Positions 1 through 64,000 of a stretch of DNA of 64,000 bases are shown one piece after another. Each line of letters starts with the position of its first letter. The stretch's first letter is position 1. The stretch is from Tistrella mobilis (GTDB taxonomy: Bacteria > Pseudomonadota > Alphaproteobacteria > Tistrellales > Tistrellaceae). The position numbers and the translations under genes are program-made. The stretch spans positions 1,467,501-1,531,500 of the forward strand of contig NZ_CP121017.1 of NCBI RefSeq assembly GCF_041468085.1, given 5' to 3'. A model generated the notes under the pieces. That model was not told the DNA's origin and made no database searches. It saw nothing but the letters and a program-made list of their open reading frames with translations.

Positions 1-899
1 GCGTCGACCCCAAGCTCTGGCGCCGTGTCGCCCATATGATCGCCGATCAGATCTACGAGCGGATCACCGGCGAGGGCGGCTATTTCGATACCCAGATCGT
101 CTATGTCGCGGAAAGCGGCCCGGCCAACAAGCGGGTCAAGCGGCTGGCGATCATGGATCAGGATGGCGCCAACCACCGTTTTCTCTCTGACGGTGCGGAT
201 CAGGTCCTGACGCCGCGTTTCTCGCCGAACTCGCGTGAGATCACCTATATGGCCTTCCGGGGTCGTCAGGCGCGGGTGTTCATCTACGACCTGGATACCG
301 GCCGTCAGCGGGTGCTGGGCGATTTCCCGGGCATGACCTTTGCCCCGCGCTTCACCCCCGACGGGCGCAGCGTGGTGATGTCGATGGCGCGCGATGGCGT
401 GACCTCGATCTATCGTCTCGACACCAATGGCGGGTCGGTGCAGCGGCTGACCTCGTCGCAGGCGATCGACACCTCGCCCTCGATGTCGCCCGACGGGCGC
501 CGGATGACGTTCAATTCCGACCGCTCCGGCGGTCAGCAGATCTACGTGTCCGGTGCCGACGGCTCGGGTGCCCAGCGCATCAGCTTCGGCAACGGCACCT
601 ATGCAACGCCGGTCTGGTCGCCCCGCGGCGATCTGATCGCGTTCACCAAGATGAACCGCGGACGGTTCTACATCGGGGTGATGCGCCCCGATGGCAGCGA
701 CGAGAGGTTGCTGACGGACGGCTATCTGGTTGAGGGCCCGACCTGGGCGCCCAATGGCCGTGTCCTCGCCTTCTTCCGTCAAGACCGTCCTGGCGGACCG
801 ACCAGACTGTATTCGATTGATATCACGGGATATAACGAGCGGTTGATCGTCACTCCCGGCGAGGCATCGGATCCGGCGTGGTCGGCCTTGATTCGATGA
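1..899 (+). CDS. tolB: Tol-Pal system translocation protein TolB (5' truncated)
   Basis: The frame is open from base 3, so the N-terminal part lies before the window and about 298 C-terminal residues are visible. TolB is the periplasmic beta-propeller that links the TolQRA inner-membrane motor to Pal and helps outer-membrane constriction at division. The visible part shows six propeller-blade (PD40/WD40-like) motifs: [49 protein letters not shown] and a final DPAWS. The piece before them ([17 protein letters not shown]) is the typical end of the TolB N-terminal domain. pal and cpoB follow on the same strand, which is the standard tol-pal order. The identification is firm; only the start is missing. 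Confidence 0.96.
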
Positions 900-1052
900 G
901 GTCAATAGTTATACTTTGACCTGTCGTGTGCCTGGCGACCGGGTAGGTCATGACCCTCGCGTGACCTACGCTGGCGATTGGAGCGAACGCCGGCCAGGAC
1001 TACCTCTCCGCTTTCCGGTGCTCCGACATGTCTCGGATACCTTAGGTAGAAA

Positions 1053-1568
1053 ATGCGCACCAAGATCCTCACTGCTGTCGCCGCCCTGGCCTTCATGGCC
1101 GCCTGCTCGTCCGCGCCGGAAGATACCGGTTCGACCGGCGCCTCGGGCGGGGCCTCGTCGTCGTCGTCCTATGGCTCGGGCCAGGGCACCGTTTCCACCG
1201 GCGCGCAGCCCGGCAGCTGGGAATACGTCCAGCAGACCGCCGGCGACCGCGTGTTCTTCGAGCTGGACAGCTCGTCGCTGACCGCCGAGGGTCGCCAGAC
1301 CCTGTCGGTTCAGGCCGATTTCCTCCGCGCCAACCCCGCGCAGCGGGTTGTGATCGAGGGGCATGCCGACGAGCGCGGCACCCGCGAGTACAACCTGGCC
1401 CTCGGTGACCGTCGCGCCACCGCTGCCAAGAACTATCTCGTCGCGCTCGGCATCTCGCCGGACCGCCTTGAGACCATCTCCTACGGCAAGGAGCGCCCGG
1501 CCGTCCTCGGTTCCGACGAGGCCGCCTGGGCGCAGAACCGTCGCGCCGTGACCGTGCTGGTCAACTGA
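1053..1568 (+). CDS. pal: Peptidoglycan-associated lipoprotein Pal
   Basis: Outer-membrane lipoprotein of 171 residues that binds peptidoglycan and TolB. Residues 1-17 form a lipoprotein signal peptide ending in a lipobox (FMAAC) with the acylated cysteine at position 18. A Ser/Gly-rich linker of about 40 residues follows, then an OmpA-like domain from about residue 65 to the end. That domain contains VVIEGHADERG and the NLALGDRRATAAKNYL segment, which carries the Asp and Arg that hold diaminopimelate. The gene starts 153 bp after tolB with no other gene between. Length and layout are normal for alphaproteobacterial Pal. Confidence 0.97.
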   Translation: MRTKILTAVAALAFMAACSSAPEDTGSTGASGGASSSSSYGSGQGTVSTGAQPGSWEYVQQTAGDRVFFELDSSSLTAEGRQTLSVQADFLRANPAQRVVIEGHADERGTREYNLALGDRRATAAKNYLVALGISPDRLETISYGKERPAVLGSDEAAWAQNRRAVTVLVN

Positions 1569-1574
1569 CGACGG

Positions 1575-1619
1575 TATCCTGCCCGGCCGGATCCTGCCCG
1601 GCCGTATCCTGAGGGTCTG
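1575..1619 (+). repeat. 15-bp tandem repeat just after pal
   Basis: Two near-identical 15-bp units (consensus kATCCTGCCCGGCCG at 1575-1589 and 1590-1604) and a decayed third copy start 6 bases after the pal stop codon. They are followed at 1636-1674 by a 9-bp inverted repeat, CGGCCGGTG/CACCGGCCG, with a 21-nt loop that can itself pair. There is no T-run, so I do not call a Rho-independent terminator. This is the whole visible content of the 273-bp gap between pal and cpoB. Confidence 0.7.
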
Positions 1620-1841
1620 CTCTGACCTCGATCGGCGGCCGGTGTTTCCCGCATCCAACGGGGAGCACCGGCCGTCGGCCGTTCTGCGGGTGGGCCACGC
1701 TGCGAACCGGTCTCTCTCTGAGGTGTCGGTCTTTCTGCCGCCCCATGGCCTGGGCTATAAGGGACGAGGCGTGGCGCCTGCGTCCTGCATCGTTCGTGTT
1801 CCGCCCTTCGTCTTCCTCTCCCCATCGAGGCATCGACCACC

Positions 1842-2867
1842 ATGTCTGTTTCCGTGACCCGGCCCCGCCCGTCCGGCCTCAAGCGCCGCCTGGTCGGCGG
1901 TACCGCCCTGGTGATGACCACCCTGGCCCTTCTGGTGGTCGAACAGCCCGATGCCAGCGCCCAGCAGCAGGTGCAGGGTGGTCTTGCCCCCGCCGCCCTC
2001 GGCGCCTTCGACGGCCGGCTGAGCGGGGTGGAAGAGACCCAGCGTCGCCATACCGGGCGGATCGAAGAGCTGGAATTCCGCATGCGCCGGTTGGAAGAAC
2101 GGGTCGACGGGCTTGAGCGCAATCTCAACGACCGTCTGGGCCGCATCGAGCAGATGCTCCAGAACGGTGCGGCCGCCGGCGCTGCCGCGGGCGGAAGCGA
2201 TGCAACCGGCATGACCCCGGGGGCAGCCGCCGCACCGGCCGATGCCGCCCAGGGCCAGCCCGCGGGGCAGGGCCAGCCGGCAGGGCAGGGCCAGCCGGCA
2301 GGGCAGGGCCAGGCTGCCGAGGCGCCGCGCAGCGGAGCCGTTCAGCCGCTCGGCACCATCACCACCCGCCGCGATGCCGCCGGCAACAGCATCACCACCA
2401 CCGAGGCCGCGCCCTCGCAGCCGACCCCGCCGCCGGTCGCGGGTGGCGAGGCGGCGAAGAGCCGGGTTGCGTCACTGCAGACCGAACAGGACCTCTATCG
2501 CTACGGTCTCGACCTGCTGCTCAAGGATCGCGACTATGCCGGCGCCGAGGTGGCGTTCAACGAGCTGATCCAGCGCTTCAAGCAGGGTGAGCTAGTCGGC
2601 AATGCCTATTACTGGCTGGGCGAGACCTATTATGCCCAGGGCCAGTACGATCGGGCCGCGCTGACCTTCGGCGAGGGTGTCACCAACCACGACAAGAGCA
2701 GCAAGGCGCCCGACATGGTGCTGAAGCTGGGCATGAGCTTTGCCGCGCTGAACCGCAAGAGCGATGCCTGCGGCGCCTATTCGATCCTCAATCGGAAATT
2801 CCCCAACGCGCCGGCCAATATCAAGGTGTTGACCGAGCGTGAGCAGAAGAGGCTCAGCTGCGGCTGA
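1842..2867 (+). CDS. cpoB: Cell division coordinator CpoB (YbgF), Tol-Pal associated
   Basis: Periplasmic protein of 341 residues that couples Tol-Pal constriction to peptidoglycan synthesis. It has a signal peptide (residues 1-40, cleavage probably after DASA), a trimerising coiled coil at about 54-101 (heptads around RIEELEFRMRRLEERVDGL), then a long low-complexity Ala/Gly/Gln/Pro linker. The C-terminal TPR domain runs from about 212 to 338 with the motifs YRYGLDLLLKDRDYAGAEVAF, AYYWLGETYYAQGQYDRA and KLGMSFAALNRKSDACGAY. The linker contains three perfect GQPAGQ repeats. It follows tolB-pal as in most Proteobacteria. tilS starts 8 bases after its stop. Confidence 0.95.
   Translation: MSVSVTRPRPSGLKRRLVGGTALVMTTLALLVVEQPDASAQQQVQGGLAPAALGAFDGRLSGVEETQRRHTGRIEELEFRMRRLEERVDGLERNLNDRLGRIEQMLQNGAAAGAAAGGSDATGMTPGAAAAPADAAQGQPAGQGQPAGQGQPAGQGQAAEAPRSGAVQPLGTITTRRDAAGNSITTTEAAPSQPTPPPVAGGEAAKSRVASLQTEQDLYRYGLDLLLKDRDYAGAEVAFNELIQRFKQGELVGNAYYWLGETYYAQGQYDRAALTFGEGVTNHDKSSKAPDMVLKLGMSFAALNRKSDACGAYSILNRKFPNAPANIKVLTEREQKRLSCG
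2253..2306 (+). repeat. In-frame 18-bp tandem repeat in cpoB linker
   Basis: Three consecutive 18-bp units (2253-2270, 2271-2288, 2289-2306) encode GQPAGQ. The second and third units are identical and the first differs at two third-codon positions. The unit is a multiple of three, so copy-number change lengthens only the flexible linker between coiled coil and TPR domain. Confidence 0.85.
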
Positions 2868-2875
2868 GCCGGTCC

Positions 2876-4342
2876 GTGACGAATGACCGGATCGGGGCCT
2901 GCTTCGCCCGGGCAATGGCGGCAGCCGGCTGCGTGGAAGCGGCGCCGCATGTAGCCGTGGCGCTTTCCGGCGGGCCGGACAGTCTGGGCCTGACCCTGCT
3001 TGCCCGCGACTGGGCGGCGGACCGCGGCGGGCGGGTCACGGCCTTCGTGGTCGATCACGGCCTTCGCCCCGGCAGCGCCGGAGATGCCCGGCGGGCGGCC
3101 GCACTGGCCGGGACCGTGGGCGTGCCGGCCCGGATCCTGACCCTCGCCCCCGGCGCCATCGGCGCGGCGGGGGTTGAGGCCGGGGCACGTGCGGCCCGCT
3201 ATGTCGCCCTGACCGATGCCTGCCGGGCAGCGGGTATCCTGCATCTGCTGACCGGCCACAGCCTGGATGATCAGGCCGAAACCGTGCTGATCCGCCTTGG
3301 CCGCGGCAGTGGCGTCGACGGGCTCGCGGCCATGCCGGCGGTCAGGCCCGAGGGAGGCATCCGTCTGGTCCGGCCTGTGCTCGCCATCCGCCGCGCCGAA
3401 CTCCTGGCGGTGGTGGCGGCGGCGGGGCTGACCCCCCTGCATGATCCGATGAACGATGACGACCGGGTGCAGCGGGTGCGGCTGCGCGCTGCGGCCACCG
3501 CCGCCGCCTTCGACGGCGCCGGGCTCGATCCCGTCCGGGTGGTGCAGTCGGCCGCCCGCGCGGCGGCGGCCCGTGCCGCACTTGATGCGCAGATGGTCCG
3601 GGTCGCTTTTCGCGGCGGATTGCGTCTGCATGGCTGGGGCGGGGCCGAACTGCCGCTCACGCTTTTCGCCGACCCTGATCTTTCGGCGCCGGGGCTGGAT
3701 GCCGACCTGCCCGAGCGGCTTGTCGGGCGGCTGGCGATGGTGGTGGGCGGACAGGACCTGCCACCGCGTGGCGCCGCCGCTGCCCGGCTCGCTGCGGATC
3801 TGGTCGCGATGGCGCGCGGCGTGCCCGGGGGCGACCATCTGCCGCAGGGGGGGCGCACCTTGGGCGGCTGCCGGTTTCTGTGGGGGGGGCGCCGGCTTCT
3901 GGTGCTGCGGGAGCCGCGGGCGATCGCGCCGCCCCGGGCGGTGATGCCGGGGGACCGGCTGCATTGGGACGGGCGTTTCGCCGTCTCCATCCCCGATACG
4001 CCGGCATGCCGTGCCGCGGCTGCCGAAGGCCGCCTGCGGCTTCAGGCGGTGGGGGAGGATCTGGCGCGGCGTCTGGGGAAGGTGGCGCCGGCGGCGGCCG
4101 CGTCGCTGCGGGCATGTGTCGCTCCGCGCGCGATCGCATCATTGCCGCTCCTCACGCGACTTGACGTACCCCTCGCGTTCCCCCACTTAACAGAGAGCAT
4201 CCGCAGGGAGGCTGCGGAGGATCAAACCCTTGCCCACACCACTTTCCGGGCATGGTTCGCGCCATCCCGTCCGCTCGACGGTGACGGCGTCTTCTGGGCG
4301 ATGGCGGGCGAACATTCGGCAGGAAAGAGACCTCGGTCGTGA
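2876..4342 (+). CDS. tilS: tRNA(Ile)-lysidine synthetase TilS
   Basis: Adds lysine to C34 of the CAU-anticodon tRNA-Ile so that it reads AUA codons; cytosolic and essential. The 488-residue protein has the PP-loop SGGPDS at residues 31-36, then [10 protein letters not shown] and [20 protein letters not shown], the core signatures of the N-type ATP pyrophosphatase domain. The C-terminal half is weakly conserved, which is usual for alphaproteobacterial TilS. The start is a GTG 8 bases after cpoB; no closer ATG precedes the PP-loop. The stop overlaps the ftsH start as GTGA, suggesting translational coupling. Confidence 0.93.
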
Positions 4343-6279
4343 ACAACGTTAAGAACCTCGCGCTCTGGGTGATCATCGCCCTGCTGCTGGTGGCTCTGTT
4401 CAATCTGTTCCAGAGTCCCCAAAGTCAGGGCCCGTCGCGCCAGGTCGCGTATTCGGACTTCCTCAATGCCGTCCAGGAGGGGCGCGTCACCGACGTGACC
4501 ATCCAGGGCGACACGATCCGCGGTCATTTCAATGACGGCAGCGGCGTCGAGTTCCGCACCATCGCGCCGCCGAACGACAACGGCATGGTTGAGCGCCTGC
4601 GCGAGGGCAATGTCCGCATCAATGTCGCGCCGGTCGAGGACAACGTGCCCTCGCTGTTCGGCATCCTGATTTCCTGGTTCCCGATGCTTCTGCTCATCGG
4701 CGTGTGGATCTTCTTCATGCGTCAGATGCAGGGGGGCGGCGGAAAGGCGATGGGCTTCGGCAAGTCGAAGGCCCGGCTGCTGACCGAGAAGGCCGGTCGG
4801 GTGACCTTTGAAGACGTCGCCGGCATCGACGAGGCCAAGGACGAACTGCACGAGATCGTGGAGTTCCTGAAGGCGCCGCAGAAGTTCCAGCGCCTGGGCG
4901 GCCGCATTCCCAAGGGCGTGCTGCTGGTGGGCCCTCCGGGTACCGGTAAGACGCTGCTGGCGCGTGCCATCGCCGGCGAGGCGAATGTGCCCTTCTTCTC
5001 GATTTCGGGTTCGGACTTCGTCGAGATGTTCGTGGGCGTCGGTGCGAGCCGCGTGCGCGACATGTTCGAGCAGGGCAAGAAGAACGCGCCCTGCCTGATC
5101 TTCATCGACGAAATCGACGCCGTCGGCCGCCATCGCGGTGCCGGCCTCGGCGGCGGCAATGACGAGCGCGAGCAGACCCTGAACCAGCTGCTGGTCGAGA
5201 TGGACGGTTTCGAGGCGAATGAGGGGGTGATCATCATCGCCGCCACCAACCGCCCCGACGTGCTCGACCCCGCGCTGCTGCGCCCGGGCCGCTTCGACCG
5301 CCAGGTCGTGGTGCCGAACCCCGACGTGTCGGGCCGCGAGAAGATCCTGTCGGTGCATATGCGCAAGGTGCCGGTCGGCTCCGACGTGAACGCCCGCGTC
5401 ATCGCCCGCGCCACCCCCGGCTTCTCGGGCGCCGATCTCGCCAATCTGGTGAACGAGGCCGCCCTGCTCGCCGCCCGCCGCAACAAGCGCGTGGTCGGCA
5501 TGGCGGAGTTCGAGGACGCCAAAGACAAGGTGATGATGGGTGCGGAGCGCCGCTCGATCGCGATGAGCGAGGACGAGAAGCGCCTGACGGCCTATCACGA
5601 GGGCGGCCATGCCATCGTCGCCATGCACTGCCCGGCATCCGATCCGATCCACAAGGCGACCATCATTCCCCGTGGCCGCGCGCTCGGCATGGTGATGCGT
5701 CTGCCCGAACGCGACCGTCTCTCGGTCTCGCGGGAGAAGCTGGAGGCCGATCTCGCCGTGGCCATGGGCGGGCGTCTGGCGGAAGAGATCATCTTCGGCC
5801 ACGACAAGGTGACCAGCGGCGCGTCGTCGGATATCCAGATGGCGACCAAGCTGGCCAAGAACATGGTCACCCAGTGGGGCATGAGCGACAAGCTGGGCCC
5901 GCTGAACTATGGCGAGGGCGACAACGAGCCGTTCCTCGGCTATGCGGTCACCCAGTCGCGCGGCATCTCGGAAGCCACCGCCAACGTCATCGACCAGGAA
6001 GTCCGGCGGATCGTGGAAACCGCCTATGACCGCGCCCGGACCATCCTGACCGAAAACCACGACCAGCTGGAGCGGGTCGCCCAGGCGCTGCTTGAATACG
6101 AGACCCTGTCGGGTGACGAGCTGAAGGCGATCGCGGCCGGTGAGCGGATCAAGCCGCGCCGGTCGGACGACAGCGATGGCGGCTCTGCCACGGTGTCGGA
6201 GCCGCGCCCGCCGCGGGCCTCCGTCCCCACCGCCGGCGGTGATGACGGCCTTCGCCCCAGCCCGCAGCCGGGCGCCTGA
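4339..6279 (+). CDS. ftsH: ATP-dependent zinc metalloprotease FtsH
   Basis: Membrane-anchored AAA+ protease of 646 residues that degrades misfolded membrane proteins and regulators such as RpoH and LpxC. Two membrane helices (about 5-24 and 107-127) flank a periplasmic domain. The AAA module has Walker A GPPGTGKT (198-205), Walker B FIDEID (255-260) and the second region of homology ([18 protein letters not shown]). The protease domain has the zinc site HEGGH at 420-424 with a third ligand at about Asp498. It starts with GTG overlapping the tilS stop. The C-terminal 30 residues are a low-complexity tail. An rpoH gene, a classical FtsH substrate, lies 27 kb downstream. Confidence 0.98.
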
Positions 6280-6305
6280 TCAACCGACCCGACCAGGACA
6301 CGACC

Positions 6306-7511
6306 TTGGCCCACGACCTGCCTGCCAGCACTGCGGCCGCATCTTCGGATGCGGCCGCAGCCGCGTCTCTGGAGACCCGCATCCGCGAGGGCGATGCGGG
6401 TCTTCGTCTGTATGCCCGCCCCTTCGGTTTTGCGCCCGTCGGCGTCACGCCGGGGGCGGGGCTTCTGAAGCCCGCCATACGGCTGCCCGGGCCGGGTTTC
6501 CGGCAGCTGGCCGGTGGCTGGCTCGCCTTCAACATGGTCGAACTGCTCTGGCGGGGTGGGGAAGGGCGCCCCGGTCGCGTGGTGCTGCCCGTGGAGGCGG
6601 CCCTGCGCCTTGCCGACCGGGTGATGGAGTATCCCGGCGGGCGGCGGCTGGCCCGGCGGTTGTGGGCGCTGGAGGCGCCGCGGCAGCGCTTTGCCGGGCT
6701 CGATCTGCAGCACCGCGCCCGGGTGATGGCGATCGTCAACGTCACGCCCGACAGTTTTTCGGATGGCGGGGATGCCTTCGCCCCCGCCGATGCTGCCGCT
6801 GCGGTCCGTCGGGCGCTGGCCGAGGGTGCGGATCTGCTGGATCTGGGCGCCGAATCGACCCGTCCCGGCGCCGCCGATATCGACCCGTCCGAAGAGATCC
6901 GGCGGCTCGAACCGGCGCTCGACGCTGCGGCTGTCGCCGGAGCGGTGGTGTCGGTGGATACCCGCAAGGGTGCGGTGATGCGCCATGCCGCCGGCCGGGG
7001 CGCCGCGATCGCCAATGACGTCAGCGGCTTCACCCATGATCCTGCCGCGGCGGGCGTGGTGGCGCAGACCGGGCTTTCGGCGATTGTCATGCATATGCGC
7101 GGCACGCCTGAAACCATGCAGCAGCTGACCGCCTATGATGACGTGGTGCTGGATGTCTTCGACGAGATCGAGGACCGGCTCTGCCTGCTCGACGAGGCGG
7201 GCGTGTCGCCGGGGCAGGTGGCGGTCGATCCGGGCATCGGTTTTTCGAAGACGGTGGACCAGAATCTCGCGCTGTTGCATAACCTGTCGATCTTTCACGG
7301 CCTTGGCCGCCCTTTGCTGATCGGTGTGTCACGCAAGAGCTTCATCGGCCGGGTCACCGGCGAAGAGGCGCCCCGGGCGCGTGTGCCGGGCTCCCTTGCC
7401 GCTGCCCTGCTTGCGGTCGGCCAGGGCGCCCAGATCGTGAGGGTGCATGACGTGGCTGAAACGGTTCAGGCGCTGGTGGTCAGCCAGGCAATCGGCCGCG
7501 GCCGGGCGTAA
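6306..7511 (+). CDS. folP: Dihydropteroate synthase with N-terminal extension
   Basis: Condenses p-aminobenzoate with dihydropterin pyrophosphate in folate synthesis. The catalytic TIM barrel begins near residue 141 with [15 protein letters not shown] (the pyrophosphate loop) and continues with [42 protein letters not shown] and [11 protein letters not shown], all normal. The first 140 residues are an extra domain without a motif I recognise; similar extensions occur in alphaproteobacterial FolP. The TTG at 6306, 27 bases after ftsH, is the most upstream plausible start. A shorter start inside the extension cannot be excluded. Folate and glmM genes follow ftsH in many relatives. Confidence 0.93.
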
Positions 7512-7669
7512 AGCCGCCCGTGCTGCGGCCCGGCGGCGCCCGGCCGATGCGGGCCCGGCCGTCATTTCTCCACCATCGGGCCCCTGTGCGGGGGCCAGCC
7601 TCGCCCATCCGCCCGCCGGTCAGACCGGCGCGGACGGGCCTCGGGATAAGACATTCGGGTGATCTGATC

Positions 7670-9025
7670 ATGGCGCGACGTTATTTCGGCACCGACGGTA
7701 TCCGCGGTCAGGCCAATGCCTGGCCGATGACCGCCGAGGTGGCGCTCAGGGTCGGTGTCGCCACCGGCATGCATTTCCGCTCCGCCCGCGCACGGACCCG
7801 GGTGGTGATCGGCAAGGACACGCGGCTGTCGGGCTATATGATCGAGCCGGCGCTGACCGCAGGCTTCGTTTCGGCCGGATGCGACGTGTTTCTGGTCGGC
7901 CCGATCCCGACACCGGCGATCGCCATGCTCACCCGCTCGATGCGGTGCGATCTGGGCGTGATGATTTCGGCCTCGCACAACCCCTTTGCCGATAACGGCA
8001 TCAAGCTGTTCGGTCCCGATGGCTACAAGCTCTCCGACGAGGCCCAGGCCGAGATCGAGGCCCTGATGGACGGCCCGCAGGAGGGGGCGCTGGCGGCGCC
8101 CGACAAGCTCGGCCGGGCCCGGCGCCTGGACAACGCCCGCGACCGCTATATCGAGGCGATCAAGGGCACGCTGCCGCGCGGGCTCAGGCTCGACGGGCTG
8201 AAGGTCGCGGTCGACTGTGCCAATGGCGCCGCCTATGCGGTCGCCCCCACCGTCCTGTGGGAGCTGGGCGCCGAGGTCACCGCGATCGGGGTGGAGCCCG
8301 ACGGCTTCAACATCAATCGCGGCTGCGGTTCCACGGCACCCGAAGCGCTGGCGCGGACGGTGGTCGAGAAGGGCTGCGATATCGGTATCGCGCTCGATGG
8401 CGATGCCGATCGGGTGATCGTGGTCGACGAGGCCGGACGGCAGGTCGACGGCGACCAGATCATGGCTCTGATCGCCTCCAGCTGGGCCAAGCGCGGCCGC
8501 CTGACCGGCGGCGGCATCGTTGCCACCGTCATGTCGAATATGGGGCTGGAACGCTATCTGGAAGCCCGCGGCCTCACGCTCGTGCGTACGCAGGTCGGCG
8601 ATCGCTATGTGGGGGAGCGCATGCGCGCCGACGGCTACAATGTCGGCGGCGAGCAGTCGGGCCACATGATCTTCAGCGACTATGCCACCACCGGCGACGG
8701 GCTGGTCGCGGCCCTGCAGGTGCTGGCGGTGATGGTGGATGAGGGCATCTCCGCCTCTGCCGCCACCCGCCGGTTCGATCCCTGGCCGCAGCTGCTGCGC
8801 AATGTCCGCTATGCCGGCATGGCGCCCACCGGCGACGAAGAGGTGGCGCGGGTGATCGCGCAGGAGACCTCGCGGCTCGACGGCCATGGTCGCGTCCTGA
8901 TCCGCCCCTCCGGCACCGAGCCGCTGATCAGGGTCATGGCCGAGGCGGATGATCCCGCACTGGTGGAACAGGTTGTGGGACGTATCGTCGAAGTGATGGA
9001 GCGGGTGGCCACGCGACCTGAATGA
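7670..9025 (+). CDS. glmM: Phosphoglucosamine mutase GlmM
   Basis: Converts glucosamine-6-phosphate to glucosamine-1-phosphate for UDP-GlcNAc, and so for peptidoglycan and LPS. The 451-residue protein starts with the family-typical [13 protein letters not shown]. The phosphoserine loop is SASHNP with catalytic Ser102, the metal loop is DGDADR at 243-248, the sugar loop is GGEQSGH, and the phosphate-binding loop [11 protein letters not shown] is near the C terminus. The ATG at 7670 is chosen because homologous sequence begins exactly there, although the frame stays open upstream. It follows folP by 158 bp. Confidence 0.97.
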
Positions 9026-9178
9026 TCTTCGTTGAGAAGGTGGAAGCGTTAACTTTCGGCCCGCTAACATGATGGCGGGCAAAAGGTGGGGCCATGCTTC
9101 CGCCAGATCATGAGAACGGGCGTCGCCGGCCGGGGGGCTGGCGGCCCGGAAGCGTCAGGGTAGGGAAAGGGCAGTCCG

Positions 9179-10018
9179 ATGACGGGTGTTTCATCTGCGA
9201 CAGTCATGCCGCGGCTGCTCAGTGTCGACCACGGCGATCCCGAAGGCCGGGGCGGCATCGCTTTTGACCTGAAACTTGCCACCGCCTGCGGGGTCTATGC
9301 GGCAAGCGCGGTCACTGCCATCGTGGCCGACGGCGAGGCGATGCCGGTTCCGGCCGATGTCGTCGGTGGTCAGCTCAGGGCGGTGATGGAGGATATCGGC
9401 GCCGATGCCCTGCGCATCGGCCGGGTGACCGAAACCGACCAGCTGCTGGCGGTGTCGGAGGTGGTGGAGCATCTGGGCCACGGTGTTCCGCTGATCCTGG
9501 ATCCGGTCCTGGTCGATGCCACCGGGCGCCATCTGATGAACCGCGATGCGCTGCAGGTGCTGAAGGCCCGGCTGGTGGTCCGCGCTCAGGCGCTGATCCT
9601 GGATCTGGCCGCCGCCGAAGTGATGGTCGGTCGTGAAATCCGCCATATCGACGGGCTGATCGAGGCCGTCGCAACGCTCGCGAGCCTGGGGCCGGAGCAG
9701 GTTGTCGTGGCAGGCGGCCCGGCTTTCGGTATCGCCATGCTCGCCGATGACGATATCGACCTGATCGCCGACGAAGGTCTGGCCGCCGGACCGCTGGGCG
9801 GGCCGCCGATCGGGCTTGCGACCGCGGTTGCCATGGGGGCGATCCGGGGGCTCGACGCAAGGCGGGCCTGGCGGCATCATGCCGATCTGATCCGCGCGAC
9901 GGTGGCCGCAGATCCGGTCGCACGCGCCGCGGCCGGCTCGCATCCGTCGACCGACCTGCATGCCGCCTTCCGGGCGGTGACGCCCGACGATCCTGCCGGC
10001 GAGGAGACCTGCCCGTGA
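9179..10018 (+). CDS. ThiD-like protein lacking catalytic motifs (candidate pseudoenzyme)
   Basis: A 279-residue ribokinase-fold protein that aligns along its length with the ThiD encoded next to it. Examples are GGIAFDLKLATACGVYAASAVTAI against the ThiD substrate loop and ILDPVLVDATGRHLM against VVDPVMVAKGGHRLL. The motifs needed for kinase activity are gone: the anion-hole HGTGC is replaced by LGGPPIG, the TPN segment reads LDL, and KGG reads AGG. The start is supported by a purine-rich AGGGAAAGG upstream. It overlaps thiD by GTGA, so the two are probably co-translated and may form a heterodimer. Its function is unknown; a regulatory or substrate-binding role is inference. Confidence 0.8.
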   Translation: MTGVSSATVMPRLLSVDHGDPEGRGGIAFDLKLATACGVYAASAVTAIVADGEAMPVPADVVGGQLRAVMEDIGADALRIGRVTETDQLLAVSEVVEHLGHGVPLILDPVLVDATGRHLMNRDALQVLKARLVVRAQALILDLAAAEVMVGREIRHIDGLIEAVATLASLGPEQVVVAGGPAFGIAMLADDDIDLIADEGLAAGPLGGPPIGLATAVAMGAIRGLDARRAWRHHADLIRATVAADPVARAAAGSHPSTDLHAAFRAVTPDDPAGEETCP

Positions 10019-10842
10019 CCACCAGTCTGCCGCGTGTGCTGATCATCGCCGGTTCTGATTCCGGCGGTGGGGCCGGCATTCAGGCCGATGTCAAGACCAC
10101 GCTGGCTCTCGGTGCCGATGGCTGCCCGGCGATCACCGCACTCACCATCCAGAACACGCTGGGGGTGACGGGGGTTTGGGAAGTGCCGGCCCCTGCGCTG
10201 ATCGCCGAGATCGATGCCGTGCTGGCAGGTGGCGTCGCCGCGGCCAAGACCGGCATGCTTCATTCTGCCGACGTGATCCGGACGGTCGCGGCCCGGCTCG
10301 ATCCGGTGCTGGGGAGCGGGCTTGATCTGGTGGTCGACCCGGTGATGGTCGCCAAGGGCGGTCACCGGCTGCTTCGGGCAGATGCGGTCGATGCCTTGAA
10401 GGCGTTGATGCTGCCCCGTGCCGCAATCGTCACCCCGAACCTGCCCGAGGCCGAGGTATTGACCGGCCTCACCGTCACCGACCCTGCCTCGATGGTCGAG
10501 GCCGGCCGCAGCCTGATCGCCCAGGGCGCCCGCGCAGCGCTGATCAAGGGGGGCCATATGGAGGGGCCGGTACTCGTCGACATGCTGGTGACGCCGGCCC
10601 CCGAAGGCGGGCTCAGGGTGCTGCGCTTCGAAAGCGCGCGGATCGACAGCCGCCACACCCACGGCACCGGCTGCACCACCGCCAGCGCCATCGCGGCCGG
10701 GCTTGCCCGTGGTCGGCCGATGGCTGAAGCGGTGGCGGTGGCGCGATCCTATGTGCGCCAGGCCATGCTGGCGGCGCCCGGACTTGGCCGTGGCCATGGC
10801 CCGCTTCGCCACGACTGGAACCGCGTGGTGGCGTCGTCGTGA
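10015..10842 (+). CDS. thiD: Bifunctional hydroxymethylpyrimidine kinase / phosphomethylpyrimidine kinase
   Basis: Two sequential phosphorylations make HMP-pyrophosphate for thiamine synthesis. The 275-residue protein has the substrate motif AGSDSGGGAGIQAD at 12-25, KTGML, VVDPVMVAKGG, TPNLPEAEVL, and the anion-hole/catalytic HTHGTGC with Cys220. All are intact, in contrast to the paralogue immediately upstream. It uses a GTG start that overlaps the previous stop codon. No other thiamine genes are visible nearby. Confidence 0.95.
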   Translation: MTTSLPRVLIIAGSDSGGGAGIQADVKTTLALGADGCPAITALTIQNTLGVTGVWEVPAPALIAEIDAVLAGGVAAAKTGMLHSADVIRTVAARLDPVLGSGLDLVVDPVMVAKGGHRLLRADAVDALKALMLPRAAIVTPNLPEAEVLTGLTVTDPASMVEAGRSLIAQGARAALIKGGHMEGPVLVDMLVTPAPEGGLRVLRFESARIDSRHTHGTGCTTASAIAAGLARGRPMAEAVAVARSYVRQAMLAAPGLGRGHGPLRHDWNRVVASS

Positions 10843-11190
10843 CAGCCGATCGCCCATAACGGCGTTATTGTGAAACTGACGGTGGGGGCGCGCCAGGTTG
10901 GCATCCGGCGGCCAAGGCGTGTAAGGTGAACGAATGGGGCACGGGGTCGTCCGAGGGCGGCAGAGCGGGCCCCTCGACCTTTTGCGTATCCAAGTACCCT
11001 TCCCCCTGTCGTCGCGGAACCTTGCCACATGTCGAGCGGTCCGTCAGAGAAGCCGGAGCGGGGCGATCCCACCGCACCGGTCGAAGCCAGTACACTGGTC
11101 CGGTTCACGCCGACCAGGCCTCCCACAGCTGCGGGAGGGGCCTCGACGACCGCTACCCGATCCCAACGTTCCGAGACCTCCGGCCGCCGC
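10843..11190. other. Gene-poor gap between thiD and the phzF-like gene
   Basis: No convincing gene. It holds a 13-bp palindrome (ATAACG-G-CGTTAT, 10856-10868) just after thiD. A hairpin with a CCTCCC/GGGAGG stem lies at 11119-11138. An in-frame ATG at 11029 could extend the next gene upstream by 54 low-complexity residues. That extension does not look like part of a PhzF fold, so I leave it out. Confidence 0.5.
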
Positions 11191-11979
11191 ATGCAGATCC
11201 CCATCTGCCATCTCGATGTTTTCGCCGACCGTGTGTTCCGCGGCGTGCCCGCCGTGGTCTGCCCGCTGGACGGCTGGCTTCCCGACGACATCCTGGCCGA
11301 TATCGCCGGCGAGCATGCCAAGGCCGAAACGGTGTTCCTGGTCGGCTCCGCCGGGGTCTACGAGGTCCGCTGGTTCTCGCGCGCAGCCGAGGTGCCGCTG
11401 TCGGCGCCGGGTGCGCTGGCGGCGGCACATACCGTCTTTCACTATCTTGAGCCACAGCTTCGCCGGGTGCAGCTGCTGACGCCGTCGGGCATGATCATGG
11501 GCCAGCGCGACACATCATCGGTGCTGGTCGATCTGCCGTTGCGACCGCCGGTGAAGATGCTGGGTCGCGTGGATCTGACCGCGGCGCTGGGCGGCATTGC
11601 GCCCGAGACGGTGATGATGCTCGACAGCTCGTGCTATGTGGCGGTTCTGGCCGATGAGGCGGCGGTGGAGGCGGTCCGCATCGACCGTGCCGCCATGGAC
11701 ACGCTCGGCCGGCCGGTGGTGGTGCTCACCTCACCCGGCGATCAGAGCGATTTCACTGCCCGGGTGGTGGCGGCGAAATGGGGGCCCGAGGCACTGGCCG
11801 TGCGGTCGTCGGCGCTGTGTACCCTGCTGCCCTATTGGCGCCAGCGCCTGGACCGCGACGACCTGACCGTGCGGGTGGTCGGCCAGCGCGGCGGCAGTGC
11901 CTGGTGCAGCAGCGGGCGTGACCGGGCCGTGGTGGCGGCCCTGGTTCAGCGCTACATGGAAGGCATCATCTACCTTTAG
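11191..11979 (+). CDS. PhzF-family protein with altered active site
   Basis: A 262-residue member of the diaminopimelate epimerase-like PhzF family, which normally isomerises small acids. The N-terminal signature is clear: HLDVFADRVFRGVPAVVCPLD, then AETVFLV with the catalytic Glu. The second conserved block, usually CGHATLA with an active-site His, reads SAPGALA. The block usually EDPVTGSAH reads EALAVRSSAL. Glu is therefore kept while the His and the second-domain Asp appear lost. The start at 11191 places the family N terminus at residue 1; an upstream ATG at 11029 is possible. The substrate is unknown. The 3' end overlaps the convergent GGDEF gene by 4 bases. Confidence 0.75.
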   Translation: MQIPICHLDVFADRVFRGVPAVVCPLDGWLPDDILADIAGEHAKAETVFLVGSAGVYEVRWFSRAAEVPLSAPGALAAAHTVFHYLEPQLRRVQLLTPSGMIMGQRDTSSVLVDLPLRPPVKMLGRVDLTAALGGIAPETVMMLDSSCYVAVLADEAAVEAVRIDRAAMDTLGRPVVVLTSPGDQSDFTARVVAAKWGPEALAVRSSALCTLLPYWRQRLDRDDLTVRVVGQRGGSAWCSSGRDRAVVAALVQRYMEGIIYL

Positions 11980-13145
11980 GACCGGGCGTCAGGGCCGGAC
12001 TTCGGCCCCCGGCCGGAACCGTGCTTGTCGGCATACATCCGCCGGTCGGCCGCCATGATCAGCGCATCCAGCGTCGATCCGTCGGCGGGCGCCGCGGCGG
12101 CGCCGATGCTGACACGCGCCGGCAGGGGAAAGCCGGCCCCGATGGTAATCCGGCCATTGATGTCGGCATCCAGTTCGGCCACCCGGCCGTCCAGATCGCT
12201 GCTGTCGCCCGTTCCGTCGATGAACAGCGCGAATTCATCGCCACCCAGGCGGATCGGCGTCTCGCCCGGCCTGATCAGCCCGCGCAGGGTGCCGGCGATC
12301 CAGATCAGCGCCCTGTCGCCCTGATCATGGCCGAAACTGTCATTGATGTGCTTGAACCCGTCCAGGTCGATCAGCACCAGGCCGGCCCGGCCATGGGCCA
12401 GGCTGCGTGTCGCCAGACGGTCGAGCAGGCGGCGATTGCCGATGCCGGTCAGCGGATCGCGATCGGCCAGATCGGCCAGCGCGCGATGCACTTTCAGGTT
12501 CACCATCAGCAGCATGCCGAAGGTCCAGCTCAGAATGAACACCAGCGAGACCGAGAAGACATAGGCATGTACCGGATCCCCGGGTGCCCGGAAGGTCCCC
12601 CGCGGTGCAGTCAGCGCGGTATCGATCCGCAGCAGATAGGCCGCGATGAGCAGGGTGGTGGCGACGGCCATCATCAGATGGATCACCCGCTCGTCCCGGC
12701 GGGCGCGCCTGATCAGGGCGGTGATCATGGCGATCAGGACAATGCCGTTCAGGACGTCGTTCAAAACGATCCTGAGCCAGTCCTGGTCCAGATTGACGAT
12801 GGCCTGAACGGCTGCAACCAGCATGACGGCCGGCGTCATCCAGCGCAGCCGGCCGGGCGTGATCAGGCCGCGGAAGCGCAGGGCGCCGTCGAGAACCAGC
12901 ACCAGACTACCGGTGGAGACGGCCAGATTGATCGGGACCGCGACGCTGCGCCCGATCCAGGGCATGGCCACCCAGGCGAGAAAGGCGGCGGTTCCGGCGA
13001 AGGCGGCCAGCATCCACGAGACGAGGCCGGCCATCGGCCGGTTGAGGCGCCAGAGAACGATCGAAACCATCGACGCGATGACGCAGGTCATGATGATCAT
13101 GAGCCCGACCGTCCTGAGGTCGATGAAAGCCGGCCAGGAGAGCAT
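11976..13145 (-). CDS. Membrane diguanylate cyclase (7 TM + GGDEF)
   Basis: Seven hydrophobic helices fill residues 10-230, followed by a GGDEF domain (DRDPLTGIGNRRLLDRL onward). The active-site GGDEF is intact at 301-305, so it should make cyclic di-GMP from two GTP. The inhibitory I-site five residues upstream, normally RxxD, reads RPGE, so product inhibition is probably weak or absent. There is no EAL domain. The membrane part is not a named sensor domain I can recognise. It is transcribed alone on the minus strand, convergent with the phzF-like gene. Confidence 0.9.
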   Translation of the reverse strand: MLSWPAFIDLRTVGLMIIMTCVIASMVSIVLWRLNRPMAGLVSWMLAAFAGTAAFLAWVAMPWIGRSVAVPINLAVSTGSLVLVLDGALRFRGLITPGRLRWMTPAVMLVAAVQAIVNLDQDWLRIVLNDVLNGIVLIAMITALIRRARRDERVIHLMMAVATTLLIAAYLLRIDTALTAPRGTFRAPGDPVHAYVFSVSLVFILSWTFGMLLMVNLKVHRALADLADRDPLTGIGNRRLLDRLATRSLAHGRAGLVLIDLDGFKHINDSFGHDQGDRALIWIAGTLRGLIRPGETPIRLGGDEFALFIDGTGDSSDLDGRVAELDADINGRITIGAGFPLPARVSIGAAAAPADGSTLDALIMAADRRMYADKHGSGRGPKSGPDARS

Positions 13146-13379
13146 TTGAGGGGCGTCGCCGATAGCGGTAGAGGCAGAACCGCACTATGCAGGTATTGAA
13201 GTTAAGATTTCATTCGTGTGCCGCAGGTCAGGCCGGAGCGTGAGACATGCACCAGACGCATGGCTTCCGTCGGATTCCTGCGCACCGGACATGTGTTGAC
13301 CGGTGCAGGCGACCTCACTATCGTCGGCAGCGGGCCGCGACCCCCCAACGGGTCGCCACTCTTCCTGAGGGGAAGGCAT

Positions 13380-14546
13380 ATGACGACGAAACCCGCCGCG
13401 AAGCCGCTCGATCCGCGCTTCTCGTCCGGCCCCTGCGCCAAGCGCCCGGGCTGGAGCCTCGATGCCTTGAGCGACGCTGCGCTCGGCATCTCGCATCGTG
13501 CGAAGCTTGGCAAGGCCAAGCTCAAGGAAGCCATCGACCGCACCGCGGCGATCCTCGGCGTCCCGTCCGACTTCAAGGTCGGCATCGTTCCCGCCTCCGA
13601 CACCGGCGCCTTCGAGATGGCCATGTGGTCGATGCTCGGCGCCCGTGGCGTCGATATCCTCTCGTGGGAGAGCTTCGGCGACGGCTGGAAGACCGACATC
13701 GTCAAGCAGCTGAAGCTGCCCGACGTCCGCAGCTTCACCGCCGGCTATGGCGAGCTGCCCGATCTGGCGCAGGTCGATTTCAGCCGTGACGTGATCTTCA
13801 CCTGGAACGGCACCACCTCGGGCGTGCGGGTTCCGAACGGCGACTGGATTGCGGCCGATCGCGAAGGGCTCACCTTCTGCGACGCCACCTCCGCCGCCTT
13901 CGCGATGGACCTGCCCTGGGACAAGCTCGATGTCGTCACCTTCTCGTGGCAGAAGGTGCTGGGCTCGGAAGGTCAGCACGGCATGCTGATCCTCTCGCCG
14001 CGCGCGGTTGCCCGGCTTGAGAGCTACACCCCGGCCTGGCCGATGCCCAAGATCTTCCGCATGACCAAGGGCGGTAAGCTGATCGACGGCATCTTCAAGG
14101 GCGAGACGATCAACACCCCGTCGATGCTGGCGCTGGAAGACTATATCGACGCCCTGAAGTGGGCGGAGCAGATCGGCGGCCTGGAGGCCCTCATCGCCCG
14201 CACCGAAGGCAATTTCGCGGTGCTGGCCGACTGGGTGGCGAAGACCGACTGGGTCGATTTCCTTGCGACCGATGCCGCCACCCGCTCGCCGACCTCGATC
14301 TGCCTCGCCATCGTCGATCCCTGGTTCCAGGGCCTCGACGCTGCCGGCCAGGCCAAGGTCCAGAAGGATCTGACCGGTCTGCTCGAAGCAGAGGGTGCGG
14401 CGCTGGATATCGGCGCCTATCGCGATGCCCCGGCGGGTCTGCGCATCTGGGGCGGCGCCACGGTCGAGCGCGCCAATCTTGAAGCGCTGCTGCCCTGGCT
14501 CGACTGGGCCTGGGATCAGGTGAAGGCCAAGGCCGCCGCGGCCTGA
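13380..14546 (+). CDS. serC: Phosphoserine aminotransferase
   Basis: PLP enzyme of serine synthesis, converting 3-phosphohydroxypyruvate and glutamate to phosphoserine. The 388-residue protein begins with the family-typical [17 protein letters not shown]. The PLP lysine is Lys192 in [13 protein letters not shown], and the substrate loop [16 protein letters not shown] is present. This is the long alphaproteobacterial SerC type. The ATG at 13380 follows GAGGGGAAGG; the frame is open upstream but that stretch is not conserved-looking. serA follows after 112 bp. Confidence 0.95.
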
Positions 14547-14658
14547 GCCTCACCCCCTCCATACGACCTCATTTCCCCGAATTCCCGGTTCGAAAACGGT
14601 GCCCCGCCCTCCCGCAGGATCACGCGGGCGGGCGTGCGGCCCGCGATGGAGACTTCCC

Positions 14659-16236
14659 ATGTCCAAAGTCCTGATTTCCGACAAGATGAGCCCCGCCGCC
14701 GCCGAGATCTTCGCCTCGCGCGGGATCGAGGTCGACGTGAAGCCGGGCATGACCCCGGACGAGCTGCGCGCGGTCATCGGCCAGTATGACGGCCTCGCCA
14801 TCCGCTCGGCCACCAAGGTCACCAAGGACATTCTGGCGGCCGCGACCAATCTGCGTGTCGTCGGCCGTGCCGGCATCGGCGTCGACAATGTCGACATTCC
14901 GGCGGCGTCGGCCCATGGCGTGGTCGTGATGAACACGCCGTTCGGCAACTCGATCACCACCGCCGAGCACGCGATTTCGCTGATGCTGTCGATGCTGCGC
15001 CAGATCCCGGCGGCCAATGCCTCGACCCATGCCGGCAAGTGGGAAAAGAACCGCTTCATGGGCGTCGAAGTCACCGGCAAGACCCTCGGTGTCATCGGCG
15101 TCGGCAATATCGGTGCCATCGTCGCCGACCGTGCCCAGGGCCTGAAGATGAAGGTGATCGGCTTCGATCCTTTCCTGTCGCCCGAACGTGCGCAGGATCT
15201 GGGCGTCGAGAAGGTGGAGCTGGACGAGCTGTTCCGCCGCGCCGATGTCATCACCCTGCACACGCCCCTGACCGACGGCACCCGCGGCATCATCGGCGCC
15301 GATGCCTTCACCAAAATGAAGGACGGCGTCTATATCGTGAACTGCGCTCGCGGTGGCCTGGTGGTCGAAAAGGACCTGAAGGCGGCGCTTGAGTCCGGCA
15401 AGGTGGCGGGTGCGGCCCTCGACGTCTTCGCCGAAGAGCCGGCGAAGGAAAATGTGCTGTTCGGTGACGAGCGCGTCGTCGCCACCCCGCATCTGGGCGC
15501 CAGCACCGTCGAGGCGCAGGAGAATGTGGCCCTGCAGGTGGCCGAGCAGATGGCCGATTATCTGTTGACCGGCGCCATCACCAACGCAATCAACGTGCCG
15601 TCGGTGACCGCGGAAGAGGCGCCCAAGCTGAAGCCCTATATGAAGCTGGCCGAACAGCTGGGCAGCTTTGCGGGCCAGCTGGCCGAGAGCGGCCTGCGCG
15701 GCGTGACCGTCGAATATTCGGGCCAGGTTGCCACTCTCAACACCCGTCCGATCACGGCGGCCCTGCTGACCGGCCTGCTGCGTCCGCTGCTCGACAGCGT
15801 CAACATGGTCAACGCCCCGATCGTCGCCAAGGAGCGCAACATCGCCGTCACCGAGGTGCGCAGCGACAAGGCGACCGATTTCCAGACCCAGATCAAGCTG
15901 ACCATCTCGGACGAACGCGGCGGCCGCAGCGTTGCCGGTACTCTGATCGCCGGCAATCGCCCGCGTCTGGTCTCGGTCGAGGATGTCGCGATCGAAGCCG
16001 AGCTGGCCGAGAACATGCTGTTCGTGGTCAACAACGACAAGCCGGGCTTCATCGGCGCGGTCGGCCGCGCGCTCGGTGAGGCGGGCATCAACATCGCCAG
16101 TTTCCATCTCGGCCGTCAGGCACCCGGCGCCCGCGCCATCTGCCTGATTGAGGTTGATCAGCCGCTGCGCGAGGCGGTGCTGAAGCAGGTCCAGGGCCTG
16201 CCCAACGTGATCACGGCCCTGTCGCTCAGCTTTTGA
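14659..16236 (+). CDS. serA: D-3-phosphoglycerate dehydrogenase, long form
   Basis: Catalyses the first step of serine synthesis, oxidising 3-phosphoglycerate with NAD. The 525-residue protein is the long form: catalytic and NAD-binding domain (GVGNIG at 147-152; NCARGGLV with the catalytic Arg; TPHLGAST with the catalytic His), an intervening ASB domain at about 320-450, and a C-terminal ACT domain (from about 453, FVVNNDKPGFIGAVG) that usually senses serine. It pairs with serC upstream. Its last four codons, LSF-stop, lie inside the first unit of a 35-bp tandem repeat. Confidence 0.97.
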   Translation: MSKVLISDKMSPAAAEIFASRGIEVDVKPGMTPDELRAVIGQYDGLAIRSATKVTKDILAAATNLRVVGRAGIGVDNVDIPAASAHGVVVMNTPFGNSITTAEHAISLMLSMLRQIPAANASTHAGKWEKNRFMGVEVTGKTLGVIGVGNIGAIVADRAQGLKMKVIGFDPFLSPERAQDLGVEKVELDELFRRADVITLHTPLTDGTRGIIGADAFTKMKDGVYIVNCARGGLVVEKDLKAALESGKVAGAALDVFAEEPAKENVLFGDERVVATPHLGASTVEAQENVALQVAEQMADYLLTGAITNAINVPSVTAEEAPKLKPYMKLAEQLGSFAGQLAESGLRGVTVEYSGQVATLNTRPITAALLTGLLRPLLDSVNMVNAPIVAKERNIAVTEVRSDKATDFQTQIKLTISDERGGRSVAGTLIAGNRPRLVSVEDVAIEAELAENMLFVVNNDKPGFIGAVGRALGEAGINIASFHLGRQAPGARAICLIEVDQPLREAVLKQVQGLPNVITALSLSF

Positions 16237-16337
16237 GCGACCCCTTGATAAAAACCGCGCTCAGCTTTTGAGCGACCCCTTGATAAAAACCGCGCTCAGC
16301 TTTTGAGCGACCCCTTGATAAAAACCGCGCTCAGCTT
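16224..16337 (+). repeat. 35-bp tandem repeat copying the serA stop region
   Basis: Three perfect 35-bp units (16224-16258, 16259-16293, 16294-16328) and a 9-bp start of a fourth. Each unit begins GCTCAGCTTTTGAGC, a hairpin with a 6-7 bp stem once flanks are counted, followed by GACCCCTTGATAAAAACCGC. The first unit includes the last codons and TGA of serA, so later units are copies of the gene's 3' end. The rest of the 315-bp gap to hisZ (16338-16551) holds no gene I can support. Confidence 0.95.
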
Positions 16338-16551
16338 CTGGGCGTCGGGGGTTCTCACGGCATCGGAACCGGTCGCCCTCTCGGGGGCGGCCGGTTTCGT
16401 GCGTTTGCGGTTGAGTGCTTGGGCCCGGGGGGCTACACTCCGCCCCGGCCGTCGGCACCCGGAAAGCGGGGTCGTGACGGCCTTCGTGCGTCTTGAACCG
16501 GCCGTGGAAATGCGCGGTCCGGATGTTTTCCATGGGTTGAGATCGGGGCCG

Positions 16552-17727
16552 ATGATCGACGATCGCCAGCGCGCGCTCCTGCCGAACGGGTTGCAGGACC
16601 TCCTGCCGCCCGACGCCGCCTTCGAGGCGCAGACGATCGAGCGGCTGATGGCGCATTTCGCGGCCGAAGGCTATGCGCGGGTGAAGCCGCCGCTCGTGGA
16701 ATTCGAGGACAGCCTGTTGACCGGCCCGGGCCGGTTGCTGGCCGCCCAGATCTTCCGGGTGATGGATCCGGTGTCGCAGCGGATGATGGGCGTGCGCGCC
16801 GACATGACGCCGCAGCTGGCCCGCATCGCCGCCACCCGCCTGGCCCATGCCGCCCGGCCGCTGCGCCTGTCCTATGCCGGCCAGGTCCTGCGCGTGCGCG
16901 GCGGCATGCTGCGGCCTGAACGCCAGTTCGCCCAGGTCGGTATCGAGCTGATCGGCGCGCCCGAACCCACGGCGGATGCCGAAGTGGTGCGGCTGGCCGC
17001 CGAGGCGTTGACCGACATCGGTGTGAAGGGGCTGACCATCGACCTCAACCTGCCGACCATGGTCGATGTGGTGGCCGAGGCCTTCGGCCTGCCCGTCGAT
17101 CAGCTGGGCCCGCTGCGCGAGGCGCTGGACCGCAAGGATCCGACGGCGGTGGCCGAACTCGCCGGGGCCGCGGCACCGCTTTATGCCGGGCTGCTCGATG
17201 CCGCGGGCATCGCCGCCGAGGCGCTGGCCCGGCTGGATGCGCTGGATCTGCCGGCAGAGGCGCGCCGTCTGGTCGCCATGGTCGCCGATGTGGTCCGGGT
17301 CATCGACCTGGCCGATCTGGATGCCCAGGTGACGATCGATCCGGTCGAGCATCGCGGCCTCGACTATCAGACCGGTGTCAGCTTCTCGCTCTTTGCCGCC
17401 GGTGTGCGCGGCGAACTGGGCAGCGGCGGCCGCTATGTCGCCGGTGCCGACCAGAACGGCGGTGGCGAGCCCGCCACCGGCTTCAGTCTTTATATGGACA
17501 GCGTGCTCAGGGCGATCGATGCGCCCGTGCGGCCGCGTCATCTCTACCTGCCGTTCGGTTGCGGTCCGGTTGCGGGCCGTGCGTTCCGTGCCGACGGCTG
17601 GATCACCGTCCAGGGCCTTGCGCCCGAGACCGACCCTGTCGCGGAGGCGCGCGCGCAGGGCTGTTCCCATATCCTGCGGGGGGCTGACGCCATCCCGCTC
17701 GACGCCATCGATATCCGGGGGGCGTAA
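16552..17727 (+). CDS. hisZ: ATP phosphoribosyltransferase regulatory subunit HisZ
   Basis: Partner of the short-form HisG in the first step of histidine synthesis. It is a paralogue of histidyl-tRNA synthetase without aminoacylation activity. The 391-residue protein has the class II synthetase-like core: [69 protein letters not shown], and the late [14 protein letters not shown] plus [12 protein letters not shown]. The anticodon-binding domain of HisS is replaced by a short tail. The ATG at 16552 matches the family N terminus; an in-frame ATG at 16510 is possible. purA follows after 4 bases, a common alphaproteobacterial pairing. Confidence 0.93.
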
Positions 17728-17731
17728 GCTC

Positions 17732-19024
<1,293 letters not shown>

Positions 19025-19050
19025 ACGGCGCGTAGCGGGACGAGATCAGG

Positions 19051-19077
19051 GCCGCCGGTGGGATTTCCGCCGGCGGC
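19051..19077 (+). terminator. Hairpin after purA
   Basis: GCCGCCGG/CCGGCGGC stem of 8 bp with an 11-nt loop, 27 bases after the purA stop, followed by TCTGTCGTCTT. It lacks a clean T-run, so it is a weak terminator candidate. Confidence 0.4.
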
Positions 19078-19206
19078 TCTGTCGTCTTGCGGATCCCTTC
19101 GGCCGTGCAGCATCGGCCGGAACCGGGTATACAGGGGTGATCGCAACCGGGCGGGTACGGAGCGGAGCGGGAAGACCGGGACAGAGCGGGGACGGGGCAC
19201 GTCTGC

Positions 19207-21234
19207 ATGTCGGAAGCCGGGCAGAACGAACACACCATCATTGGCGGACGTTACCGGATGGTGCCGGGCGTGCGGCTGGAGGAGTTCGACCGGCCGCATG
19301 TCGAGGCGTTCGGCGCCGAGGATCTGCGCGAAAAGGATCGCCCGCTGATCGCCCTGGTCGCCCGGCGCGGTCGGCCGGTGCGCGACGACTGGCTGCGGGT
19401 GGTGCGCCGGATCGATCAGCCCGGGTTGCTGCGCACCGTGGAAGGCGGGGTGATCGACCCTGGCGACGGCAAGGGCCGGCGCTTCGCGGTGATCCTGGAA
19501 CGCCCGCTCGGCGGCCGGGTGATCGACTGGCTGAAGACCGATGGCCAGAACCGCGATGATCTGGAACTGTCGCGGCTGCTGCTCCGGCCGCTGATCGCGG
19601 CGCTGAAGGCGCTGCACGATGCCCGCATGGCGCACAGGACCATCTCGCTCGACAATCTCTATTTTGCCGATCTGGCCCGCACCCGCATCGCGCTTGGTGA
19701 CTGCCTGTGCGGCCCCCCGGGCGAGGGGCAGCCGATCGCCTTTGAAAGCGTCGAGCGCGCAGCAGCCCTGCCGGCCGGGCGCGGCGAGGGCGGCCCGCGT
19801 GAGGATTTCTTCGCCCTGGGTGCGCTCTTCGCATCGGCCCTGGCCCGCCAGGTACCGGGGCTTGAAAGCGCGGATGCGGCCGCGGATCTGATGCGTCGCC
19901 GGCTGGAGCGGGGCTCTTATGTGGCGCTGACGGATCGTGCGCGCTTCGGCACCGATGTCGGCGGCCTGTTGCGGGGCCTGTTGAGCGACAATGCCGAGGA
20001 ACGCTGGGGCTATGAAGAGGTCAGGGCCTGGTTGGACGGCCGGCGCAGCATCGGCGCCATGCATTCCACCCGGCCGCAGGCCGCCCGATCCTTCGTCTTC
20101 AAGGGCGTGGAGCACACCAATGCCATGAGCCTGGCGACGGCGCTGGCTCAGCAGTGGCGCGAATCGCTCCGGGTCGTGATCGACGAAAAGCTCGACGGCT
20201 GGGTCGCCCGTGCGATCGGTGACGAGCGGCGCGGCAACATGATCACCCAGGCGATCGCCGCCGGCCGGGTCGATGCCGGGCCCGGCGGCGATGCGACGCT
20301 TGCCCGGGTGCTGGCCGCACTCGATCCCGACGGACCGCTCCGGCTGCGCCATGTCGCGGTGATGAAGGACGGGCTGGGACCGCTGATTGCGGTCGCTTTC
20401 CTGGATGACGACCGCGACACCCGCCAGGCCATGGCGGAAATGCTGATGGAAGGCCTGCCGATGATCGGGCTCAGCCTGGTCGATCCGAACGATCAGACCA
20501 AGCGGCGCCTGGCGCAGAGCGAGATGGCGGATTTCATGCGGCTGCGTGGTTTCGTGGCCGAGCCGATGATGGGGTTCGGGCTGGAGCGCGTGCTCTACGA
20601 TCTGAACCCGACCCTGCCTTGCCTCAGCCCCCTGGTGGCGGAAGCCTATCCGCAGACGGTCCCCGACCTGCTGATGGCGCTGGATCACCGGGCGCGCGGG
20701 GCCGGGCGCGGGACGGCACCGGTCGATCGCCACATCGCCGCTTTCATCGCCACCAGGCTCAGCATCTCTTACGCCGGTGCGCTGCGCGGCGTGGTGGTGG
20801 GGGGCGATGGCGAGGCCTCGGAACGGCTCGCCCAGCTCAATCTGTTGAGCCTGGCTCAGGAAACCGAGCCCCAGACGCGGGTGCCGATGCTGGCCCGCTG
20901 GCTGGTGCAGCGGCTGGGGCCGGTGGTGCAGAGCTATAACGGCAAGACCACCCGCGAGTGGATGGAAAAAGAGCTGGAGCGGGTGGCGCCGCTTGGCTCG
21001 CTGAGTGCGCTGCGGGCGATCGTCGACAATCCCGAGCGGCGCGAGGCCGACAGCCGGGGCATGGCCAATGCCCGGGCAGCCCATGCCCAGCTGTCTTTCG
21101 GCATCCGCCGGCTGAACGAGACCCGGGCCGCACGGCGGCTGGAGGCGCAGAATTTCGGCCGCCAGGTGGCGGCGATGCTTGGCTACATGATCCTGCTCGG
21201 GGTGCTGGCGGCACTCACCCTGGGCGACGTCTGA
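19207..21234 (+). CDS. Membrane-anchored pseudokinase-like protein
   Basis: A 675-residue protein whose first 290 residues resemble a Ser/Thr protein kinase: a hinge-like FAVILERPLGGRVIDWL, a catalytic loop HRTISLDN at 143-150 (HRDxxxxN in kinases), LGDC at 163-166 where LADFG is expected, and EDFFALGALFASALAR like helix F. The catalytic HRD aspartate is Thr and there is no VAIK lysine (LIALVARR), so phosphotransfer is unlikely although the metal-binding Asp165 and loop Asn150 remain. Residues 300-640 match nothing I recognise. A single hydrophobic helix at about 652-672 ends the protein, so the bulk should be cytoplasmic. The next gene, 15 bases on, encodes a small membrane protein. Confidence 0.75.
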   Translation: MSEAGQNEHTIIGGRYRMVPGVRLEEFDRPHVEAFGAEDLREKDRPLIALVARRGRPVRDDWLRVVRRIDQPGLLRTVEGGVIDPGDGKGRRFAVILERPLGGRVIDWLKTDGQNRDDLELSRLLLRPLIAALKALHDARMAHRTISLDNLYFADLARTRIALGDCLCGPPGEGQPIAFESVERAAALPAGRGEGGPREDFFALGALFASALARQVPGLESADAAADLMRRRLERGSYVALTDRARFGTDVGGLLRGLLSDNAEERWGYEEVRAWLDGRRSIGAMHSTRPQAARSFVFKGVEHTNAMSLATALAQQWRESLRVVIDEKLDGWVARAIGDERRGNMITQAIAAGRVDAGPGGDATLARVLAALDPDGPLRLRHVAVMKDGLGPLIAVAFLDDDRDTRQAMAEMLMEGLPMIGLSLVDPNDQTKRRLAQSEMADFMRLRGFVAEPMMGFGLERVLYDLNPTLPCLSPLVAEAYPQTVPDLLMALDHRARGAGRGTAPVDRHIAAFIATRLSISYAGALRGVVVGGDGEASERLAQLNLLSLAQETEPQTRVPMLARWLVQRLGPVVQSYNGKTTREWMEKELERVAPLGSLSALRAIVDNPERREADSRGMANARAAHAQLSFGIRRLNETRAARRLEAQNFGRQVAAMLGYMILLGVLAALTLGDV

Positions 21235-21249
21235 CCGGCGGGGGCAAGG

Positions 21250-21717
21250 ATGGCGAAGAAGAAGACTGCAGCCCGGGGCAAGCCGGCCAAACAGAAGGGC
21301 ATGACCCTGCCGCTGATCTTCCTGGCGGTGCTGGGCACGCTCGCGATCTTCGCCACACCCACCGCGCTGGTGCTGGCGATCGGCATGGCGCCGTCGCTGG
21401 TGGCGGTGTTCATGGAAAACCGGCCGGGTGCCTATACCGCCAAGTGCATCACCGCCTGCAATATGGCGGGCGTGCTGCCGGTGCTGCGCGATCTCTGGCT
21501 GACCGGCCATCTGATGTCGCAGGCGCGGATGATGGTCGGCGATCCGATCGTCTGGCTGCAGATGTACGGCGCGGCCGGTGTCGGCTGGTCGCTGGTCTGG
21601 CTGGCCCCGATGGTTGCCGGTGTGTTTGCCGATGCCGGCCACGACCGCTCGGTCGCCAGGCTTGAAGCCCGCCAGGAAAAGCTGCGCGAGGAATGGGGCG
21701 ACAGCATCACCGGGTGA
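21250..21717 (+). CDS. Small membrane protein paired with pseudokinase
   Basis: A 155-residue protein with a basic N terminus (MAKKKTAARGKPAKQKG), two close hydrophobic segments at about 18-57, a Cys-containing stretch (KCITACNM), a hydrophobic pair around 93-125, and a charged C-terminal helix (RLEARQEKLREEW). I do not recognise the family. It sits 15 bases after the pseudokinase gene on the same strand, so the two are probably one operon and may interact in the membrane. Confidence 0.7.
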   Translation: MAKKKTAARGKPAKQKGMTLPLIFLAVLGTLAIFATPTALVLAIGMAPSLVAVFMENRPGAYTAKCITACNMAGVLPVLRDLWLTGHLMSQARMMVGDPIVWLQMYGAAGVGWSLVWLAPMVAGVFADAGHDRSVARLEARQEKLREEWGDSITG

Positions 21718-21744
21718 CGCCGTCGCCCCAAGCTCCGCCTCGGC

Positions 21745-22497
21745 TCAGATCGCCAGATATTCGTTCCGCAGTTCGACATCGTCGAGCACGGCCTGCGCCG
21801 TGCCGTCGAAGACGATTTCGCCCATATGCAGGATCAGCGCGCGGTTGGCGAGCTGAAGGGCTGCGACGGCGTTCTGTTCGACGATGATGGTGGTGATGCC
21901 CATCTGCTTGATCTCGGCGACGATGCGCTCGATCTCTTCCACGATCACCGGCGCCAGCCCCTCATAGGGTTCGTCCAGCAGCAGAAGCTTCAGGTCGCGG
22001 GCAAGGGCGCGCGCCACGGCCAGCATCTGCTGCTCGCCGCCCGACAGCGTCACGCCTTCCTGGTGGCGCCGCTCGGCCAGCCGCGGAAAGCGTTCATAGA
22101 TCCGCTCCAGCGGCCAGCCCTTGGGCTCGGCGATCTGGGCCAGTTGCAGGTTCTCTTCCACCGTCAGGCCGGGGATGATGCGGCGGTCTTCCTGCACCAG
22201 CTGGACACCGTGCTTCGCGGCCTCGAAATCGCGCATCTTGTGCAGGGGCGCGCCGTTCAGCCAGATCTCGCCGCTCTTCAGTTCCGGGTCGGTGGCACGG
22301 GCGAGGGTGCGGAGCGTCGAGGTCTTGCCGGCGCCGTTGCGGCCAAGAAGGGCGACGACGTCGCCCTCGGCCATGTCGAAGCTGACCCCCTGGACGATGT
22401 AGCTTTCGCCGTAATAGGCATGGATGTTGCGCACGCTGAAATAGGGGGCCTTGGCGGCGGCGTTGGCCGGTGCGGCGGAAGGCATCGCGTTCATCAA
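21745..22497 (-). CDS. livF: Branched-chain amino acid ABC transporter ATP-binding protein LivF
   Basis: One of two ATPases of a Liv/HAAT-type importer. The 250-residue protein has Walker A GRNGAGKT, Q-loop QEDRRI, signature LSGGEQQ, Walker B LLLLDEP and a switch His replaced by Gln in IIVEQNA, which is typical of LivF. The Q-loop region (VQEDRRIIPGLTVEENL) also fits LivF. It is last in a five-gene minus-strand operon and overlaps livG by 4 bases. Confidence 0.94.
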   Translation of the reverse strand: MMNAMPSAAPANAAAKAPYFSVRNIHAYYGESYIVQGVSFDMAEGDVVALLGRNGAGKTSTLRTLARATDPELKSGEIWLNGAPLHKMRDFEAAKHGVQLVQEDRRIIPGLTVEENLQLAQIAEPKGWPLERIYERFPRLAERRHQEGVTLSGGEQQMLAVARALARDLKLLLLDEPYEGLAPVIVEEIERIVAEIKQMGITTIIVEQNAVAALQLANRALILHMGEIVFDGTAQAVLDDVELRNEYLAI

Positions 22498-23252
22498 TGA
22501 TTTCCTCCGAGATAGGCTTCACGCACCTTCGGATTGGCACGCACCTCGTCGGGTGCGCCGTCGGCGATGATCCGGCCCTGGGCCAGCACGGTGATCCGGT
22601 CGGCGAGCGAGAACACCACATGCATGTCGTGTTCGATGATCACCTTGGTCATGCCGCGCTCCTTGATCTTCTTCAGCAGGTCGATCGTGGAGTTGGTGTC
22701 GTGGCGCGACATGCCGGCGGTCGGCTCGTCCAGCAGCAGCAGGCGCGGGTGCTGGACCAGGGCCATGGCCAGCTCCAGCCGGCGTTTGTCGCCGCGTGAC
22801 AGGCTGCCGGCGGTGCGGTGCATATGCTCTTTCAGCCCGACATCGGTCAGCCAGTGTTCCGCCTCGTCGCGAATCTCCGTCTGGGCTCCGACCATCTGCA
22901 AGGGGTTGAGCCTGAACGAGCCGTCGCGCTTGGCGAAGGCCGGCACCATCACATTCTGCAAGAGGGTGAGATCGGGGAAGATCTCGGGCGTCTGAAAGAC
23001 GCGCGCGATGCCCATCTGGTTGATTTCATGCGGCTTCTTGCCGGTGATGACCTGGCCGTCGAACACCACCGCGCCCGAATCCGGCGGCAGCCGGCCGATG
23101 CAGACATTGAGCAGGGTGGATTTGCCGGCACCGTTGGGGCCGATGATGGCGTGGGTCGTGCCCTCCATGACCTGAAGGTCGATGTCCGACAGCGCCTTCA
23201 GGCCGCGGAAGTTCTTCTGCACATCGGCGACGTGGAGAACCGCATTATCCAT
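22494..23252 (-). CDS. livG: Branched-chain amino acid ABC transporter ATP-binding protein LivG
   Basis: Second ATPase of the importer. Walker A is GPNGAGKST, Walker B LLLLDEP, and the switch His is in VIIEHDMHVVF. The signature motif reads LSRGDKRRLELA rather than the usual LSYGQQRRLEIA. I place the start at 23252 because AGGAG ends 9 bases before this ATG; another in-frame ATG at 23261 directly abuts the AGGAG and is less likely. It overlaps livF. Confidence 0.93.
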   Translation of the reverse strand: MDNAVLHVADVQKNFRGLKALSDIDLQVMEGTTHAIIGPNGAGKSTLLNVCIGRLPPDSGAVVFDGQVITGKKPHEINQMGIARVFQTPEIFPDLTLLQNVMVPAFAKRDGSFRLNPLQMVGAQTEIRDEAEHWLTDVGLKEHMHRTAGSLSRGDKRRLELAMALVQHPRLLLLDEPTAGMSRHDTNSTIDLLKKIKERGMTKVIIEHDMHVVFSLADRITVLAQGRIIADGAPDEVRANPKVREAYLGGNH

Positions 23253-23264
23253 GGCCGTCATCTC

Positions 23265-24416
23265 CTATTCCGCCTTGGCCGGGCGCAGGCCGCCCGTGGT
23301 CTGATCTGCCTTCGCAGGCTGCCGGCGCCGTGTCCAGGCCGCCCGGATCCGCCGGGCGCCTTCCATCAGCCCGCCGGGCAGGAAGATCACGATCACCAGG
23401 AAGATCAGGCCGAGCGTCAGGTGCCAGCCCTCACCCACGAAAGGCGAGACGATCGTCACCATGCCGTGCTGCAGCCCGTCGGGCAGGAAAGAGAAGGCAT
23501 CCTCCAGCTTGGCGTGGTGATAGGCGGAGAAGATGTTCTCGAAATACTTGATGACCGTCGCCCCGATCAGCGGGCCGAGCAGGGTGCCGGCACCACCCAG
23601 GATGGTCATCAGCACCACCTCGCCCGAGGCGGTCCACTGCATGCGCTCCGCCCCTGCCAGCGGGTCGGTCACCACCAGCAGTGCACCGGCGAGGCCCGCA
23701 TACATGCCCGAGATCACGAAGGCGGCCATGGTATAGGGTCGGGTGTTGAAGCCGGTATAGGCCATGCGGGTCTGGTTCGACTTGATCGCCCGCAGCATCA
23801 TGCCGAAGGGCGAATTGTCGATCCGGAGCGTCAGGAAGAAGCCCAGGATCAGCAACACCGCGCAGAAATAGAAGCCGCCGAAGCCGCTCATATCCATACC
23901 GAAGATGGTCGGCACCGGCAGGCCGACGGTCTGTTCCACCCCGAGCGCGGCATCGATGATCCGCGGGTCGTTCTGCGACAGCTGCAGGCCGGTTTCGCCG
24001 TTGGTGATCGGGGTGAGCACCGAATAGGCCAGGTTGTAGGACATCTGGGCGAAGGCGAGCGTCAGGATCGAGAAATAGATGCCGCTGCGGCGCAGGCTGA
24101 TGAAGCCGATCACCGCGGCGAAGATGCCTGAGACCAGCACGCCGAAGATCAGCGCCGGGATCGCACTCATGGTCAGCAGTTTGAACGACCACATGGCGGC
24201 ATAGGACCCGACGCCCAGAAAGGCGGCATGGCCGAAGGACAGATAGCCGGTCATGCCGAACAGGACGTTGAAGCCGATGGCCAGGATGCCGTAGATCGCG
24301 AACCGCTGGAGCAGATCGGGATAGGCGGCGCCGAAGGGCTGCATCCACAGCGGCATGGTCAGGATGACCAGGGTGAAGACGCCCATATAGATCAGGTCGT
24401 GGCGAAGCGTGCGCAT
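23265..24416 (-). CDS. livM: Branched-chain amino acid ABC transporter permease LivM
   Basis: Inner-membrane permease of 383 residues with about nine hydrophobic helices. Landmarks of the LivM family are [18 protein letters not shown], the EAA-like segment around [21 protein letters not shown], and [17 protein letters not shown] charged C-terminal tail follows. It lies between livH and livG with 1-bp and 12-bp gaps, consistent with co-translation. Confidence 0.93.
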
Positions 24417-24417
24417 C

Positions 24418-25443
24418 TCAGTTCTCCATCACGCCCTTGCGGCCCATCAGCCCGCGCGGCCGGATCAGGAGCACGGCGACGGCGACGAGGTAGACGATCA
24501 CCTGGTCGATGCCGGGGATCACGGCCTTCACCTCGGTCATCGAGGCGAAGCTCTGCAGGATGCCGAGCAGGAAGCCGGCGGCGACCGCGCCGCTGATCGA
24601 TCCCATGCCGCCGACCACCACGACGACGAAGGAGAGCACCAGGAATTCCATGCCGATATGGTAGCTGGGCGGCACGATCGGCGTGTACATCACACCCGCC
24701 ATGCCGGCGACCGCGGCCGCGATCCCGAAGACCACGGTGAAACGGCGCTGGATGTTGATGCCCAGGAAGCCGACGGTCTGGCGGTCCTGCATGCCGGCAC
24801 GCACGACCATGCCGTAGGTGGTGAATTGCAGGAAGGCGATCACGCCTGCGATGATGACCGCTGCAAACCCCAGATAGACCAGCCGCCACCACGGATAGAT
24901 GACGCCGGCCCCGAGCCCGAGCCATTCACCGATATTGGCGCTGCCGGAAAAGGCCGGCGGGGCGGCCATCGAGATCGGGTTGGCGCCGAAGGCGGCCTTG
25001 ATCAGCTCCTGCAGCACGATGGCGAGGCCGAAGGTCACCAGGATCTGTTCGGCATGGGTGCGGCGGTAGAAATAGCGGATCAGCCCGCGTTCCATGGCCA
25101 CCCCCAGCAGCAGCATCACCGGTACGGCGACCAGGATCGACAGCGGCACCGAATACTGCAGCAGGAAGCCGCCGAAATCGCCAAGCCAGGCCTGAACCAG
25201 GGGCGTGCGGACCTCCATCGGGGATCCCCAGGGGGTCAACTTGGTGGGATCGACGGTCACGGTTTCCAGGCGCAGCAGCCCGTTCACGCTGACGGCGATG
25301 AAGGCGCCGATCATGAACAGGGCACCGTGGGCGAAATTCACCACGCCGAGCGTGCCGAAGACCAGGGTGAGGCCAAGGGCGATCAGCGCATAGGCGCCGC
25401 CCTTGTCCAGACCGTTGAGCAGTTGGAGAGCGAATGCGTCCAT
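24418..25443 (-). CDS. livH: Branched-chain amino acid ABC transporter permease LivH
   Basis: Partner permease of 341 residues. The N terminus ([37 protein letters not shown]) is the LivH signature. The C-terminal region has [21 protein letters not shown]. Eight or nine membrane helices are visible. It is separated from the binding-protein gene by 125 bp that contains two hairpins, the usual arrangement for unequal expression of binding protein and membrane parts. Confidence 0.93.
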
Positions 25444-25492
25444 GGTTTTGTCCAGCCCCGCCTGCGCGGGCCGCTTCCAAGAGGGCAGGAAA

Positions 25493-25552
25493 TGCGCGCC
25501 TGGGTGACGCGCGCATATGAGGATGGGCCGGTCCCGTCGCCGGGGCCGGCCC
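25493..25552 (-). promoter_or_regulatory. Two hairpins between binding-protein gene and livH
   Basis: Inverted repeats ATGCGCG/CGCGCAT (about 25493-25517) and GGGCCGG/CCGGCCC (25525-25552, with a further inner CCCG/CGGG pairing). They lie in the 125-bp space downstream of the binding-protein gene on the minus strand. Such structures often stabilise the upstream message or attenuate read-through in liv operons. There is no T-run. Confidence 0.45.
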
Positions 25553-25568
25553 TGGATCCCTCATCGGG

Positions 25569-26909
25569 TCAGCAGCGGGAGTTGACCGGGCCGAGTTCGC
25601 CGCCGAACATCGCGGCGTCGTAGATCACGTCCTCGGTGGGCACCTGCTTGACGATGCGCATCAGGTCGAACTTGTCGGACGGGTTCTCCTTACCCTGCAC
25701 GACCAGCACCGGCTTGAAGCACTGGTGGTCGTCGGCACGGTAGAGGGTGGGGCCGTTGCCGAGCCCGTCGAACTGGAAGCCTTCCAGTGCCTTGACCACG
25801 CCTTCAGGGTTGAAGGTGCCGGCCATCTGGCAGGCATTGGCGTAGAGCAGGGCCTGCACATAGCAGGTCTGGGCGGCCTGCGACGGCGGCTGGCCATATT
25901 CCTGGCCGAAGGATTTGGTGAAGGCCCTGGTGCCTTCGTCCTCAAGCTTCCAGTCCCAGTTGGCGGTGCCGTAGATGCCCTTCACGGCATCGCCCGCACC
26001 CTGGGCCATCAGTTCCGAGAACAGCGGAACCACGATCTCGAAGCTCTTGCCGTTCACCTGCTTGTCGCGCATGCCGAACTGCACCGCCTGGGTCAGCGAG
26101 TTGATCATGTCGCCGCCATAGTGGTTGAGGATCAGCACATCCGCGCCCGAGCTCAGCACCGGGGTCAGATACTGCGAGAAATCCGCCGCACCGAGCGGGG
26201 TTCTGACGGTCGCGACCGTCTTCCAGCCCAGTTTCTCGGTGGCGGCCTTGATCGATTCTTCCTGGGTCCAGCCCCAGGTATAGTCGGCGGTCAGGTGATA
26301 GGCCTTGCGGTCCTTACCATAGGCCTCGCCCAGCACCGGCCCCAGCGCCTGACCCGACATATAGGCATTGAAGAAGTGCCGGAACCCGTTGCGGCGCTTG
26401 TCCTTGCCGGTGGTGTCGTTTGAATGGGTCAGGCCGGACATGAAGATCACGCCGGCGTCCTGGCAGAGCGACTGCACCGCCACGGCCACACCCGACGACG
26501 AGCCGCCGGTGATCATGATCGCGCCGTCACGCTCGATCATGCGGGTGGCCGAGGCGCGGGCCGCGTCGGATTTGGTCTGCGTGTCGCCGGTGACGAAGAC
26601 GACCTTCTTGCCCAGGATGCCGTTGCCCTTCAGCTGCGAGCCCTTGAACGTATTCAGCATGCCGCCGTCGCCCTCGCCGTTGAGGTGCTTGACGGCCAGC
26701 TGATAGGCGCGCAATTCGTCCGCTCCCTCGTCGGCATAGGGCCCCGTCTGGGGCACGTTGAAGCCGAGGGTCACGGTGCTGCCGGTCGGTGCGTTGCAGA
26801 AGTCCGCGGCTCTGGAGGCGCTGGTGAAGATGGTCGGTACGGCGAGCCCGGCACCGACAAGGGCACTGCTCCTCAGGAAGGCACGTCGGTTCATCCGAAC
26901 GATGCTCAT
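25569..26909 (-). CDS. ABC transporter substrate-binding protein (LivK-like), Tat signal
   Basis: Periplasmic type-I binding protein of 446 residues. The N terminus carries a twin-arginine signal (NRRAFLRSSALVGAGLAVP) ending near SRA, so it may be exported folded. The mature part shows LGFNVPQTGPYADEGADELRAYQLAVKHLN, IMITGGSSSGVAVAVQSLCQ, VIFMSGLTHSND and YHLTADYTWGWTQEESI, the urea/amide-type (HAAT) branch. GAGGAG stands 5 bases before the ATG at 26909. It is the first gene of the liv operon. The ligand cannot be told from sequence; amides, urea or short amino acids are possible. Confidence 0.9.
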   Translation of the reverse strand: MSIVRMNRRAFLRSSALVGAGLAVPTIFTSASRAADFCNAPTGSTVTLGFNVPQTGPYADEGADELRAYQLAVKHLNGEGDGGMLNTFKGSQLKGNGILGKKVVFVTGDTQTKSDAARASATRMIERDGAIMITGGSSSGVAVAVQSLCQDAGVIFMSGLTHSNDTTGKDKRRNGFRHFFNAYMSGQALGPVLGEAYGKDRKAYHLTADYTWGWTQEESIKAATEKLGWKTVATVRTPLGAADFSQYLTPVLSSGADVLILNHYGGDMINSLTQAVQFGMRDKQVNGKSFEIVVPLFSELMAQGAGDAVKGIYGTANWDWKLEDEGTRAFTKSFGQEYGQPPSQAAQTCYVQALLYANACQMAGTFNPEGVVKALEGFQFDGLGNGPTLYRADDHQCFKPVLVVQGKENPSDKFDLMRIVKQVPTEDVIYDAAMFGGELGPVNSRC

Positions 26910-27107
26910 TATGTCTCCTCCCGTATCTTGATCGCGCCGATCCGCGGGCCGGCGCGTCAGGCGTTCCCGCCTGGGCACCATCCTTCCCCCATTTGTCGCA
27001 TATTTCAATAAGTCATTGTTTTGATTATATAATTTTGTAAATATTTTGAGTCGATATGTCACCATTCTGTGATTAATTTACAAGAAGGCAGGCTGGGGGA
27101 GGGGGAT
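26910..27107. promoter_or_regulatory. AT-rich divergent promoter region
   Basis: This 198-bp space separates the minus-strand liv operon from the ScfR-type regulator. The stretch 26995-27085 is strikingly AT-rich for this genome, with TTTTGATTATATAATTTTG and TTGTAAATATTTTG, which offer -10-like TATAAT matches on both strands. The A/T-flanked TTGTAAA core is a reasonable operator candidate for the adjacent regulator. Assignment of exact promoters is not possible from sequence alone. Confidence 0.5.
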
Positions 27108-28574
27108 ATGTCACGCACGCTGACCGGCATGAAGATCCGGGCCCTGCGCAAGGAGGCGGGGTTGACGCAGGGCGCGCTTGCGCGTCGGGCCGGGATTTCT
27201 GCGGCCTATCTCAACCTGATAGAACATGATCGCCGGCCGGTGGCGGGGGAGCTGCTGGACCGGATCGCCCGCGGCATCGGTGTGCCCCGCGGCCTGCTCG
27301 ACGGCGGTGCCGAACGCCGGCTGGTCGACATGCTGAACGAGATCGCCGCCGATCCGGCGGTGTCCGATGGCGCGCCGCCCGCCGAAGCGGCCGAGGAACT
27401 GGTCGGTCGTGCGCCTGGCTGGGCGGCGCTGCTGCTGGGGGTCTACCGGGCCTGGCTGGATCAGCGCCAGGCGGTGCTGGCCATGGCCGACCGGCTGAAC
27501 CACGACCCTTTCCTGGGCGAAAGCGTTCACCGCATCCTGACCCGGGCGGCGGCGGTGTCGTCGGCGGCCGAAATCCTGGAGGGCGGTGATCTGGAAGAGG
27601 CCGACCGGGCGCGCTTCATGGCGATCGTCGCCTCCGACAGCCGCCGTCTGGCGGAAACCGCTCAGCGTCTGGCCGGGTTTTTCGACAGCGCCCATATGCG
27701 GGTCCGTTCCTCGACCGTGATGGAACATGTCGACACCTTCATCTATGAAACCGGCAACCATTTTCCGTTTCTCGAAGCCGCGGCCGAGAGCTTTCGCGCC
27801 GGGCTGACCCGGGGAGAAACGCCCGAAGCCGCCGCCGCCGCCCGGCTGGGGGTGGCGATGCCAGAGGATGATCCGCTGACGCCCGAGCGGCGGCGCTTCG
27901 GCCTGCTGCGCGATCTTGCCGCCGTGCTGGCAGGGGACGAGATCGAGGCCTTCGTCGCCGCCCATCCGGCACTCGGCACCGACGAGGCACGGGTTCTGGC
28001 CGCGGCGGCGCTGCAATCCTATATGGCCGCCGCCATCGTCATGCCCTATGACCGCTTCCTTGAGGCGGCCGAACGCCATCGCTACGACCTGGATCGGCTG
28101 GGCCGGATCTTCGGCGTGTCGTACGAACAGGCCGCCCACAGGGCGGCCACGCTCCGCCGGCCGGGTGCCGAGGGGGTGCGCTTCGCCTTCATGCGCTCCG
28201 ACAGTTCCGGCTATGTCACCAAGCGCATGTCGCTGCCACACCTGCCCTTGCCCCGGTACGGCAATGCCTGTCCGCTCTGGCCGATCTACGGCGCCTTCCA
28301 GACCCCGGGGGTGACGGCGCGGGCTTTCGGTGAACTGCCGTCGGGTGATGCCTTCCTGTTCTTCGCCCGTGCGGTCGAAAAGCGGCCGCCTGCGGCCGAC
28401 CGGCCCCGGCATCTGCTGTCGGTGATGCTGGCCGCCGCGGCGGCCGATGCCGACCGGCTGGTGCAGGGCGACGGCATCGACCGCACCACCGCGACCATAC
28501 CCCTCGGCACGGTCTGCCGGCTCTGTCCGCGCAACGGTTGCGACCATCGTCAGGAAGCCCCGTTGATCACATGA
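27108..28574 (+). CDS. ScfR/RamB-type XRE transcriptional regulator
   Basis: A 488-residue cytosolic regulator. An XRE-type helix-turn-helix fills residues 7-62 (LRKEAGLTQGALARRAGISAAYLNLIEHDRRPV). A divergent M78/IrrE-like middle region lies around 210-370, without an intact HEXXH. The C-terminal ScfR domain has SLPHLPLPRYGNACPLWPIYGAF and the Cys cluster VCRLCPRNGC. Family members (RamB, PrpR, MccR) control acetate, glyoxylate or propionate metabolism, and some bind acyl-CoA. The ATG at 27108 follows GGGGGAGGGGG; a start at 27069 is less likely. It is divergent from liv and upstream of a receiver and sensor kinase. Confidence 0.85.
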   Translation: MSRTLTGMKIRALRKEAGLTQGALARRAGISAAYLNLIEHDRRPVAGELLDRIARGIGVPRGLLDGGAERRLVDMLNEIAADPAVSDGAPPAEAAEELVGRAPGWAALLLGVYRAWLDQRQAVLAMADRLNHDPFLGESVHRILTRAAAVSSAAEILEGGDLEEADRARFMAIVASDSRRLAETAQRLAGFFDSAHMRVRSSTVMEHVDTFIYETGNHFPFLEAAAESFRAGLTRGETPEAAAAARLGVAMPEDDPLTPERRRFGLLRDLAAVLAGDEIEAFVAAHPALGTDEARVLAAAALQSYMAAAIVMPYDRFLEAAERHRYDLDRLGRIFGVSYEQAAHRAATLRRPGAEGVRFAFMRSDSSGYVTKRMSLPHLPLPRYGNACPLWPIYGAFQTPGVTARAFGELPSGDAFLFFARAVEKRPPAADRPRHLLSVMLAAAAADADRLVQGDGIDRTTATIPLGTVCRLCPRNGCDHRQEAPLIT

Positions 28575-28644
28575 TCCGGAAAACCCTTGGGGGCGGGTCG
28601 GCGATGGCTGTAGGCTGGAGAAAAAACCGGGGAGGATAGATGCC

Positions 28645-29016
28645 TTGTCAAGGGCGCGCATACTCATCGCTGAAGATGAGCCGAATATCGCGGAGTCGCT
28701 GAGCTTCATACTCTCGCGGGCAGGCTTCGAGGTCGACACCATCGCCAATGGCGCAGATGCGCTGGACCGGCTGCGACGACAACCGTTTCAGGCCCTGATT
28801 CTCGACGTCATGCTGCCGGGCATGAACGGTTTCGACGTGCTGCGGGCGATCCGGACCGATCGGGCGATCGGCCGGCTGCCGGTGATCGTGCTCACGGCCA
28901 AGGGGCAGGCGCATGACCGCGAGATGGCCGAACAGATCGGCGCCAGCGCCTTCATCGTGAAGCCGTTCTCCAACGCCCACATCGTGGAACGGGTCAGCCA
29001 CTTCGTCGGGGCCTGA
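28645..29016 (+). CDS. Single-domain response regulator (receiver only)
   Basis: A 123-residue CheY-like receiver. The acidic pair Glu10-Asp11, phospho-acceptor Asp54 in LILDVMLPGMNGFD, the Thr in VLTAKGQ and Lys in VKPFSN are all present, so it should be phosphorylatable. There is no output domain. The start is TTG at 28645, 9 bases after GGAGG; an ATG at 28640 is out of frame. It sits directly upstream of a symporter-histidine kinase and is probably its partner. Confidence 0.9.
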   Translation: MSRARILIAEDEPNIAESLSFILSRAGFEVDTIANGADALDRLRRQPFQALILDVMLPGMNGFDVLRAIRTDRAIGRLPVIVLTAKGQAHDREMAEQIGASAFIVKPFSNAHIVERVSHFVGA

Positions 29017-29035
29017 TTTACGGAAAGTCCGAGGC

Positions 29036-29320
29036 ATGGAGACCGATCCCGTCGAGGGCGGCGGGGGGCACGACCGGGGGCAGGGCGTCCGCGACCTGGC
29101 CGGGGTGCTGCCCTATGCCGCCATCCTGCTGCTGATGCCGCCGATCATCCTGATCTTCACGGCCCCGGTTCAGATCGCCGGCATTCCGCTGATCGTGGTC
29201 TATCTGTTCGGGGTCTGGGCGCTGATCGTGGCCGGCGCCTTCGTCGTGGCAGAGCGGCTGCGCCGGCAGGAGACGGCGACGGGCTCCCAAGCGCGGCGCA
29301 GACGGGCAGGGCGGGGGTGA
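29036..29320 (+). CDS. Small two-helix membrane protein upstream of the symporter-kinase
   Basis: A 94-residue protein with a polar Gly-rich N terminus, two hydrophobic helices (about 23-43 and 47-71) and a very basic C terminus (RLRRQ...RRRRAGRG). I do not have a firm family name. Small membrane proteins of this shape commonly precede SSS-family symporters. It lies 19 bases after the receiver gene and 4 bases before the symporter-kinase, so it is probably in one operon with both. Confidence 0.75.
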   Translation: METDPVEGGGGHDRGQGVRDLAGVLPYAAILLLMPPIILIFTAPVQIAGIPLIVVYLFGVWALIVAGAFVVAERLRRQETATGSQARRRRAGRG

Positions 29321-29324
29321 GCCG

Positions 29325-32045
29325 ATGCTCCAGGCCAATCTGGTCATCACCGTCTGCCTGCTTTACGTCGCGGTGCTGTTCACCGTTGCCTTCATCTGCG
29401 ACCGCCAGGCCCGGGCGGGCCGCGCCCGCTGGTCGGCCTCGCCGCTGATCTATACCCTGTCGATCTCGGTCTACTGCACCTCGTGGACCTTTTTCGGCGC
29501 GGTGGGCTCTGCCGCCCGCAGCGGGCTCGAATTCGCCACGATCTATATCGGCCCGACCATCGTGTTCACCGGCTGGTGGGTATTCCTGCGCAAGCTGGTC
29601 ACCGTCGGGCGGGTGCACAACACCACCTCGATCGCCGATCTGATCTCGGCCCGGTTCGGCAAAAACCCGGCGCTGGGCGCCGTGGTCACCCTGGTGGCCC
29701 TGGTCGTGACCACGCCTTACATCGCCCTCCAGCTGCAGGCGCTGACCGCCAGCTTTCAGGTCATCACCTTCCCGGCCGGGGCGGTCACCGCCACCAAGAT
29801 CGATCTGGTGCCCGACTACTGGTCCGGGGCCTGGGTGGCGGTCGGGCTCGCGGTCTTTTCGATCATGTTCGGCGTGCGCAATATCGACGTGAACGAGCGT
29901 CATCACGGCGTGATCGCGGCGATCGCGCTCGAAGCGGTGGTCAAGCTGGTGGCGCTGCTCGCGGTCGGGCTCTGGGTGGTGTTCTGGCTGGCGGGCTCCC
30001 CCGCGGCTGCCCTCGCCGATGCGCCGGTCAGCCTTACCAACCCGCAGCAGACCTTCGGCGTGCGCTGGATCACACTCTGCATCCTGTCGGGGGCGGCGAT
30101 CATCTGCCTGCCGCGCCAGTTTCAGGTGACGGTGGTCGAAAACTCGAACGAACGTCAGCTGCGCACCGCCTCCTGGCTGTTCCCGCTCTATCTCTTCGTT
30201 TTCTGCCTGCTGGTGGTGCCGATCGCGGTCACCGGGCTCAACCGCCTGCCGCCGGATGCCAATCCCGATCTCTATGTGCTGACCCTGCCGCTGGATGCCG
30301 GCCAGGATGTGATCGCGCTGATGGCCTTCATCGGCGGCTTCTCGTCCGCGACATCGATGGTGATCGTATCGTCGATCGCGCTTTCGACCATGATCTCCAA
30401 CCATATCGTGACCCCGCTGGCGCTGCGCTTTTCTGCGTTGTCGGAGGCGAGTGCCGAAACCGTGCGGAGCTTCATCCTGGGGTCGCGGCGGGCCAGCATC
30501 CTGTTCATCATCCTGCTGGGCTTCCTCTATTTCCGCCTGGCCGCAACCTCGGGGGCCCTGGCCGATATCGGCCTGATCTCGTTCTGCGGGGCGGCGCAGT
30601 TCCTGCCCGCGCTGGTCGGCGGGCTCTACTGGCGGCGGGCGACCCATATCGGTGCGCTCGCCGGCATGATCGCGGGTTTCCTGATCTGGGCTTATATGCT
30701 GTTCCTGCCCAGCTTCCAGAACCATTTCCTGATCTCGACCGCGCTGGTCCAGGACGGCCCCTTCGGCTGGGCGTGGCTGAAGCCGCGCACGCTTTTCGGG
30801 TTGAGCGGGCTTGATCCGCTGGTCCATGCCGCCTTCTGGAGCCTGTTCGTCAACACTGCGCTCTTCGTCGTGATCTCCATGATGACCGAGCCGACACCGC
30901 TCGCCCGGCTGCAATCGGCGCTGTTCATCGATGTCTTCCGCCGGAGGACCGAAAGCGAGCAGCGGGTGCTGCGCCGCACGGCGCCGATCGCCGAACTTCG
31001 CCAGATCGCCGATCGGGTGCTGGGTCCGGCCGAGACCGTGCAGATCTTCGTCCGCGACCGCAGGGCAGGGCGGGCGACGGTGGCGAGCGACGAGCTGATA
31101 ACGGCGGTGGAGCAGCGGCTTGCCGCCCATATCGGCGCCGCTTCGGCCCGGACCATGATTTCGCGCATCGTCTCCAGCGAGACGATCAGCGTCGAGGAGC
31201 TGAAGCGCCTGGCGGGGGAGACCGAGCGGATCCGCGCCTATTCGGCCGAGCTGGAGCGGAAGTCGCAGCAGATCGAGAGCACGGCTGCGGAACTGGCCCG
31301 GGCCAATGCCCGGCTGCGCGAGGTCGACAAGCAGAAGGATGATTTCCTGAGCCAGATCAGCCACGAATTGCGCACACCCATGGCCTCGATCCGCTCGTTC
31401 AGCGACATCCTGCTTGAGAACCAGGACCTGGACGAGGCGAAGAAGTTGAGATTCCTCGGGATCATCCAGAATGAAAGCCTGCGCCTGACGCGGCTTCTGG
31501 ACGGGATTCTGGACATGAACCTGCTGGAGACGCGGGGCCTGTCGTGGTCGCCGGGGCTGCTCGATCCCGAAACCGCCCTCGATCAGGCCATCGAAAGCTG
31601 TGAGGCGCTGGCGCTGCGCTCGGGCGTGGTGCTGAAGCGGGGCACGCGCACCCGTGACGTCCTGATTCTGGGCGATCGCGACAAGCTGGCCCAGGTGATG
31701 GTCAACCTCATCGCCAATGCGATCAAGTACAACACCGATCCCACGCCCCAGGTGGTGGTGTCGAGCCGGGTGCGCGGCGACCGCTACGAGGCGAGCGTGC
31801 GCGACAATGGCCGCGGCGTGCCCGACGAGGATCGCGAGCGGATCTTCGAAAAATTCGTCCGCGGCTCTGCCCACCAGCAGACCGGCGCCGGGCTCGGCCT
31901 CGCCATCAGCCGCCAGATCGTGGAGAGCTTCGGCGGTCGCCTGGGCCTTGGGACCGGCCGCAGCGGCGCCGAATTCGTCGTCTCACTCCCCCTCCAGCCC
32001 CTGCCGGGGGCTGAACGCGAAAGGGCGGATCTGCCGAAAGCTTAG
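29325..32045 (+). CDS. Sodium:solute symporter-histidine kinase fusion
   Basis: A 906-residue protein. Residues 1-570 are an SSS/PutP-type transporter with about 13 helices (YCTSWTFFGAVGSAARSG, GPTIVFTGWWVFLRKL, CLPRQFQVTVVENSNERQLRTASWLFPLY). A coiled linker at about 630-672 leads to HisKA with phospho-acceptor His680 in SHELRTP and a HATPase domain (NLIANAIKYN, DNGRGVPDED, GAGLGLAIS). This is the CbrA/CrbS/MxtR architecture, where the transporter part senses or imports a solute and the kinase signals. It carries no receiver; the lone receiver three genes upstream is the likely partner. An ScfR regulator nearby suggests a short-chain acid signal (inference). Confidence 0.92.
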   Translation: MLQANLVITVCLLYVAVLFTVAFICDRQARAGRARWSASPLIYTLSISVYCTSWTFFGAVGSAARSGLEFATIYIGPTIVFTGWWVFLRKLVTVGRVHNTTSIADLISARFGKNPALGAVVTLVALVVTTPYIALQLQALTASFQVITFPAGAVTATKIDLVPDYWSGAWVAVGLAVFSIMFGVRNIDVNERHHGVIAAIALEAVVKLVALLAVGLWVVFWLAGSPAAALADAPVSLTNPQQTFGVRWITLCILSGAAIICLPRQFQVTVVENSNERQLRTASWLFPLYLFVFCLLVVPIAVTGLNRLPPDANPDLYVLTLPLDAGQDVIALMAFIGGFSSATSMVIVSSIALSTMISNHIVTPLALRFSALSEASAETVRSFILGSRRASILFIILLGFLYFRLAATSGALADIGLISFCGAAQFLPALVGGLYWRRATHIGALAGMIAGFLIWAYMLFLPSFQNHFLISTALVQDGPFGWAWLKPRTLFGLSGLDPLVHAAFWSLFVNTALFVVISMMTEPTPLARLQSALFIDVFRRRTESEQRVLRRTAPIAELRQIADRVLGPAETVQIFVRDRRAGRATVASDELITAVEQRLAAHIGAASARTMISRIVSSETISVEELKRLAGETERIRAYSAELERKSQQIESTAAELARANARLREVDKQKDDFLSQISHELRTPMASIRSFSDILLENQDLDEAKKLRFLGIIQNESLRLTRLLDGILDMNLLETRGLSWSPGLLDPETALDQAIESCEALALRSGVVLKRGTRTRDVLILGDRDKLAQVMVNLIANAIKYNTDPTPQVVVSSRVRGDRYEASVRDNGRGVPDEDRERIFEKFVRGSAHQQTGAGLGLAISRQIVESFGGRLGLGTGRSGAEFVVSLPLQPLPGAERERADLPKA

Positions 32046-32104
32046 GCAGATCCGCCCGATGGTGATCGTTCAGGGCGCAGTCGGGGCGTCAGCCGCGGTT
32101 TTGC

Positions 32105-32501
32105 CTAGGCTTCGTGAGACGTGATATTTGCGGCCAGGAATGCCTGGTAGCCATTTTCATCCATCAGCCCCGACGCCAGGCTGAGCACCGCATTCGCCGC
32201 GTCTTCTTCTTGGGCCGTGAAGCTATAGCCATTCAGCTCAAGGAACAGCACCCCGACCATAAAGCCCGTGCGCTTGTTCCCGTCAATGAAGGGATGATTT
32301 TTCACAATACTGGACATATAGATGGCTGCAAGCTTTGCAGGATCAAAAGCTATGGCGCAAGGTTATGCCTTGCTAAGGCCGCGCAAGTGCGGATCTCAAG
32401 AGATTGGCATCTCGCAAGCCAGGTGCACCGCCATGAACATCTATTGAATGGCCATGTATTTCTATGACTTCCGGCTCATCTATCCAGATGAATGCCGTCA
32501 T
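32105..32501 (-). pseudogene. Disrupted Doc/Fic-type toxin
   Basis: The frame starts with an ATG overlapping the antitoxin stop (ATGA) and reads MTAFIWIDEPEVIEIHG... up to LLRSALARP, the N-terminal half of a Doc (death-on-curing) toxin. It hits TAG at codon 43. The C-terminal half resumes in a frame shifted by one base (from about FDPAKLAAIYM) and keeps the catalytic Fic motif HPFIDGNKRTG through to the stop at 32105. Between the halves the sequence looks scrambled by small insertions. An internal ATG at 32317 could only make a 70-residue fragment. Doc toxins phosphorylate EF-Tu; this copy should be inactive. Confidence 0.85.
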
Positions 32502-32716
32502 TGTGCCAGGATGCGCAATGTATTATGATAGCGCTTCATGATGTCTTTGGCTTTTGACATCTTCTTTTCAAAATCAGGACCAGAGGATGCCAGCCGGTAA
32601 CCGCCTTCTGGCGCTTCAATGAGATAAAGCGCGGCGCCGTCCTGTGCGTTCAGGCGCGAGACTACTTCTTCCGGTAGCACAACTCCAAGAGAGTTCCCGA
32701 TTTTTCTGACCTTCAA
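32498..32716 (-). CDS. AbrB/MazE-type antitoxin of a Doc module
   Basis: A 72-residue protein with an N-terminal swapped-hairpin DNA-binding domain (KVRKIGNSLGVVLPEEVV) and a charged C-terminal tail that would bind the toxin. The most upstream plausible start is TTG at 32716. Its TGA overlaps the ATG of the broken toxin by 4 bases, the standard toxin-antitoxin layout. It appears intact although its toxin is not. Local G+C is clearly lower than in neighbours, suggesting transfer. Confidence 0.82.
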   Translation of the reverse strand: MKVRKIGNSLGVVLPEEVVSRLNAQDGAALYLIEAPEGGYRLASSGPDFEKKMSKAKDIMKRYHNTLRILAQ

Positions 32717-32805
32717 CTCGATTATCGCCTGCCCCCTTGATGGTGCTGTTGCAAATGTAACTGCGTCTGGCGATCAGGCAAGCACTGAACGGGGATCTGC
32801 AATCG

Positions 32806-32828
32806 AAAAAGGCGGCCTCTCGGCCGCC
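32806..32828 (-). terminator. Rho-independent terminator of rpoH
   Basis: On the minus strand GGCGGCC-GAGA-GGCCGCC is followed at once by TTTTT. It lies 15-38 bases after the rpoH stop codon. Perfect 7-bp stem, GNRA-type tetraloop and T-run make this a textbook intrinsic terminator. Confidence 0.92.
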
Positions 32829-32843
32829 CTTTCCGTCTGATCT

Positions 32844-33767
32844 TCAGTGGTGCATCGCCACCGCCGGCAGCACCGGGGTGCGGCCCATTTCGCGGCGGGT
32901 TTCGCGTTTCACCCAACGGCTGACCTTCTCCAGCGCGCGCGCCTCGATCTGGCGCACGCGTTCGCGGCTGATGCCGTAAACCTGGCTCAGATCCTCCAGC
33001 GTCGCCGGGGCGTCGACCAGGCGGCGGCGGCTGAAGATGTCGCGTTCCCGGTCGCCGAGGCTCGCGACCGCACCTTCGATCAGGGTGCGCGCGCGGCCGG
33101 TTTCCTCGGCTTCGGCCAGCATGGTTTCCTGGTCGTCCTCGGGGCTTTCCAGCCAGTCCTGCCATTCGGTATCGGCTTCCTGGCGCACCGGCTCGTTCAG
33201 CGAACTGGCGATGCCGTCCAGATAGCGTTCCATGGCCACCACGTCCGAGGGCTCGACATCCAGCTTCTGGGCGATGATCGCCACCTGATCGTCGTTGAGC
33301 CCGGCCTCGCCCATGATGTCGAGTTCGCTCTTCACCCGGCGCAGGTTGAAGAACAGCCGCTTCTGCGAGGCGGTGGTGCCCATGCGGACCACCGACCAGG
33401 ACCGCATGATGTATTCCTGGATGGCCGCACGGATCCACCAGATCGCATAGGTGGCGAGCCGGAAGCCCCGGTCGGGGTCGAAACGATGTACCGCCTGCAT
33501 CATGCCGAGATTGCCCTCGGAGATCAGATCGGCCAGCGGCAGACCATAGCCGCGATAACCCATCGCGATCTTTGCGACCAGGCGGAGATGGCTGTTGACC
33601 AACTGATCCGCAGCGCGTACATCACCTTCGTCGCGGAAGCGACGGGCGAGACGCTGCTCCTGCTCAAGTTCAAGCACCGGATAGCGGCGGATCTGCTGCA
33701 GATAGGGGCCGAGGCCGGCATCGAACATGTTGTCGCGTCCGGCGGTGCGGGGCGTGCGTGTAGCCAT
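32844..33767 (-). CDS. rpoH: RNA polymerase heat-shock sigma factor RpoH
   Basis: A 307-residue sigma-70 family factor. Region 2 is NSHLRLVAKIAMGYRGYGLPLADLISEGNLGMMQAVHRFDPDRGFRLATYAIWWIRAAIQEYI. The RpoH box QKRLFFNLRR follows, and region 4 (TLEDLSQVYGISRERVRQIEARAL) recognises the -35 element. The start at 33767 follows GAGAGGAGG; the frame is open upstream but not conserved-looking. A 7-bp hairpin (33788-33804) lies just upstream of that ribosome site and could affect initiation. It stands alone with its own terminator. Alphaproteobacteria often have two RpoH copies; only one is seen here. Confidence 0.95.
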   Translation of the reverse strand: MATRTPRTAGRDNMFDAGLGPYLQQIRRYPVLELEQEQRLARRFRDEGDVRAADQLVNSHLRLVAKIAMGYRGYGLPLADLISEGNLGMMQAVHRFDPDRGFRLATYAIWWIRAAIQEYIMRSWSVVRMGTTASQKRLFFNLRRVKSELDIMGEAGLNDDQVAIIAQKLDVEPSDVVAMERYLDGIASSLNEPVRQEADTEWQDWLESPEDDQETMLAEAEETGRARTLIEGAVASLGDRERDIFSRRRLVDAPATLEDLSQVYGISRERVRQIEARALEKVSRWVKRETRREMGRTPVLPAVAMHH

Positions 33768-34412
33768 GGCACGTGCCTCCTCTCGACTGACCCCAGGGGA
33801 GTCAAGGTCCCGGTGGGGTGGGTCCGGCCGCGCCTCTCCCTGGTGCGACCGGCAGGGCTCGTCCACACAACGTGGCTCGACGACCCTCTAACATCCCGTC
33901 GCGGGGAGATATGCAAGCAGTGCGCCAATTTCCGGCGCGCGTGACCCGTTGAGTTCATCTCGGGCGGTTTTCGTCCCTCTTATGAGGCTTATACGAGCCG
34001 CCGCCCAATATCCTACGTTTCAGGTTGCACCAATCTTACGTGTCGGTCGTCCATCCGGATGCGGCCACGTCGCATTATTTGTCGCGCCGCGCCGTCTTCC
34101 GGTCGTCTGTCTGCCGGCATGTCCGGCAGCCGGGACATCTGGTCGGGCAACCGATAGGATGGCCCCGAAGTTCCCAGGGGATGACATGCTCTTTTCGTGA
34201 CCATGCTGCCCCTCGACGTCCCGAGGATGTCACGCCTTTCGTTACCACGCCCTTAAGGCCCGGCGAGAATCTGCAGGGCGAAGATTTCACCTTGCGGGTG
34301 AGCCATTCTCGTCCGGCACGCCCTTGGTCGGGGTGGACAGGCGCGCCCGTTGCCGGGCACGCTTGTGTTGTAGCTCAGCCTGACATAGTCGGACGATGAC
34401 GTCCATCACACT
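33768..34412. other. 645-bp gene-free stretch upstream of rpoH
   Basis: No supported gene. It must contain the rpoH promoter, but no site is clear: the best minus-strand pair is TTGCAT (33911-33916) and TGTTAG (33888-33893) with 17-bp spacing, matching consensus at only three bases each. Two mutually exclusive hairpins overlap at 34111-34129 (CTGCCGG/CCGGCAG) and 34119-34138 (ATGTCC/GGACAT). The part 34140-34412 up to the rluD stop shows nothing I can name. Confidence 0.4.
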
Positions 34413-35588
34413 TTAGAAGAATTCCAAACTGGCCAGAAGCTCCCGCATGTCCTGCGGCAGGGGGCTTTCGAATTTCAGGCGCCGGCCGGTGATCGGGTGC
34501 ACGAAACCCAGCCGGCGGGCATGCAGGGCCTGGCGCGGGAAATCGCACATCGCCTTCACCCGGGGGTCTTCCATCCGTTGCAGCCGGGCCGGGCTGCGGC
34601 CATAGACCGGATCGCCGACCAGAGGGTGGCCGACATGGGAAAGGTGGACGCGGATCTGATGGGTTCGCCCGGTTTCCAGCCGGCAATCCAGCACCGAGGC
34701 GAGCGGCTTTTCCGACACCTCCACCACGCCGACCATATTGGCGATCCGGTAATGGGTCACCGCGTGCTTGCCGCCGCGGGTGACCACGGCCATGCGCTGG
34801 CGATCGGTGGCATGCCGGCCGATATTGCCCTCGATCCGGCCGGGATCGACGGACGGCACACCCCAGACGATGGCGGTATAGGCCCGGCGGATGGTGTGGT
34901 CGGCGAATTGCCGTGCCAGGGCGAGATGGGCGGCATCGGTCTTCGCGAACACGATCAGGCCGCTGGTGTCCTTGTCGATCCGGTGCACCACGCCCGGCCG
35001 GGTGGGGGCGCCGATGGAGGACAGCCGCCCCTCGCCATGGGCCAGCAGACCCGAGACCAGGGTGCCGCGATCATTGCCGGCGCCCGGATGCACCACCAGC
35101 CCGGCCGGCTTGTCGACCACGATCAGCCACTCGTCCTCGTAGACGATGTCGAGCGCCATGGGCTCGGGGTCCAGGCGGCGTTCCTCGGGCACCGGCACGG
35201 TGACGGTCAGCTTCTGGCCGGGCTTTACCCGCCGGGAGGCGTCGGCTATCGTCGCGCCGTCGAGCGTGACCCGGCCGTCGCGGATCAGCGCCTGGACGCG
35301 CCCGCGCGACAGCGAGGGCGCGGCATTGGCCAGCAGCCGGTCCGCCCGTTCTTCCGCGAAACCGGCCGGCAGGGTGATGTCGACCGTGCCGCCGAGCACC
35401 GCCGCGGCTTCAAGGGCCGACAGCTCGTCATCGTCGAGGCCGGCCTCGGCAAGGGGCTCGTCTTCGTCTGCGTCGGCCGCGTCATCTGCGGTAAGGTCCG
35501 GATCTGCGGTCAGATCAGGATCAGCCGGCACCGCCGTCTCGCGGGGCAGGTCGTCGTCGCCGGGCCGGCGGGAATCGCGTCCGCTCAA
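34413..35588 (-). CDS. rluD: Ribosomal large-subunit pseudouridine synthase (RluD family)
   Basis: Isomerises uridines in 23S rRNA. The 391-residue protein has an acidic N-terminal extension (1-65, many Asp/Glu), an S4 RNA-binding domain (about 70-130), and the RluA-type catalytic domain with HRIDKDTSGLIVFAK (catalytic Asp205), RLETGRTHQIRVHLSHVGHPLVGDPVYG and RQALHARRLGFVHP. The TTG start is supported by AAGGGAG 8 bases upstream; the acidic extension is unusual, so a later start is possible. RluD rather than RluC is likely from the S4-containing layout, but not certain. It is divergent from the following membrane-protein gene. Confidence 0.88.
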   Translation of the reverse strand: MSGRDSRRPGDDDLPRETAVPADPDLTADPDLTADDAADADEDEPLAEAGLDDDELSALEAAAVLGGTVDITLPAGFAEERADRLLANAAPSLSRGRVQALIRDGRVTLDGATIADASRRVKPGQKLTVTVPVPEERRLDPEPMALDIVYEDEWLIVVDKPAGLVVHPGAGNDRGTLVSGLLAHGEGRLSSIGAPTRPGVVHRIDKDTSGLIVFAKTDAAHLALARQFADHTIRRAYTAIVWGVPSVDPGRIEGNIGRHATDRQRMAVVTRGGKHAVTHYRIANMVGVVEVSEKPLASVLDCRLETGRTHQIRVHLSHVGHPLVGDPVYGRSPARLQRMEDPRVKAMCDFPRQALHARRLGFVHPITGRRLKFESPLPQDMRELLASLEFF

Positions 35589-35624
35589 TACATCAACTCC
35601 CTTCGGGGGATCGGGGACTTCCAG

Positions 35625-36107
35625 ATGAACGACAAGGCGCCCGAGACGATCGAACAGCGCATGACCCGCATTCTGAAGCGGGTGATCATCGGGCTCGGCA
35701 TCGCCATCCTGGTGGTCGGTGCCGGTCTAGGCGTGCTGATATACCAGCGGGCGACGTCTAACAAGGACCAGAAGCCGGCACAGACCCCTGTCGCGACGGC
35801 GCCGGCTGTGCCGGATGCCGCCGGCCCGGCGCCGCAGCCGGCGGCCCCCGGCCAGATCGCCGGCGATTTCCGCACCGCCAACCCGCCGGCGGCCCCGGTC
35901 CGGCCGCTTCGCCCGGCGGGCACCGAGGGGCCGGCCCTGATGTCGGGCGAGAGGGTCGTCGCCCTGGCCGCCGCGGGGGAGGATGTGATGATGGTTGCCG
36001 AAGGTGCCGATGGGGTGCAAGTGCTGGTGGTGATCGACCGGGCCTCCGGCCTGTTGATCCGGCGCATCCCGCTGAATGCCGCGGCTGCGGCGGCCGGGGC
36101 GAAATGA
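35625..36107 (+). CDS. Single-pass membrane protein of unknown function
   Basis: A 160-residue protein with a charged N terminus, one membrane helix at about 20-41, a Pro/Ala-rich linker (about 45-105) and a small C-terminal domain (GERVVALAAAGEDVMMVAEG, VLVVIDRASGLLIRRIPL). Related proteins occur beside rluD-type genes in other alphaproteobacteria. The topology suggests the C-terminal domain is periplasmic. It overlaps the JAMM peptidase gene by ATGA, so the two are probably co-translated. I cannot assign a function. Confidence 0.75.
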   Translation: MNDKAPETIEQRMTRILKRVIIGLGIAILVVGAGLGVLIYQRATSNKDQKPAQTPVATAPAVPDAAGPAPQPAAPGQIAGDFRTANPPAAPVRPLRPAGTEGPALMSGERVVALAAAGEDVMMVAEGADGVQVLVVIDRASGLLIRRIPLNAAAAAAGAK

Positions 36108-36583
36108 TCCGGGCGCCGCGGGTGACGATCCGCCCCGCGGCGATGCGGGCGGCGGTCGATACGGTCGAAGCCGCCTATCCGGCCGAAGGCTGCGGTCTGC
36201 TGCTGGGCCATGTCCGTGCGGACGGGATCGAGGTGACGGAGGCGGTGGCCTCGATCAACCTCGCCCCCGATCCGCGGCGGGCCTTCGAGATCGACCCGGC
36301 CTTGCGCCTGCGTCTGCAGCGCCGCTCCCGCGAGGGTGGGGCGCGGATGATCGGCCTTTATCACGGCCATCCGGACATGGCGGCTTCGCCTTCGGCGGCC
36401 GATCTGGCCGGCGCCTGGGAGGCGGGGCTGATCTGGATGATCCTCAGGGTCGAGGACGGCCAGATGATCGAGGCCCGCTGCTGGCGGCTGGCGGCCGATG
36501 GCAGCTGTTTCACCGAAGGCGTGCTGAGGGTGGGCGAAGACCGACCGGTCGCCTATGGCCCGCCGCGGCCGGTTGAACCTTGA
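36104..36583 (+). CDS. JAMM/Mov34 family zinc metallopeptidase (M67)
   Basis: A 159-residue protein with the complete JAMM motif: Glu28 in AEGCGLLLG, then H87-G-H89, seven residues, S97 and D100. Such enzymes cut isopeptide or C-terminal bonds of ubiquitin-like or sulfur-carrier proteins, or act in cysteine/thiamine sulfur transfer. No small sulfur carrier or E1-like gene is visible here, so the substrate is unknown. It overlaps the upstream membrane-protein gene by 4 bases. Confidence 0.88.
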   Translation: MIRAPRVTIRPAAMRAAVDTVEAAYPAEGCGLLLGHVRADGIEVTEAVASINLAPDPRRAFEIDPALRLRLQRRSREGGARMIGLYHGHPDMAASPSAADLAGAWEAGLIWMILRVEDGQMIEARCWRLAADGSCFTEGVLRVGEDRPVAYGPPRPVEP

Positions 36584-36627
36584 CCTGGTGCTGCCTGTAA
36601 CGATGTTCGACCAGGGCCGGCGGTTTC

Positions 36628-38268
36628 ATGGGACCGGTCCCGACAAAAAAGAGACGGTGTGTGGACGACGATCGCGACGACGACCGCGAAGATGCGGAAC
36701 TGGACGGCATCCCGGGTGGCGAGGATGACGCGGGCGGGCTGCGTCCGGGCACCCAGATCGAGGTGAGGATCACCGATCTGGGCAGCCATGGCGACGGCAT
36801 CGGTGCGCATGAAGGCCGGCCGGTCTTCGTGCCCCATGCCCTGCCGGGCGACCTGGTGGCGGCGACCGTGGAGACGGTGGAGCGCGACCGTATCCGCGCC
36901 CGCTGGCTGGAACTGGTGGAGCCGGGCCGCGTGCGCGTGGAGCCGGCCTGTCCGCATTTCGGCCCCTGCGGCGGCTGCGCCCTGCAGCACATGGCGCTGC
37001 ACGACTATCGCGGCTGGAAGCGCGGCCTGGTCGCCGACATCCTGGCCCGCAACGGTTTCGAGGAGGCGACGCTGGCGCCGATGATGCCGGCGGAGCCGCA
37101 TGAACGCCGCCGGACCAGCTGGAAGCTGCGCGCCACCGCCCGCAAGGCGGTGGTGGGCTATATGGAGGCCGGCAGCCGCCATGTGGTCGATGTCGACCAT
37201 TGCCTGCTGCTGGTGCCCGAACTGGACCGGCTGATCCCGCGGTTGCGGGATTTCATGGCCGGCCCCGACGGCTATCCCCATCCTGCCCATTTCCGCGAGG
37301 CCCATGCCGAGGCCACCGAGGGCGGCGTCGATCTGGTGCTGATGCTGTCTGAAGCCCCCGATGCCGAAGGGCTGCAGGCGCTGGCCCGTTTCGCCGAGAC
37401 CGCCGGACTTGCGCGGATCTCGTGGCGGCCGGAACCCGATCCGGTGCCCGAGCCGCAGCGCGGCGGGCGTGGCCGGCACCAGAAGGGCCGGCAGAGGGGT
37501 CCGGCCCGCGGCGGTCCCCGGGCCGGCAACGCGCCGGCGATCCTGGCCGAGCCTGAGGTGGTGGTGCGCCGCCAGGCGCCGGTGGTCCATCGTGGCGGTG
37601 TGGCACTGGAACCGCCACCGGCCGGCTTCGCCCAGGCGACGGCATCGGGTGAGGAGGCGCTGGTGAGCTTCGTCGCCGGTGTCTTCGGCCATGTGATCGC
37701 AGAGGGCGGCACGATCGGCGATTTCTTCGCCGGCTCCGGCACGTTCGCCCTTGCCCTTGCCCATCGCGGCGCGCGGGTGATCGCGGCCGAGGTGGAAGGG
37801 CCGGCGCTGGAGGCGTTGTCGCGGGCCGCGGCTGCCGCAGGATTGTCCGACCGGGTGACGGTGGAGCCGCGCGACCTGATGCGCTGGCCGCCTTCCGCCC
37901 GTGAACTCGCCATTCTGGACGCGGCGGTCTTCGATCCGCCACGGGCGGGCGCCCGGGCGCTGACGGAACAGCTTGCGGCGTCCGGCATTCCGCTGATCGC
38001 CGCGGTGTCGTGCAACCCGGTGACCTTCGTGCGCGATGCCAGGATCCTGGCCGCGTCCGGCTACCGGCTGGTGCGGGTGATGCCGGTCGATCAGTTCCTG
38101 TGGTCGCGCCATGTGGAGCTTGCCGCCGAATTCCGGCTGGATCCGGCGCTGGCGGCTGCCCGTGGCGGAACGGGGCGTCAGGCGCCGCGCGACGATCCGC
38201 ATGCCCCGCCCCGCGGTCGGGGGGCGGCCAAGACCGATCGTCATCCGAAGCAGAGGGGGATGCGATGA
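36628..38268 (+). CDS. RumA/RlmD-like 23S rRNA (uracil-C5) methyltransferase
   Basis: A 546-residue SAM-dependent enzyme. After an Asp-rich N terminus comes a TRAM domain (about 41-100), cysteines of an iron-sulfur cluster (Cys108, Cys114, Cys117 in CPHFGPCGGCALQH and Cys near 192 in VDHC), SAM motif GDFFAGSGTFALA, and catalytic VSCNPVTF. A basic low-complexity insert (GRGRHQKGRQRGPARGG) sits at about 276-292, and the last 35 residues are also basic, probably helping RNA binding. The ATG at 36628 lacks a good ribosome site; a GTG at 36661 with GAGA upstream is an alternative. It overlaps ltaE by ATGA. Confidence 0.88.
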   Translation: MGPVPTKKRRCVDDDRDDDREDAELDGIPGGEDDAGGLRPGTQIEVRITDLGSHGDGIGAHEGRPVFVPHALPGDLVAATVETVERDRIRARWLELVEPGRVRVEPACPHFGPCGGCALQHMALHDYRGWKRGLVADILARNGFEEATLAPMMPAEPHERRRTSWKLRATARKAVVGYMEAGSRHVVDVDHCLLLVPELDRLIPRLRDFMAGPDGYPHPAHFREAHAEATEGGVDLVLMLSEAPDAEGLQALARFAETAGLARISWRPEPDPVPEPQRGGRGRHQKGRQRGPARGGPRAGNAPAILAEPEVVVRRQAPVVHRGGVALEPPPAGFAQATASGEEALVSFVAGVFGHVIAEGGTIGDFFAGSGTFALALAHRGARVIAAEVEGPALEALSRAAAAAGLSDRVTVEPRDLMRWPPSARELAILDAAVFDPPRAGARALTEQLAASGIPLIAAVSCNPVTFVRDARILAASGYRLVRVMPVDQFLWSRHVELAAEFRLDPALAAARGGTGRQAPRDDPHAPPRGRGAAKTDRHPKQRGMR

Positions 38269-39317
38269 ATTTTCACAGCGATCATGTCGTGGGGGCCCAT
38301 CCCAAGGTGATGGAGGCGCTGGTCGCCGCCAATCAGGGCTCTGTCCCGTCCTACGGCAATGATCCCGTCTCGGCGGCGCTGGAAGAGGATCTGGCGGTCC
38401 TGTTCGGCCGCGAGGTCCGGGTGTTCATGACGCCCACCGGCACGGCCGCCAATGCGCTGTCGCTGGCGGCACTCACCCCGCGCTGGGGCACGATCTATGC
38501 CCATAGCGAAGCGCATGTGGAGATGGATGAATGCGCGGCACCGGAATTCTATACCGGCGGCGCCAAACTCTCCCTCGTGCCCGGTGACCATGGCCGGATG
38601 GATCTGGACCAGCTGGAGGCCCGGCTGGCCGCGGCGCCGCGCGGCTTCGTCCACGCCGCCCAGCCGGCGGTGATCACGCTGACCCAGGCGACCGAGGCCG
38701 GCACGGTCTACACCCCCGATCAGGTCCGGCGGGCCGGCGGGATCGCCCGGGCCCAGGGCGTGCGCCTGCACATGGATGGCGCGCGCTTCGCCAATGCCTG
38801 CGTCCATCTGGGTGTGGCGCCGGCCGAGATCACCTGGGATGCCGGCGTCGACGTGTTGAGCTTCGGCTCGGCCAAGAACGGCACGCTGGGGGCCGAGGCG
38901 GTGGTGGTCTTCGACCCCGAGCTTGCCGAGGCGATGGGCTATCTGCGCAAGCGCGCCGGCCTGCTGATCCCCAAGATGCGCTTCCTCTCGGCCCAGTTCC
39001 GCGCCTATCTGGCCGGCGATCTCTGGCTGTCGCTGGCGGGCCACGCCAACGCCATGGCAACCCGGCTGGCCCATGGCCTGCAGTCGCTGCCCGGTGTCAG
39101 GCTGGCCCATCCGGTGGAGGCGAACGAGCTGTTCGTCGACCTGGCGGAGCCTGCGGTCGCGGCGCTGGAGAAGGCCGGCGCCGGCTTCTATCGCTGGGCC
39201 GAGCCGGCGCCCGGCACGGTGCGCATCCGCCTGGTCACCTCGTGGGCGACCGACCCGGCGGAGGTCGACCGTTTCCTGGACCATGCCTCGATCGCAGCCG
39301 CCCACGGCCGGCGCTGA
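38265..39317 (+). CDS. ltaE: Low-specificity L-threonine aldolase
   Basis: PLP enzyme splitting threonine or allo-threonine into glycine and acetaldehyde. The 350-residue protein has the family start (NFHSDHVVGAHPKVMEAL), TGTAANALSLAAL, EAHVEMDECAAPEF, HMDGARFANA, and PLP lysine Lys204 in SFGSAKNGTLGAEA. Start at 38265 overlaps the methyltransferase stop (ATGA), so it is probably translated from the same message. Confidence 0.92.
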   Translation: MNFHSDHVVGAHPKVMEALVAANQGSVPSYGNDPVSAALEEDLAVLFGREVRVFMTPTGTAANALSLAALTPRWGTIYAHSEAHVEMDECAAPEFYTGGAKLSLVPGDHGRMDLDQLEARLAAAPRGFVHAAQPAVITLTQATEAGTVYTPDQVRRAGGIARAQGVRLHMDGARFANACVHLGVAPAEITWDAGVDVLSFGSAKNGTLGAEAVVVFDPELAEAMGYLRKRAGLLIPKMRFLSAQFRAYLAGDLWLSLAGHANAMATRLAHGLQSLPGVRLAHPVEANELFVDLAEPAVAALEKAGAGFYRWAEPAPGTVRIRLVTSWATDPAEVDRFLDHASIAAAHGRR

Positions 39318-39459
39318 TCCGGCCTGACGAGCCATGAGGGGGTGGAAGCCGTTGATTTTCCGGCCCCCTCATCTCCCGGGAAATATTTCGTCATCGGAGC
39401 TTCATTTTTTCTCTTGCACGGCCTGACGGGTGGCTGTAAATATCCGCCCACACGACGAC

Positions 39460-39535
39460 GCCCCCATCGTCTAGCGGTCCAGGACGCCGCCCTCTCACGG
39501 CGGAAACAGGGGTTCGATTCCCCTTGGGGGTGCCA
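39460..39535 (+). tRNA. tRNA-Glu (CTC)
   Basis: The 76-nt sequence begins GCCCCCATCGTCTAGCGG and ends with an encoded CCA at 39533-39535. The D-arm, the CCGCC/GGCGG anticodon stem with loop CTCTCAC (anticodon CTC) and the CAGGGGTTCGATTCCCCTT T-arm are all standard. The acceptor stem pairs as G1-U72 then six Watson-Crick pairs. There is no integrase or duplicated 3' tRNA end downstream, so it is not a visibly used attachment site. Confidence 0.97.
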
Positions 39536-39552
39536 ATCCTCAAGCGTCGTCA

Positions 39553-39595
39553 GCGAAACGCCGCGCGGATCTCATGATCCAGCGCGGCGTTTCGC
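39553..39595 (+). terminator. Long hairpin after tRNA-Glu
   Basis: A 14-bp perfect inverted repeat, GCGAAACGCCGCGC/GCGCGGCGTTTCGC, encloses a second hairpin (GGATC-TCAT-GATCC). It starts 18 bases after the tRNA and is followed by ATTTC. It is probably the tRNA transcript terminator, although the T-run is short. Confidence 0.65.
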
Positions 39596-39709
39596 ATTTC
39601 TGGACTTGGCTTCATTTTTCCTGATCTTCAGCACCCGCCGCCGGATCTTGCCCGGCCGCCGGCGCGCTTGTCCTCTTCCCCGGCCGGGCCTATCGTGCCG
39701 GGGCCCAGG

Positions 39710-39754
39710 ATTGCTTAGACCGGAATTGCTCAGGCCAGAATTGCTCAGAGAGGA
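39710..39754 (+). repeat. 15-bp tandem repeat carrying the matB ribosome site
   Basis: Three 15-bp units (39710-39724, 39725-39739, 39740-39754) share ATTGCT(T/C)AG. The last unit runs into AGGAGG, the ribosome site of the next gene. Confidence 0.75.
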
Positions 39755-39763
39755 GGCCCCGCG

Positions 39764-41281
39764 GTGAGCGACAACCTCTACGCCCGTATCCGTGCCCGTT
39801 TCCCGGCCGATCCGGCCCGGCCGATGCTCTACCGGCCCGACGGCAGCGTGCTCACCTATGGCGATGCCGACCGGATTTCGGGCCAGGTCGCGGCCCTGCT
39901 GGATCAGCTGGGCGTCGCCCCCGGCGACCGGGTGGCCGTGCAGGTCGACAAGTCGCCGATGGCGCTGATGCTCTATCTGGGCTGCCTGCGCCGGGGCGCG
40001 GTCTATCTGCCGCTCAACACCGCCTACAAGCCGGCCGAACTCGAATACTTCATCGACGACGCCGAACCGCGGCTGGTGGTCTGCCGGCCCGAGGCGGAAA
40101 CCGCGGTCAGGACCATGACCAATGGCCGGCCGATCGAGGTGGCGACGCTTGATGCCACCGGCGACGGCGCCTTCGCCGACCGGGTCCGCGCCACCGCAGG
40201 GGTGGCCGAGCCGGTTGCCCGCAGCCGCGACGATCTTGCCGCCATCCTTTATTCCTCGGGCACCACCGGCCGGCCCAAGGGGGTGATGCTCTCGGGCGAG
40301 AACCTGTGGAGCAATGCAGAAACGTTGGTCGAGGCCTGGGGCTTCACCGACCGGGACGTGCTGCTGCACATGCTGCCGATCTTCCACACCCACGGTCTGT
40401 TCGTCGCCACCCATTGCGTGCTGCTTTCCGGGGCCGCCATGCTGTTCGAACCGAAATTCGATGCGGCCCGTGCGCTGGCGCTGATGCCCAGGGCGACGGT
40501 GATGATGGGCGTGCCGACCTTCTATGTCCGCCTGCTGGCCGAGGCCGGGCTCACGCGGGAGGCCACCGCCCATATGCGCCTGTTCGTCTCGGGCTCGGCA
40601 CCCCTGCTGCCCGAGACCTTCGCCCGGTTCGAGGCCGTTACCGGCCATCGCATCCTTGAGCGCTATGGCATGACCGAGACCAATATGAACACCTCCAACC
40701 CCTATGACGGCGACCGCCGCCAGGGCACGGTCGGCCGGCCGCTGCCCGGGGTGGAGCTGCGCATCACCGGCGAGGACGGCGGGCCGGTGGCGCCGGGCGA
40801 GGCGGGCATGATCGAGCTCAAGGGCCCGAACGTGTTCAAGGGCTATTGGCGCAAGCCCGAGAAGACCGCCGAGGACTTCACCGCCGACGGCTTCTTCCGC
40901 AGCGGCGATATCGGTACCATCGACGACGACGGCTATGTCTCGATCGTCGGTCGGGCCAAGGATCTGGTGATTTCGGGCGGGTTCAACGTCTACCCCAAGG
41001 AGATCGAGCTGGTCATCGACAGGATCCCGGGCGTGGATGAAAGTGCCGTGATCGGCGTGCCGCACCCCGATTTCGGCGAGGCCGTGGTGGCGGTGGTGGT
41101 CCGCGAGGCCGGGGCCGATGCGCCGGACGAGGCCGGCGTGCTGGCGGTGACCCGCGAGCAGCTGGCCAATTTCAAGCAGCCCAAGCGCGTGCTGTTCGTG
41201 GCCGAGCTGCCGCGCAATGCCATGGGCAAGGTGCAGAAGAACCTGCTGCGTGACGCCCATCAGGGCCTCTTCACCGGCTGA
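39764..41281 (+). CDS. matB: Malonyl-CoA synthetase (MatB-type acyl-CoA ligase)
   Basis: ANL-superfamily ligase of 505 residues that activates malonate (or methylmalonate) to its CoA ester with ATP. The P-loop-like motif is ILYSSGTTGRPKGVMLS, followed by MLPIFHTHGLFVATH, LFVSGSAPLLPETF, RYGMTETNMNTSNPYDG, GDIGTIDDDGYVSIVGR and the adenylation lysine near NAMGKVQKN. The segment RYGMTETNM with downstream Arg-rich loop fits MatB better than generic acyl-CoA ligases. GTG start at 39764 has AGGAGG 7 bases upstream. No malonate decarboxylase or transporter is adjacent. Confidence 0.87.
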   Translation: MSDNLYARIRARFPADPARPMLYRPDGSVLTYGDADRISGQVAALLDQLGVAPGDRVAVQVDKSPMALMLYLGCLRRGAVYLPLNTAYKPAELEYFIDDAEPRLVVCRPEAETAVRTMTNGRPIEVATLDATGDGAFADRVRATAGVAEPVARSRDDLAAILYSSGTTGRPKGVMLSGENLWSNAETLVEAWGFTDRDVLLHMLPIFHTHGLFVATHCVLLSGAAMLFEPKFDAARALALMPRATVMMGVPTFYVRLLAEAGLTREATAHMRLFVSGSAPLLPETFARFEAVTGHRILERYGMTETNMNTSNPYDGDRRQGTVGRPLPGVELRITGEDGGPVAPGEAGMIELKGPNVFKGYWRKPEKTAEDFTADGFFRSGDIGTIDDDGYVSIVGRAKDLVISGGFNVYPKEIELVIDRIPGVDESAVIGVPHPDFGEAVVAVVVREAGADAPDEAGVLAVTREQLANFKQPKRVLFVAELPRNAMGKVQKNLLRDAHQGLFTG

Positions 41282-41370
41282 TCGTGCTGCGCTGCTTGCA
41301 TCCGTACGGAGGCGGGGGCATGTGAAGGGGAAGCCAGGAAGGGGGGAGGGGGCGCCGCGCGCGTCCCGGT

Positions 41371-41408
41371 CCTCCATCCTCATCAATATCCTCCACCCTC
41401 ATCAATAC
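41371..41408 (+). repeat. 19-bp direct repeat upstream of frnE-like gene
   Basis: Two adjacent 19-bp units, CCTCCAtCCTCATCAATAt and CCTCCAcCCTCATCAATAc, end 29 bases before the next start codon. They are much richer in A/T than their surroundings and may overlap the promoter or leader. Confidence 0.7.
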
Positions 41409-41437
41409 CTTAAGTCTGCAACCGGAAGGCCGACACC

Positions 41438-42205
41438 ATGCGTATCGACGTGATTTCCGACACCGTCTGTCCCTGGTGCTTCATCGGCAAGCGCCGGCTT
41501 GAAGAGGCGCTCGACATGTTCGCCGGCCATCCGGCGGCGCAGCCGGTGGAGGTGCGCTGGCATCCCTTCCAGCTGAACCCGTCGATGCCGCGCGAAGGCA
41601 CCGACCGGGCAGGCTATCTGGCGGCCAAGTTCGGCGGGTCCGAGCGGGCGGCCCAGATCTATGGCCGCATCCGTGCCGCCGGTGCCGAGGCGGGCATCGA
41701 CATCGATCCCGAGCGCGCAGCCGTGATGCCCAACACGCTCGACAGCCACCGGCTGATCTATCGCATGCAGCTGCGCGATCTGGCGGCGGCCGATGGCGGC
41801 AATCGCGGCGATCGGGTGGTCGAGGCGCTGTTCACCGCCTTCTTCGAACAGGGCCGCAATATCGGTGACGCTGCCGTGCTGACCGAGATCGGCCTCGCCG
41901 TCGACCCCGAGGACACGGATCTCGGCGCCTGGCTCGCCTCCGACGACGACCGCGATGTGATGGCCGAGGCCGACGCCCAGGCGCGGCGGATCGGCGTCGA
42001 TGGCGTGCCCTGTTTCATCATCGACGGCCGCTGGGCGGTGATGGGCGCGCAGGCGCCCGAGCAGATGATGATGGCCCTGGTCCGCGCCGCCACCAACCCG
42101 GCCGGCGGTGGTGTTGCCGATGACGGCGAGGGCGGCATGTCGGATGACGAGGTGGATGGCGACGGCTGCTCGCCCGAGGATGGCTGTGCGGTGCCGCCGC
42201 GCTGA
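41438..42205 (+). CDS. FrnE-like DsbA family oxidoreductase
   Basis: A 255-residue cytosolic thioredoxin-fold protein without signal peptide. Active-site Cys11-Pro-Trp-Cys14 is in DTVCPWCFIGKRRL, and the cis-Pro loop is GVDGVPCFIIDGRW. The FrnE branch is indicated by WHPFQLNPSMPREG and NTLDSHRLI. FrnE-type proteins are linked to oxidative-stress disulfide chemistry or polyketide-like isomerisation. The C-terminal 30 residues are acidic with two extra cysteines (DGCSPEDGC), a feature reported for redox relay in this branch. It is not linked to a clear pathway here. Confidence 0.88.
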   Translation: MRIDVISDTVCPWCFIGKRRLEEALDMFAGHPAAQPVEVRWHPFQLNPSMPREGTDRAGYLAAKFGGSERAAQIYGRIRAAGAEAGIDIDPERAAVMPNTLDSHRLIYRMQLRDLAAADGGNRGDRVVEALFTAFFEQGRNIGDAAVLTEIGLAVDPEDTDLGAWLASDDDRDVMAEADAQARRIGVDGVPCFIIDGRWAVMGAQAPEQMMMALVRAATNPAGGGVADDGEGGMSDDEVDGDGCSPEDGCAVPPR

Positions 42206-42220
42206 CCCCGGGCCTGAGGC

Positions 42221-43156
42221 TCAGCTGCCGAGCAGGGTGAGGGCGAGCGAGACGGTGGCGACCGAGCCCAGTGTCGAGACCAGGATCGCGGCCGAGATCC
42301 GGCTGGTGTCCATCCGGTACTGATCGGCCAGCACGAAGACCGACACCGCGATCGGCAGCGAAGCCTCCAGCACCAGGATCCGCACCAGCAGCGGGTCGAG
42401 CGCGAAGACGATGGTGGCCATCCCCAGCACCAGCAGGGGGTGGACCACGATCTTCAGCAGGGCCAGCCCCGAGACCTCGATCATGCCGCGGGTGAGCGAG
42501 CAGCCGGCGAGATTGGCGCCGAGTGCGAACAATGCGCAGGGCGCGGCCGCCAGGCCGACGAGATTGCCATAGGCCGCGACCGGCTTGGGCAGCGGCAGCC
42601 CCGAGACGCCATAGAGCGCGCCGGCCACGATGGTCAGGATCAGCGGGTTGAAGGCAAGCCCGCGGGCGATCTTGATCAGCGCCCGCTTCAGCCCGCCGCC
42701 GGCCGCGCGCTCGCTTTCGATCAGCAGCACGGTCAGCCCCATCATCAGCACGTGGTCGAGCACGATGATGGTCATGGCCGGGGCCGCAGCTTCGGGGCCG
42801 AAGGCGAAGATCACCAGCGGCAGGCCCATATAGCCGACATTGGAAAAGGTGGCACCCAGCCCGCGGATCCCCGAGAGCGCCGGGCCGCCCCCGAACAGCC
42901 GGCGGCCACCGAAGACCGCAATCGCATAGACGATCAGCCCGGCGCCGTAATAGGCCCCGATCAGTTTCGGGTCGAGCAGCCGGTCGAGCGGGATTTCCGC
43001 GACCTTCACGAACAGGAAGGGCGGCAGCGCCACCCAATAGGTGAAGCGGTTGAGCCCGGCCAGCCCGCCCGCATCGATGAAGCGCCGCCGGCCGACGATC
43101 CAGCCGGTCAGGATCACCGCGAAGAACGGCAGGCATACATCGATCAGGATCTGCAT
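42221..43156 (-). CDS. AEC family (auxin efflux carrier-like) transporter
   Basis: A 311-residue membrane protein with about ten helices in two five-helix halves. Family landmarks are the N-terminal LPFFAVILTGWIVGRRRF, ATFSNVGYMGLPLVIFAFG in the first half and LEASLPIAVSVFVLADQYRMD near the end. AEC proteins export organic acids such as malate or malonate, among other anions. The start at 43156 gives the usual family N terminus; the frame is open upstream. It is on the opposite strand to matB and the frnE-like gene, so a shared malonate role is only a guess. Confidence 0.9.
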   Translation of the reverse strand: MQILIDVCLPFFAVILTGWIVGRRRFIDAGGLAGLNRFTYWVALPPFLFVKVAEIPLDRLLDPKLIGAYYGAGLIVYAIAVFGGRRLFGGGPALSGIRGLGATFSNVGYMGLPLVIFAFGPEAAAPAMTIIVLDHVLMMGLTVLLIESERAAGGGLKRALIKIARGLAFNPLILTIVAGALYGVSGLPLPKPVAAYGNLVGLAAAPCALFALGANLAGCSLTRGMIEVSGLALLKIVVHPLLVLGMATIVFALDPLLVRILVLEASLPIAVSVFVLADQYRMDTSRISAAILVSTLGSVATVSLALTLLGS

Positions 43157-43286
43157 ATCTCGGTCTGTCTCGGCATAAGGGCTTCCAGGCGGCGGAAGGC
43201 AGCGGCCGATCCTGACCGGGCGCCCGGCGCATTGCAAGCCCACCACACCTGAAGCGATAACATGTGGACCCTAACTCGCCATAAGC

Positions 43287-43316
43287 TTGACAGCGGGGGC
43301 GGGAAGGGTCGATCAT
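43287..43316 (+). promoter_or_regulatory. Sigma-70-like promoter for a candidate RNA
   Basis: A perfect TTGACA (43287-43292) and GATCAT (43311-43316, four of six matches to TATAAT) are separated by 18 bp. No coding start lies nearby, but a strong terminator lies about 160 bp downstream on the same strand. Confidence 0.45.
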
Positions 43317-43321
43317 CACGA

Positions 43322-43505
43322 ACAGGTTGAATGGTCCTGTCACCGGATCGATCAGGCGGGGATGCGATGGGGGATCGTCCCCCGTCAGGCCGCCGGTGAG
43401 TTTGGTGGTCCGTCTTCTGTACCGGGCACAGGTACGCGCATGGCCTTGTCCGGCCTTCCGTTCACGAGCAAATTCCGGGCGGACTTCGGTCCGCCCGCTT
43501 TTTTT
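43322..43505 (+). ncRNA. Candidate structured small RNA or argC leader
   Basis: The stretch between a promoter-like site and an intrinsic terminator has no supported gene but several nested helices. CACCGG (43341-43346) can pair with CCGGTG (43393-43398) around the hairpin GGGGGA-TCG-TCCCCC (43369-43383). GTACC/GGTAC (43419-43435) and GGCC/GGCC (from 43443) follow, then the terminator stem. Expected length is about 185 nt. It could be a free small RNA or a leader controlling argC 200 bases downstream. I do not recognise a known class. Confidence 0.4.
43476..43505 (+). terminator. Strong intrinsic terminator without an upstream gene
   Basis: CGGGCGGAC-TTCG-GTCCGCCCG gives a 9-bp perfect stem with a UUCG tetraloop, then C and seven T. 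It points to the plus strand, where no gene lies between the divergent AEC start and this site. Confidence 0.93.
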
Positions 43506-43559
43506 ATGCCTCCGATGAGATTTTATGCCCCCGATCAGACCGGCCCCGATCAGATTCGG
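43502..43559 (+). repeat. Two overlapping short tandem repeats upstream of argC
   Basis: Two 19-bp copies (43502-43520 and 43521-43539, TTTTATGCCtCCGATgAGA type) run into two 15-bp copies (43530-43544 and 43545-43559, CCCGATCAGA core). They sit between the orphan terminator and argC; the 552-bp gap holds nothing else beyond the candidate RNA. Confidence 0.75.
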
Positions 43560-43708
43560 CCCCGGCAGATCACGCCTGCGCGGCAGCCTTGCGGGTGCGA
43601 CCGCTCGCAAGCCCGCCCCGGCTGCGCTATAGTGCGCCGCGCCGGCCCATGCCGGCACAGCCCATGCGACCCATACCCTATGCGACCCTTCGAGGAGCGG
43701 CCCTTCCC

Positions 43709-44707
43709 ATGAGCGGCAAGCCCACCGTATTCATCGACGGCGAGGCCGGAACCACCGGCCTGCAGATCCGGGCACGTCTGGCCGGACGCGAGGATCTCGC
43801 GCTGGTCTCGATCGCGCCCGAGCGTCGCAAGGATCCGGCTGAGCGTCGACGCCTGCTGAACGAGGTCGACCTCGCGATTCTCTGCCTGCCCGATGCGGCG
43901 GCGGTCGAAAGCGTCTCGATGATCGAGAATCCGGCCGTGAAGGTGCTGGACGCCTCCACCGCCCACCGGGTGAAAGCCGGCTGGAGCTATGGTTTCGCCG
44001 AACTTCTGCCCGGCCAGCGCGCCGCCATCGTCGCCGCCACCCGCGTCGCCAATCCCGGCTGCTATCCCACCGGTTTCACCGCCCTGGTGCGGCCCCTGGT
44101 CGATGCCGGGATCATCGCGGCCGATGCGGCATTGTCGGTGAATGCCGTCTCGGGCTTTTCGGGCGGTGGCCGGCAGATGGTCGAGGATTACGAGGCAGCC
44201 GCCCCCGTCGGGCGCGAGGCGGCCTATCCCTACGGCGATTATGCGCTGGGGCTGGAACACAAGCATCTGCCGGAAATGGCGGTCTATGGCGGCCTCTCCT
44301 CGGCGCCGCTGTTCGTCCCGGCCGTCGGTCACTTCAAGTGTGGCATGCTGGTGCATGTGCCCCTGACCCGGGCCCAGCTGGCGAAGACGGCCAGTGTCGC
44401 CGATGTTCAGGCCGTGCTCGCCGAACGTTATGCCGGCGAGCGCTTCGTCAGCGTTGCCCCGGCCGGCGGCGGCGACCGGCTGCGCGACGGCAAGTTCCTG
44501 GACCCGCGCGAGCTGAACGGCACCAATCGGCTGGAGCTGTTCGTGTTCGGCAATGATGCCGCCGGCCAGATCCTGCTCGCCGCCCGGCTCGACAATCTGG
44601 GCAAGGGCGCTTCGGGCGCTGCGGTCCAGAACCTCAACCTGATGCTTGGCCTGGACGAGGCGGCGGGTCTGGAGACGACGCTGCCGCTGTCCGAGACGAC
44701 GATGTAA
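43709..44707 (+). CDS. argC: N-acetyl-gamma-glutamyl-phosphate reductase, short type
   Basis: Third step of arginine synthesis, NADPH reduction of acetylglutamyl phosphate. The 332-residue protein is the shorter type-2 ArgC. It has [18 protein letters not shown] at the nucleotide-binding start, catalytic Cys118 in NPGCYPTGF, and [15 protein letters not shown] and LEHKHLPEM with the catalytic His. The start at 43709 follows GAGGAG. A terminator follows at 44737. Other arg genes are not nearby. Confidence 0.94.
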
Positions 44708-44736
44708 GCCCGCTCTTTCAGGCCTGGAACGACAAA

Positions 44737-44768
44737 GACGGCTGTTCCGCATCGGCGGAACAGCCGTC
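44737..44768 (+). terminator. Terminator after argC
   Basis: A 14-bp perfect stem GACGGCTGTTCCGC/GCGGAACAGCCGTC with loop ATCG begins 30 bases after the argC stop and is followed by AGTTCGTTTA. The T-run is broken, but the stem is strong. Confidence 0.75.
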
Positions 44769-45002
44769 AGTTCGTTTATCGCGTGCCGGCCCGTGTGGGA
44801 TCCGTGCCGGTCCGGGACCGGAGACCGGGGACGGGGGGATGGCGGGCTGGGCTCAGGAGCCTGGATCGGGGGACGATCCGCCATCCCGGTGGGCCGGCGG
44901 TGCACGATCGACATACCCGAAGCCTAAGATGGCTTTGCCGCTGCGTCAATCTTATTGCGGTATTTTCATAGACTCTATACGCGCAGTGGTGGTGGCGTGG
45001 TC

Positions 45003-45551
45003 TCAGAAGCTCGGCGGCGTGCAGGCGGAGACGATTTCGGCTTCTTCCTCGCCGACATTGCGGAAGCGGTGGGGCAGGCGGCTGTCGAAGTAATAGCCGT
45101 CGCCGGCTTCCAGCACGCAGCTCTCGCCGCCGACGGTCAGTTCGATCCGGCCGCGGACCACGATCCCGCCCTCTTCCGACTCGTGTCGCAGCAGCTGCTT
45201 GCCGGTATCGGCCCCGGGGGCGTAGCGCTCGTGCAGGATCTGCATCCGCCGCCGGCTCAGATTTTCACCGATCTGGGCATAGGCGACCGAGCCGCGGGCG
45301 ATCTGGGTCAGCTCGTCGGCCCGATAGAAGGCCCGCTGCCGGGTGGTGAGGTCGAGCGAGAAGAACTCCGACAGCGAGATCGGAATCCCCTCCAGCACCT
45401 TCTTCAGTGATCCGACCGAGGGGCTGACCTTGTCCTGTTCGATCAGCGAAATGGTCGCATTGGTCACTCCGGCCCGCTTGGCCAGCTCACGTTGCGACAG
45501 GCCATAAATCTGCCGGATGGTCTTGAGGCGCGCACCCAGATCGCCGCTCAT
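45003..45551 (-). CDS. XRE-cupin transcriptional regulator (PuuR-like)
   Basis: A 182-residue regulator with an N-terminal helix-turn-helix (about 6-60, GLSQRELAKRAGVTNATISLIEQDKVSPSVGSL) and a C-terminal cupin (about 115-178, GGIVVRGRIELTVGG, DGYYFDSRLPHRFRN). PuuR-like proteins repress polyamine or amino-compound catabolism and are released by the compound. It is divergent from the omega-aminotransferase/alanine dehydrogenase genes, its likely target (inference). Start at 45551 follows GGGAGAAG; an upstream extension is not conserved-looking. Confidence 0.9.
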   Translation of the reverse strand: MSGDLGARLKTIRQIYGLSQRELAKRAGVTNATISLIEQDKVSPSVGSLKKVLEGIPISLSEFFSLDLTTRQRAFYRADELTQIARGSVAYAQIGENLSRRRMQILHERYAPGADTGKQLLRHESEEGGIVVRGRIELTVGGESCVLEAGDGYYFDSRLPHRFRNVGEEEAEIVSACTPPSF

Positions 45552-45745
45552 CGTCCCGCTTCTCCCCGCTCCATGCCGGCCGCCCTGCCGGTTCCTGTTC
45601 AAGATATTTGACATTCCATGTGTGCTGCAACGCAAAATCAATGGCTTGCAATACCGATGGAAATCACTTTGTCGAGTTTAATTGCCAATGCTAGGCTGTT
45701 CCACAGGATGAGAGGTGACGCCCGCTGGTCGTCGCCGATCCCCTT

Positions 45746-46081
45746 CAGCCGCCATTGCGGCGGCGGCCAAGGGCGCGGCAGCGCCCGCCCGGCGAGGGAC
45801 GAACAACCAGACTCCAGCCGCCATTGCGGCGGCGGCCAAGGGCGCGGCAGCGCCCGCCCGGCGAGGGACGAACAACCAGACTCCAGCCGCCATTGCGGCG
45901 GCGGCCAAGGGGTGCGGGAGCACCCCGCCCGGCGAGGGACGAACAACCAGACTCCAGCCGCCATTGCGGCGGCGGCCAAGGGGTGCGGGAGCACCCCGCC
46001 CGGCGAGGGACGAACAACCAGACTCCAGCCGCCATTGCGGCGGCGGCCAAGGGCGCGGGAGCACCCCGCCCGGCGAGGGAC
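45746..46081 (+). repeat. Five 69-71 bp tandem repeats with two hairpins each
   Basis: Units start at 45746, 45815, 45884, 45955 and 46026 (spacing 69, 69, 71, 71). Each has hairpin 1, GCCGC-CATT-GCGGC; hairpin 2; then CCCGGCGAGGGACGAACAACCAGACTC split over the unit boundary. Hairpin 2 is GGGCGC-GGCA-GCGCCC in units 1-2, GGGGTGC-GGGA-GCACCCC in units 3-4, and a hybrid in unit 5. Changes on both sides of the stem keep pairing in units 1-4. The array ends 28 bases before the aminotransferase start and fills most of the 557-bp gap from the divergent regulator. The 71-bp spacing breaks any reading frame, so it is not coding. Confidence 0.95.
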
Positions 46082-46108
46082 TGACAAACCAACAGGAGCG
46101 ACGCGGTC

Positions 46109-47431
46109 ATGGCGCGCATCACGGTTCCGAACGATCTGGACGCGCATTGGATGCCGTTCACGGCCAATCGCCAGTTCAAGGCGGCGCCCCGCCTGCTGGT
46201 CGGGGCGAAGGACATGTACTACACCTCGCATGACGGCCGTCAGGTGCTGGACGGCTGCGCGGGGCTGTGGTGCGTGAATGCCGGCCACGGCCGCGACAAG
46301 ATCTCCGAGGCGGTCGCCCGTCAGATCTCGGAGATGGATTATTCGCCCTCGTTCCAGATGGGCCATCCGCTGAGCTTCGAGCTGGCGAGCCGCCTGGTGG
46401 AGCTGGCGCCGGACGGTATCGATCATGTGTTCTACTGCAATTCCGGCTCGGAAGCGGTCGACACGGCGCTGAAGATGGCGCTGGCCTATCACCGCATCCG
46501 CGGCGAGGGCAGCCGTACCCGCCTGATCGGCCGTGAGCGCGGCTATCACGGCGTCGGCTTCGGCGGTATCTCGGTCGGCGGCATCGTCTCCAACCGCAAG
46601 CATTTCGGCACGCTGCTCTCGGGCGTCGACCATCTGCGCCACACCCATGATCTGGCCCGCAACGCCTTCTCGTGGGGTCAGCCCGAGCATGGTGCCGAGC
46701 TGGCCGACGATCTGGAGCGGCTGGTTGCACTGCACGACGCCTCGACCATCGCGGCGGTGATCGTGGAGCCGATCGCGGGCTCGACCGGCGTGCTGATCCC
46801 GCCGAAGGGCTACCTGAAGCGCCTGCGCGAGATCTGCGACCGCCATGGCATCCTGCTGATCTTCGACGAGGTCATCTGCGGCTTCGGCCGGACCGGCAAG
46901 GCCTTCGGCGCCGACAGCTTCGAGGTGACGCCGGATCTGATGACCACCGCCAAGGGCATCACCAATGGTGCGGTGCCGATGGGTGCGGTCTTCGCGAAGA
47001 AGGAGATTTACGACACCTTCATGACCGGGCCCGAGCATCTGATCGAATTCTTCCACGGCTATACCTATTCTGGCCATCCGCTGGCCTGTGCGGCGGCGCT
47101 CGCCACGCTCGACATCTATGCCGAAGAGAAGCTGTTCGATCGGGCGGCGAGCCTGTCGGAGTATTTCGGCAAGGCGGCGCATGCGCTGCGCGATCTGCCG
47201 AATGTCATCGACATCCGCAATTACGGCATGGTCGCCGCGGTCGAGCTGTCGCCGCGTGCGGGTGAGCCGACCAAGCGGGCCTATGAGGTGTTCGTGCGGG
47301 CCTATGAGCAGGGCGTGCTGCTGCGCTTCACCGGCGACATCATCGCGATTTCGCCGCCGCTGATCATCGACGAGGCCCAGATCGACCATCTCTTTGCGGT
47401 CCTGTCCGAGGCGATCAGGACGACCGCCTGA
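46109..47431 (+). CDS. Omega-amino acid:pyruvate aminotransferase (class III)
   Basis: A 440-residue PLP enzyme moving an omega-amino group (beta-alanine, or possibly taurine or a polyamine product) to pyruvate, giving alanine. It has HWMPFTANRQFKAAPRLL, a beta-alanine:pyruvate transaminase hallmark, then YCNSGSEAVDTALKMA, RGYHGVGFGG, IVEPIAGSTGVLIPPKGYL, LIFDEVICGFGRTG and PLP lysine Lys282 in TTAKGITNGAVPMG. AGGAG stands 10 bases before ATG. The repeat array forms its leader. An alanine dehydrogenase gene follows, which would recycle the alanine formed. Confidence 0.92.
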   Translation: MARITVPNDLDAHWMPFTANRQFKAAPRLLVGAKDMYYTSHDGRQVLDGCAGLWCVNAGHGRDKISEAVARQISEMDYSPSFQMGHPLSFELASRLVELAPDGIDHVFYCNSGSEAVDTALKMALAYHRIRGEGSRTRLIGRERGYHGVGFGGISVGGIVSNRKHFGTLLSGVDHLRHTHDLARNAFSWGQPEHGAELADDLERLVALHDASTIAAVIVEPIAGSTGVLIPPKGYLKRLREICDRHGILLIFDEVICGFGRTGKAFGADSFEVTPDLMTTAKGITNGAVPMGAVFAKKEIYDTFMTGPEHLIEFFHGYTYSGHPLACAAALATLDIYAEEKLFDRAASLSEYFGKAAHALRDLPNVIDIRNYGMVAAVELSPRAGEPTKRAYEVFVRAYEQGVLLRFTGDIIAISPPLIIDEAQIDHLFAVLSEAIRTTA

Positions 47432-47581
47432 TCGGGCATCGCTCAATCCATCCGGCGCAACCGTCGCCGATCCGCATCCCCCGCCCGGGCATAGCCCGGG
47501 CGGTGCGGCCCAAGCCGGCACAAGATCCGGCGGCCCGGAGATGCGGAGGCGGCGTTGCGTCATTCCTGGGGAGGAAACACC

Positions 47582-48706
47582 ATGCTTCTGGGCGTGCCCA
47601 AAGAGATCAAGACCGACGAGCACCGGGTCGGCCTGACCCCCGCCGCCGTGCGCGAGCTGGTTCATCATGGCCACAACGTGCTGGTGGAGCAGGGCGCCGG
47701 GCTGGGGGCAGGGCTCGACGATGCGGCCTATGAGGCGGCGGGTGCCACCATCGTGGCCGATGCCGAAGAGGTCTTCGCCCGTGGCGACATGATCGTGAAG
47801 GTCAAGGAGCCGCAGCCGGTGGAATGCCGCAGGCTCCGCCCCGGCCAGCTGCTGTTTACCTATCTGCATCTGGCGCCCGATCCTGAACAGACCCGGCTGC
47901 TTCTGGACAGCGGCGCCACCGCCATCGCCTACGAGACCGTCACCGATGCGGCGGGCCGCCTGCCGCTGCTGGCGCCGATGAGCGAGGTCGCCGGCCGCAT
48001 GTCGGTCCAGGCCGCCGCCCATGCGCTGGAAAAGACCCAGGGCGGGCGCGGGGTGCTGATGGGCGGCGTACCGGGTGTTCGCCCGGCGCGGGTGGTGGTG
48101 CTGGGCGGTGGCGTGGTCGGCACCAATGCCGCGCGGCTCGCCATCGGGCTTGGCGCCGAGGTGGTGGTGATCGACCGTTCGCTCAACCGGCTGAAGGAGC
48201 TGGACGGGCTTTACGGCCCGGCCATGCGCACCCTCTATGCCACGCGTGAGACCATCGAAGAGGCCGTGATTACGGCCGATGCGGTGATCGGCGCGGTGCT
48301 GGTGCCGGGGGCGGCGGCGCCCAAACTGATCGACCGGCCGCTCCTCAGCCGCATGCAGCCGGGGGCGGTGCTGGTCGATGTCGCCATCGACCAGGGCGGC
48401 TGTTTCGAAACCTCGCGCGCCACCACCCATCGCCAGCCGACCTACGAGGTCGACGGCATCGTCCATTACTGCGTCGCCAACATGCCGGGCGGCGTTGCCC
48501 GCACCTCGACCTTCGCGCTCAACAACGCGACCCTGCCTTTCGTGCTGGCGCTGGCCGACAAGGGGGCCGCCCGGGCGCTGGCCGAAGATCCGCATCTGAT
48601 GAACGGTCTGAACGTCCATGCCGGACAGCTGACCATCGAGGCCGTGGCCGAGGCCCAGAACCTGACCGCCGTCACCCCCGCCGACGCGCTCTCGCGCGCC
48701 GCCTGA
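47582..48706 (+). CDS. ald: Alanine dehydrogenase
   Basis: NAD-dependent conversion of L-alanine to pyruvate and ammonia. The 374-residue protein starts [20 protein letters not shown] and has [11 protein letters not shown] with the substrate lysine, [10 protein letters not shown] with the catalytic His, Rossmann motif [22 protein letters not shown], and [25 protein letters not shown] precedes the ATG. It follows the aminotransferase by 150 bp on the same strand; together they convert an omega-amino donor into aldehyde plus free ammonia with pyruvate recycled. Confidence 0.96.
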
Positions 48707-48745
48707 CGGCCGGCCGGGTTGCTCCCGCCTGAACCTCGCCACCGT

Positions 48746-48778
48746 CCGACGCCCGCAGGCCTGGCCTGCGGGCGTCGG
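48746..48778 (+). terminator. Terminator after ald
   Basis: A 15-bp perfect stem CCGACGCCCGCAGGC/GCCTGCGGGCGTCGG with a CTG loop lies 40 bases after ald and is followed by TTCGTTTCC. It probably ends the aminotransferase-ald transcript and lies before the convergent MFS gene. Confidence 0.75.
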
Positions 48779-48808
48779 TTCGTTTCCGGGGCAGCTGCCA
48801 TGACCGGA

Positions 48809-50275
48809 TCACACCCCCCGCCGCGTCAACCTGAACGCCGCGATGATGCCGATCAGACCCACCGGCAGGAAGGCGGCGAAGACCCAGAAGCCGACGGTTT
48901 CCGCCGTGGCGGGTTCGGGCAGGGCGCCGGCATGGGCGCCGCCGAAGCCTGAGAGATTGGCGGCGATGCCGGCGGCCGCGGCGCCCAGCGCATAGCCCAG
49001 GATCTGCATGGTCGGCACGGCCGAGGAGGCGCTTTCGCGGACCTCTTCGGGTACGGCAGAGACGATCCGGCGGACCAGGAAGGCCCAGCACATGCCGAAG
49101 CCGATGCCCTGAGCGGTCGCGAAGGGGGCCACCATCCACAGCTCGCCATGGGGCACGACCAGCGCGAAGCCGGCGACACCGGCCACGATCACCAGGGCGC
49201 CGATGCGGATCAGCCAGGGCTCCAGCCGGGCGCCGGCGCCCGAGAGCAGGATGGCGGCCAGCGTCCAGGCCACGCTTTCGATCGCGACCAGATAGCCCGC
49301 GGTCAGGGCGTCTGCCCCATGCAGCACCACGAACAGGATCGGGCCGTAAACGGTGAAGGGCACGGTTGCCGCCGAAAGCGTCAGCACCATGGCGAGCCCC
49401 ATGCCCTGGCGGCGGCGGAGATCGAGCGCACCCGGCGGCAGCAGGCCCTGGCCAAGGGGGGCCCGGCCGTCCCGGCGGAAGAACAGGGTGAGCAGGGCAA
49501 GGCCGCCCAGGCCCGTGACGGCTGCGGTCGCCACATCGCCGGTCACCCCGGCGGTCGCCACTGCCAGCACCGCCACGATCAGCAGGGCCAGCCGGCCGGT
49601 GGGGACCGCGGCCGAGGGCAGGGCATGGGCGTCGCCCGATCCGGCGGCCGCCTCGGCCGCCGCGGTCACCCGGCGGAGCAGCAGCCCGCCCGCCACCGCC
49701 ACCAGGGCAGCCTGGGCGCCGAAGGCCCAGAAGGCGCCGCGCCAGAGCCCGGCATCGGCAAACAGCCCGCCGACCAGCGGCCCGGCCAGGGCGGACGCCC
49801 CCCACAACCCCGACATGATCGCATAGAGCCGGGGCCAGAGCCTGGGTTCGTAAAGCCTGGAGACCGAGACATGGGCAAGCGCCACCAGCATGCCGCCGCC
49901 CAGCCCCTGGACCAGCCGGCCGGCAAGCAGCGTGCCCATATCGGGGGCGACGGCGCTGATGACGCAGCCGATGGCGAAGGTGGTGGCGGCCAGGGTGGTC
50001 GCCCGGCCCAGCCCGGCGGCGCGTGCCGCAAGCCCGGTGCAGGCGCCGGCCACGATCGAGCCCAGTTCGTACAGCGCGAGCGCCCAGTTCACCCAGGCGA
50101 GCCCGCCGATCTCCATCGTCACCGCCGGCATCACGGTCGTGGTCAGCAGGCTGTCGGCGGCATGCAACCAGATGCCCAGGCACAGCACCATGAAGGCGCC
50201 GAAACGTCCGCCGCGGCGGATCTCGGCCCAGTCACCGGCCGGGGTGCCGGTGGTCGTGCGGCCTGCGGGGGACAT
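48809..50275 (-). CDS. MFS multidrug-type efflux transporter (DHA2-like)
   Basis: A 488-residue membrane protein with about 14 hydrophobic helices, the DHA2 (EmrB-like) layout. Helix 1 region has LHAADSLLTTTVMPAV, motif A-like GLAARAAGLGRATTLAATTFAIG, and motif C-like GLWGASALAGPLVGGLFAD in the fifth helix, typical of proton-driven drug exporters. Start at 50275 follows GGAG by 5 bases; an ATG at 50299 is possible. It is alone on the minus strand with no adaptor or repressor adjacent, so the substrate is unknown. Confidence 0.88.
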   Translation of the reverse strand: MSPAGRTTTGTPAGDWAEIRRGGRFGAFMVLCLGIWLHAADSLLTTTVMPAVTMEIGGLAWVNWALALYELGSIVAGACTGLAARAAGLGRATTLAATTFAIGCVISAVAPDMGTLLAGRLVQGLGGGMLVALAHVSVSRLYEPRLWPRLYAIMSGLWGASALAGPLVGGLFADAGLWRGAFWAFGAQAALVAVAGGLLLRRVTAAAEAAAGSGDAHALPSAAVPTGRLALLIVAVLAVATAGVTGDVATAAVTGLGGLALLTLFFRRDGRAPLGQGLLPPGALDLRRRQGMGLAMVLTLSAATVPFTVYGPILFVVLHGADALTAGYLVAIESVAWTLAAILLSGAGARLEPWLIRIGALVIVAGVAGFALVVPHGELWMVAPFATAQGIGFGMCWAFLVRRIVSAVPEEVRESASSAVPTMQILGYALGAAAAGIAANLSGFGGAHAGALPEPATAETVGFWVFAAFLPVGLIGIIAAFRLTRRGV

Positions 50276-50414
50276 GGCGGCTCCTTTTTCCAAGTTCAAA
50301 CTTGTTTTAATCCGGCAAATGCCGCTTCACAAGCCCAAACCGCCGGCCCTCCTGTTGGTTGACGCCTGACGCGCTGTCCGATCCTTCCGGCTGTGCTGGG
50401 CCGATCCCGCGCCG

Positions 50415-51677
50415 TCAGAAGCGGAAGCGGTCCAGGGTCAGGCCCTCGATCGGAATTTCGGGCACGCGGCCCGAGACCAGATCTGCCACCACCCGGCCCG
50501 ATCCGGCGGCCATGGTCCAGCCCAGCGTGCCATGGCCGGTGTTGAGGAACAGGTTGCGGAAGCGGGTGGGGCCGATCACCGGCACACCATCGGGGCTGGC
50601 CGGCCTGAGCCCGCACCAGTATTCCGGCACCGCATCGCGGGCGATGTCGGGGAAGACCGCCTGCACGCCCTTCAGGATCGCTTCCGAGCGGATCCTGTTC
50701 AGGCCGAGATCATAGCCGGCAAGCTCTGCCGTGCCGGCGGCGCGCAGCCGGTCGCCCAACCGGGTGAACACGATCCGGCGGGCGTCGTCGGTCAGGCTGC
50801 CCCGGGGCGCGTCGTTGCGCCCGGCGACGTTCAGCGTCACCGAATAGCCCTTCAGGGGATAGACCGGCAGGCGGATGCCGATCCGGCGCAGCAGCAGCGG
50901 CGTATAGCTGCCCATGGCGGCAACGACGGCATCGGCCTCGATCTGCGTGCCCATGTCCAGCCGTATGGCGGTCACCCGGTCGCCGCTGGTTTCCAGCATC
51001 TCGACACTCCGGCCATAGAGCAGGCGACCGCCCCTGGCGGCAACGGCGTCAGCCAGCCGGGCGGTGAACAGATGCGCATCCCCCTGCTCGTCGATCGGGC
51101 TCAACACGCCGCCGGCCAGCCGGCCCTGCACCGGTGCCAGGGCGGGTTCATGGGCGACGCACCCGGCCGGGTCCAGCACCTGATGAGGGATGCCGAGCGT
51201 GCGGTCCAGCTCCGCCGCATGCCGGCAGGCATGCCCGAAACCTTTCTGATCCTCGAACACATGCAGGATGCCGCGGTGCGCCTCGTCATAGGCGAAGCCT
51301 TCCGCGGCGCGGATCGCTTTCATGCCGTCGAGCGAATAGCGGGCAAGCCGCCAGGCGCGTTCGGTGTTGCGGCGGGCAGCCGCGCGGGTGCAATTGGCCA
51401 GGAACCGCAGGCCGAAGCGCCAGAGATCCGGATCGGCGCGCCAGCGGAACACCAGCGGCGCATCCTCGCGCAGCAGCCATCCGGGCAACGATTTCAGCGT
51501 GACGGGGTTTGCCCAGGGTTCGGCATGGCTGGGGCTGATCTGGCCGCCATTGGCGAAACTGGTCTCAAGCCCCGGCCCCATCCTGCGGTCGACGACCGTG
51601 ACCTCATGCCCCTGATCGGCAAGGTGCCAGGCGGTGGCCATGCCCACCACACCGGCGCCCAGAACCACCACCTTCAC
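50415..51677 (-). CDS. dadA: D-amino acid dehydrogenase small subunit
   Basis: FAD enzyme of 420 residues that oxidises D-amino acids (mainly D-alanine) to 2-oxo acids, passing electrons to the respiratory chain. The N terminus VKVVVLGAGVVGMATAWHLADQGHEVTVVDRR is the FAD Rossmann fold. SFANGGQISPSHAEPWANP is the DadA signature. The C-terminal GLRPASPDGVPVIGPTRFRNLFLNTGHGTLGWTMAAGSG is the second FAD contact. The GTG start at 51677 has AAGGAGG 11 bases upstream. It is not followed by alanine racemase, but ald lies 2 kb away, so alanine use may be linked. Confidence 0.93.
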   Translation of the reverse strand: MKVVVLGAGVVGMATAWHLADQGHEVTVVDRRMGPGLETSFANGGQISPSHAEPWANPVTLKSLPGWLLREDAPLVFRWRADPDLWRFGLRFLANCTRAAARRNTERAWRLARYSLDGMKAIRAAEGFAYDEAHRGILHVFEDQKGFGHACRHAAELDRTLGIPHQVLDPAGCVAHEPALAPVQGRLAGGVLSPIDEQGDAHLFTARLADAVAARGGRLLYGRSVEMLETSGDRVTAIRLDMGTQIEADAVVAAMGSYTPLLLRRIGIRLPVYPLKGYSVTLNVAGRNDAPRGSLTDDARRIVFTRLGDRLRAAGTAELAGYDLGLNRIRSEAILKGVQAVFPDIARDAVPEYWCGLRPASPDGVPVIGPTRFRNLFLNTGHGTLGWTMAAGSGRVVADLVSGRVPEIPIEGLTLDRFRF

Positions 51678-51845
51678 GAACCGGACCCTCCTTCGGGGCG
51701 ATGGCGGCGGATATGTCGGCGGGCCTGCGACCGCGCGCCGCCTTGTCCGGTGCAGGCGCCCCAGGATATAAGCCCCTCTGGCGCTCGGGCCAAGCTTTCC
51801 GCCAGGATCGACCCACGATACGGACCTCAACCGGAAGGAAGACGG

Positions 51846-52247
51846 ATGACGCGGACGATCTGGATCATCGGCACGCTGGGCGCGCTGATCGCCGTCGCGG
51901 CGGGTGCCTTCGCGACCCACGGGCTGGAGCAGGCGGGGGATCTTCACACCGCGCAGATCGTGCGCACCGGCGCGCTCTACGGCCTGGTTCACTCCCTGGT
52001 GCTGATGATCCTGGCGGTGCTGCGGCCGCTGGTCGATCGCGGCCTGGTCGTGCTGGACGCGCGGCTGCTGATGGCCGCTGCCGGCGCACTGGCCGCCGGT
52101 GCGATCCTGTTTCCCGGCAGTCTCTACCTCTATGCCGCCACCGGCTGGCGGCCGCTGGTCTTCGTGACCCCGGTGGGCGGCACCGCCTTTCTGATCGGCT
52201 GGGTGCTGGCGACGCTGGCGGCGCTGAAGCGGCCGCGGAGGCGCTGA
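51846..52247 (+). CDS. DUF423 family small membrane protein
   Basis: A 133-residue protein with four hydrophobic helices. The N terminus GALIAVAAGAFATHGLEQ and the C-terminal GGTAFLIGWVLATLAAL are typical of DUF423 (YgdD/YwdK). The function of the family is not established. It has GGAAGG upstream of the ATG and is divergent from dadA. Confidence 0.9.
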   Translation: MTRTIWIIGTLGALIAVAAGAFATHGLEQAGDLHTAQIVRTGALYGLVHSLVLMILAVLRPLVDRGLVVLDARLLMAAAGALAAGAILFPGSLYLYAATGWRPLVFVTPVGGTAFLIGWVLATLAALKRPRRR

Positions 52248-52253
52248 TCCATC

Positions 52254-52326
52254 GACGTCGATATATCGACGTCAATGTACCTCCGCCCGACCCGATTACA
52301 TCGATATCGATATATCGATGTCGATG
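52254..52326. promoter_or_regulatory. Paired AT-centred palindromes upstream of moxR
   Basis: A perfect 20-bp palindrome at 52254-52273 (GACGTCGATA and its complement) and a near-perfect 28-bp palindrome at 52299-52326 (arms CATCGAtATCGATA / TATCGATgTCGATG, one mismatch pair) are separated by 25 bp. Both are built from TCGAT steps around a central ATAT. They lie between the DUF423 stop (52247) and the AAA gene (52486). They could bind a dimeric regulator or form cruciforms; no matching regulator gene is adjacent. Confidence 0.7.
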
Positions 52327-52485
52327 CATCTGATCGACCCTCGGGCGTGCATCCGTGTGTGTGACGCAACCCTTGCGCGGTCGAACATCGCTTGAAATTC
52401 TGCTTAATGGTTTAATGCCTTGAACCCACCGGTCGCGATGCTACCCTCTGGCCAGAGATGAGGCTTTCACGGGACCAGACGGGCC

Positions 52486-53367
52486 ATGGACCAGACCACG
52501 CAGCCGGCCAAATTCACGGGCACCGACAGCTACGTCGCGACCGAGGACCTGATGATGGCGGTCAACGCCGCCCTCACCCTCGGCCGTCCGCTGCTGATCA
52601 AGGGCGAGCCCGGCACCGGCAAGACCATGCTGGCGGAAGAGGTGGCGCGCGCCCTTGGCCGGCCGCTTCACCAGTGGCATGTGAAGTCGACCAGCAAGGC
52701 GCAGCAGGGCCTGTACGAATATGACGCCGTCTCGCGCCTGCGCGACAGCCAGCTGGGTGACGACCGGGTCAAGGACGTCAGCAATTACATCCTGCGCGGC
52801 GCGCTGTGGGAGGCCTTCGCCAGCGATGAACCCTCGGTCGTGCTGATCGACGAGATCGACAAGGCCGATATCGAGTTCCCGAACGACCTGCTTCGCGAAC
52901 TCGATCGGATGGAGTTCTACGTCTACGAAACCCGCGAGACCGTCCGCGCCGTCCATCGGCCGCTGGTGATCATCACCTCGAACAACGAGAAAGAGCTGCC
53001 CGACGCCTTCCTGCGCCGCTGCTTCTTCCACTTCATCGCCTTCCCCGATGCCGATACGATGCGCGCCATCGTCGACGTGCATTATCCGGGCATCAAGCAG
53101 ATGCTGGTCAAGGAGGCGCTGGAAATCTTCTTCAGCGTGCGCGAGATGCCCGGGCTGAAGAAGAAGCCCTCCACCTCGGAACTGCTCGACTGGCTGAAGC
53201 TGCTGCTGGCCGAGGATCTGGATGCCGAGACGCTGCGCGAGTCCAAGGACAAGGCCCTGCCGCCGCTTTACGGCGCGCTGATCAAGAACGAGCAGGACGT
53301 GTCGCTGGCCCAGCGCCTGGTGTTCATGGCCCGCCGTCGGGCCGAAGGCCCCGGCCGTCCGGGCTGA
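52486..53367 (+). CDS. MoxR/CoxD-type AAA+ ATPase
   Basis: A 293-residue AAA+ protein with Walker A GEPGTGKT, Walker B VLIDEIDKADIEF, sensor 1 IITSNNEKELPDAFLRRC with the Arg finger, and a C-terminal lid. It belongs to the MoxR branch that works with VWA-domain partners as a metal-insertion or complex-assembly chaperone. The VWA gene follows after 55 bp, the normal pairing. No carbon-monoxide dehydrogenase or other molybdenum enzyme is in this window, so the client is unknown. Confidence 0.9.
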   Translation: MDQTTQPAKFTGTDSYVATEDLMMAVNAALTLGRPLLIKGEPGTGKTMLAEEVARALGRPLHQWHVKSTSKAQQGLYEYDAVSRLRDSQLGDDRVKDVSNYILRGALWEAFASDEPSVVLIDEIDKADIEFPNDLLRELDRMEFYVYETRETVRAVHRPLVIITSNNEKELPDAFLRRCFFHFIAFPDADTMRAIVDVHYPGIKQMLVKEALEIFFSVREMPGLKKKPSTSELLDWLKLLLAEDLDAETLRESKDKALPPLYGALIKNEQDVSLAQRLVFMARRRAEGPGRPG

Positions 53368-53422
53368 GCCCCGGCACAGGGCTGACAGTGGTACACAGGT
53401 CGAGGCGAGAGGGCGGGTCCGG

Positions 53423-54601
53423 ATGCTGATCGATTTCTTCTTCAAGCTTCGCGAGGCGAAGCTGCCGGTCACGATCAATGAATATCTGGTCCTGATCGAG
53501 GGCATGAAGGCCGGGCTCGCCCAGTTCTCCCCTGAGGAGTTCTATTACCTCGCCCGCACCTCGCTGGTGAAGAACGAGAAGCATTTCGACCGCTTCGACC
53601 AGGTCTTCGCCGCCTATTACAAGGGTGCCCAGGCCCATTTCACTGCCATCGAGGGCCAGATCCCCGAGGAATGGCTGCGCAAGCTGGCCGAGAAGCATCT
53701 TACGCCCGAAGAGATGGCCGAGATCGAGGCGCTGGGCGGTTGGGAAAAGCTGATGGAGACGCTGAAACAGCGTCTCGAAGAGCAGAAGGGGCGCCATCAG
53801 GGCGGCAACAAATGGATCGGCACGGCCGGTACCAGCCCCTTCGGCGCCTATGGCTACAACCCGGAAGGCGTGCGCATCGGTCAGGACCGCTCGCGTCATC
53901 GCCGGGCGGTGAAGGTCTGGGATCAGCGCGCCTTCAAGAACTATGACGACGATGTCGAGCTGGGCACGCGCAACATCAAGGTGGCGCTGAAGCGGCTGCG
54001 CGCTTTCGTGCGCGAAGGATCCGACCTGGAACTGGATCTGGATGACACGATCCGTTCCACGGCGCGCAACGCCGGCTGGCTGGACCTGAAGCTTGTGCCG
54101 GAAAAGCGCAACAAGGTGAAGGTGCTGCTGTTTCTGGATGTCGGCGGATCGATGGATGATCATGTCAAGATCTGCGAAGAGCTGTTCAGTGCCGCACGCA
54201 CCGAGCTGAAGCATCTGGAGTATTACTACTTTCACAATTTCATCTACGAGAACGTGTGGAAGGACAATTACCGCCGCTTCTCGGAACGCACCCCCACCAT
54301 GGATGTGCTGAACAAGTTCGGCCCCGACTACAAGGTGATCTTCGTCGGCGATGCGACCATGAGCGCCTACGAAATCGTGATGCCGGGCGGATCGGTCGAG
54401 CATTGGAACGAGGAATCGGGCCAGGTCTGGCTGAAGCGCTTCACCGACCATTTCCCCAAGATGGTCTGGCTGAACCCCGAACCCCAGCAGCGCTGGCGCT
54501 ATACCGAAAGTGCCAAGATCACCCAGAAGCTGATGGAGGACCGGATGTATCCGCTGACCCTCCGCGGCCTGGACGAGGCGTTGCGCTATCTGAGCCGTTG
54601 A
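53423..54601 (+). CDS. CoxE-like VWA domain protein, partner of the AAA+ ATPase
   Basis: A 392-residue protein. The N-terminal part (LREAKLPVTINEYLVLIEGMKAGL) is the CoxE-type helical region, with a charged linker (EEQKGRHQGGNKWIGTAGTSPFGAYGYNPEG). The C-terminal VWA domain has LLFLDVGGSMDDHVKICEELF, so the MIDAS motif reads DxGxS in place of DxSxS, and FVGDATMSAYEI as the distal part. Such proteins act as adaptors for MoxR ATPases. It follows the ATPase gene directly on the same strand. Confidence 0.88.
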   Translation: MLIDFFFKLREAKLPVTINEYLVLIEGMKAGLAQFSPEEFYYLARTSLVKNEKHFDRFDQVFAAYYKGAQAHFTAIEGQIPEEWLRKLAEKHLTPEEMAEIEALGGWEKLMETLKQRLEEQKGRHQGGNKWIGTAGTSPFGAYGYNPEGVRIGQDRSRHRRAVKVWDQRAFKNYDDDVELGTRNIKVALKRLRAFVREGSDLELDLDDTIRSTARNAGWLDLKLVPEKRNKVKVLLFLDVGGSMDDHVKICEELFSAARTELKHLEYYYFHNFIYENVWKDNYRRFSERTPTMDVLNKFGPDYKVIFVGDATMSAYEIVMPGGSVEHWNEESGQVWLKRFTDHFPKMVWLNPEPQQRWRYTESAKITQKLMEDRMYPLTLRGLDEALRYLSR

Positions 54602-54794
54602 CGCTTACGTCATCGGGCTTGATGGTTGCGCCAGACGGGCCTTCGACGCTATAGTTGCACCCAACGGACCGCGAGAACGACGGTTCGAAAATCGTGCCAC
54701 GAAAATCAAACGGCCAGGGGCTGACCCGGCCTGTCGGAACACGCCGCCGGTCTGACCAGGCGGCGCTGTCTGCCTGTTTTCGAATGGTGGCACG

Positions 54795-55652
54795 ATGGTG
54801 TCTTCTACATCAGACAGGAACCCGCTGCGGTTCCCGGGGGCAAGGGCGACACCGTCGGCGTTGAGCGATCCGCCGGCGGTGCCCCGGCCTGTTGCCGGCC
54901 TGGCGCGACTTGCCCCGGGCGGCACCAGCGCGTCGGCCAGCCTGCCCGCAGTCTATCTTTCCGCGACGGTGTCCGGCGGCACCGAGAGGGATGCCGACGA
55001 TCCCTTCATCGCCGGCCTGCGCGACCTGCGTGCGGCCCTGGCAGCCCTGTTCCGCCTGATGGGCATGAGCCCGGCCGAGGCCGCAGGCGTCGCCGACAAG
55101 GCCGTGGCGGGGGAGGATCTGCCCAAGGGCCAGGACGAGGCCGTACCGGCAACCGGGGGCACGGCGGCAGCGTCGTTCGGCCTTGCGGGGACCACGGTCG
55201 AGGATGGTGCCGCGGCCCGGCTGGGCGAGGCCATGGCCAAGGGCGCGCAGGCCCTGCACGGAGAGCTGATCGCTCTGCTGATGCGGCTGGGGCTGGACCC
55301 GTCGGCCGCGCGCATCGCAGCCTCGCAGCTGCTGGCCGGTATTGCCGCAGCCGGCGGCACGGGCGGTGCGTCCCCCGCCAGCCTTCTGGCCGATATCCGC
55401 CGGGGCGTGCCACCGTCTGCCGGTGCCGTCGGGCTGGCGGTGGGGGTGAAGGACCTCACCCTGTCGCGCGATCCCACCCATGTGCATCTTCATCTGGGCA
55501 GCCTGGTGCTGCGCGGCTTCCCGCTTGCCTCCGACGGCGTGCGGCTGGTCCGCGCCGATGCCTCGGGCACCCGGCTGACGGCGGATCTGGTGCTCCCGAC
55601 CGGCGTGCCGCTGGATGGCGAGGCGGGTTTTACTCGGAAGCCAAGGCCCTGA
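54795..55652 (+). CDS. Unrecognised Ala/Gly-rich protein
   Basis: A 285-residue protein without signal peptide or membrane helix that I can see. It has a disordered-looking N terminus, two Ala/Leu-rich helical blocks (LRDLRAALAALFRLMGMSPAEAAGVADK at about 75-102 and HGELIALLMRLGLDPSAARIAASQLL at about 155-180, which resemble each other) and a C-terminal beta-rich part (VKDLTLSRDPTHVHLHLGSLVLRG). The similarity of the two helical blocks suggests an internal duplication. The last 23 bases overlap the convergent macB. The family is unknown to me. Confidence 0.6.
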   Translation: MVSSTSDRNPLRFPGARATPSALSDPPAVPRPVAGLARLAPGGTSASASLPAVYLSATVSGGTERDADDPFIAGLRDLRAALAALFRLMGMSPAEAAGVADKAVAGEDLPKGQDEAVPATGGTAAASFGLAGTTVEDGAAARLGEAMAKGAQALHGELIALLMRLGLDPSAARIAASQLLAGIAAAGGTGGASPASLLADIRRGVPPSAGAVGLAVGVKDLTLSRDPTHVHLHLGSLVLRGFPLASDGVRLVRADASGTRLTADLVLPTGVPLDGEAGFTRKPRP

Positions 55653-57582
55653 CCGGATCCATGCCGGCCGCCTTACGGGCAGGCAGCCAGCCGAAGATCA
55701 GCCCGGTCAGAAAGGAACAGCCGAAGGCGGCCATCGCCGGGGCCGGCCGGATGACGACGTCGAAGCCGCTGCGGGCGAGGATAAGCGCTGCACCGATGCC
55801 CAGCGCCACACCGATGATCCCTCCCAGGCCGCAGACCACGACGGCCTCGATGTTGAATTGGGTCAGCACGTCCCGGCGCCTGGCACCTGTGGCCATACGG
55901 ATGCCGATTTCACGGGTCCGCTCGGTTACGCCCACCAGCATGATATTCATGACGCCGATGCCGCCGACCAGAAGAGAAATGGTGGCCACGGCACCGAGCA
56001 GCATCGCGAAGCTGCGCTGACTTTCCGAGAGAGCCTGCTGGGCGGCAGCGCTGTCGGTGATCTGGAAGTTCCGGATGCCGTGTCGCGCCATCATCAGACG
56101 GTCGATGTCAGTGGCCACCGCCGCCATGCCTTCGGCGCGATCGACCTTCACCGTTACCGAACTGACATAGGGCTTGCCGAGGATGCGCAGGAAGCCGGCC
56201 GAGAGCGGGATGAGTGCGACGTCATCATGGTCGTTACCCCATTGGTCGGCACCGCGGGTGTTCAGGATACCGATCACCTCGAACGGCATGTTCCGGATCA
56301 CCAGCAGGCGTCCGGTCGGATCCGGGGTCTCGGGAAAGAGGTTGCGGGCGACCGTCTGGCCCAATACCACGACGGCACGATAATCGGCGACGTCTTCGGC
56401 AGAAATGAACTCGCCGATGACAGCCCGCCAGTTGCGGACCACGGCGATATCCGGCCAGACACCATGGACCGTGGTGACGTAGTCATTGGTGCCGGCACGC
56501 AGTGTGGTCCGGAGGCTGCGAACCGGTGACACCGCCGTCAACCCCTCGACGCCCCGGATGGCCTGGATATCTTCGATGGTGAGCGAGGTGAGATCGGCCG
56601 TGTTCCGCACGCCGGGGGCACCCGGCCGTACGATGAGCAGATTGGTCCCCATCTTCTCAAGCCGGGCGAGTGTCGTCTCCCGGCCGCCCTCGCCCACCGC
56701 CAGCATCGCAATGACCGAGGCAACGCCGATCATTACCCCCACAAGGGTGAGCAGGGTCCGGAAGGGGGCGCGCCGCAAAGATCGCAGCGCCGTGCGGGCG
56801 GCGGCGGCCACCATGTCCAGACGCCAGTGGCCGCCGTGAGGCACGGGATCTGCAAGCGGCTCGGAACTCATGAGGGGGGACGGCGGATCCATATTGCAGA
56901 GCTCGTCAGCCACGATCCGGCCGTCGGCGATCCGGATCCGTCGCCGGGCCCGTGCCGCCACCTGCGGATCATGGGTCACGATGATGATCGTGCGGCCGTT
57001 GCGGTTCAGCTCTTCCAGCCTGCGGAGCACGTCTTCTCCGCTGGCGGCATCGAGTGCACCTGTCGGCTCGTCGGCAAGAATGACCTGGGCATTGTTGATC
57101 AGCGCACGGGCGATCGACACCCGTTGCTGCTGACCGCCGGACAGTTCGGACGGACGGTGGTGAAGGCGATCGCCCAGCCCCAGTCGGGTGAGCAACTCCA
57201 CTGCCCGTGTCCGCCGCCACCCCGCCGGCGCGCCGGCATACAACGCCGGAAGTTCGACGTTCTCGGCCGCGCTGGCATCAGGGAGCAGATTGTAGCGCTG
57301 AAAAACAAAGCCGAACAATTGGTTGCGAAGAGTTGCCAGCGCGTCCGGGGTCATCGTCCCCGTGTCGTGACCGTCGATCAGGCACTGCCCGTCACTCGGC
57401 CGGTCGAGGCAGCCCAGGATGTTCATCAATGTGCTTTTACCCGAGCCGGAGGTACCGGTGATCGCGATCATTTCTCCGCGATGGATGTCGAGGGAGATGT
57501 CGTCGAGGGCCAGAACGTCGCCGTTGGCGCTGAAACGCCGCGAGATACCGCGAAGCCTGAAGAGGGGCGGGGTGCCGGTCAT
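55630..57582 (-). CDS. MacB-like ABC exporter (ATPase-permease fusion)
   Basis: A 650-residue protein. Residues 1-225 are the ATPase: Walker A GTSGSGKST, signature LSGGQQQR, Walker B VILADEPTGALD, switch His in THDP. One membrane helix follows at about 275-300, then a large periplasmic MacB-PCD domain and three C-terminal helices with the FtsX-type VTERTREIGIRMATGARRRDVLTQF. This is the mechanotransmission type of exporter that drives periplasmic substrates through a TolC-like channel. It overlaps macA by ATGA. No TolC gene is visible. Confidence 0.92.
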   Translation of the reverse strand: MTGTPPLFRLRGISRRFSANGDVLALDDISLDIHRGEMIAITGTSGSGKSTLMNILGCLDRPSDGQCLIDGHDTGTMTPDALATLRNQLFGFVFQRYNLLPDASAAENVELPALYAGAPAGWRRTRAVELLTRLGLGDRLHHRPSELSGGQQQRVSIARALINNAQVILADEPTGALDAASGEDVLRRLEELNRNGRTIIIVTHDPQVAARARRRIRIADGRIVADELCNMDPPSPLMSSEPLADPVPHGGHWRLDMVAAAARTALRSLRRAPFRTLLTLVGVMIGVASVIAMLAVGEGGRETTLARLEKMGTNLLIVRPGAPGVRNTADLTSLTIEDIQAIRGVEGLTAVSPVRSLRTTLRAGTNDYVTTVHGVWPDIAVVRNWRAVIGEFISAEDVADYRAVVVLGQTVARNLFPETPDPTGRLLVIRNMPFEVIGILNTRGADQWGNDHDDVALIPLSAGFLRILGKPYVSSVTVKVDRAEGMAAVATDIDRLMMARHGIRNFQITDSAAAQQALSESQRSFAMLLGAVATISLLVGGIGVMNIMLVGVTERTREIGIRMATGARRRDVLTQFNIEAVVVCGLGGIIGVALGIGAALILARSGFDVVIRPAPAMAAFGCSFLTGLIFGWLPARKAAGMDPVRALASE

Positions 57583-58787
57583 TCCGTCCCCGCCGCCGCT
57601 GGTACCCGGCCGCCAGCGCCCCAGTTGCCCACGCGGGCCGGATCCATGCCGGCGCTGGCAGCGTCGATCGGCAGGACGATCTCTCCGACGTCGAGGCCCG
57701 ATGTCACCGCGACCCGGCCCCGGGCCGCCAGGCCGATTGTCACCCTTCGGACTTCATGCCGGCCATCCACCAGGCGTACATGCACGCGATCGCCATCCGT
57801 CCCGCGATCGAGTGCCGAAAGAGGGATGATCGGTTGATCGACCGCCTGATCCAGCACGAAGAAGACCTGAGCGGTCATGCTGGTCATCAGGGCACCGTCG
57901 GGGTTGGCGACATCGATCAGCACGTCGTAGAGCACAACGTCGTTCAGGGTCTGCGGGGTGGGGAGGATCTGTCGGATCCGGCTGTGCCACACCCGATCAG
58001 GCCGGCCGAGGGTTGAGAACCGGATCGGCTGTCCGGGTGCGAGGCGTACCACATCTGCCTCCACAACCTGAGCCCTGACCGTCATGGTGGCCAGATCGGC
58101 CAGCCTGAGGATGATCGGCGAGGTCTGGTTGGCATTGAGCGTCTGGCCGACTACCGAGGTCTGCGAGACCACCGTGCCGTCAATGGGGGCGAGGATGCGG
58201 GTATAGGACAGGTTGGTGCGGTCTCCGTCGAGCGTGGAGCGCGCCTCGCGGAGCTGGGCGTCGATCGCTGCGATTGCAGCCTCGGCGATGGCGAGATTGG
58301 CTGCGCTGGTATCGGCTTCCTCGCGGCTGGCGGCCCGATGTTGAAACAGCCGGCGGATGCGTGCCTCGCGCAGACGTGCCAGATCCCGTTCTGCCTTTGC
58401 CTGACGTAGCTGTGCTTCCAGATTGAGCAGCCTTGCCTCGCCGCCGGTGACACGGGTCTCGTAGATCCTGGGGTCGATTTCTGCCAGCAGGGTGCCCCTG
58501 GTCACCGCGTCGCCGACACCGACATGAACCGCACGCAGCTGTCCCGACACCTGGGTGCCGACATCGACGAAAACCCGCGGCTCCACGACGCCGAGGGCCG
58601 AGATGGTTCGTTCGATGGTGCCGCGGACCACCGCTATCGAGGCAGGTGTCGCATCCGTGGCGGCTATCGGCCATTGCGGGATCAGCCGGTCCGACCAGTG
58701 GCCGATGCCGACGCCGGCCGAAAACAGGAGGATGCCTGCGGCAAGGACCGCCGGGCGCCGCCGGGAAGTGGCTGTGGGATGCGACAT
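57579..58787 (-). CDS. MacA-like periplasmic adaptor of the MacB exporter
   Basis: A 402-residue membrane-fusion protein with one N-terminal anchor helix (about 12-30). A split lipoyl/barrel-sandwich region (VDVGTQVSGQLRAVHVGVGDAV and YTRILAPIDGTVVSQTSVVGQTL) flanks a long helical hairpin at about 110-195, followed by beta-barrel and membrane-proximal domains. It is first in the two-gene macA-macB operon. Exported compound is unknown; macrolides, peptides or lipids are typical for the family. Confidence 0.9.
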   Translation of the reverse strand: MSHPTATSRRRPAVLAAGILLFSAGVGIGHWSDRLIPQWPIAATDATPASIAVVRGTIERTISALGVVEPRVFVDVGTQVSGQLRAVHVGVGDAVTRGTLLAEIDPRIYETRVTGGEARLLNLEAQLRQAKAERDLARLREARIRRLFQHRAASREEADTSAANLAIAEAAIAAIDAQLREARSTLDGDRTNLSYTRILAPIDGTVVSQTSVVGQTLNANQTSPIILRLADLATMTVRAQVVEADVVRLAPGQPIRFSTLGRPDRVWHSRIRQILPTPQTLNDVVLYDVLIDVANPDGALMTSMTAQVFFVLDQAVDQPIIPLSALDRGTDGDRVHVRLVDGRHEVRRVTIGLAARGRVAVTSGLDVGEIVLPIDAASAGMDPARVGNWGAGGRVPAAAGTE

Positions 58788-58958
58788 CGGGTCCGGTGCT
58801 GTCCGTGGCTCTCGGCTGCAGGGTTCGGAACATGATATGCAGCTGGTTGCCGGTCGCCAGGGCGGAAATCGACAGGTCGCGGATTGATCGCCGGCCCGCC
58901 CGGCGTTTCAATGAGATTACACCGGGTCACCGGCCCACCCCCGCGAGGATTGCTGCCC

Positions 58959-59798
58959 ATGGGCAAGAAGGACAAGAAGCAGAAGAAGGCCGAAGAGGCC
59001 GAGCGCAAGGCCAAGGCCGAGGCGGCGGATTGGCGCGAGGAGGCCGCGGTCGCAGAACCCGCGCTGGAAAAGGGGGAAGGGCCGGATGCGGCGCTGAAGC
59101 GGCTGCAGGATCAGCTCGTCCTGCTGCAGCATGCCTACGTCATTCACGGCCATCGCGGGATCGTGGTGCTGGAGGGCTGGGATGCCGCCGGCAAGGGCGG
59201 GCTGATCCGCCGGATCGGCTGGTGTCTGGATCCGCGCCATCTGCGGGTGCATTCGATCGGCGCGCCGAGCCAGGGCGAAAAGCGTCAGCACTGGATGCAG
59301 CGCTTCTGGACCCGGGTGCCCGAGAGCGGCCGCATGGCGATCTTCGACCGGTCCTGGTATGGCCGGGTACTGGTGGAGCGGATCGAGGGCTTCGCGACCG
59401 AGAGCGAATGGACCCGCGCCTATGACGAGATCCGCGCCTTCGAGACGACGCTGCTGGACGAGGGCATCCGTATCGTCAAACTGCTGCTCGACATCACGCC
59501 CGAAACCCAGCTCGACCGGCTGCAGTCGCGCTACGACAATCCGGAAAAGCGGTGGAAGCTGACGGAAGACGATCTGCGCAACCGCGCCCGCTGGCGCGAT
59601 TACGAGATCGCCTATGGCGAGATGGTGGAGCGGACCTCGCTGCCGCGCGCGCCCTGGCTGCGCATCGATGCCAACGACAAGGACATGGCCCGGATCGCCG
59701 CCTTCGAGGCGATCATCAAGGGGCTGGGCGACGGCGTGGATGTCAGCGAGCCGACCGTGCCGCCGCTGATCCGCGCCTTCTTCGGCGATCCGTCCTGA
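58959..59798 (+). CDS. ppk2: Polyphosphate kinase 2 family protein
   Basis: Transfers phosphate between polyphosphate and nucleotides. The 279-residue protein has a Lys-rich N terminus (MGKKDKKQKK), Walker A GWDAAGKGG at 73-81, Walker B-like FDRSWYGRVLVER, and lid sequence YDNPEKRWKLTEDDL. These are class I PPK2 features (single domain), favouring formation of ATP or GTP from polyphosphate. Start at 58959 follows GAGGA; the frame is open upstream without conserved sequence. The next gene begins 15 bases after its stop. Confidence 0.92.
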   Translation: MGKKDKKQKKAEEAERKAKAEAADWREEAAVAEPALEKGEGPDAALKRLQDQLVLLQHAYVIHGHRGIVVLEGWDAAGKGGLIRRIGWCLDPRHLRVHSIGAPSQGEKRQHWMQRFWTRVPESGRMAIFDRSWYGRVLVERIEGFATESEWTRAYDEIRAFETTLLDEGIRIVKLLLDITPETQLDRLQSRYDNPEKRWKLTEDDLRNRARWRDYEIAYGEMVERTSLPRAPWLRIDANDKDMARIAAFEAIIKGLGDGVDVSEPTVPPLIRAFFGDPS

Positions 59799-59813
59799 TC
59801 CGCCGGCCGTCCC

Positions 59814-61151
59814 ATGCCGGAGCTTGGCTGGCCGACGCCCTATCTCGACGTCGCGAGCGCGCTTGCCATCGGCGCACTCATCGGCTTCGAACGTGAAAAG
59901 CACAAGGCCGACGAACATCTTCAGGGCGCGCTCGGCCTCAGGAGTTTCATCATTGCAGCCCTCGCCGGGGCCGTCGGTGCGCTGATGACCCGCGCGGTCG
60001 GCAGCCCCTGGCCTCTGGTCGCGGTGCTGCTGGCCGTCTCCGGCGTGGTGGTCGCCTCTTACGTCGTGGAGGTCTCGCTCGATCCGCGCAAATCGGGCGC
60101 CACCACGGAACTCGCCGCGGTTGCGACCACGGCTCTGGCGGCACTGGCCGTGCTGGGGCATCGCGATATGGCGGTGCCGCTGGCGGTAGCCTGCGCGGCG
60201 GCGCTCGCCTTCAAGAAGCCGCTCCGCCGGGTGGTGAAGGGTTTCGACAAGGCGGATCTGCTGGGCATGATGAAGCTGCTGATCGCAAGCTTCATCGTGC
60301 TGCCGCTGCTGCCCGACCGCACGCTCGACCCGTTCGATGCGCTCAACCCCTACAGGCTGTGGCTGCTGGTGATCCTGATCACCGCACTCGGGCTGGTGGG
60401 CTATGTGGCGATGCGCCGCTTCGGCACCCGCACCGGCACGCTGATGACCGCCGTTGCAGGCGCCCTGGTTTCATCGACCGCGGTCACCCTGTCGCTTGCC
60501 CGCCACGCCGCGGCAGTGGACGGTACGGCCGTCCGCCCCGCAGCCGGCGGCATCCTGATCGGCTGGTCGGTGATGGCGGGGCGGATCGCGGTGCTGCTGG
60601 TTGCCGTCAATCCGGCCCTGCTGGCGCTGCTCTGGCCGGTGCTGCTGGCGCTGATCCTGCCGGCCATGGCCGGCGCGGGCTGGCTGCTGCTCCGGCGGAC
60701 CGGCGGAGCCGTCGGACCGGAGCAGCCGGCAGGCGAAGGCACGGATGGTGCGGGGACCGCCCGGACGTCCGCGGCCGGGGTGTCGGCCGCGGTCGCCAAC
60801 CCGTTCAGCCTGGGGCCGGCGATCCGCTTTGCGGCGCTGATGGCGGTGATCATGTTCGCCTCGGCCCTGGCCGAACGCTATCTGGCGCCCGAGGCGCTGG
60901 TTGCGGTCGGGGCCCTGTCGGGCCTGGCGGATGTCGATGCCATCACCGTCTCGATGGCCGAGCGCAGCCTGGCCGAGGCCGCCCGGCTGGATGTCGCCGC
61001 CGCCGCGATCATCGCCGCCGCCCTGGTCAATACCGGGGTCAAATACGGGCTGGCCGCCACCGCCGGCGGCCGGGTGATGGCCCGGTTGCTGGCGCCGGCA
61101 ACGGCGGTATCGCTTCTGGCCGCCCTGGCGGCGGCCTGGCTCAGGCTCTGA
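59814..61151 (+). CDS. MgtC/SapB-like DUF4010 membrane protein
   Basis: A 445-residue protein with about 12 hydrophobic helices. The N-terminal half has the MgtC/SapB signature (ASALAIGALIGFEREKHKADEH, GLRSFIIAALAGAVGAL) and the C-terminal half is DUF4010 (ADVDAITVSMAERSL, AAAIIAAALVNTGVKYG). MgtC-like proteins are linked to magnesium or phosphate stress and ATP homeostasis. It is 15 bases after ppk2 on the same strand, which fits a shared role in phosphate or energy balance (inference). Confidence 0.88.
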   Translation: MPELGWPTPYLDVASALAIGALIGFEREKHKADEHLQGALGLRSFIIAALAGAVGALMTRAVGSPWPLVAVLLAVSGVVVASYVVEVSLDPRKSGATTELAAVATTALAALAVLGHRDMAVPLAVACAAALAFKKPLRRVVKGFDKADLLGMMKLLIASFIVLPLLPDRTLDPFDALNPYRLWLLVILITALGLVGYVAMRRFGTRTGTLMTAVAGALVSSTAVTLSLARHAAAVDGTAVRPAAGGILIGWSVMAGRIAVLLVAVNPALLALLWPVLLALILPAMAGAGWLLLRRTGGAVGPEQPAGEGTDGAGTARTSAAGVSAAVANPFSLGPAIRFAALMAVIMFASALAERYLAPEALVAVGALSGLADVDAITVSMAERSLAEAARLDVAAAAIIAAALVNTGVKYGLAATAGGRVMARLLAPATAVSLLAALAAAWLRL

Positions 61152-61162
61152 CGACGGCAGAG

Positions 61163-61202
61163 GGGAGCGGCGCGGGGGGATCAGTCTTCCCGCGCCGCTC
61201 CC
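61163..61202. terminator. Shared inverted repeat between convergent genes
   Basis: A 14-bp perfect stem (GGGAGCGGCGCGGG, 61163-61176; complement 61189-61202) with a 12-nt loop sits just after the DUF4010 stop and overlaps the last codons of the convergent adaptor gene. It may serve as a bidirectional terminator, although neither side has a T-run. Confidence 0.5.
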
Positions 61203-62497
61203 TCGATGCTCCGCAGCAGCGGTTCCACCAGATAATCGAGGGCGGTGCGTTCGCGCAGCGGCACCATCACTTCGGCCGGCATGCCGGGGGTGAGGCCGGC
61301 ATCGGGGAGGCGGTGCAACTCGCTGGTCGGCACCTCGATCCGCATCTCGTAATAGGCGAGGCCGGTGCGTTCTTCGGTGAAGCGGTCGGCCGAAATCTGC
61401 GCGACATTGCCGTTCAGGATCGGTGTGGTGCGATAGGGATAGGCGGTCAGCCGCACTTCCGCGACCATGCCGTGGTGAACGTCGTCGATCTGGTCGGGGG
61501 GAAGCTGTGCACGCACGACCAGCGGCGTATCGCTGGGCACGATTTCCATCACCGTCTCGCCCGGGCGGATCACGCCCCCCACCGTGAAGGCGGTGAGGCC
61601 GACCACCGCGCCCGAGGCCGGCGCCCGGATCTCGGTCCGGCCCAGCTGGGCGCGGACGGCTTCCAGCCGGGGCGTCAGGTCGAAGAGCTGTTCCTGGGTC
61701 TGGCGCAGCTGCTCCGCCACTTCAGTCTGGCGTTCGCGCTCGATCTGGTCGATCTGCAGCCGCGCCTCGCCGATCGCCTGGCGGGCGCGGGCGGCGTTCG
61801 CCTCGTTCTCTCCCCGCTCTCCATCGAGAGAGGCGGCGGCACGTTCCAGTGACAGCACCCGGGTCTTGGGTGTCAGTCCCTTTTCATAGAGCGAGCGCGT
61901 GCCCTGGAGTTCATCGCGGATCAGCGCCAGCTGGCGGCTGTTTGCGGCGGCCTGTGCCTCGAAGCCCTTGATCTGGGCGCCCAACTGCACGATGCGCTGC
62001 TGCAGGATGTCGACCTGATTGCCGCGCGAACTGGTCCGGGTGGCGAAGACCCGCTCCTGGCCATGGACCAGCTGATCGACCTCCTCGCCTTTGCCCAGCC
62101 GTGCGGTGATGTCGGCTGGAAAGACGATGGCATCCAGTCCGTCGCGCTCGGCGACCAGCCGGGCTTCCAGGATCTTCAGCGCGTCGGTCTGCTTGGAGAG
62201 GATCGAGGCCTGGGCGGCCAGTTCGGTATCGTCCAGGCGGACCAGCAACTGCCCCGCCTCCACCCGGTCGCCTTCGCGCACTGGCAGGTCGGCGACGATG
62301 CCGCCGTCGCGGTGCTGCACGGCCTGGCGGTTGTTTTCCACCACCACGACACCGGGGGCAACCGCGGCGCTGTCGAGGGGGGCGAAACCGGCCCAGCCGC
62401 CAAGCACGCCGAAGAACAGCACTGAGACGATCAGCCCGGTGCGAAGCGGCCTGCCGGCGCCGTCGTCGATGCGGGGAGCAGTCGTCGTCGCGGTCAT
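61181..62497 (-). CDS. Type I secretion HlyD-family periplasmic adaptor
   Basis: A 438-residue membrane-fusion protein of the PrtE/HlyD type. One membrane helix (about 20-40), lipoyl half-motifs VEAGQLLVRLDDTEL and IRAPASGAVVGLTAFTVGGVI, a long coiled-coil hairpin (about 100-280), and the C-terminal GLTPGMPAEVMVPLRERTALDYLVEPL typical of the type I secretion branch. It overlaps the ABC exporter gene by ATGA. It bridges the inner-membrane exporter to an outer-membrane TolC-like channel not seen here. Confidence 0.93.
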   Translation of the reverse strand: MTATTTAPRIDDGAGRPLRTGLIVSVLFFGVLGGWAGFAPLDSAAVAPGVVVVENNRQAVQHRDGGIVADLPVREGDRVEAGQLLVRLDDTELAAQASILSKQTDALKILEARLVAERDGLDAIVFPADITARLGKGEEVDQLVHGQERVFATRTSSRGNQVDILQQRIVQLGAQIKGFEAQAAANSRQLALIRDELQGTRSLYEKGLTPKTRVLSLERAAASLDGERGENEANAARARQAIGEARLQIDQIERERQTEVAEQLRQTQEQLFDLTPRLEAVRAQLGRTEIRAPASGAVVGLTAFTVGGVIRPGETVMEIVPSDTPLVVRAQLPPDQIDDVHHGMVAEVRLTAYPYRTTPILNGNVAQISADRFTEERTGLAYYEMRIEVPTSELHRLPDAGLTPGMPAEVMVPLRERTALDYLVEPLLRSIEGAARED

Positions 62498-64000
62498 GCC
62501 GGACCTCCGCGCGGGGATGTATCGGGGCCGGAACCCGTCTGATGTCCCGGACCCGTCTGATGTCCCGGACCCGTCTGATGTCCCTGGGCCCCCTGATGCC
62601 CCTGATGGGTGGGGGCGGGCGGGCGGCCACCCTGGGATGCATTCAACGCCTTCACAACCTCTGCGGTGGGGCCGTACATCTGCACCCGGCCGTCGCGCAT
62701 CACCAGCAGCCGGTCGGCGAGACCCAGAATGCCGGTGCGATGGGCGACGATCAGCACGGTGCGGCCCTCGGCACGCAGGCGCTTCAGCGCAATGACCAGC
62801 GCCTGCTCGCCCTCGCTGTCGAGGCTGGAATTGGGCTCGTCCAGTGCCACGATCGCCGGGTCGCCATAGAGCGCGCGGGCCAGGCCGATGCGCTGGCGCT
62901 GACCGCCCGACAGGCCGAGCCCGCCATCGCCGACCCGGGTGTCATAGCCCTGGGGCAGGCCCAGGATCATCTCGTGTGCGCCGGCCCGTTCGGCCGCCTG
63001 GATCACCGCCGCATCATCGGCCTCGCCGAAACGGGCGATGTTGTCGCGGACGGTTCCTGCCAGCAGCACGACATCCTGTGGCAGATAGCCGATCGCCGGG
63101 CCCAGCGTTTCGCGCGGCCAGCGCGCCGCATCGGCCCCGTCGAGCCGTACGCTGCCCGACAGCGGAACCCACAACCCGATCATCAGGCGCAGAAGGGTGG
63201 ATTTGCCGGCGGCCGACGGCCCCAGGATCCCCACGGTCTCTCCCGGCCGGACATCCAGGTCGATGCCACCGATCGCGGGCCGTTCGGCGCCGGGCATGCG
63301 GAAGACGACCTTGTCGAGGGTGATCGCACCCTTCGGCCGCGGGAGCTGCGTTTCGCCCGGGCGTGGCGGCGGGGTGGCGGCAAGTGCCTTCGTGACCCGG
63401 CCCCAGGCATCGCGGGCAGAGGTCATCTGCCGCCACATGCCGACGATCTGCTCGATGGGCGCAAGTGCCCGGCCGATCAGGATCGAGCCCGCGAACATGG
63501 CGCCCGGCGTGATCATCCGCTCGATGGCGAGCCAGGCGCCGATCGCCAGCACCAGGATCTGCAGTGACAGGCGCACGCCCTTGGTGGCAGCGGACCAGAA
63601 GGCGCCGCGTTCGGCGGCGCGGGCATGGCCGGCCAGGGCCTCGACCCGCGCCTCGTTCCAACGCGACACCAGGGCCGGGGCAAGGCCCATGGCCTCGATC
63701 GGCTCCGCCTCGCGGATCAGCGCGTCACTGGCGGCATGGGCGCGCAGCTGCGCCTGACCGGCCGTGGTCGTGGCCTTGCGCATGCTGTATTCGCCGGCGA
63801 TCGCCAGCGCCATCAGCAGAAGCGCGCCGCCGAGCGCCAGCATGCCGAGCCAGGGGTGGATCACCCACATGATCGCGACATAGACCGGCATCCATGGCAG
63901 GTCGAACACCGCCCCCGGCCCCGGGCCGGCCAGGAAGACCCGCACCGTTTCCAGATCGCGCAGCGGCTGGGCCGCCGGCGGCTGGCCGGGCAGGGCCGAC
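62494..64000 (-). CDS. Type I secretion ABC exporter, PrtD-like (5' truncated)
   Basis: Inner-membrane transporter with its N terminus beyond the window end; about 500 residues are visible. The permease part includes AVFDLPWMPVYVAIMWVIHPWLG, a PrtD/AprD hallmark. The ATPase part has Walker A GPSAAGKST, signature LSGGQRQRIGLARAL, Walker B IVALDEPNSSLDSEGE and switch His in AHRTG. The C-terminal 45 residues are a low-complexity His/Gly/Pro tail with three GHQTGP repeats. PrtD-type systems export RTX-like proteins with C-terminal signals; no substrate is visible, and it may lie beyond the window. Confidence 0.93.
   Translation of the reverse strand, partial: SALPGQPPAAQPLRDLETVRVFLAGPGPGAVFDLPWMPVYVAIMWVIHPWLGMLALGGALLLMALAIAGEYSMRKATTTAGQAQLRAHAASDALIREAEPIEAMGLAPALVSRWNEARVEALAGHARAAERGAFWSAATKGVRLSLQILVLAIGAWLAIERMITPGAMFAGSILIGRALAPIEQIVGMWRQMTSARDAWGRVTKALAATPPPRPGETQLPRPKGAITLDKVVFRMPGAERPAIGGIDLDVRPGETVGILGPSAAGKSTLLRLMIGLWVPLSGSVRLDGADAARWPRETLGPAIGYLPQDVVLLAGTVRDNIARFGEADDAAVIQAAERAGAHEMILGLPQGYDTRVGDGGLGLSGGQRQRIGLARALYGDPAIVALDEPNSSLDSEGEQALVIALKRLRAEGRTVLIVAHRTGILGLADRLLVMRDGRVQMYGPTAEVVKALNASQGGRPPAPTHQGHQGAQGHQTGPGHQTGPGHQTGSGPDTSPRGGPA
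62533..62586 (-). repeat. In-frame 18-bp tandem repeat in the ABC exporter tail
   Basis: Three 18-bp units (62533-62550, 62551-62568, 62569-62586; the last differs by one base) encode GHQTGP-type repeats on the minus strand. They lie in the disordered C-terminal tail, so copy-number change would not disturb the ATPase domain. Confidence 0.85.

Follow-up and report, generated by a model that had tools for sequence, protein, structure and literature searches.

Is the tandem repeat that precedes a class-III aminotransferase gene in Tistrella mobilis a control element of that gene, or does it belong to something more widespread? In the window (the whole 64,000-nucleotide stretch of T. mobilis DNA analyzed here), the array occupies positions 45746-46081, where Tandem Repeats Finder reported a period of 71, 4.8 copies, 97% matches, and a score of 598. 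On its 3' side and on the same strand lies the aminotransferase gene (46109..47431, forward; NCBIfam omega-aminotransferase AptA, 762 bits against a cut-off of 500), followed by a gene for alanine dehydrogenase (47582..48706, forward; TIGR00518, above cut-off). On its other side, a PuuR-like regulator with HTH_3 and Cupin_2 domains is encoded on the reverse strand (45003..45551; 146 bits, under the PuuR cut-off of 211).

Architecture of the array

An earlier note, made from the sequence alone, had described five tandem units of 69-71 bp that face an XRE-cupin regulator and end 28 bases before the aminotransferase ATG. Tandem Repeats Finder recovered the array and a covariance model its five units, the xre-cupin gene is divergent from the array, and the distance to the ATG at 46109 is 27-29 bases depending on where the last unit is taken to end. 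The covariance model, whose training set included these same units, marked them on the forward strand with start-to-start spacings of 69, 69, 71, and 71. Unit 1 (45747..45802, 78.8 bits), also delimited from its sequence, consists of hairpin 1 (GCCGCC-ATTGC-GGCGGC), the linker GGCCAA, a variable hairpin 2 (GGGCGC/GCGCCC), and the 3' motif GCCCGGCGAGGG, an order found in every unit of the array with a hairpin 2 stem that depends on the unit. Unit 2 (45816..45871, 78.8 bits) has the stem type of unit 1. In unit 3 (45885..45942, 71.0 bits) both arms of hairpin 2 are altered to GGGGTGC/GCACCCC, and unit 4 (45956..46013, 71.0 bits) is identical to unit 3. Unit 5 (46027..46083, 69.6 bits) carries a recombinant stem, GGGCGC/GCACCCC, in which a C-A mismatch is the one mismatched pair. 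The two hairpins per unit, the two-armed change between units 1-2 and 3-4, and the recombinant fifth unit with its C/A mismatch had all been read correctly at the outset; to these we add one extra C in unit 5. Because just two stem types and one recombinant occur among the units, the array alone offers thin evidence of covariation, and the family-wide set described below supplies it.

The period of 69-71 bp does not keep a reading frame across the units; a coding origin of the array was therefore rejected, and long open reading frames spanning it are taken as artefacts. An Rfam scan of the array returned no family at its threshold. The sole Rfam match in the region, CRISPR-DR20, scored 16.5 bits against a cut-off of 42, and a CRISPR was rejected.

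Dispersal of the unit in T. mobilis and its congeners

When the T. mobilis genome (G000) was queried with a single unit, 77 matches were obtained at E ≤ 10 and 59 at E ≤ 4e-4. Five of these 59 constitute the present array and one (C4:4464936) lies inside a gene, leaving 53 other places; the matches group as clusters of 1-6 units. The unit is thus dispersed, and nearly all of its copies are outside genes. With many copies at unrelated intergenic sites, the earlier proposal that the array could control the aminotransferase operon is not supported. The alternative named in that proposal, a REP/BIME-type element, is the better reading in that the repeat is dispersed, but no conserved REP-type transposase accompanies it.

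Many copies were also detected in two congeners, G001 and G002. Comparison of copy number in these relatives showed the aminotransferase locus to be occupied in all three species, by five units in G000 and two each in G001 and G002. Among the sampled clusters, 11 sites were common to three species, 12 to two, and 13 were found in one, counts that understate site sharing because the G001 and G002 clusters were only partly sampled (L095, listed as G002-only, is occupied in G001 too). Two sites differ in occupancy: the L038 insert is present in G000 with an empty site in G001 and G002, and the L095 insert is present in G001 and G002 with an empty site in G000. The flanks of both have drifted, so that the exact ends of the inserts cannot be fixed, and the TNA duplication described below for G407 is not readable at either site. 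The L038 stretch also holds a 6S RNA match (1955-2162) barely over its Rfam cut-off, approximately 2 kb from the Tistrella element. At two further loci, arrays in opposite orientation bracket one gene or gene pair (L031, 4042-4283 and 5611-6066; L033, 4023-4173 and 6505-6718), a layout that recurs at the corresponding loci in both congeners.

Base pairing in the second stem

We quantified covariation in 97 distinct units. The alignment behind the covariance model R1, which omits one of these units and adds one unit of this array, was chosen by patterns that fix the linkers and leave hairpin 2 free. Double changes occurred at five of the six pairs of hairpin 2. Across the whole structure there were 98 double-change cells, compared to 24.6 in shuffles, and the covariation score was reached by none of 500 shuffles; on two weaker measures, some shuffles did as well as the data (pairs with a double change, 9/500; pair types, 24/500). 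Hairpin 1 scarcely varies among these 97 units. In a wider alignment from other lineages (A3; 75 matches, 65 distinct), which was fitted to the model and so leans toward the structure, hairpin 1 was changed on both sides at four of six pairs. At L246, L234, L185, and L154, it is rebuilt as CGGCC/GGCCG or GCGCCC/GGGCGC, double changes that support this hairpin. The hairpin 1 arms are unpaired in the most abundant unit of genome G407 and its like in G053 (GCGAG/GCGAG in G407).

A further hairpin, variable in sequence, terminates immediately upstream of the core in 39 of 70 Tistrella units, 42 of 43 Asticcacaulis units, and 10 of 27 other units, counting units without another core just upstream. 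The control for this count was the mean of three shuffles per unit, and no shuffled control reached that score. In the Tistrella 5' hairpins, whose stems were preselected for high score, 427 of 433 pairs were Watson-Crick; of 131 Tistrella units, 119 had a hairpin 2 that was perfect over six pairs. Departures from Watson-Crick pairing over all stems comprised 60 G-U and 51 A-C pairs, with single helices leaning both ways and copies that are not independent.

These data support the conclusion that base pairing of the second stem is maintained across many copies and species, and the stem changes proved to be paired in relatives as well. The original inference from the array, that paired change reflects selection for structure, holds as far as the pairing itself is concerned. 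It is weakened by the fact that template switching can repair both arms of a short palindrome in one event, as set out in PMC8794818, so that paired change alone does not settle selection for structure. According to this mutational alternative, switching during replication copies one arm onto the other, and selection for structure is unneeded. We regard it as a live possibility, somewhat short of an even chance: the stems are nearly perfect yet specific to each copy (with the 5' hairpins picked for high score), and there is no overall excess of G-U over A-C departures. What it leaves unexplained is the conservation of loops and linkers across orders, part of which was imposed by the search patterns. 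The template-switching reading is compatible with a mobile-repeat origin of the array and does not exclude it. The conserved linkers, their invariance being partly by construction since the patterns fix portions of them, suggest that something may recognize the core.

Distribution across Alphaproteobacteria

Among the matches listed, the core was found in Asticcacaulis, Magnetospirillum, Phaeospirillum, Telmatospirillum, Tistrella, and several Rhodospirillaceae assemblies. In a sample of the class, searched with strict filters and with the best 14 candidates scored per genome, 6 of 385 genomes carried the core, three of them Tistrella, including the window's own. Within one family it was present in 47 of 55 genomes, the richest having at least 103 matches. 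The repeat occurs patchily across the class and reaches high density in a few lineages. In genome G270 (L232, L238, L244, L250, L254, and L258), long perfect hairpins flank the core, several ending in TAGAGC..GCTCTA, and some of these flanking hairpins stand beside the core in extra copies. An Rfam scan of five element-bearing loci returned no family at cut-off on the element itself; ar14 (L110) and mir-9209 (L038) appeared as weak matches far under their cut-offs and were rejected. A search of the open-access literature found no published description of this repeat, which is a weak negative.

Matching flanks in G407

Genome G407 contains at least 150 matches to the repeat, of which, among the matches listed, approximately 100 share one identical score. 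We extracted 29 distinct full copies, all 126 bp long and running from TACC to GGTA; because copies were chosen by these two ends, worn copies are missing from the set. The flanking 3-mers were identical on both sides in 25 of the 29. For the 21 copies not adjoining another full copy, the flanks were identical in 17 and had the form TNA on both sides in all 21. When flanks were permuted among these 21, the mean number of identical pairs was 5.8 and the maximum 14, and none of 5,000 permutations reached 17. A stricter set dropped five of the 21, which either shared or nearly shared a flank consisting of another short repeat or adjoined a fragment; here 12 of 16 copies had identical flanks (permuted mean, 5.3; 3 of 5,000 permutations reached 12). 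Matching TNA flanks as a target duplication of transposition are thereby supported in one recently expanded genome. Alternatively, the T and A beside the G407 copies could belong to the element, with the middle base alone duplicated. One of eight G407 copies listed with predicted neighbors abuts a stop codon exactly.

Elements of the IS1031 group (IS5 family) typically generate target duplications of the form TNA. In the G407 draft genome, a search for a transposase with matching ends found two DDE_Tnp_1 matches, neither of them within a pair of element ends, and no insertion sequence matching the TACC..GGTA ends was found at these two loci. No TNA duplication was apparent by eye in Asticcacaulis, where the element ends resemble TA-GAGC and GATC-TA, which hints at a different target. 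A separate short repeat of approximately 70 bp, starting CAGTTGCCACCGACGG and ending TTTCTAG, repeatedly adjoins the element (L299, L303, L305, L317, and L347 in G407; L240 in G053).

Relation to known repeat classes

Palindromic-module mosaics, some of them tandem, lie between genes in the BIME of enterobacteria and the BOX elements of Streptococcus pneumoniae. The present repeat differs from these in sequence and host group, and the relation is one of analogy only. On a partial comparison, the closest published parallel appears to be the BrickBuilt MITE of Porphyromonas gingivalis, which has head-to-tail internal repeats between a leader and a tail, is always intergenic and multi-copy, is built of a 23-nt repeat without gaps, occurs in P. 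gingivalis and P. gulae, and has ends that match IS5-family elements (PMC4596501). Both are miniature multi-copy mobile elements with head-to-tail tandem repeats. The present unit is different in being 69-71 bp long with two hairpins, in extending over several alphaproteobacterial orders, and in having no matching insertion sequence that we could find.

Of the repeats described in this bacterial class, the closest, again on a partial comparison, are the CGTC-tagged REPs. In PMC3733652, REPs are recognized by four nucleotides, GTAG or CGTC, that tag one end of the palindrome, and CGTC families are said to occur in every order of the alpha subdivision. Tagged REPs and the present repeat have in common short palindromes and many copies. 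Unlike the REPs of that description, this repeat has at least two hairpins per unit and no conserved Y1 transposase. The core consensus of the 97 sequences contains neither tag; a GTAG or CGTC string in either sense falls within the outer 10 bases of 6 of the 97 units, including units of this array. A PF01797 (Y1 transposase) gene was detected in 3 of 11 repeat-bearing genomes and in neither G001 nor G002, and the single such gene of G000 has no repeat within its 3.2-kb locus. Given the patchy occurrence of PF01797 and the unflanked G000 gene, a REP-associated tyrosine transposase was rejected as the mobilizer.

Descriptively, the repeat resembles REPs in its many palindromic extragenic copies, mostly in gaps that contain a gene 3' end. 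It resembles MITEs in being a short, non-coding, multi-copy unit with sharp ends, as seen in the 126-bp G407 unit and at the empty sites, and in its target duplications in G407 (17/21 and, in the stricter set, 12/16), which are not readable in Tistrella and not apparent in Asticcacaulis. Its interior is more conserved than its ends, the reverse of the usual MITE. We would call the family MITE-like on account of its duplications and REP-like on account of where its copies lie.

A mobile repeat as the probable origin of the array

Taking these results together, we think that the array probably arose by tandem amplification from one copy of a non-autonomous mobile repeat, dispersed and of MITE/REP-like character. 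The full element would comprise a variable 5' hairpin, then a core of approximately 50 nt, plus a variable 3' hairpin in some lineages; the core itself would run in the order hairpin 1, linker GGCCAAG, variable hairpin 2, and GCCCGGCGAGGG. Its spread may depend on a trans-acting transposase that duplicates a 3-bp TNA target, a step that has support in G407 and is extended by us to Tistrella. TNA covers the stop codons TAA and TGA as well as TTA and TCA, the same codons read on the opposite strand. An element that inserted at a stop codon would restore that codon and could spare the gene, and placement at gene 3' ends could then result from stop-codon insertion together with selection against promoter disruption. 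In Tistrella, slippage or unequal recombination would then have generated further head-to-tail copies of the core, as the 5, 2, and 2 units at the aminotransferase locus suggest. Pairing of hairpin 2 may persist for either of two reasons: the machinery that mobilizes the element requires DNA in a folded state, or imperfect palindromes are repaired by template switching. Any effect of the array on aminotransferase expression would be mild at most.

Several observations count against this mobile-repeat reading. Three species retain the array site, although neutral drift would not call for this; no 5' hairpin is evident at the array, the hairpin 1 arms of the most abundant G407 units are unpaired, and no transposase with matching ends was found in G407. 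The more conserved interior, the possibility that the T and A at the G407 copies belong to the element, the lack of a readable or apparent TNA duplication in Tistrella and Asticcacaulis, and the non-significant deficit of divergent gaps in G000 (below) also count against it. More tentatively, and with a good deal of doubt, we consider that the core may be a folded nucleic acid recognized by its shape and constant linkers by a widely shared putative enzyme, with a fixed interior and terminal hairpins that are free to change, an arrangement contrary to that of ordinary MITEs. If true, many Alphaproteobacteria would harbor mobility guided by structure, or else an RNA that serves the cell.

Under the mobile-repeat reading, the supposed regulator of a single operon becomes one member of a repeat family that reaches high density in several alphaproteobacterial lineages, has no Rfam match at threshold in the stretches scanned, and has no description that we found in the open-access literature. 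How the element moves can be tested in G407, given the recent burst there and the TNA repeats. The variable yet well-paired hairpins likewise provide a natural test of whether stem covariation must always imply selection for structure or may also come about by template switching.

Gap placement and possible roles of the array

We took 25 stretches around the main G000 matches (L030-L054), in which 24 clusters passed the pattern, and assigned neighboring genes with a simple gene finder. Two of the 24 clusters, this array and L039, lie between divergent genes. Divergent gaps held 2 of 24 clusters in G001, 2 of 22 intergenic clusters in G002 (one further G002 cluster was scored within a predicted gene), 2 of 38 in Asticcacaulis, and none of 21 in other lineages; these counts omit contig-edge clusters (11 in Asticcacaulis, 10 in other lineages) and three clusters scored inside predicted genes. 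As a baseline drawn from the sampled G000 stretches and the window, element-free gaps of at least 60 bp comprised 31 divergent, 74 co-directional, and 6 convergent gaps. Against this baseline, convergent gaps were over-represented among the G000 clusters (7/24 versus 6/111; Fisher P = 0.002), and the deficit of divergent gaps was not significant (2/24 versus 31/111; Fisher P = 0.06). The elements show a tendency to avoid promoter-side (divergent) gaps. Both orientations relative to the gene occur and neither is fixed across lineages, and ten flanking proteins at three clusters looked unrelated when judged by eye. The clusters are thus not tied to related genes in one orientation upstream of a start, and most are not upstream leaders.

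This placement is also what would be expected of a domesticated 3'-end element that stabilizes or terminates transcripts, as has been proposed for REPs, and that is kept for that role. All but two clusters in each Tistrella genome lie in non-divergent gaps, which contain at least one gene end, and the convergent-gap excess in G000 and the 11 sites common to three species agree with such a role. The same bias, however, could follow from TNA insertion at stop codons combined with selection against promoter disruption, the orientation to the gene varies, and a scan of the array for terminator-like sites followed by a run of T was negative. On balance we judge domestication unlikely.

The immediate surroundings of the array bear on whether it acts in its own operon. 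The xre-cupin gene and the array are separated by an intergenic block (45551..45716), approximately 165 bp long, that is well conserved in alignments of three species and likely holds the promoter and operator, though a simple sigma-70 scan found no promoter site. The short stretch immediately 5' of unit 1 (45717..45746) differs in sequence among the three species, and the variable 5' hairpin present at many other copies is not evident there before unit 1. From its position between divergent genes and 27-29 bp before the aminotransferase start, the array is plausibly transcribed as the leader of that gene; the conserved upstream block adds to the plausibility. A rival reading is control by a cis-regulatory RNA leader specific to the operon, of a riboswitch or attenuator-like kind. 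That the array is on the same strand as the gene, is kept in three species, and maintains its hairpin 2 pairing would fit such an RNA. Against it, the same unit recurs at the 53 other matched places in G000, mostly in non-divergent gaps, the copy number at the locus varies, the G-U and A-C departures (non-independent copies, single helices leaning both ways) show no one-strand G-U excess, and the array has no Rfam match, so we consider this role very improbable. Least credible, to the point of near dismissal, is the idea that the array serves the divergent xre-cupin regulator as a set of DNA operators: the HTH-cupin gene adjoins and a direct repeat could bind a dimer, but the units are dispersed far from the regulator and into other orders, and the conserved block between regulator and array is the more natural operator site.

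Elsewhere in the window, at 16223-16344, lies a separate tandem repeat of 35 bp (3.5 copies, 97% match) that contains a CGCTCA..TGAGCG palindrome.
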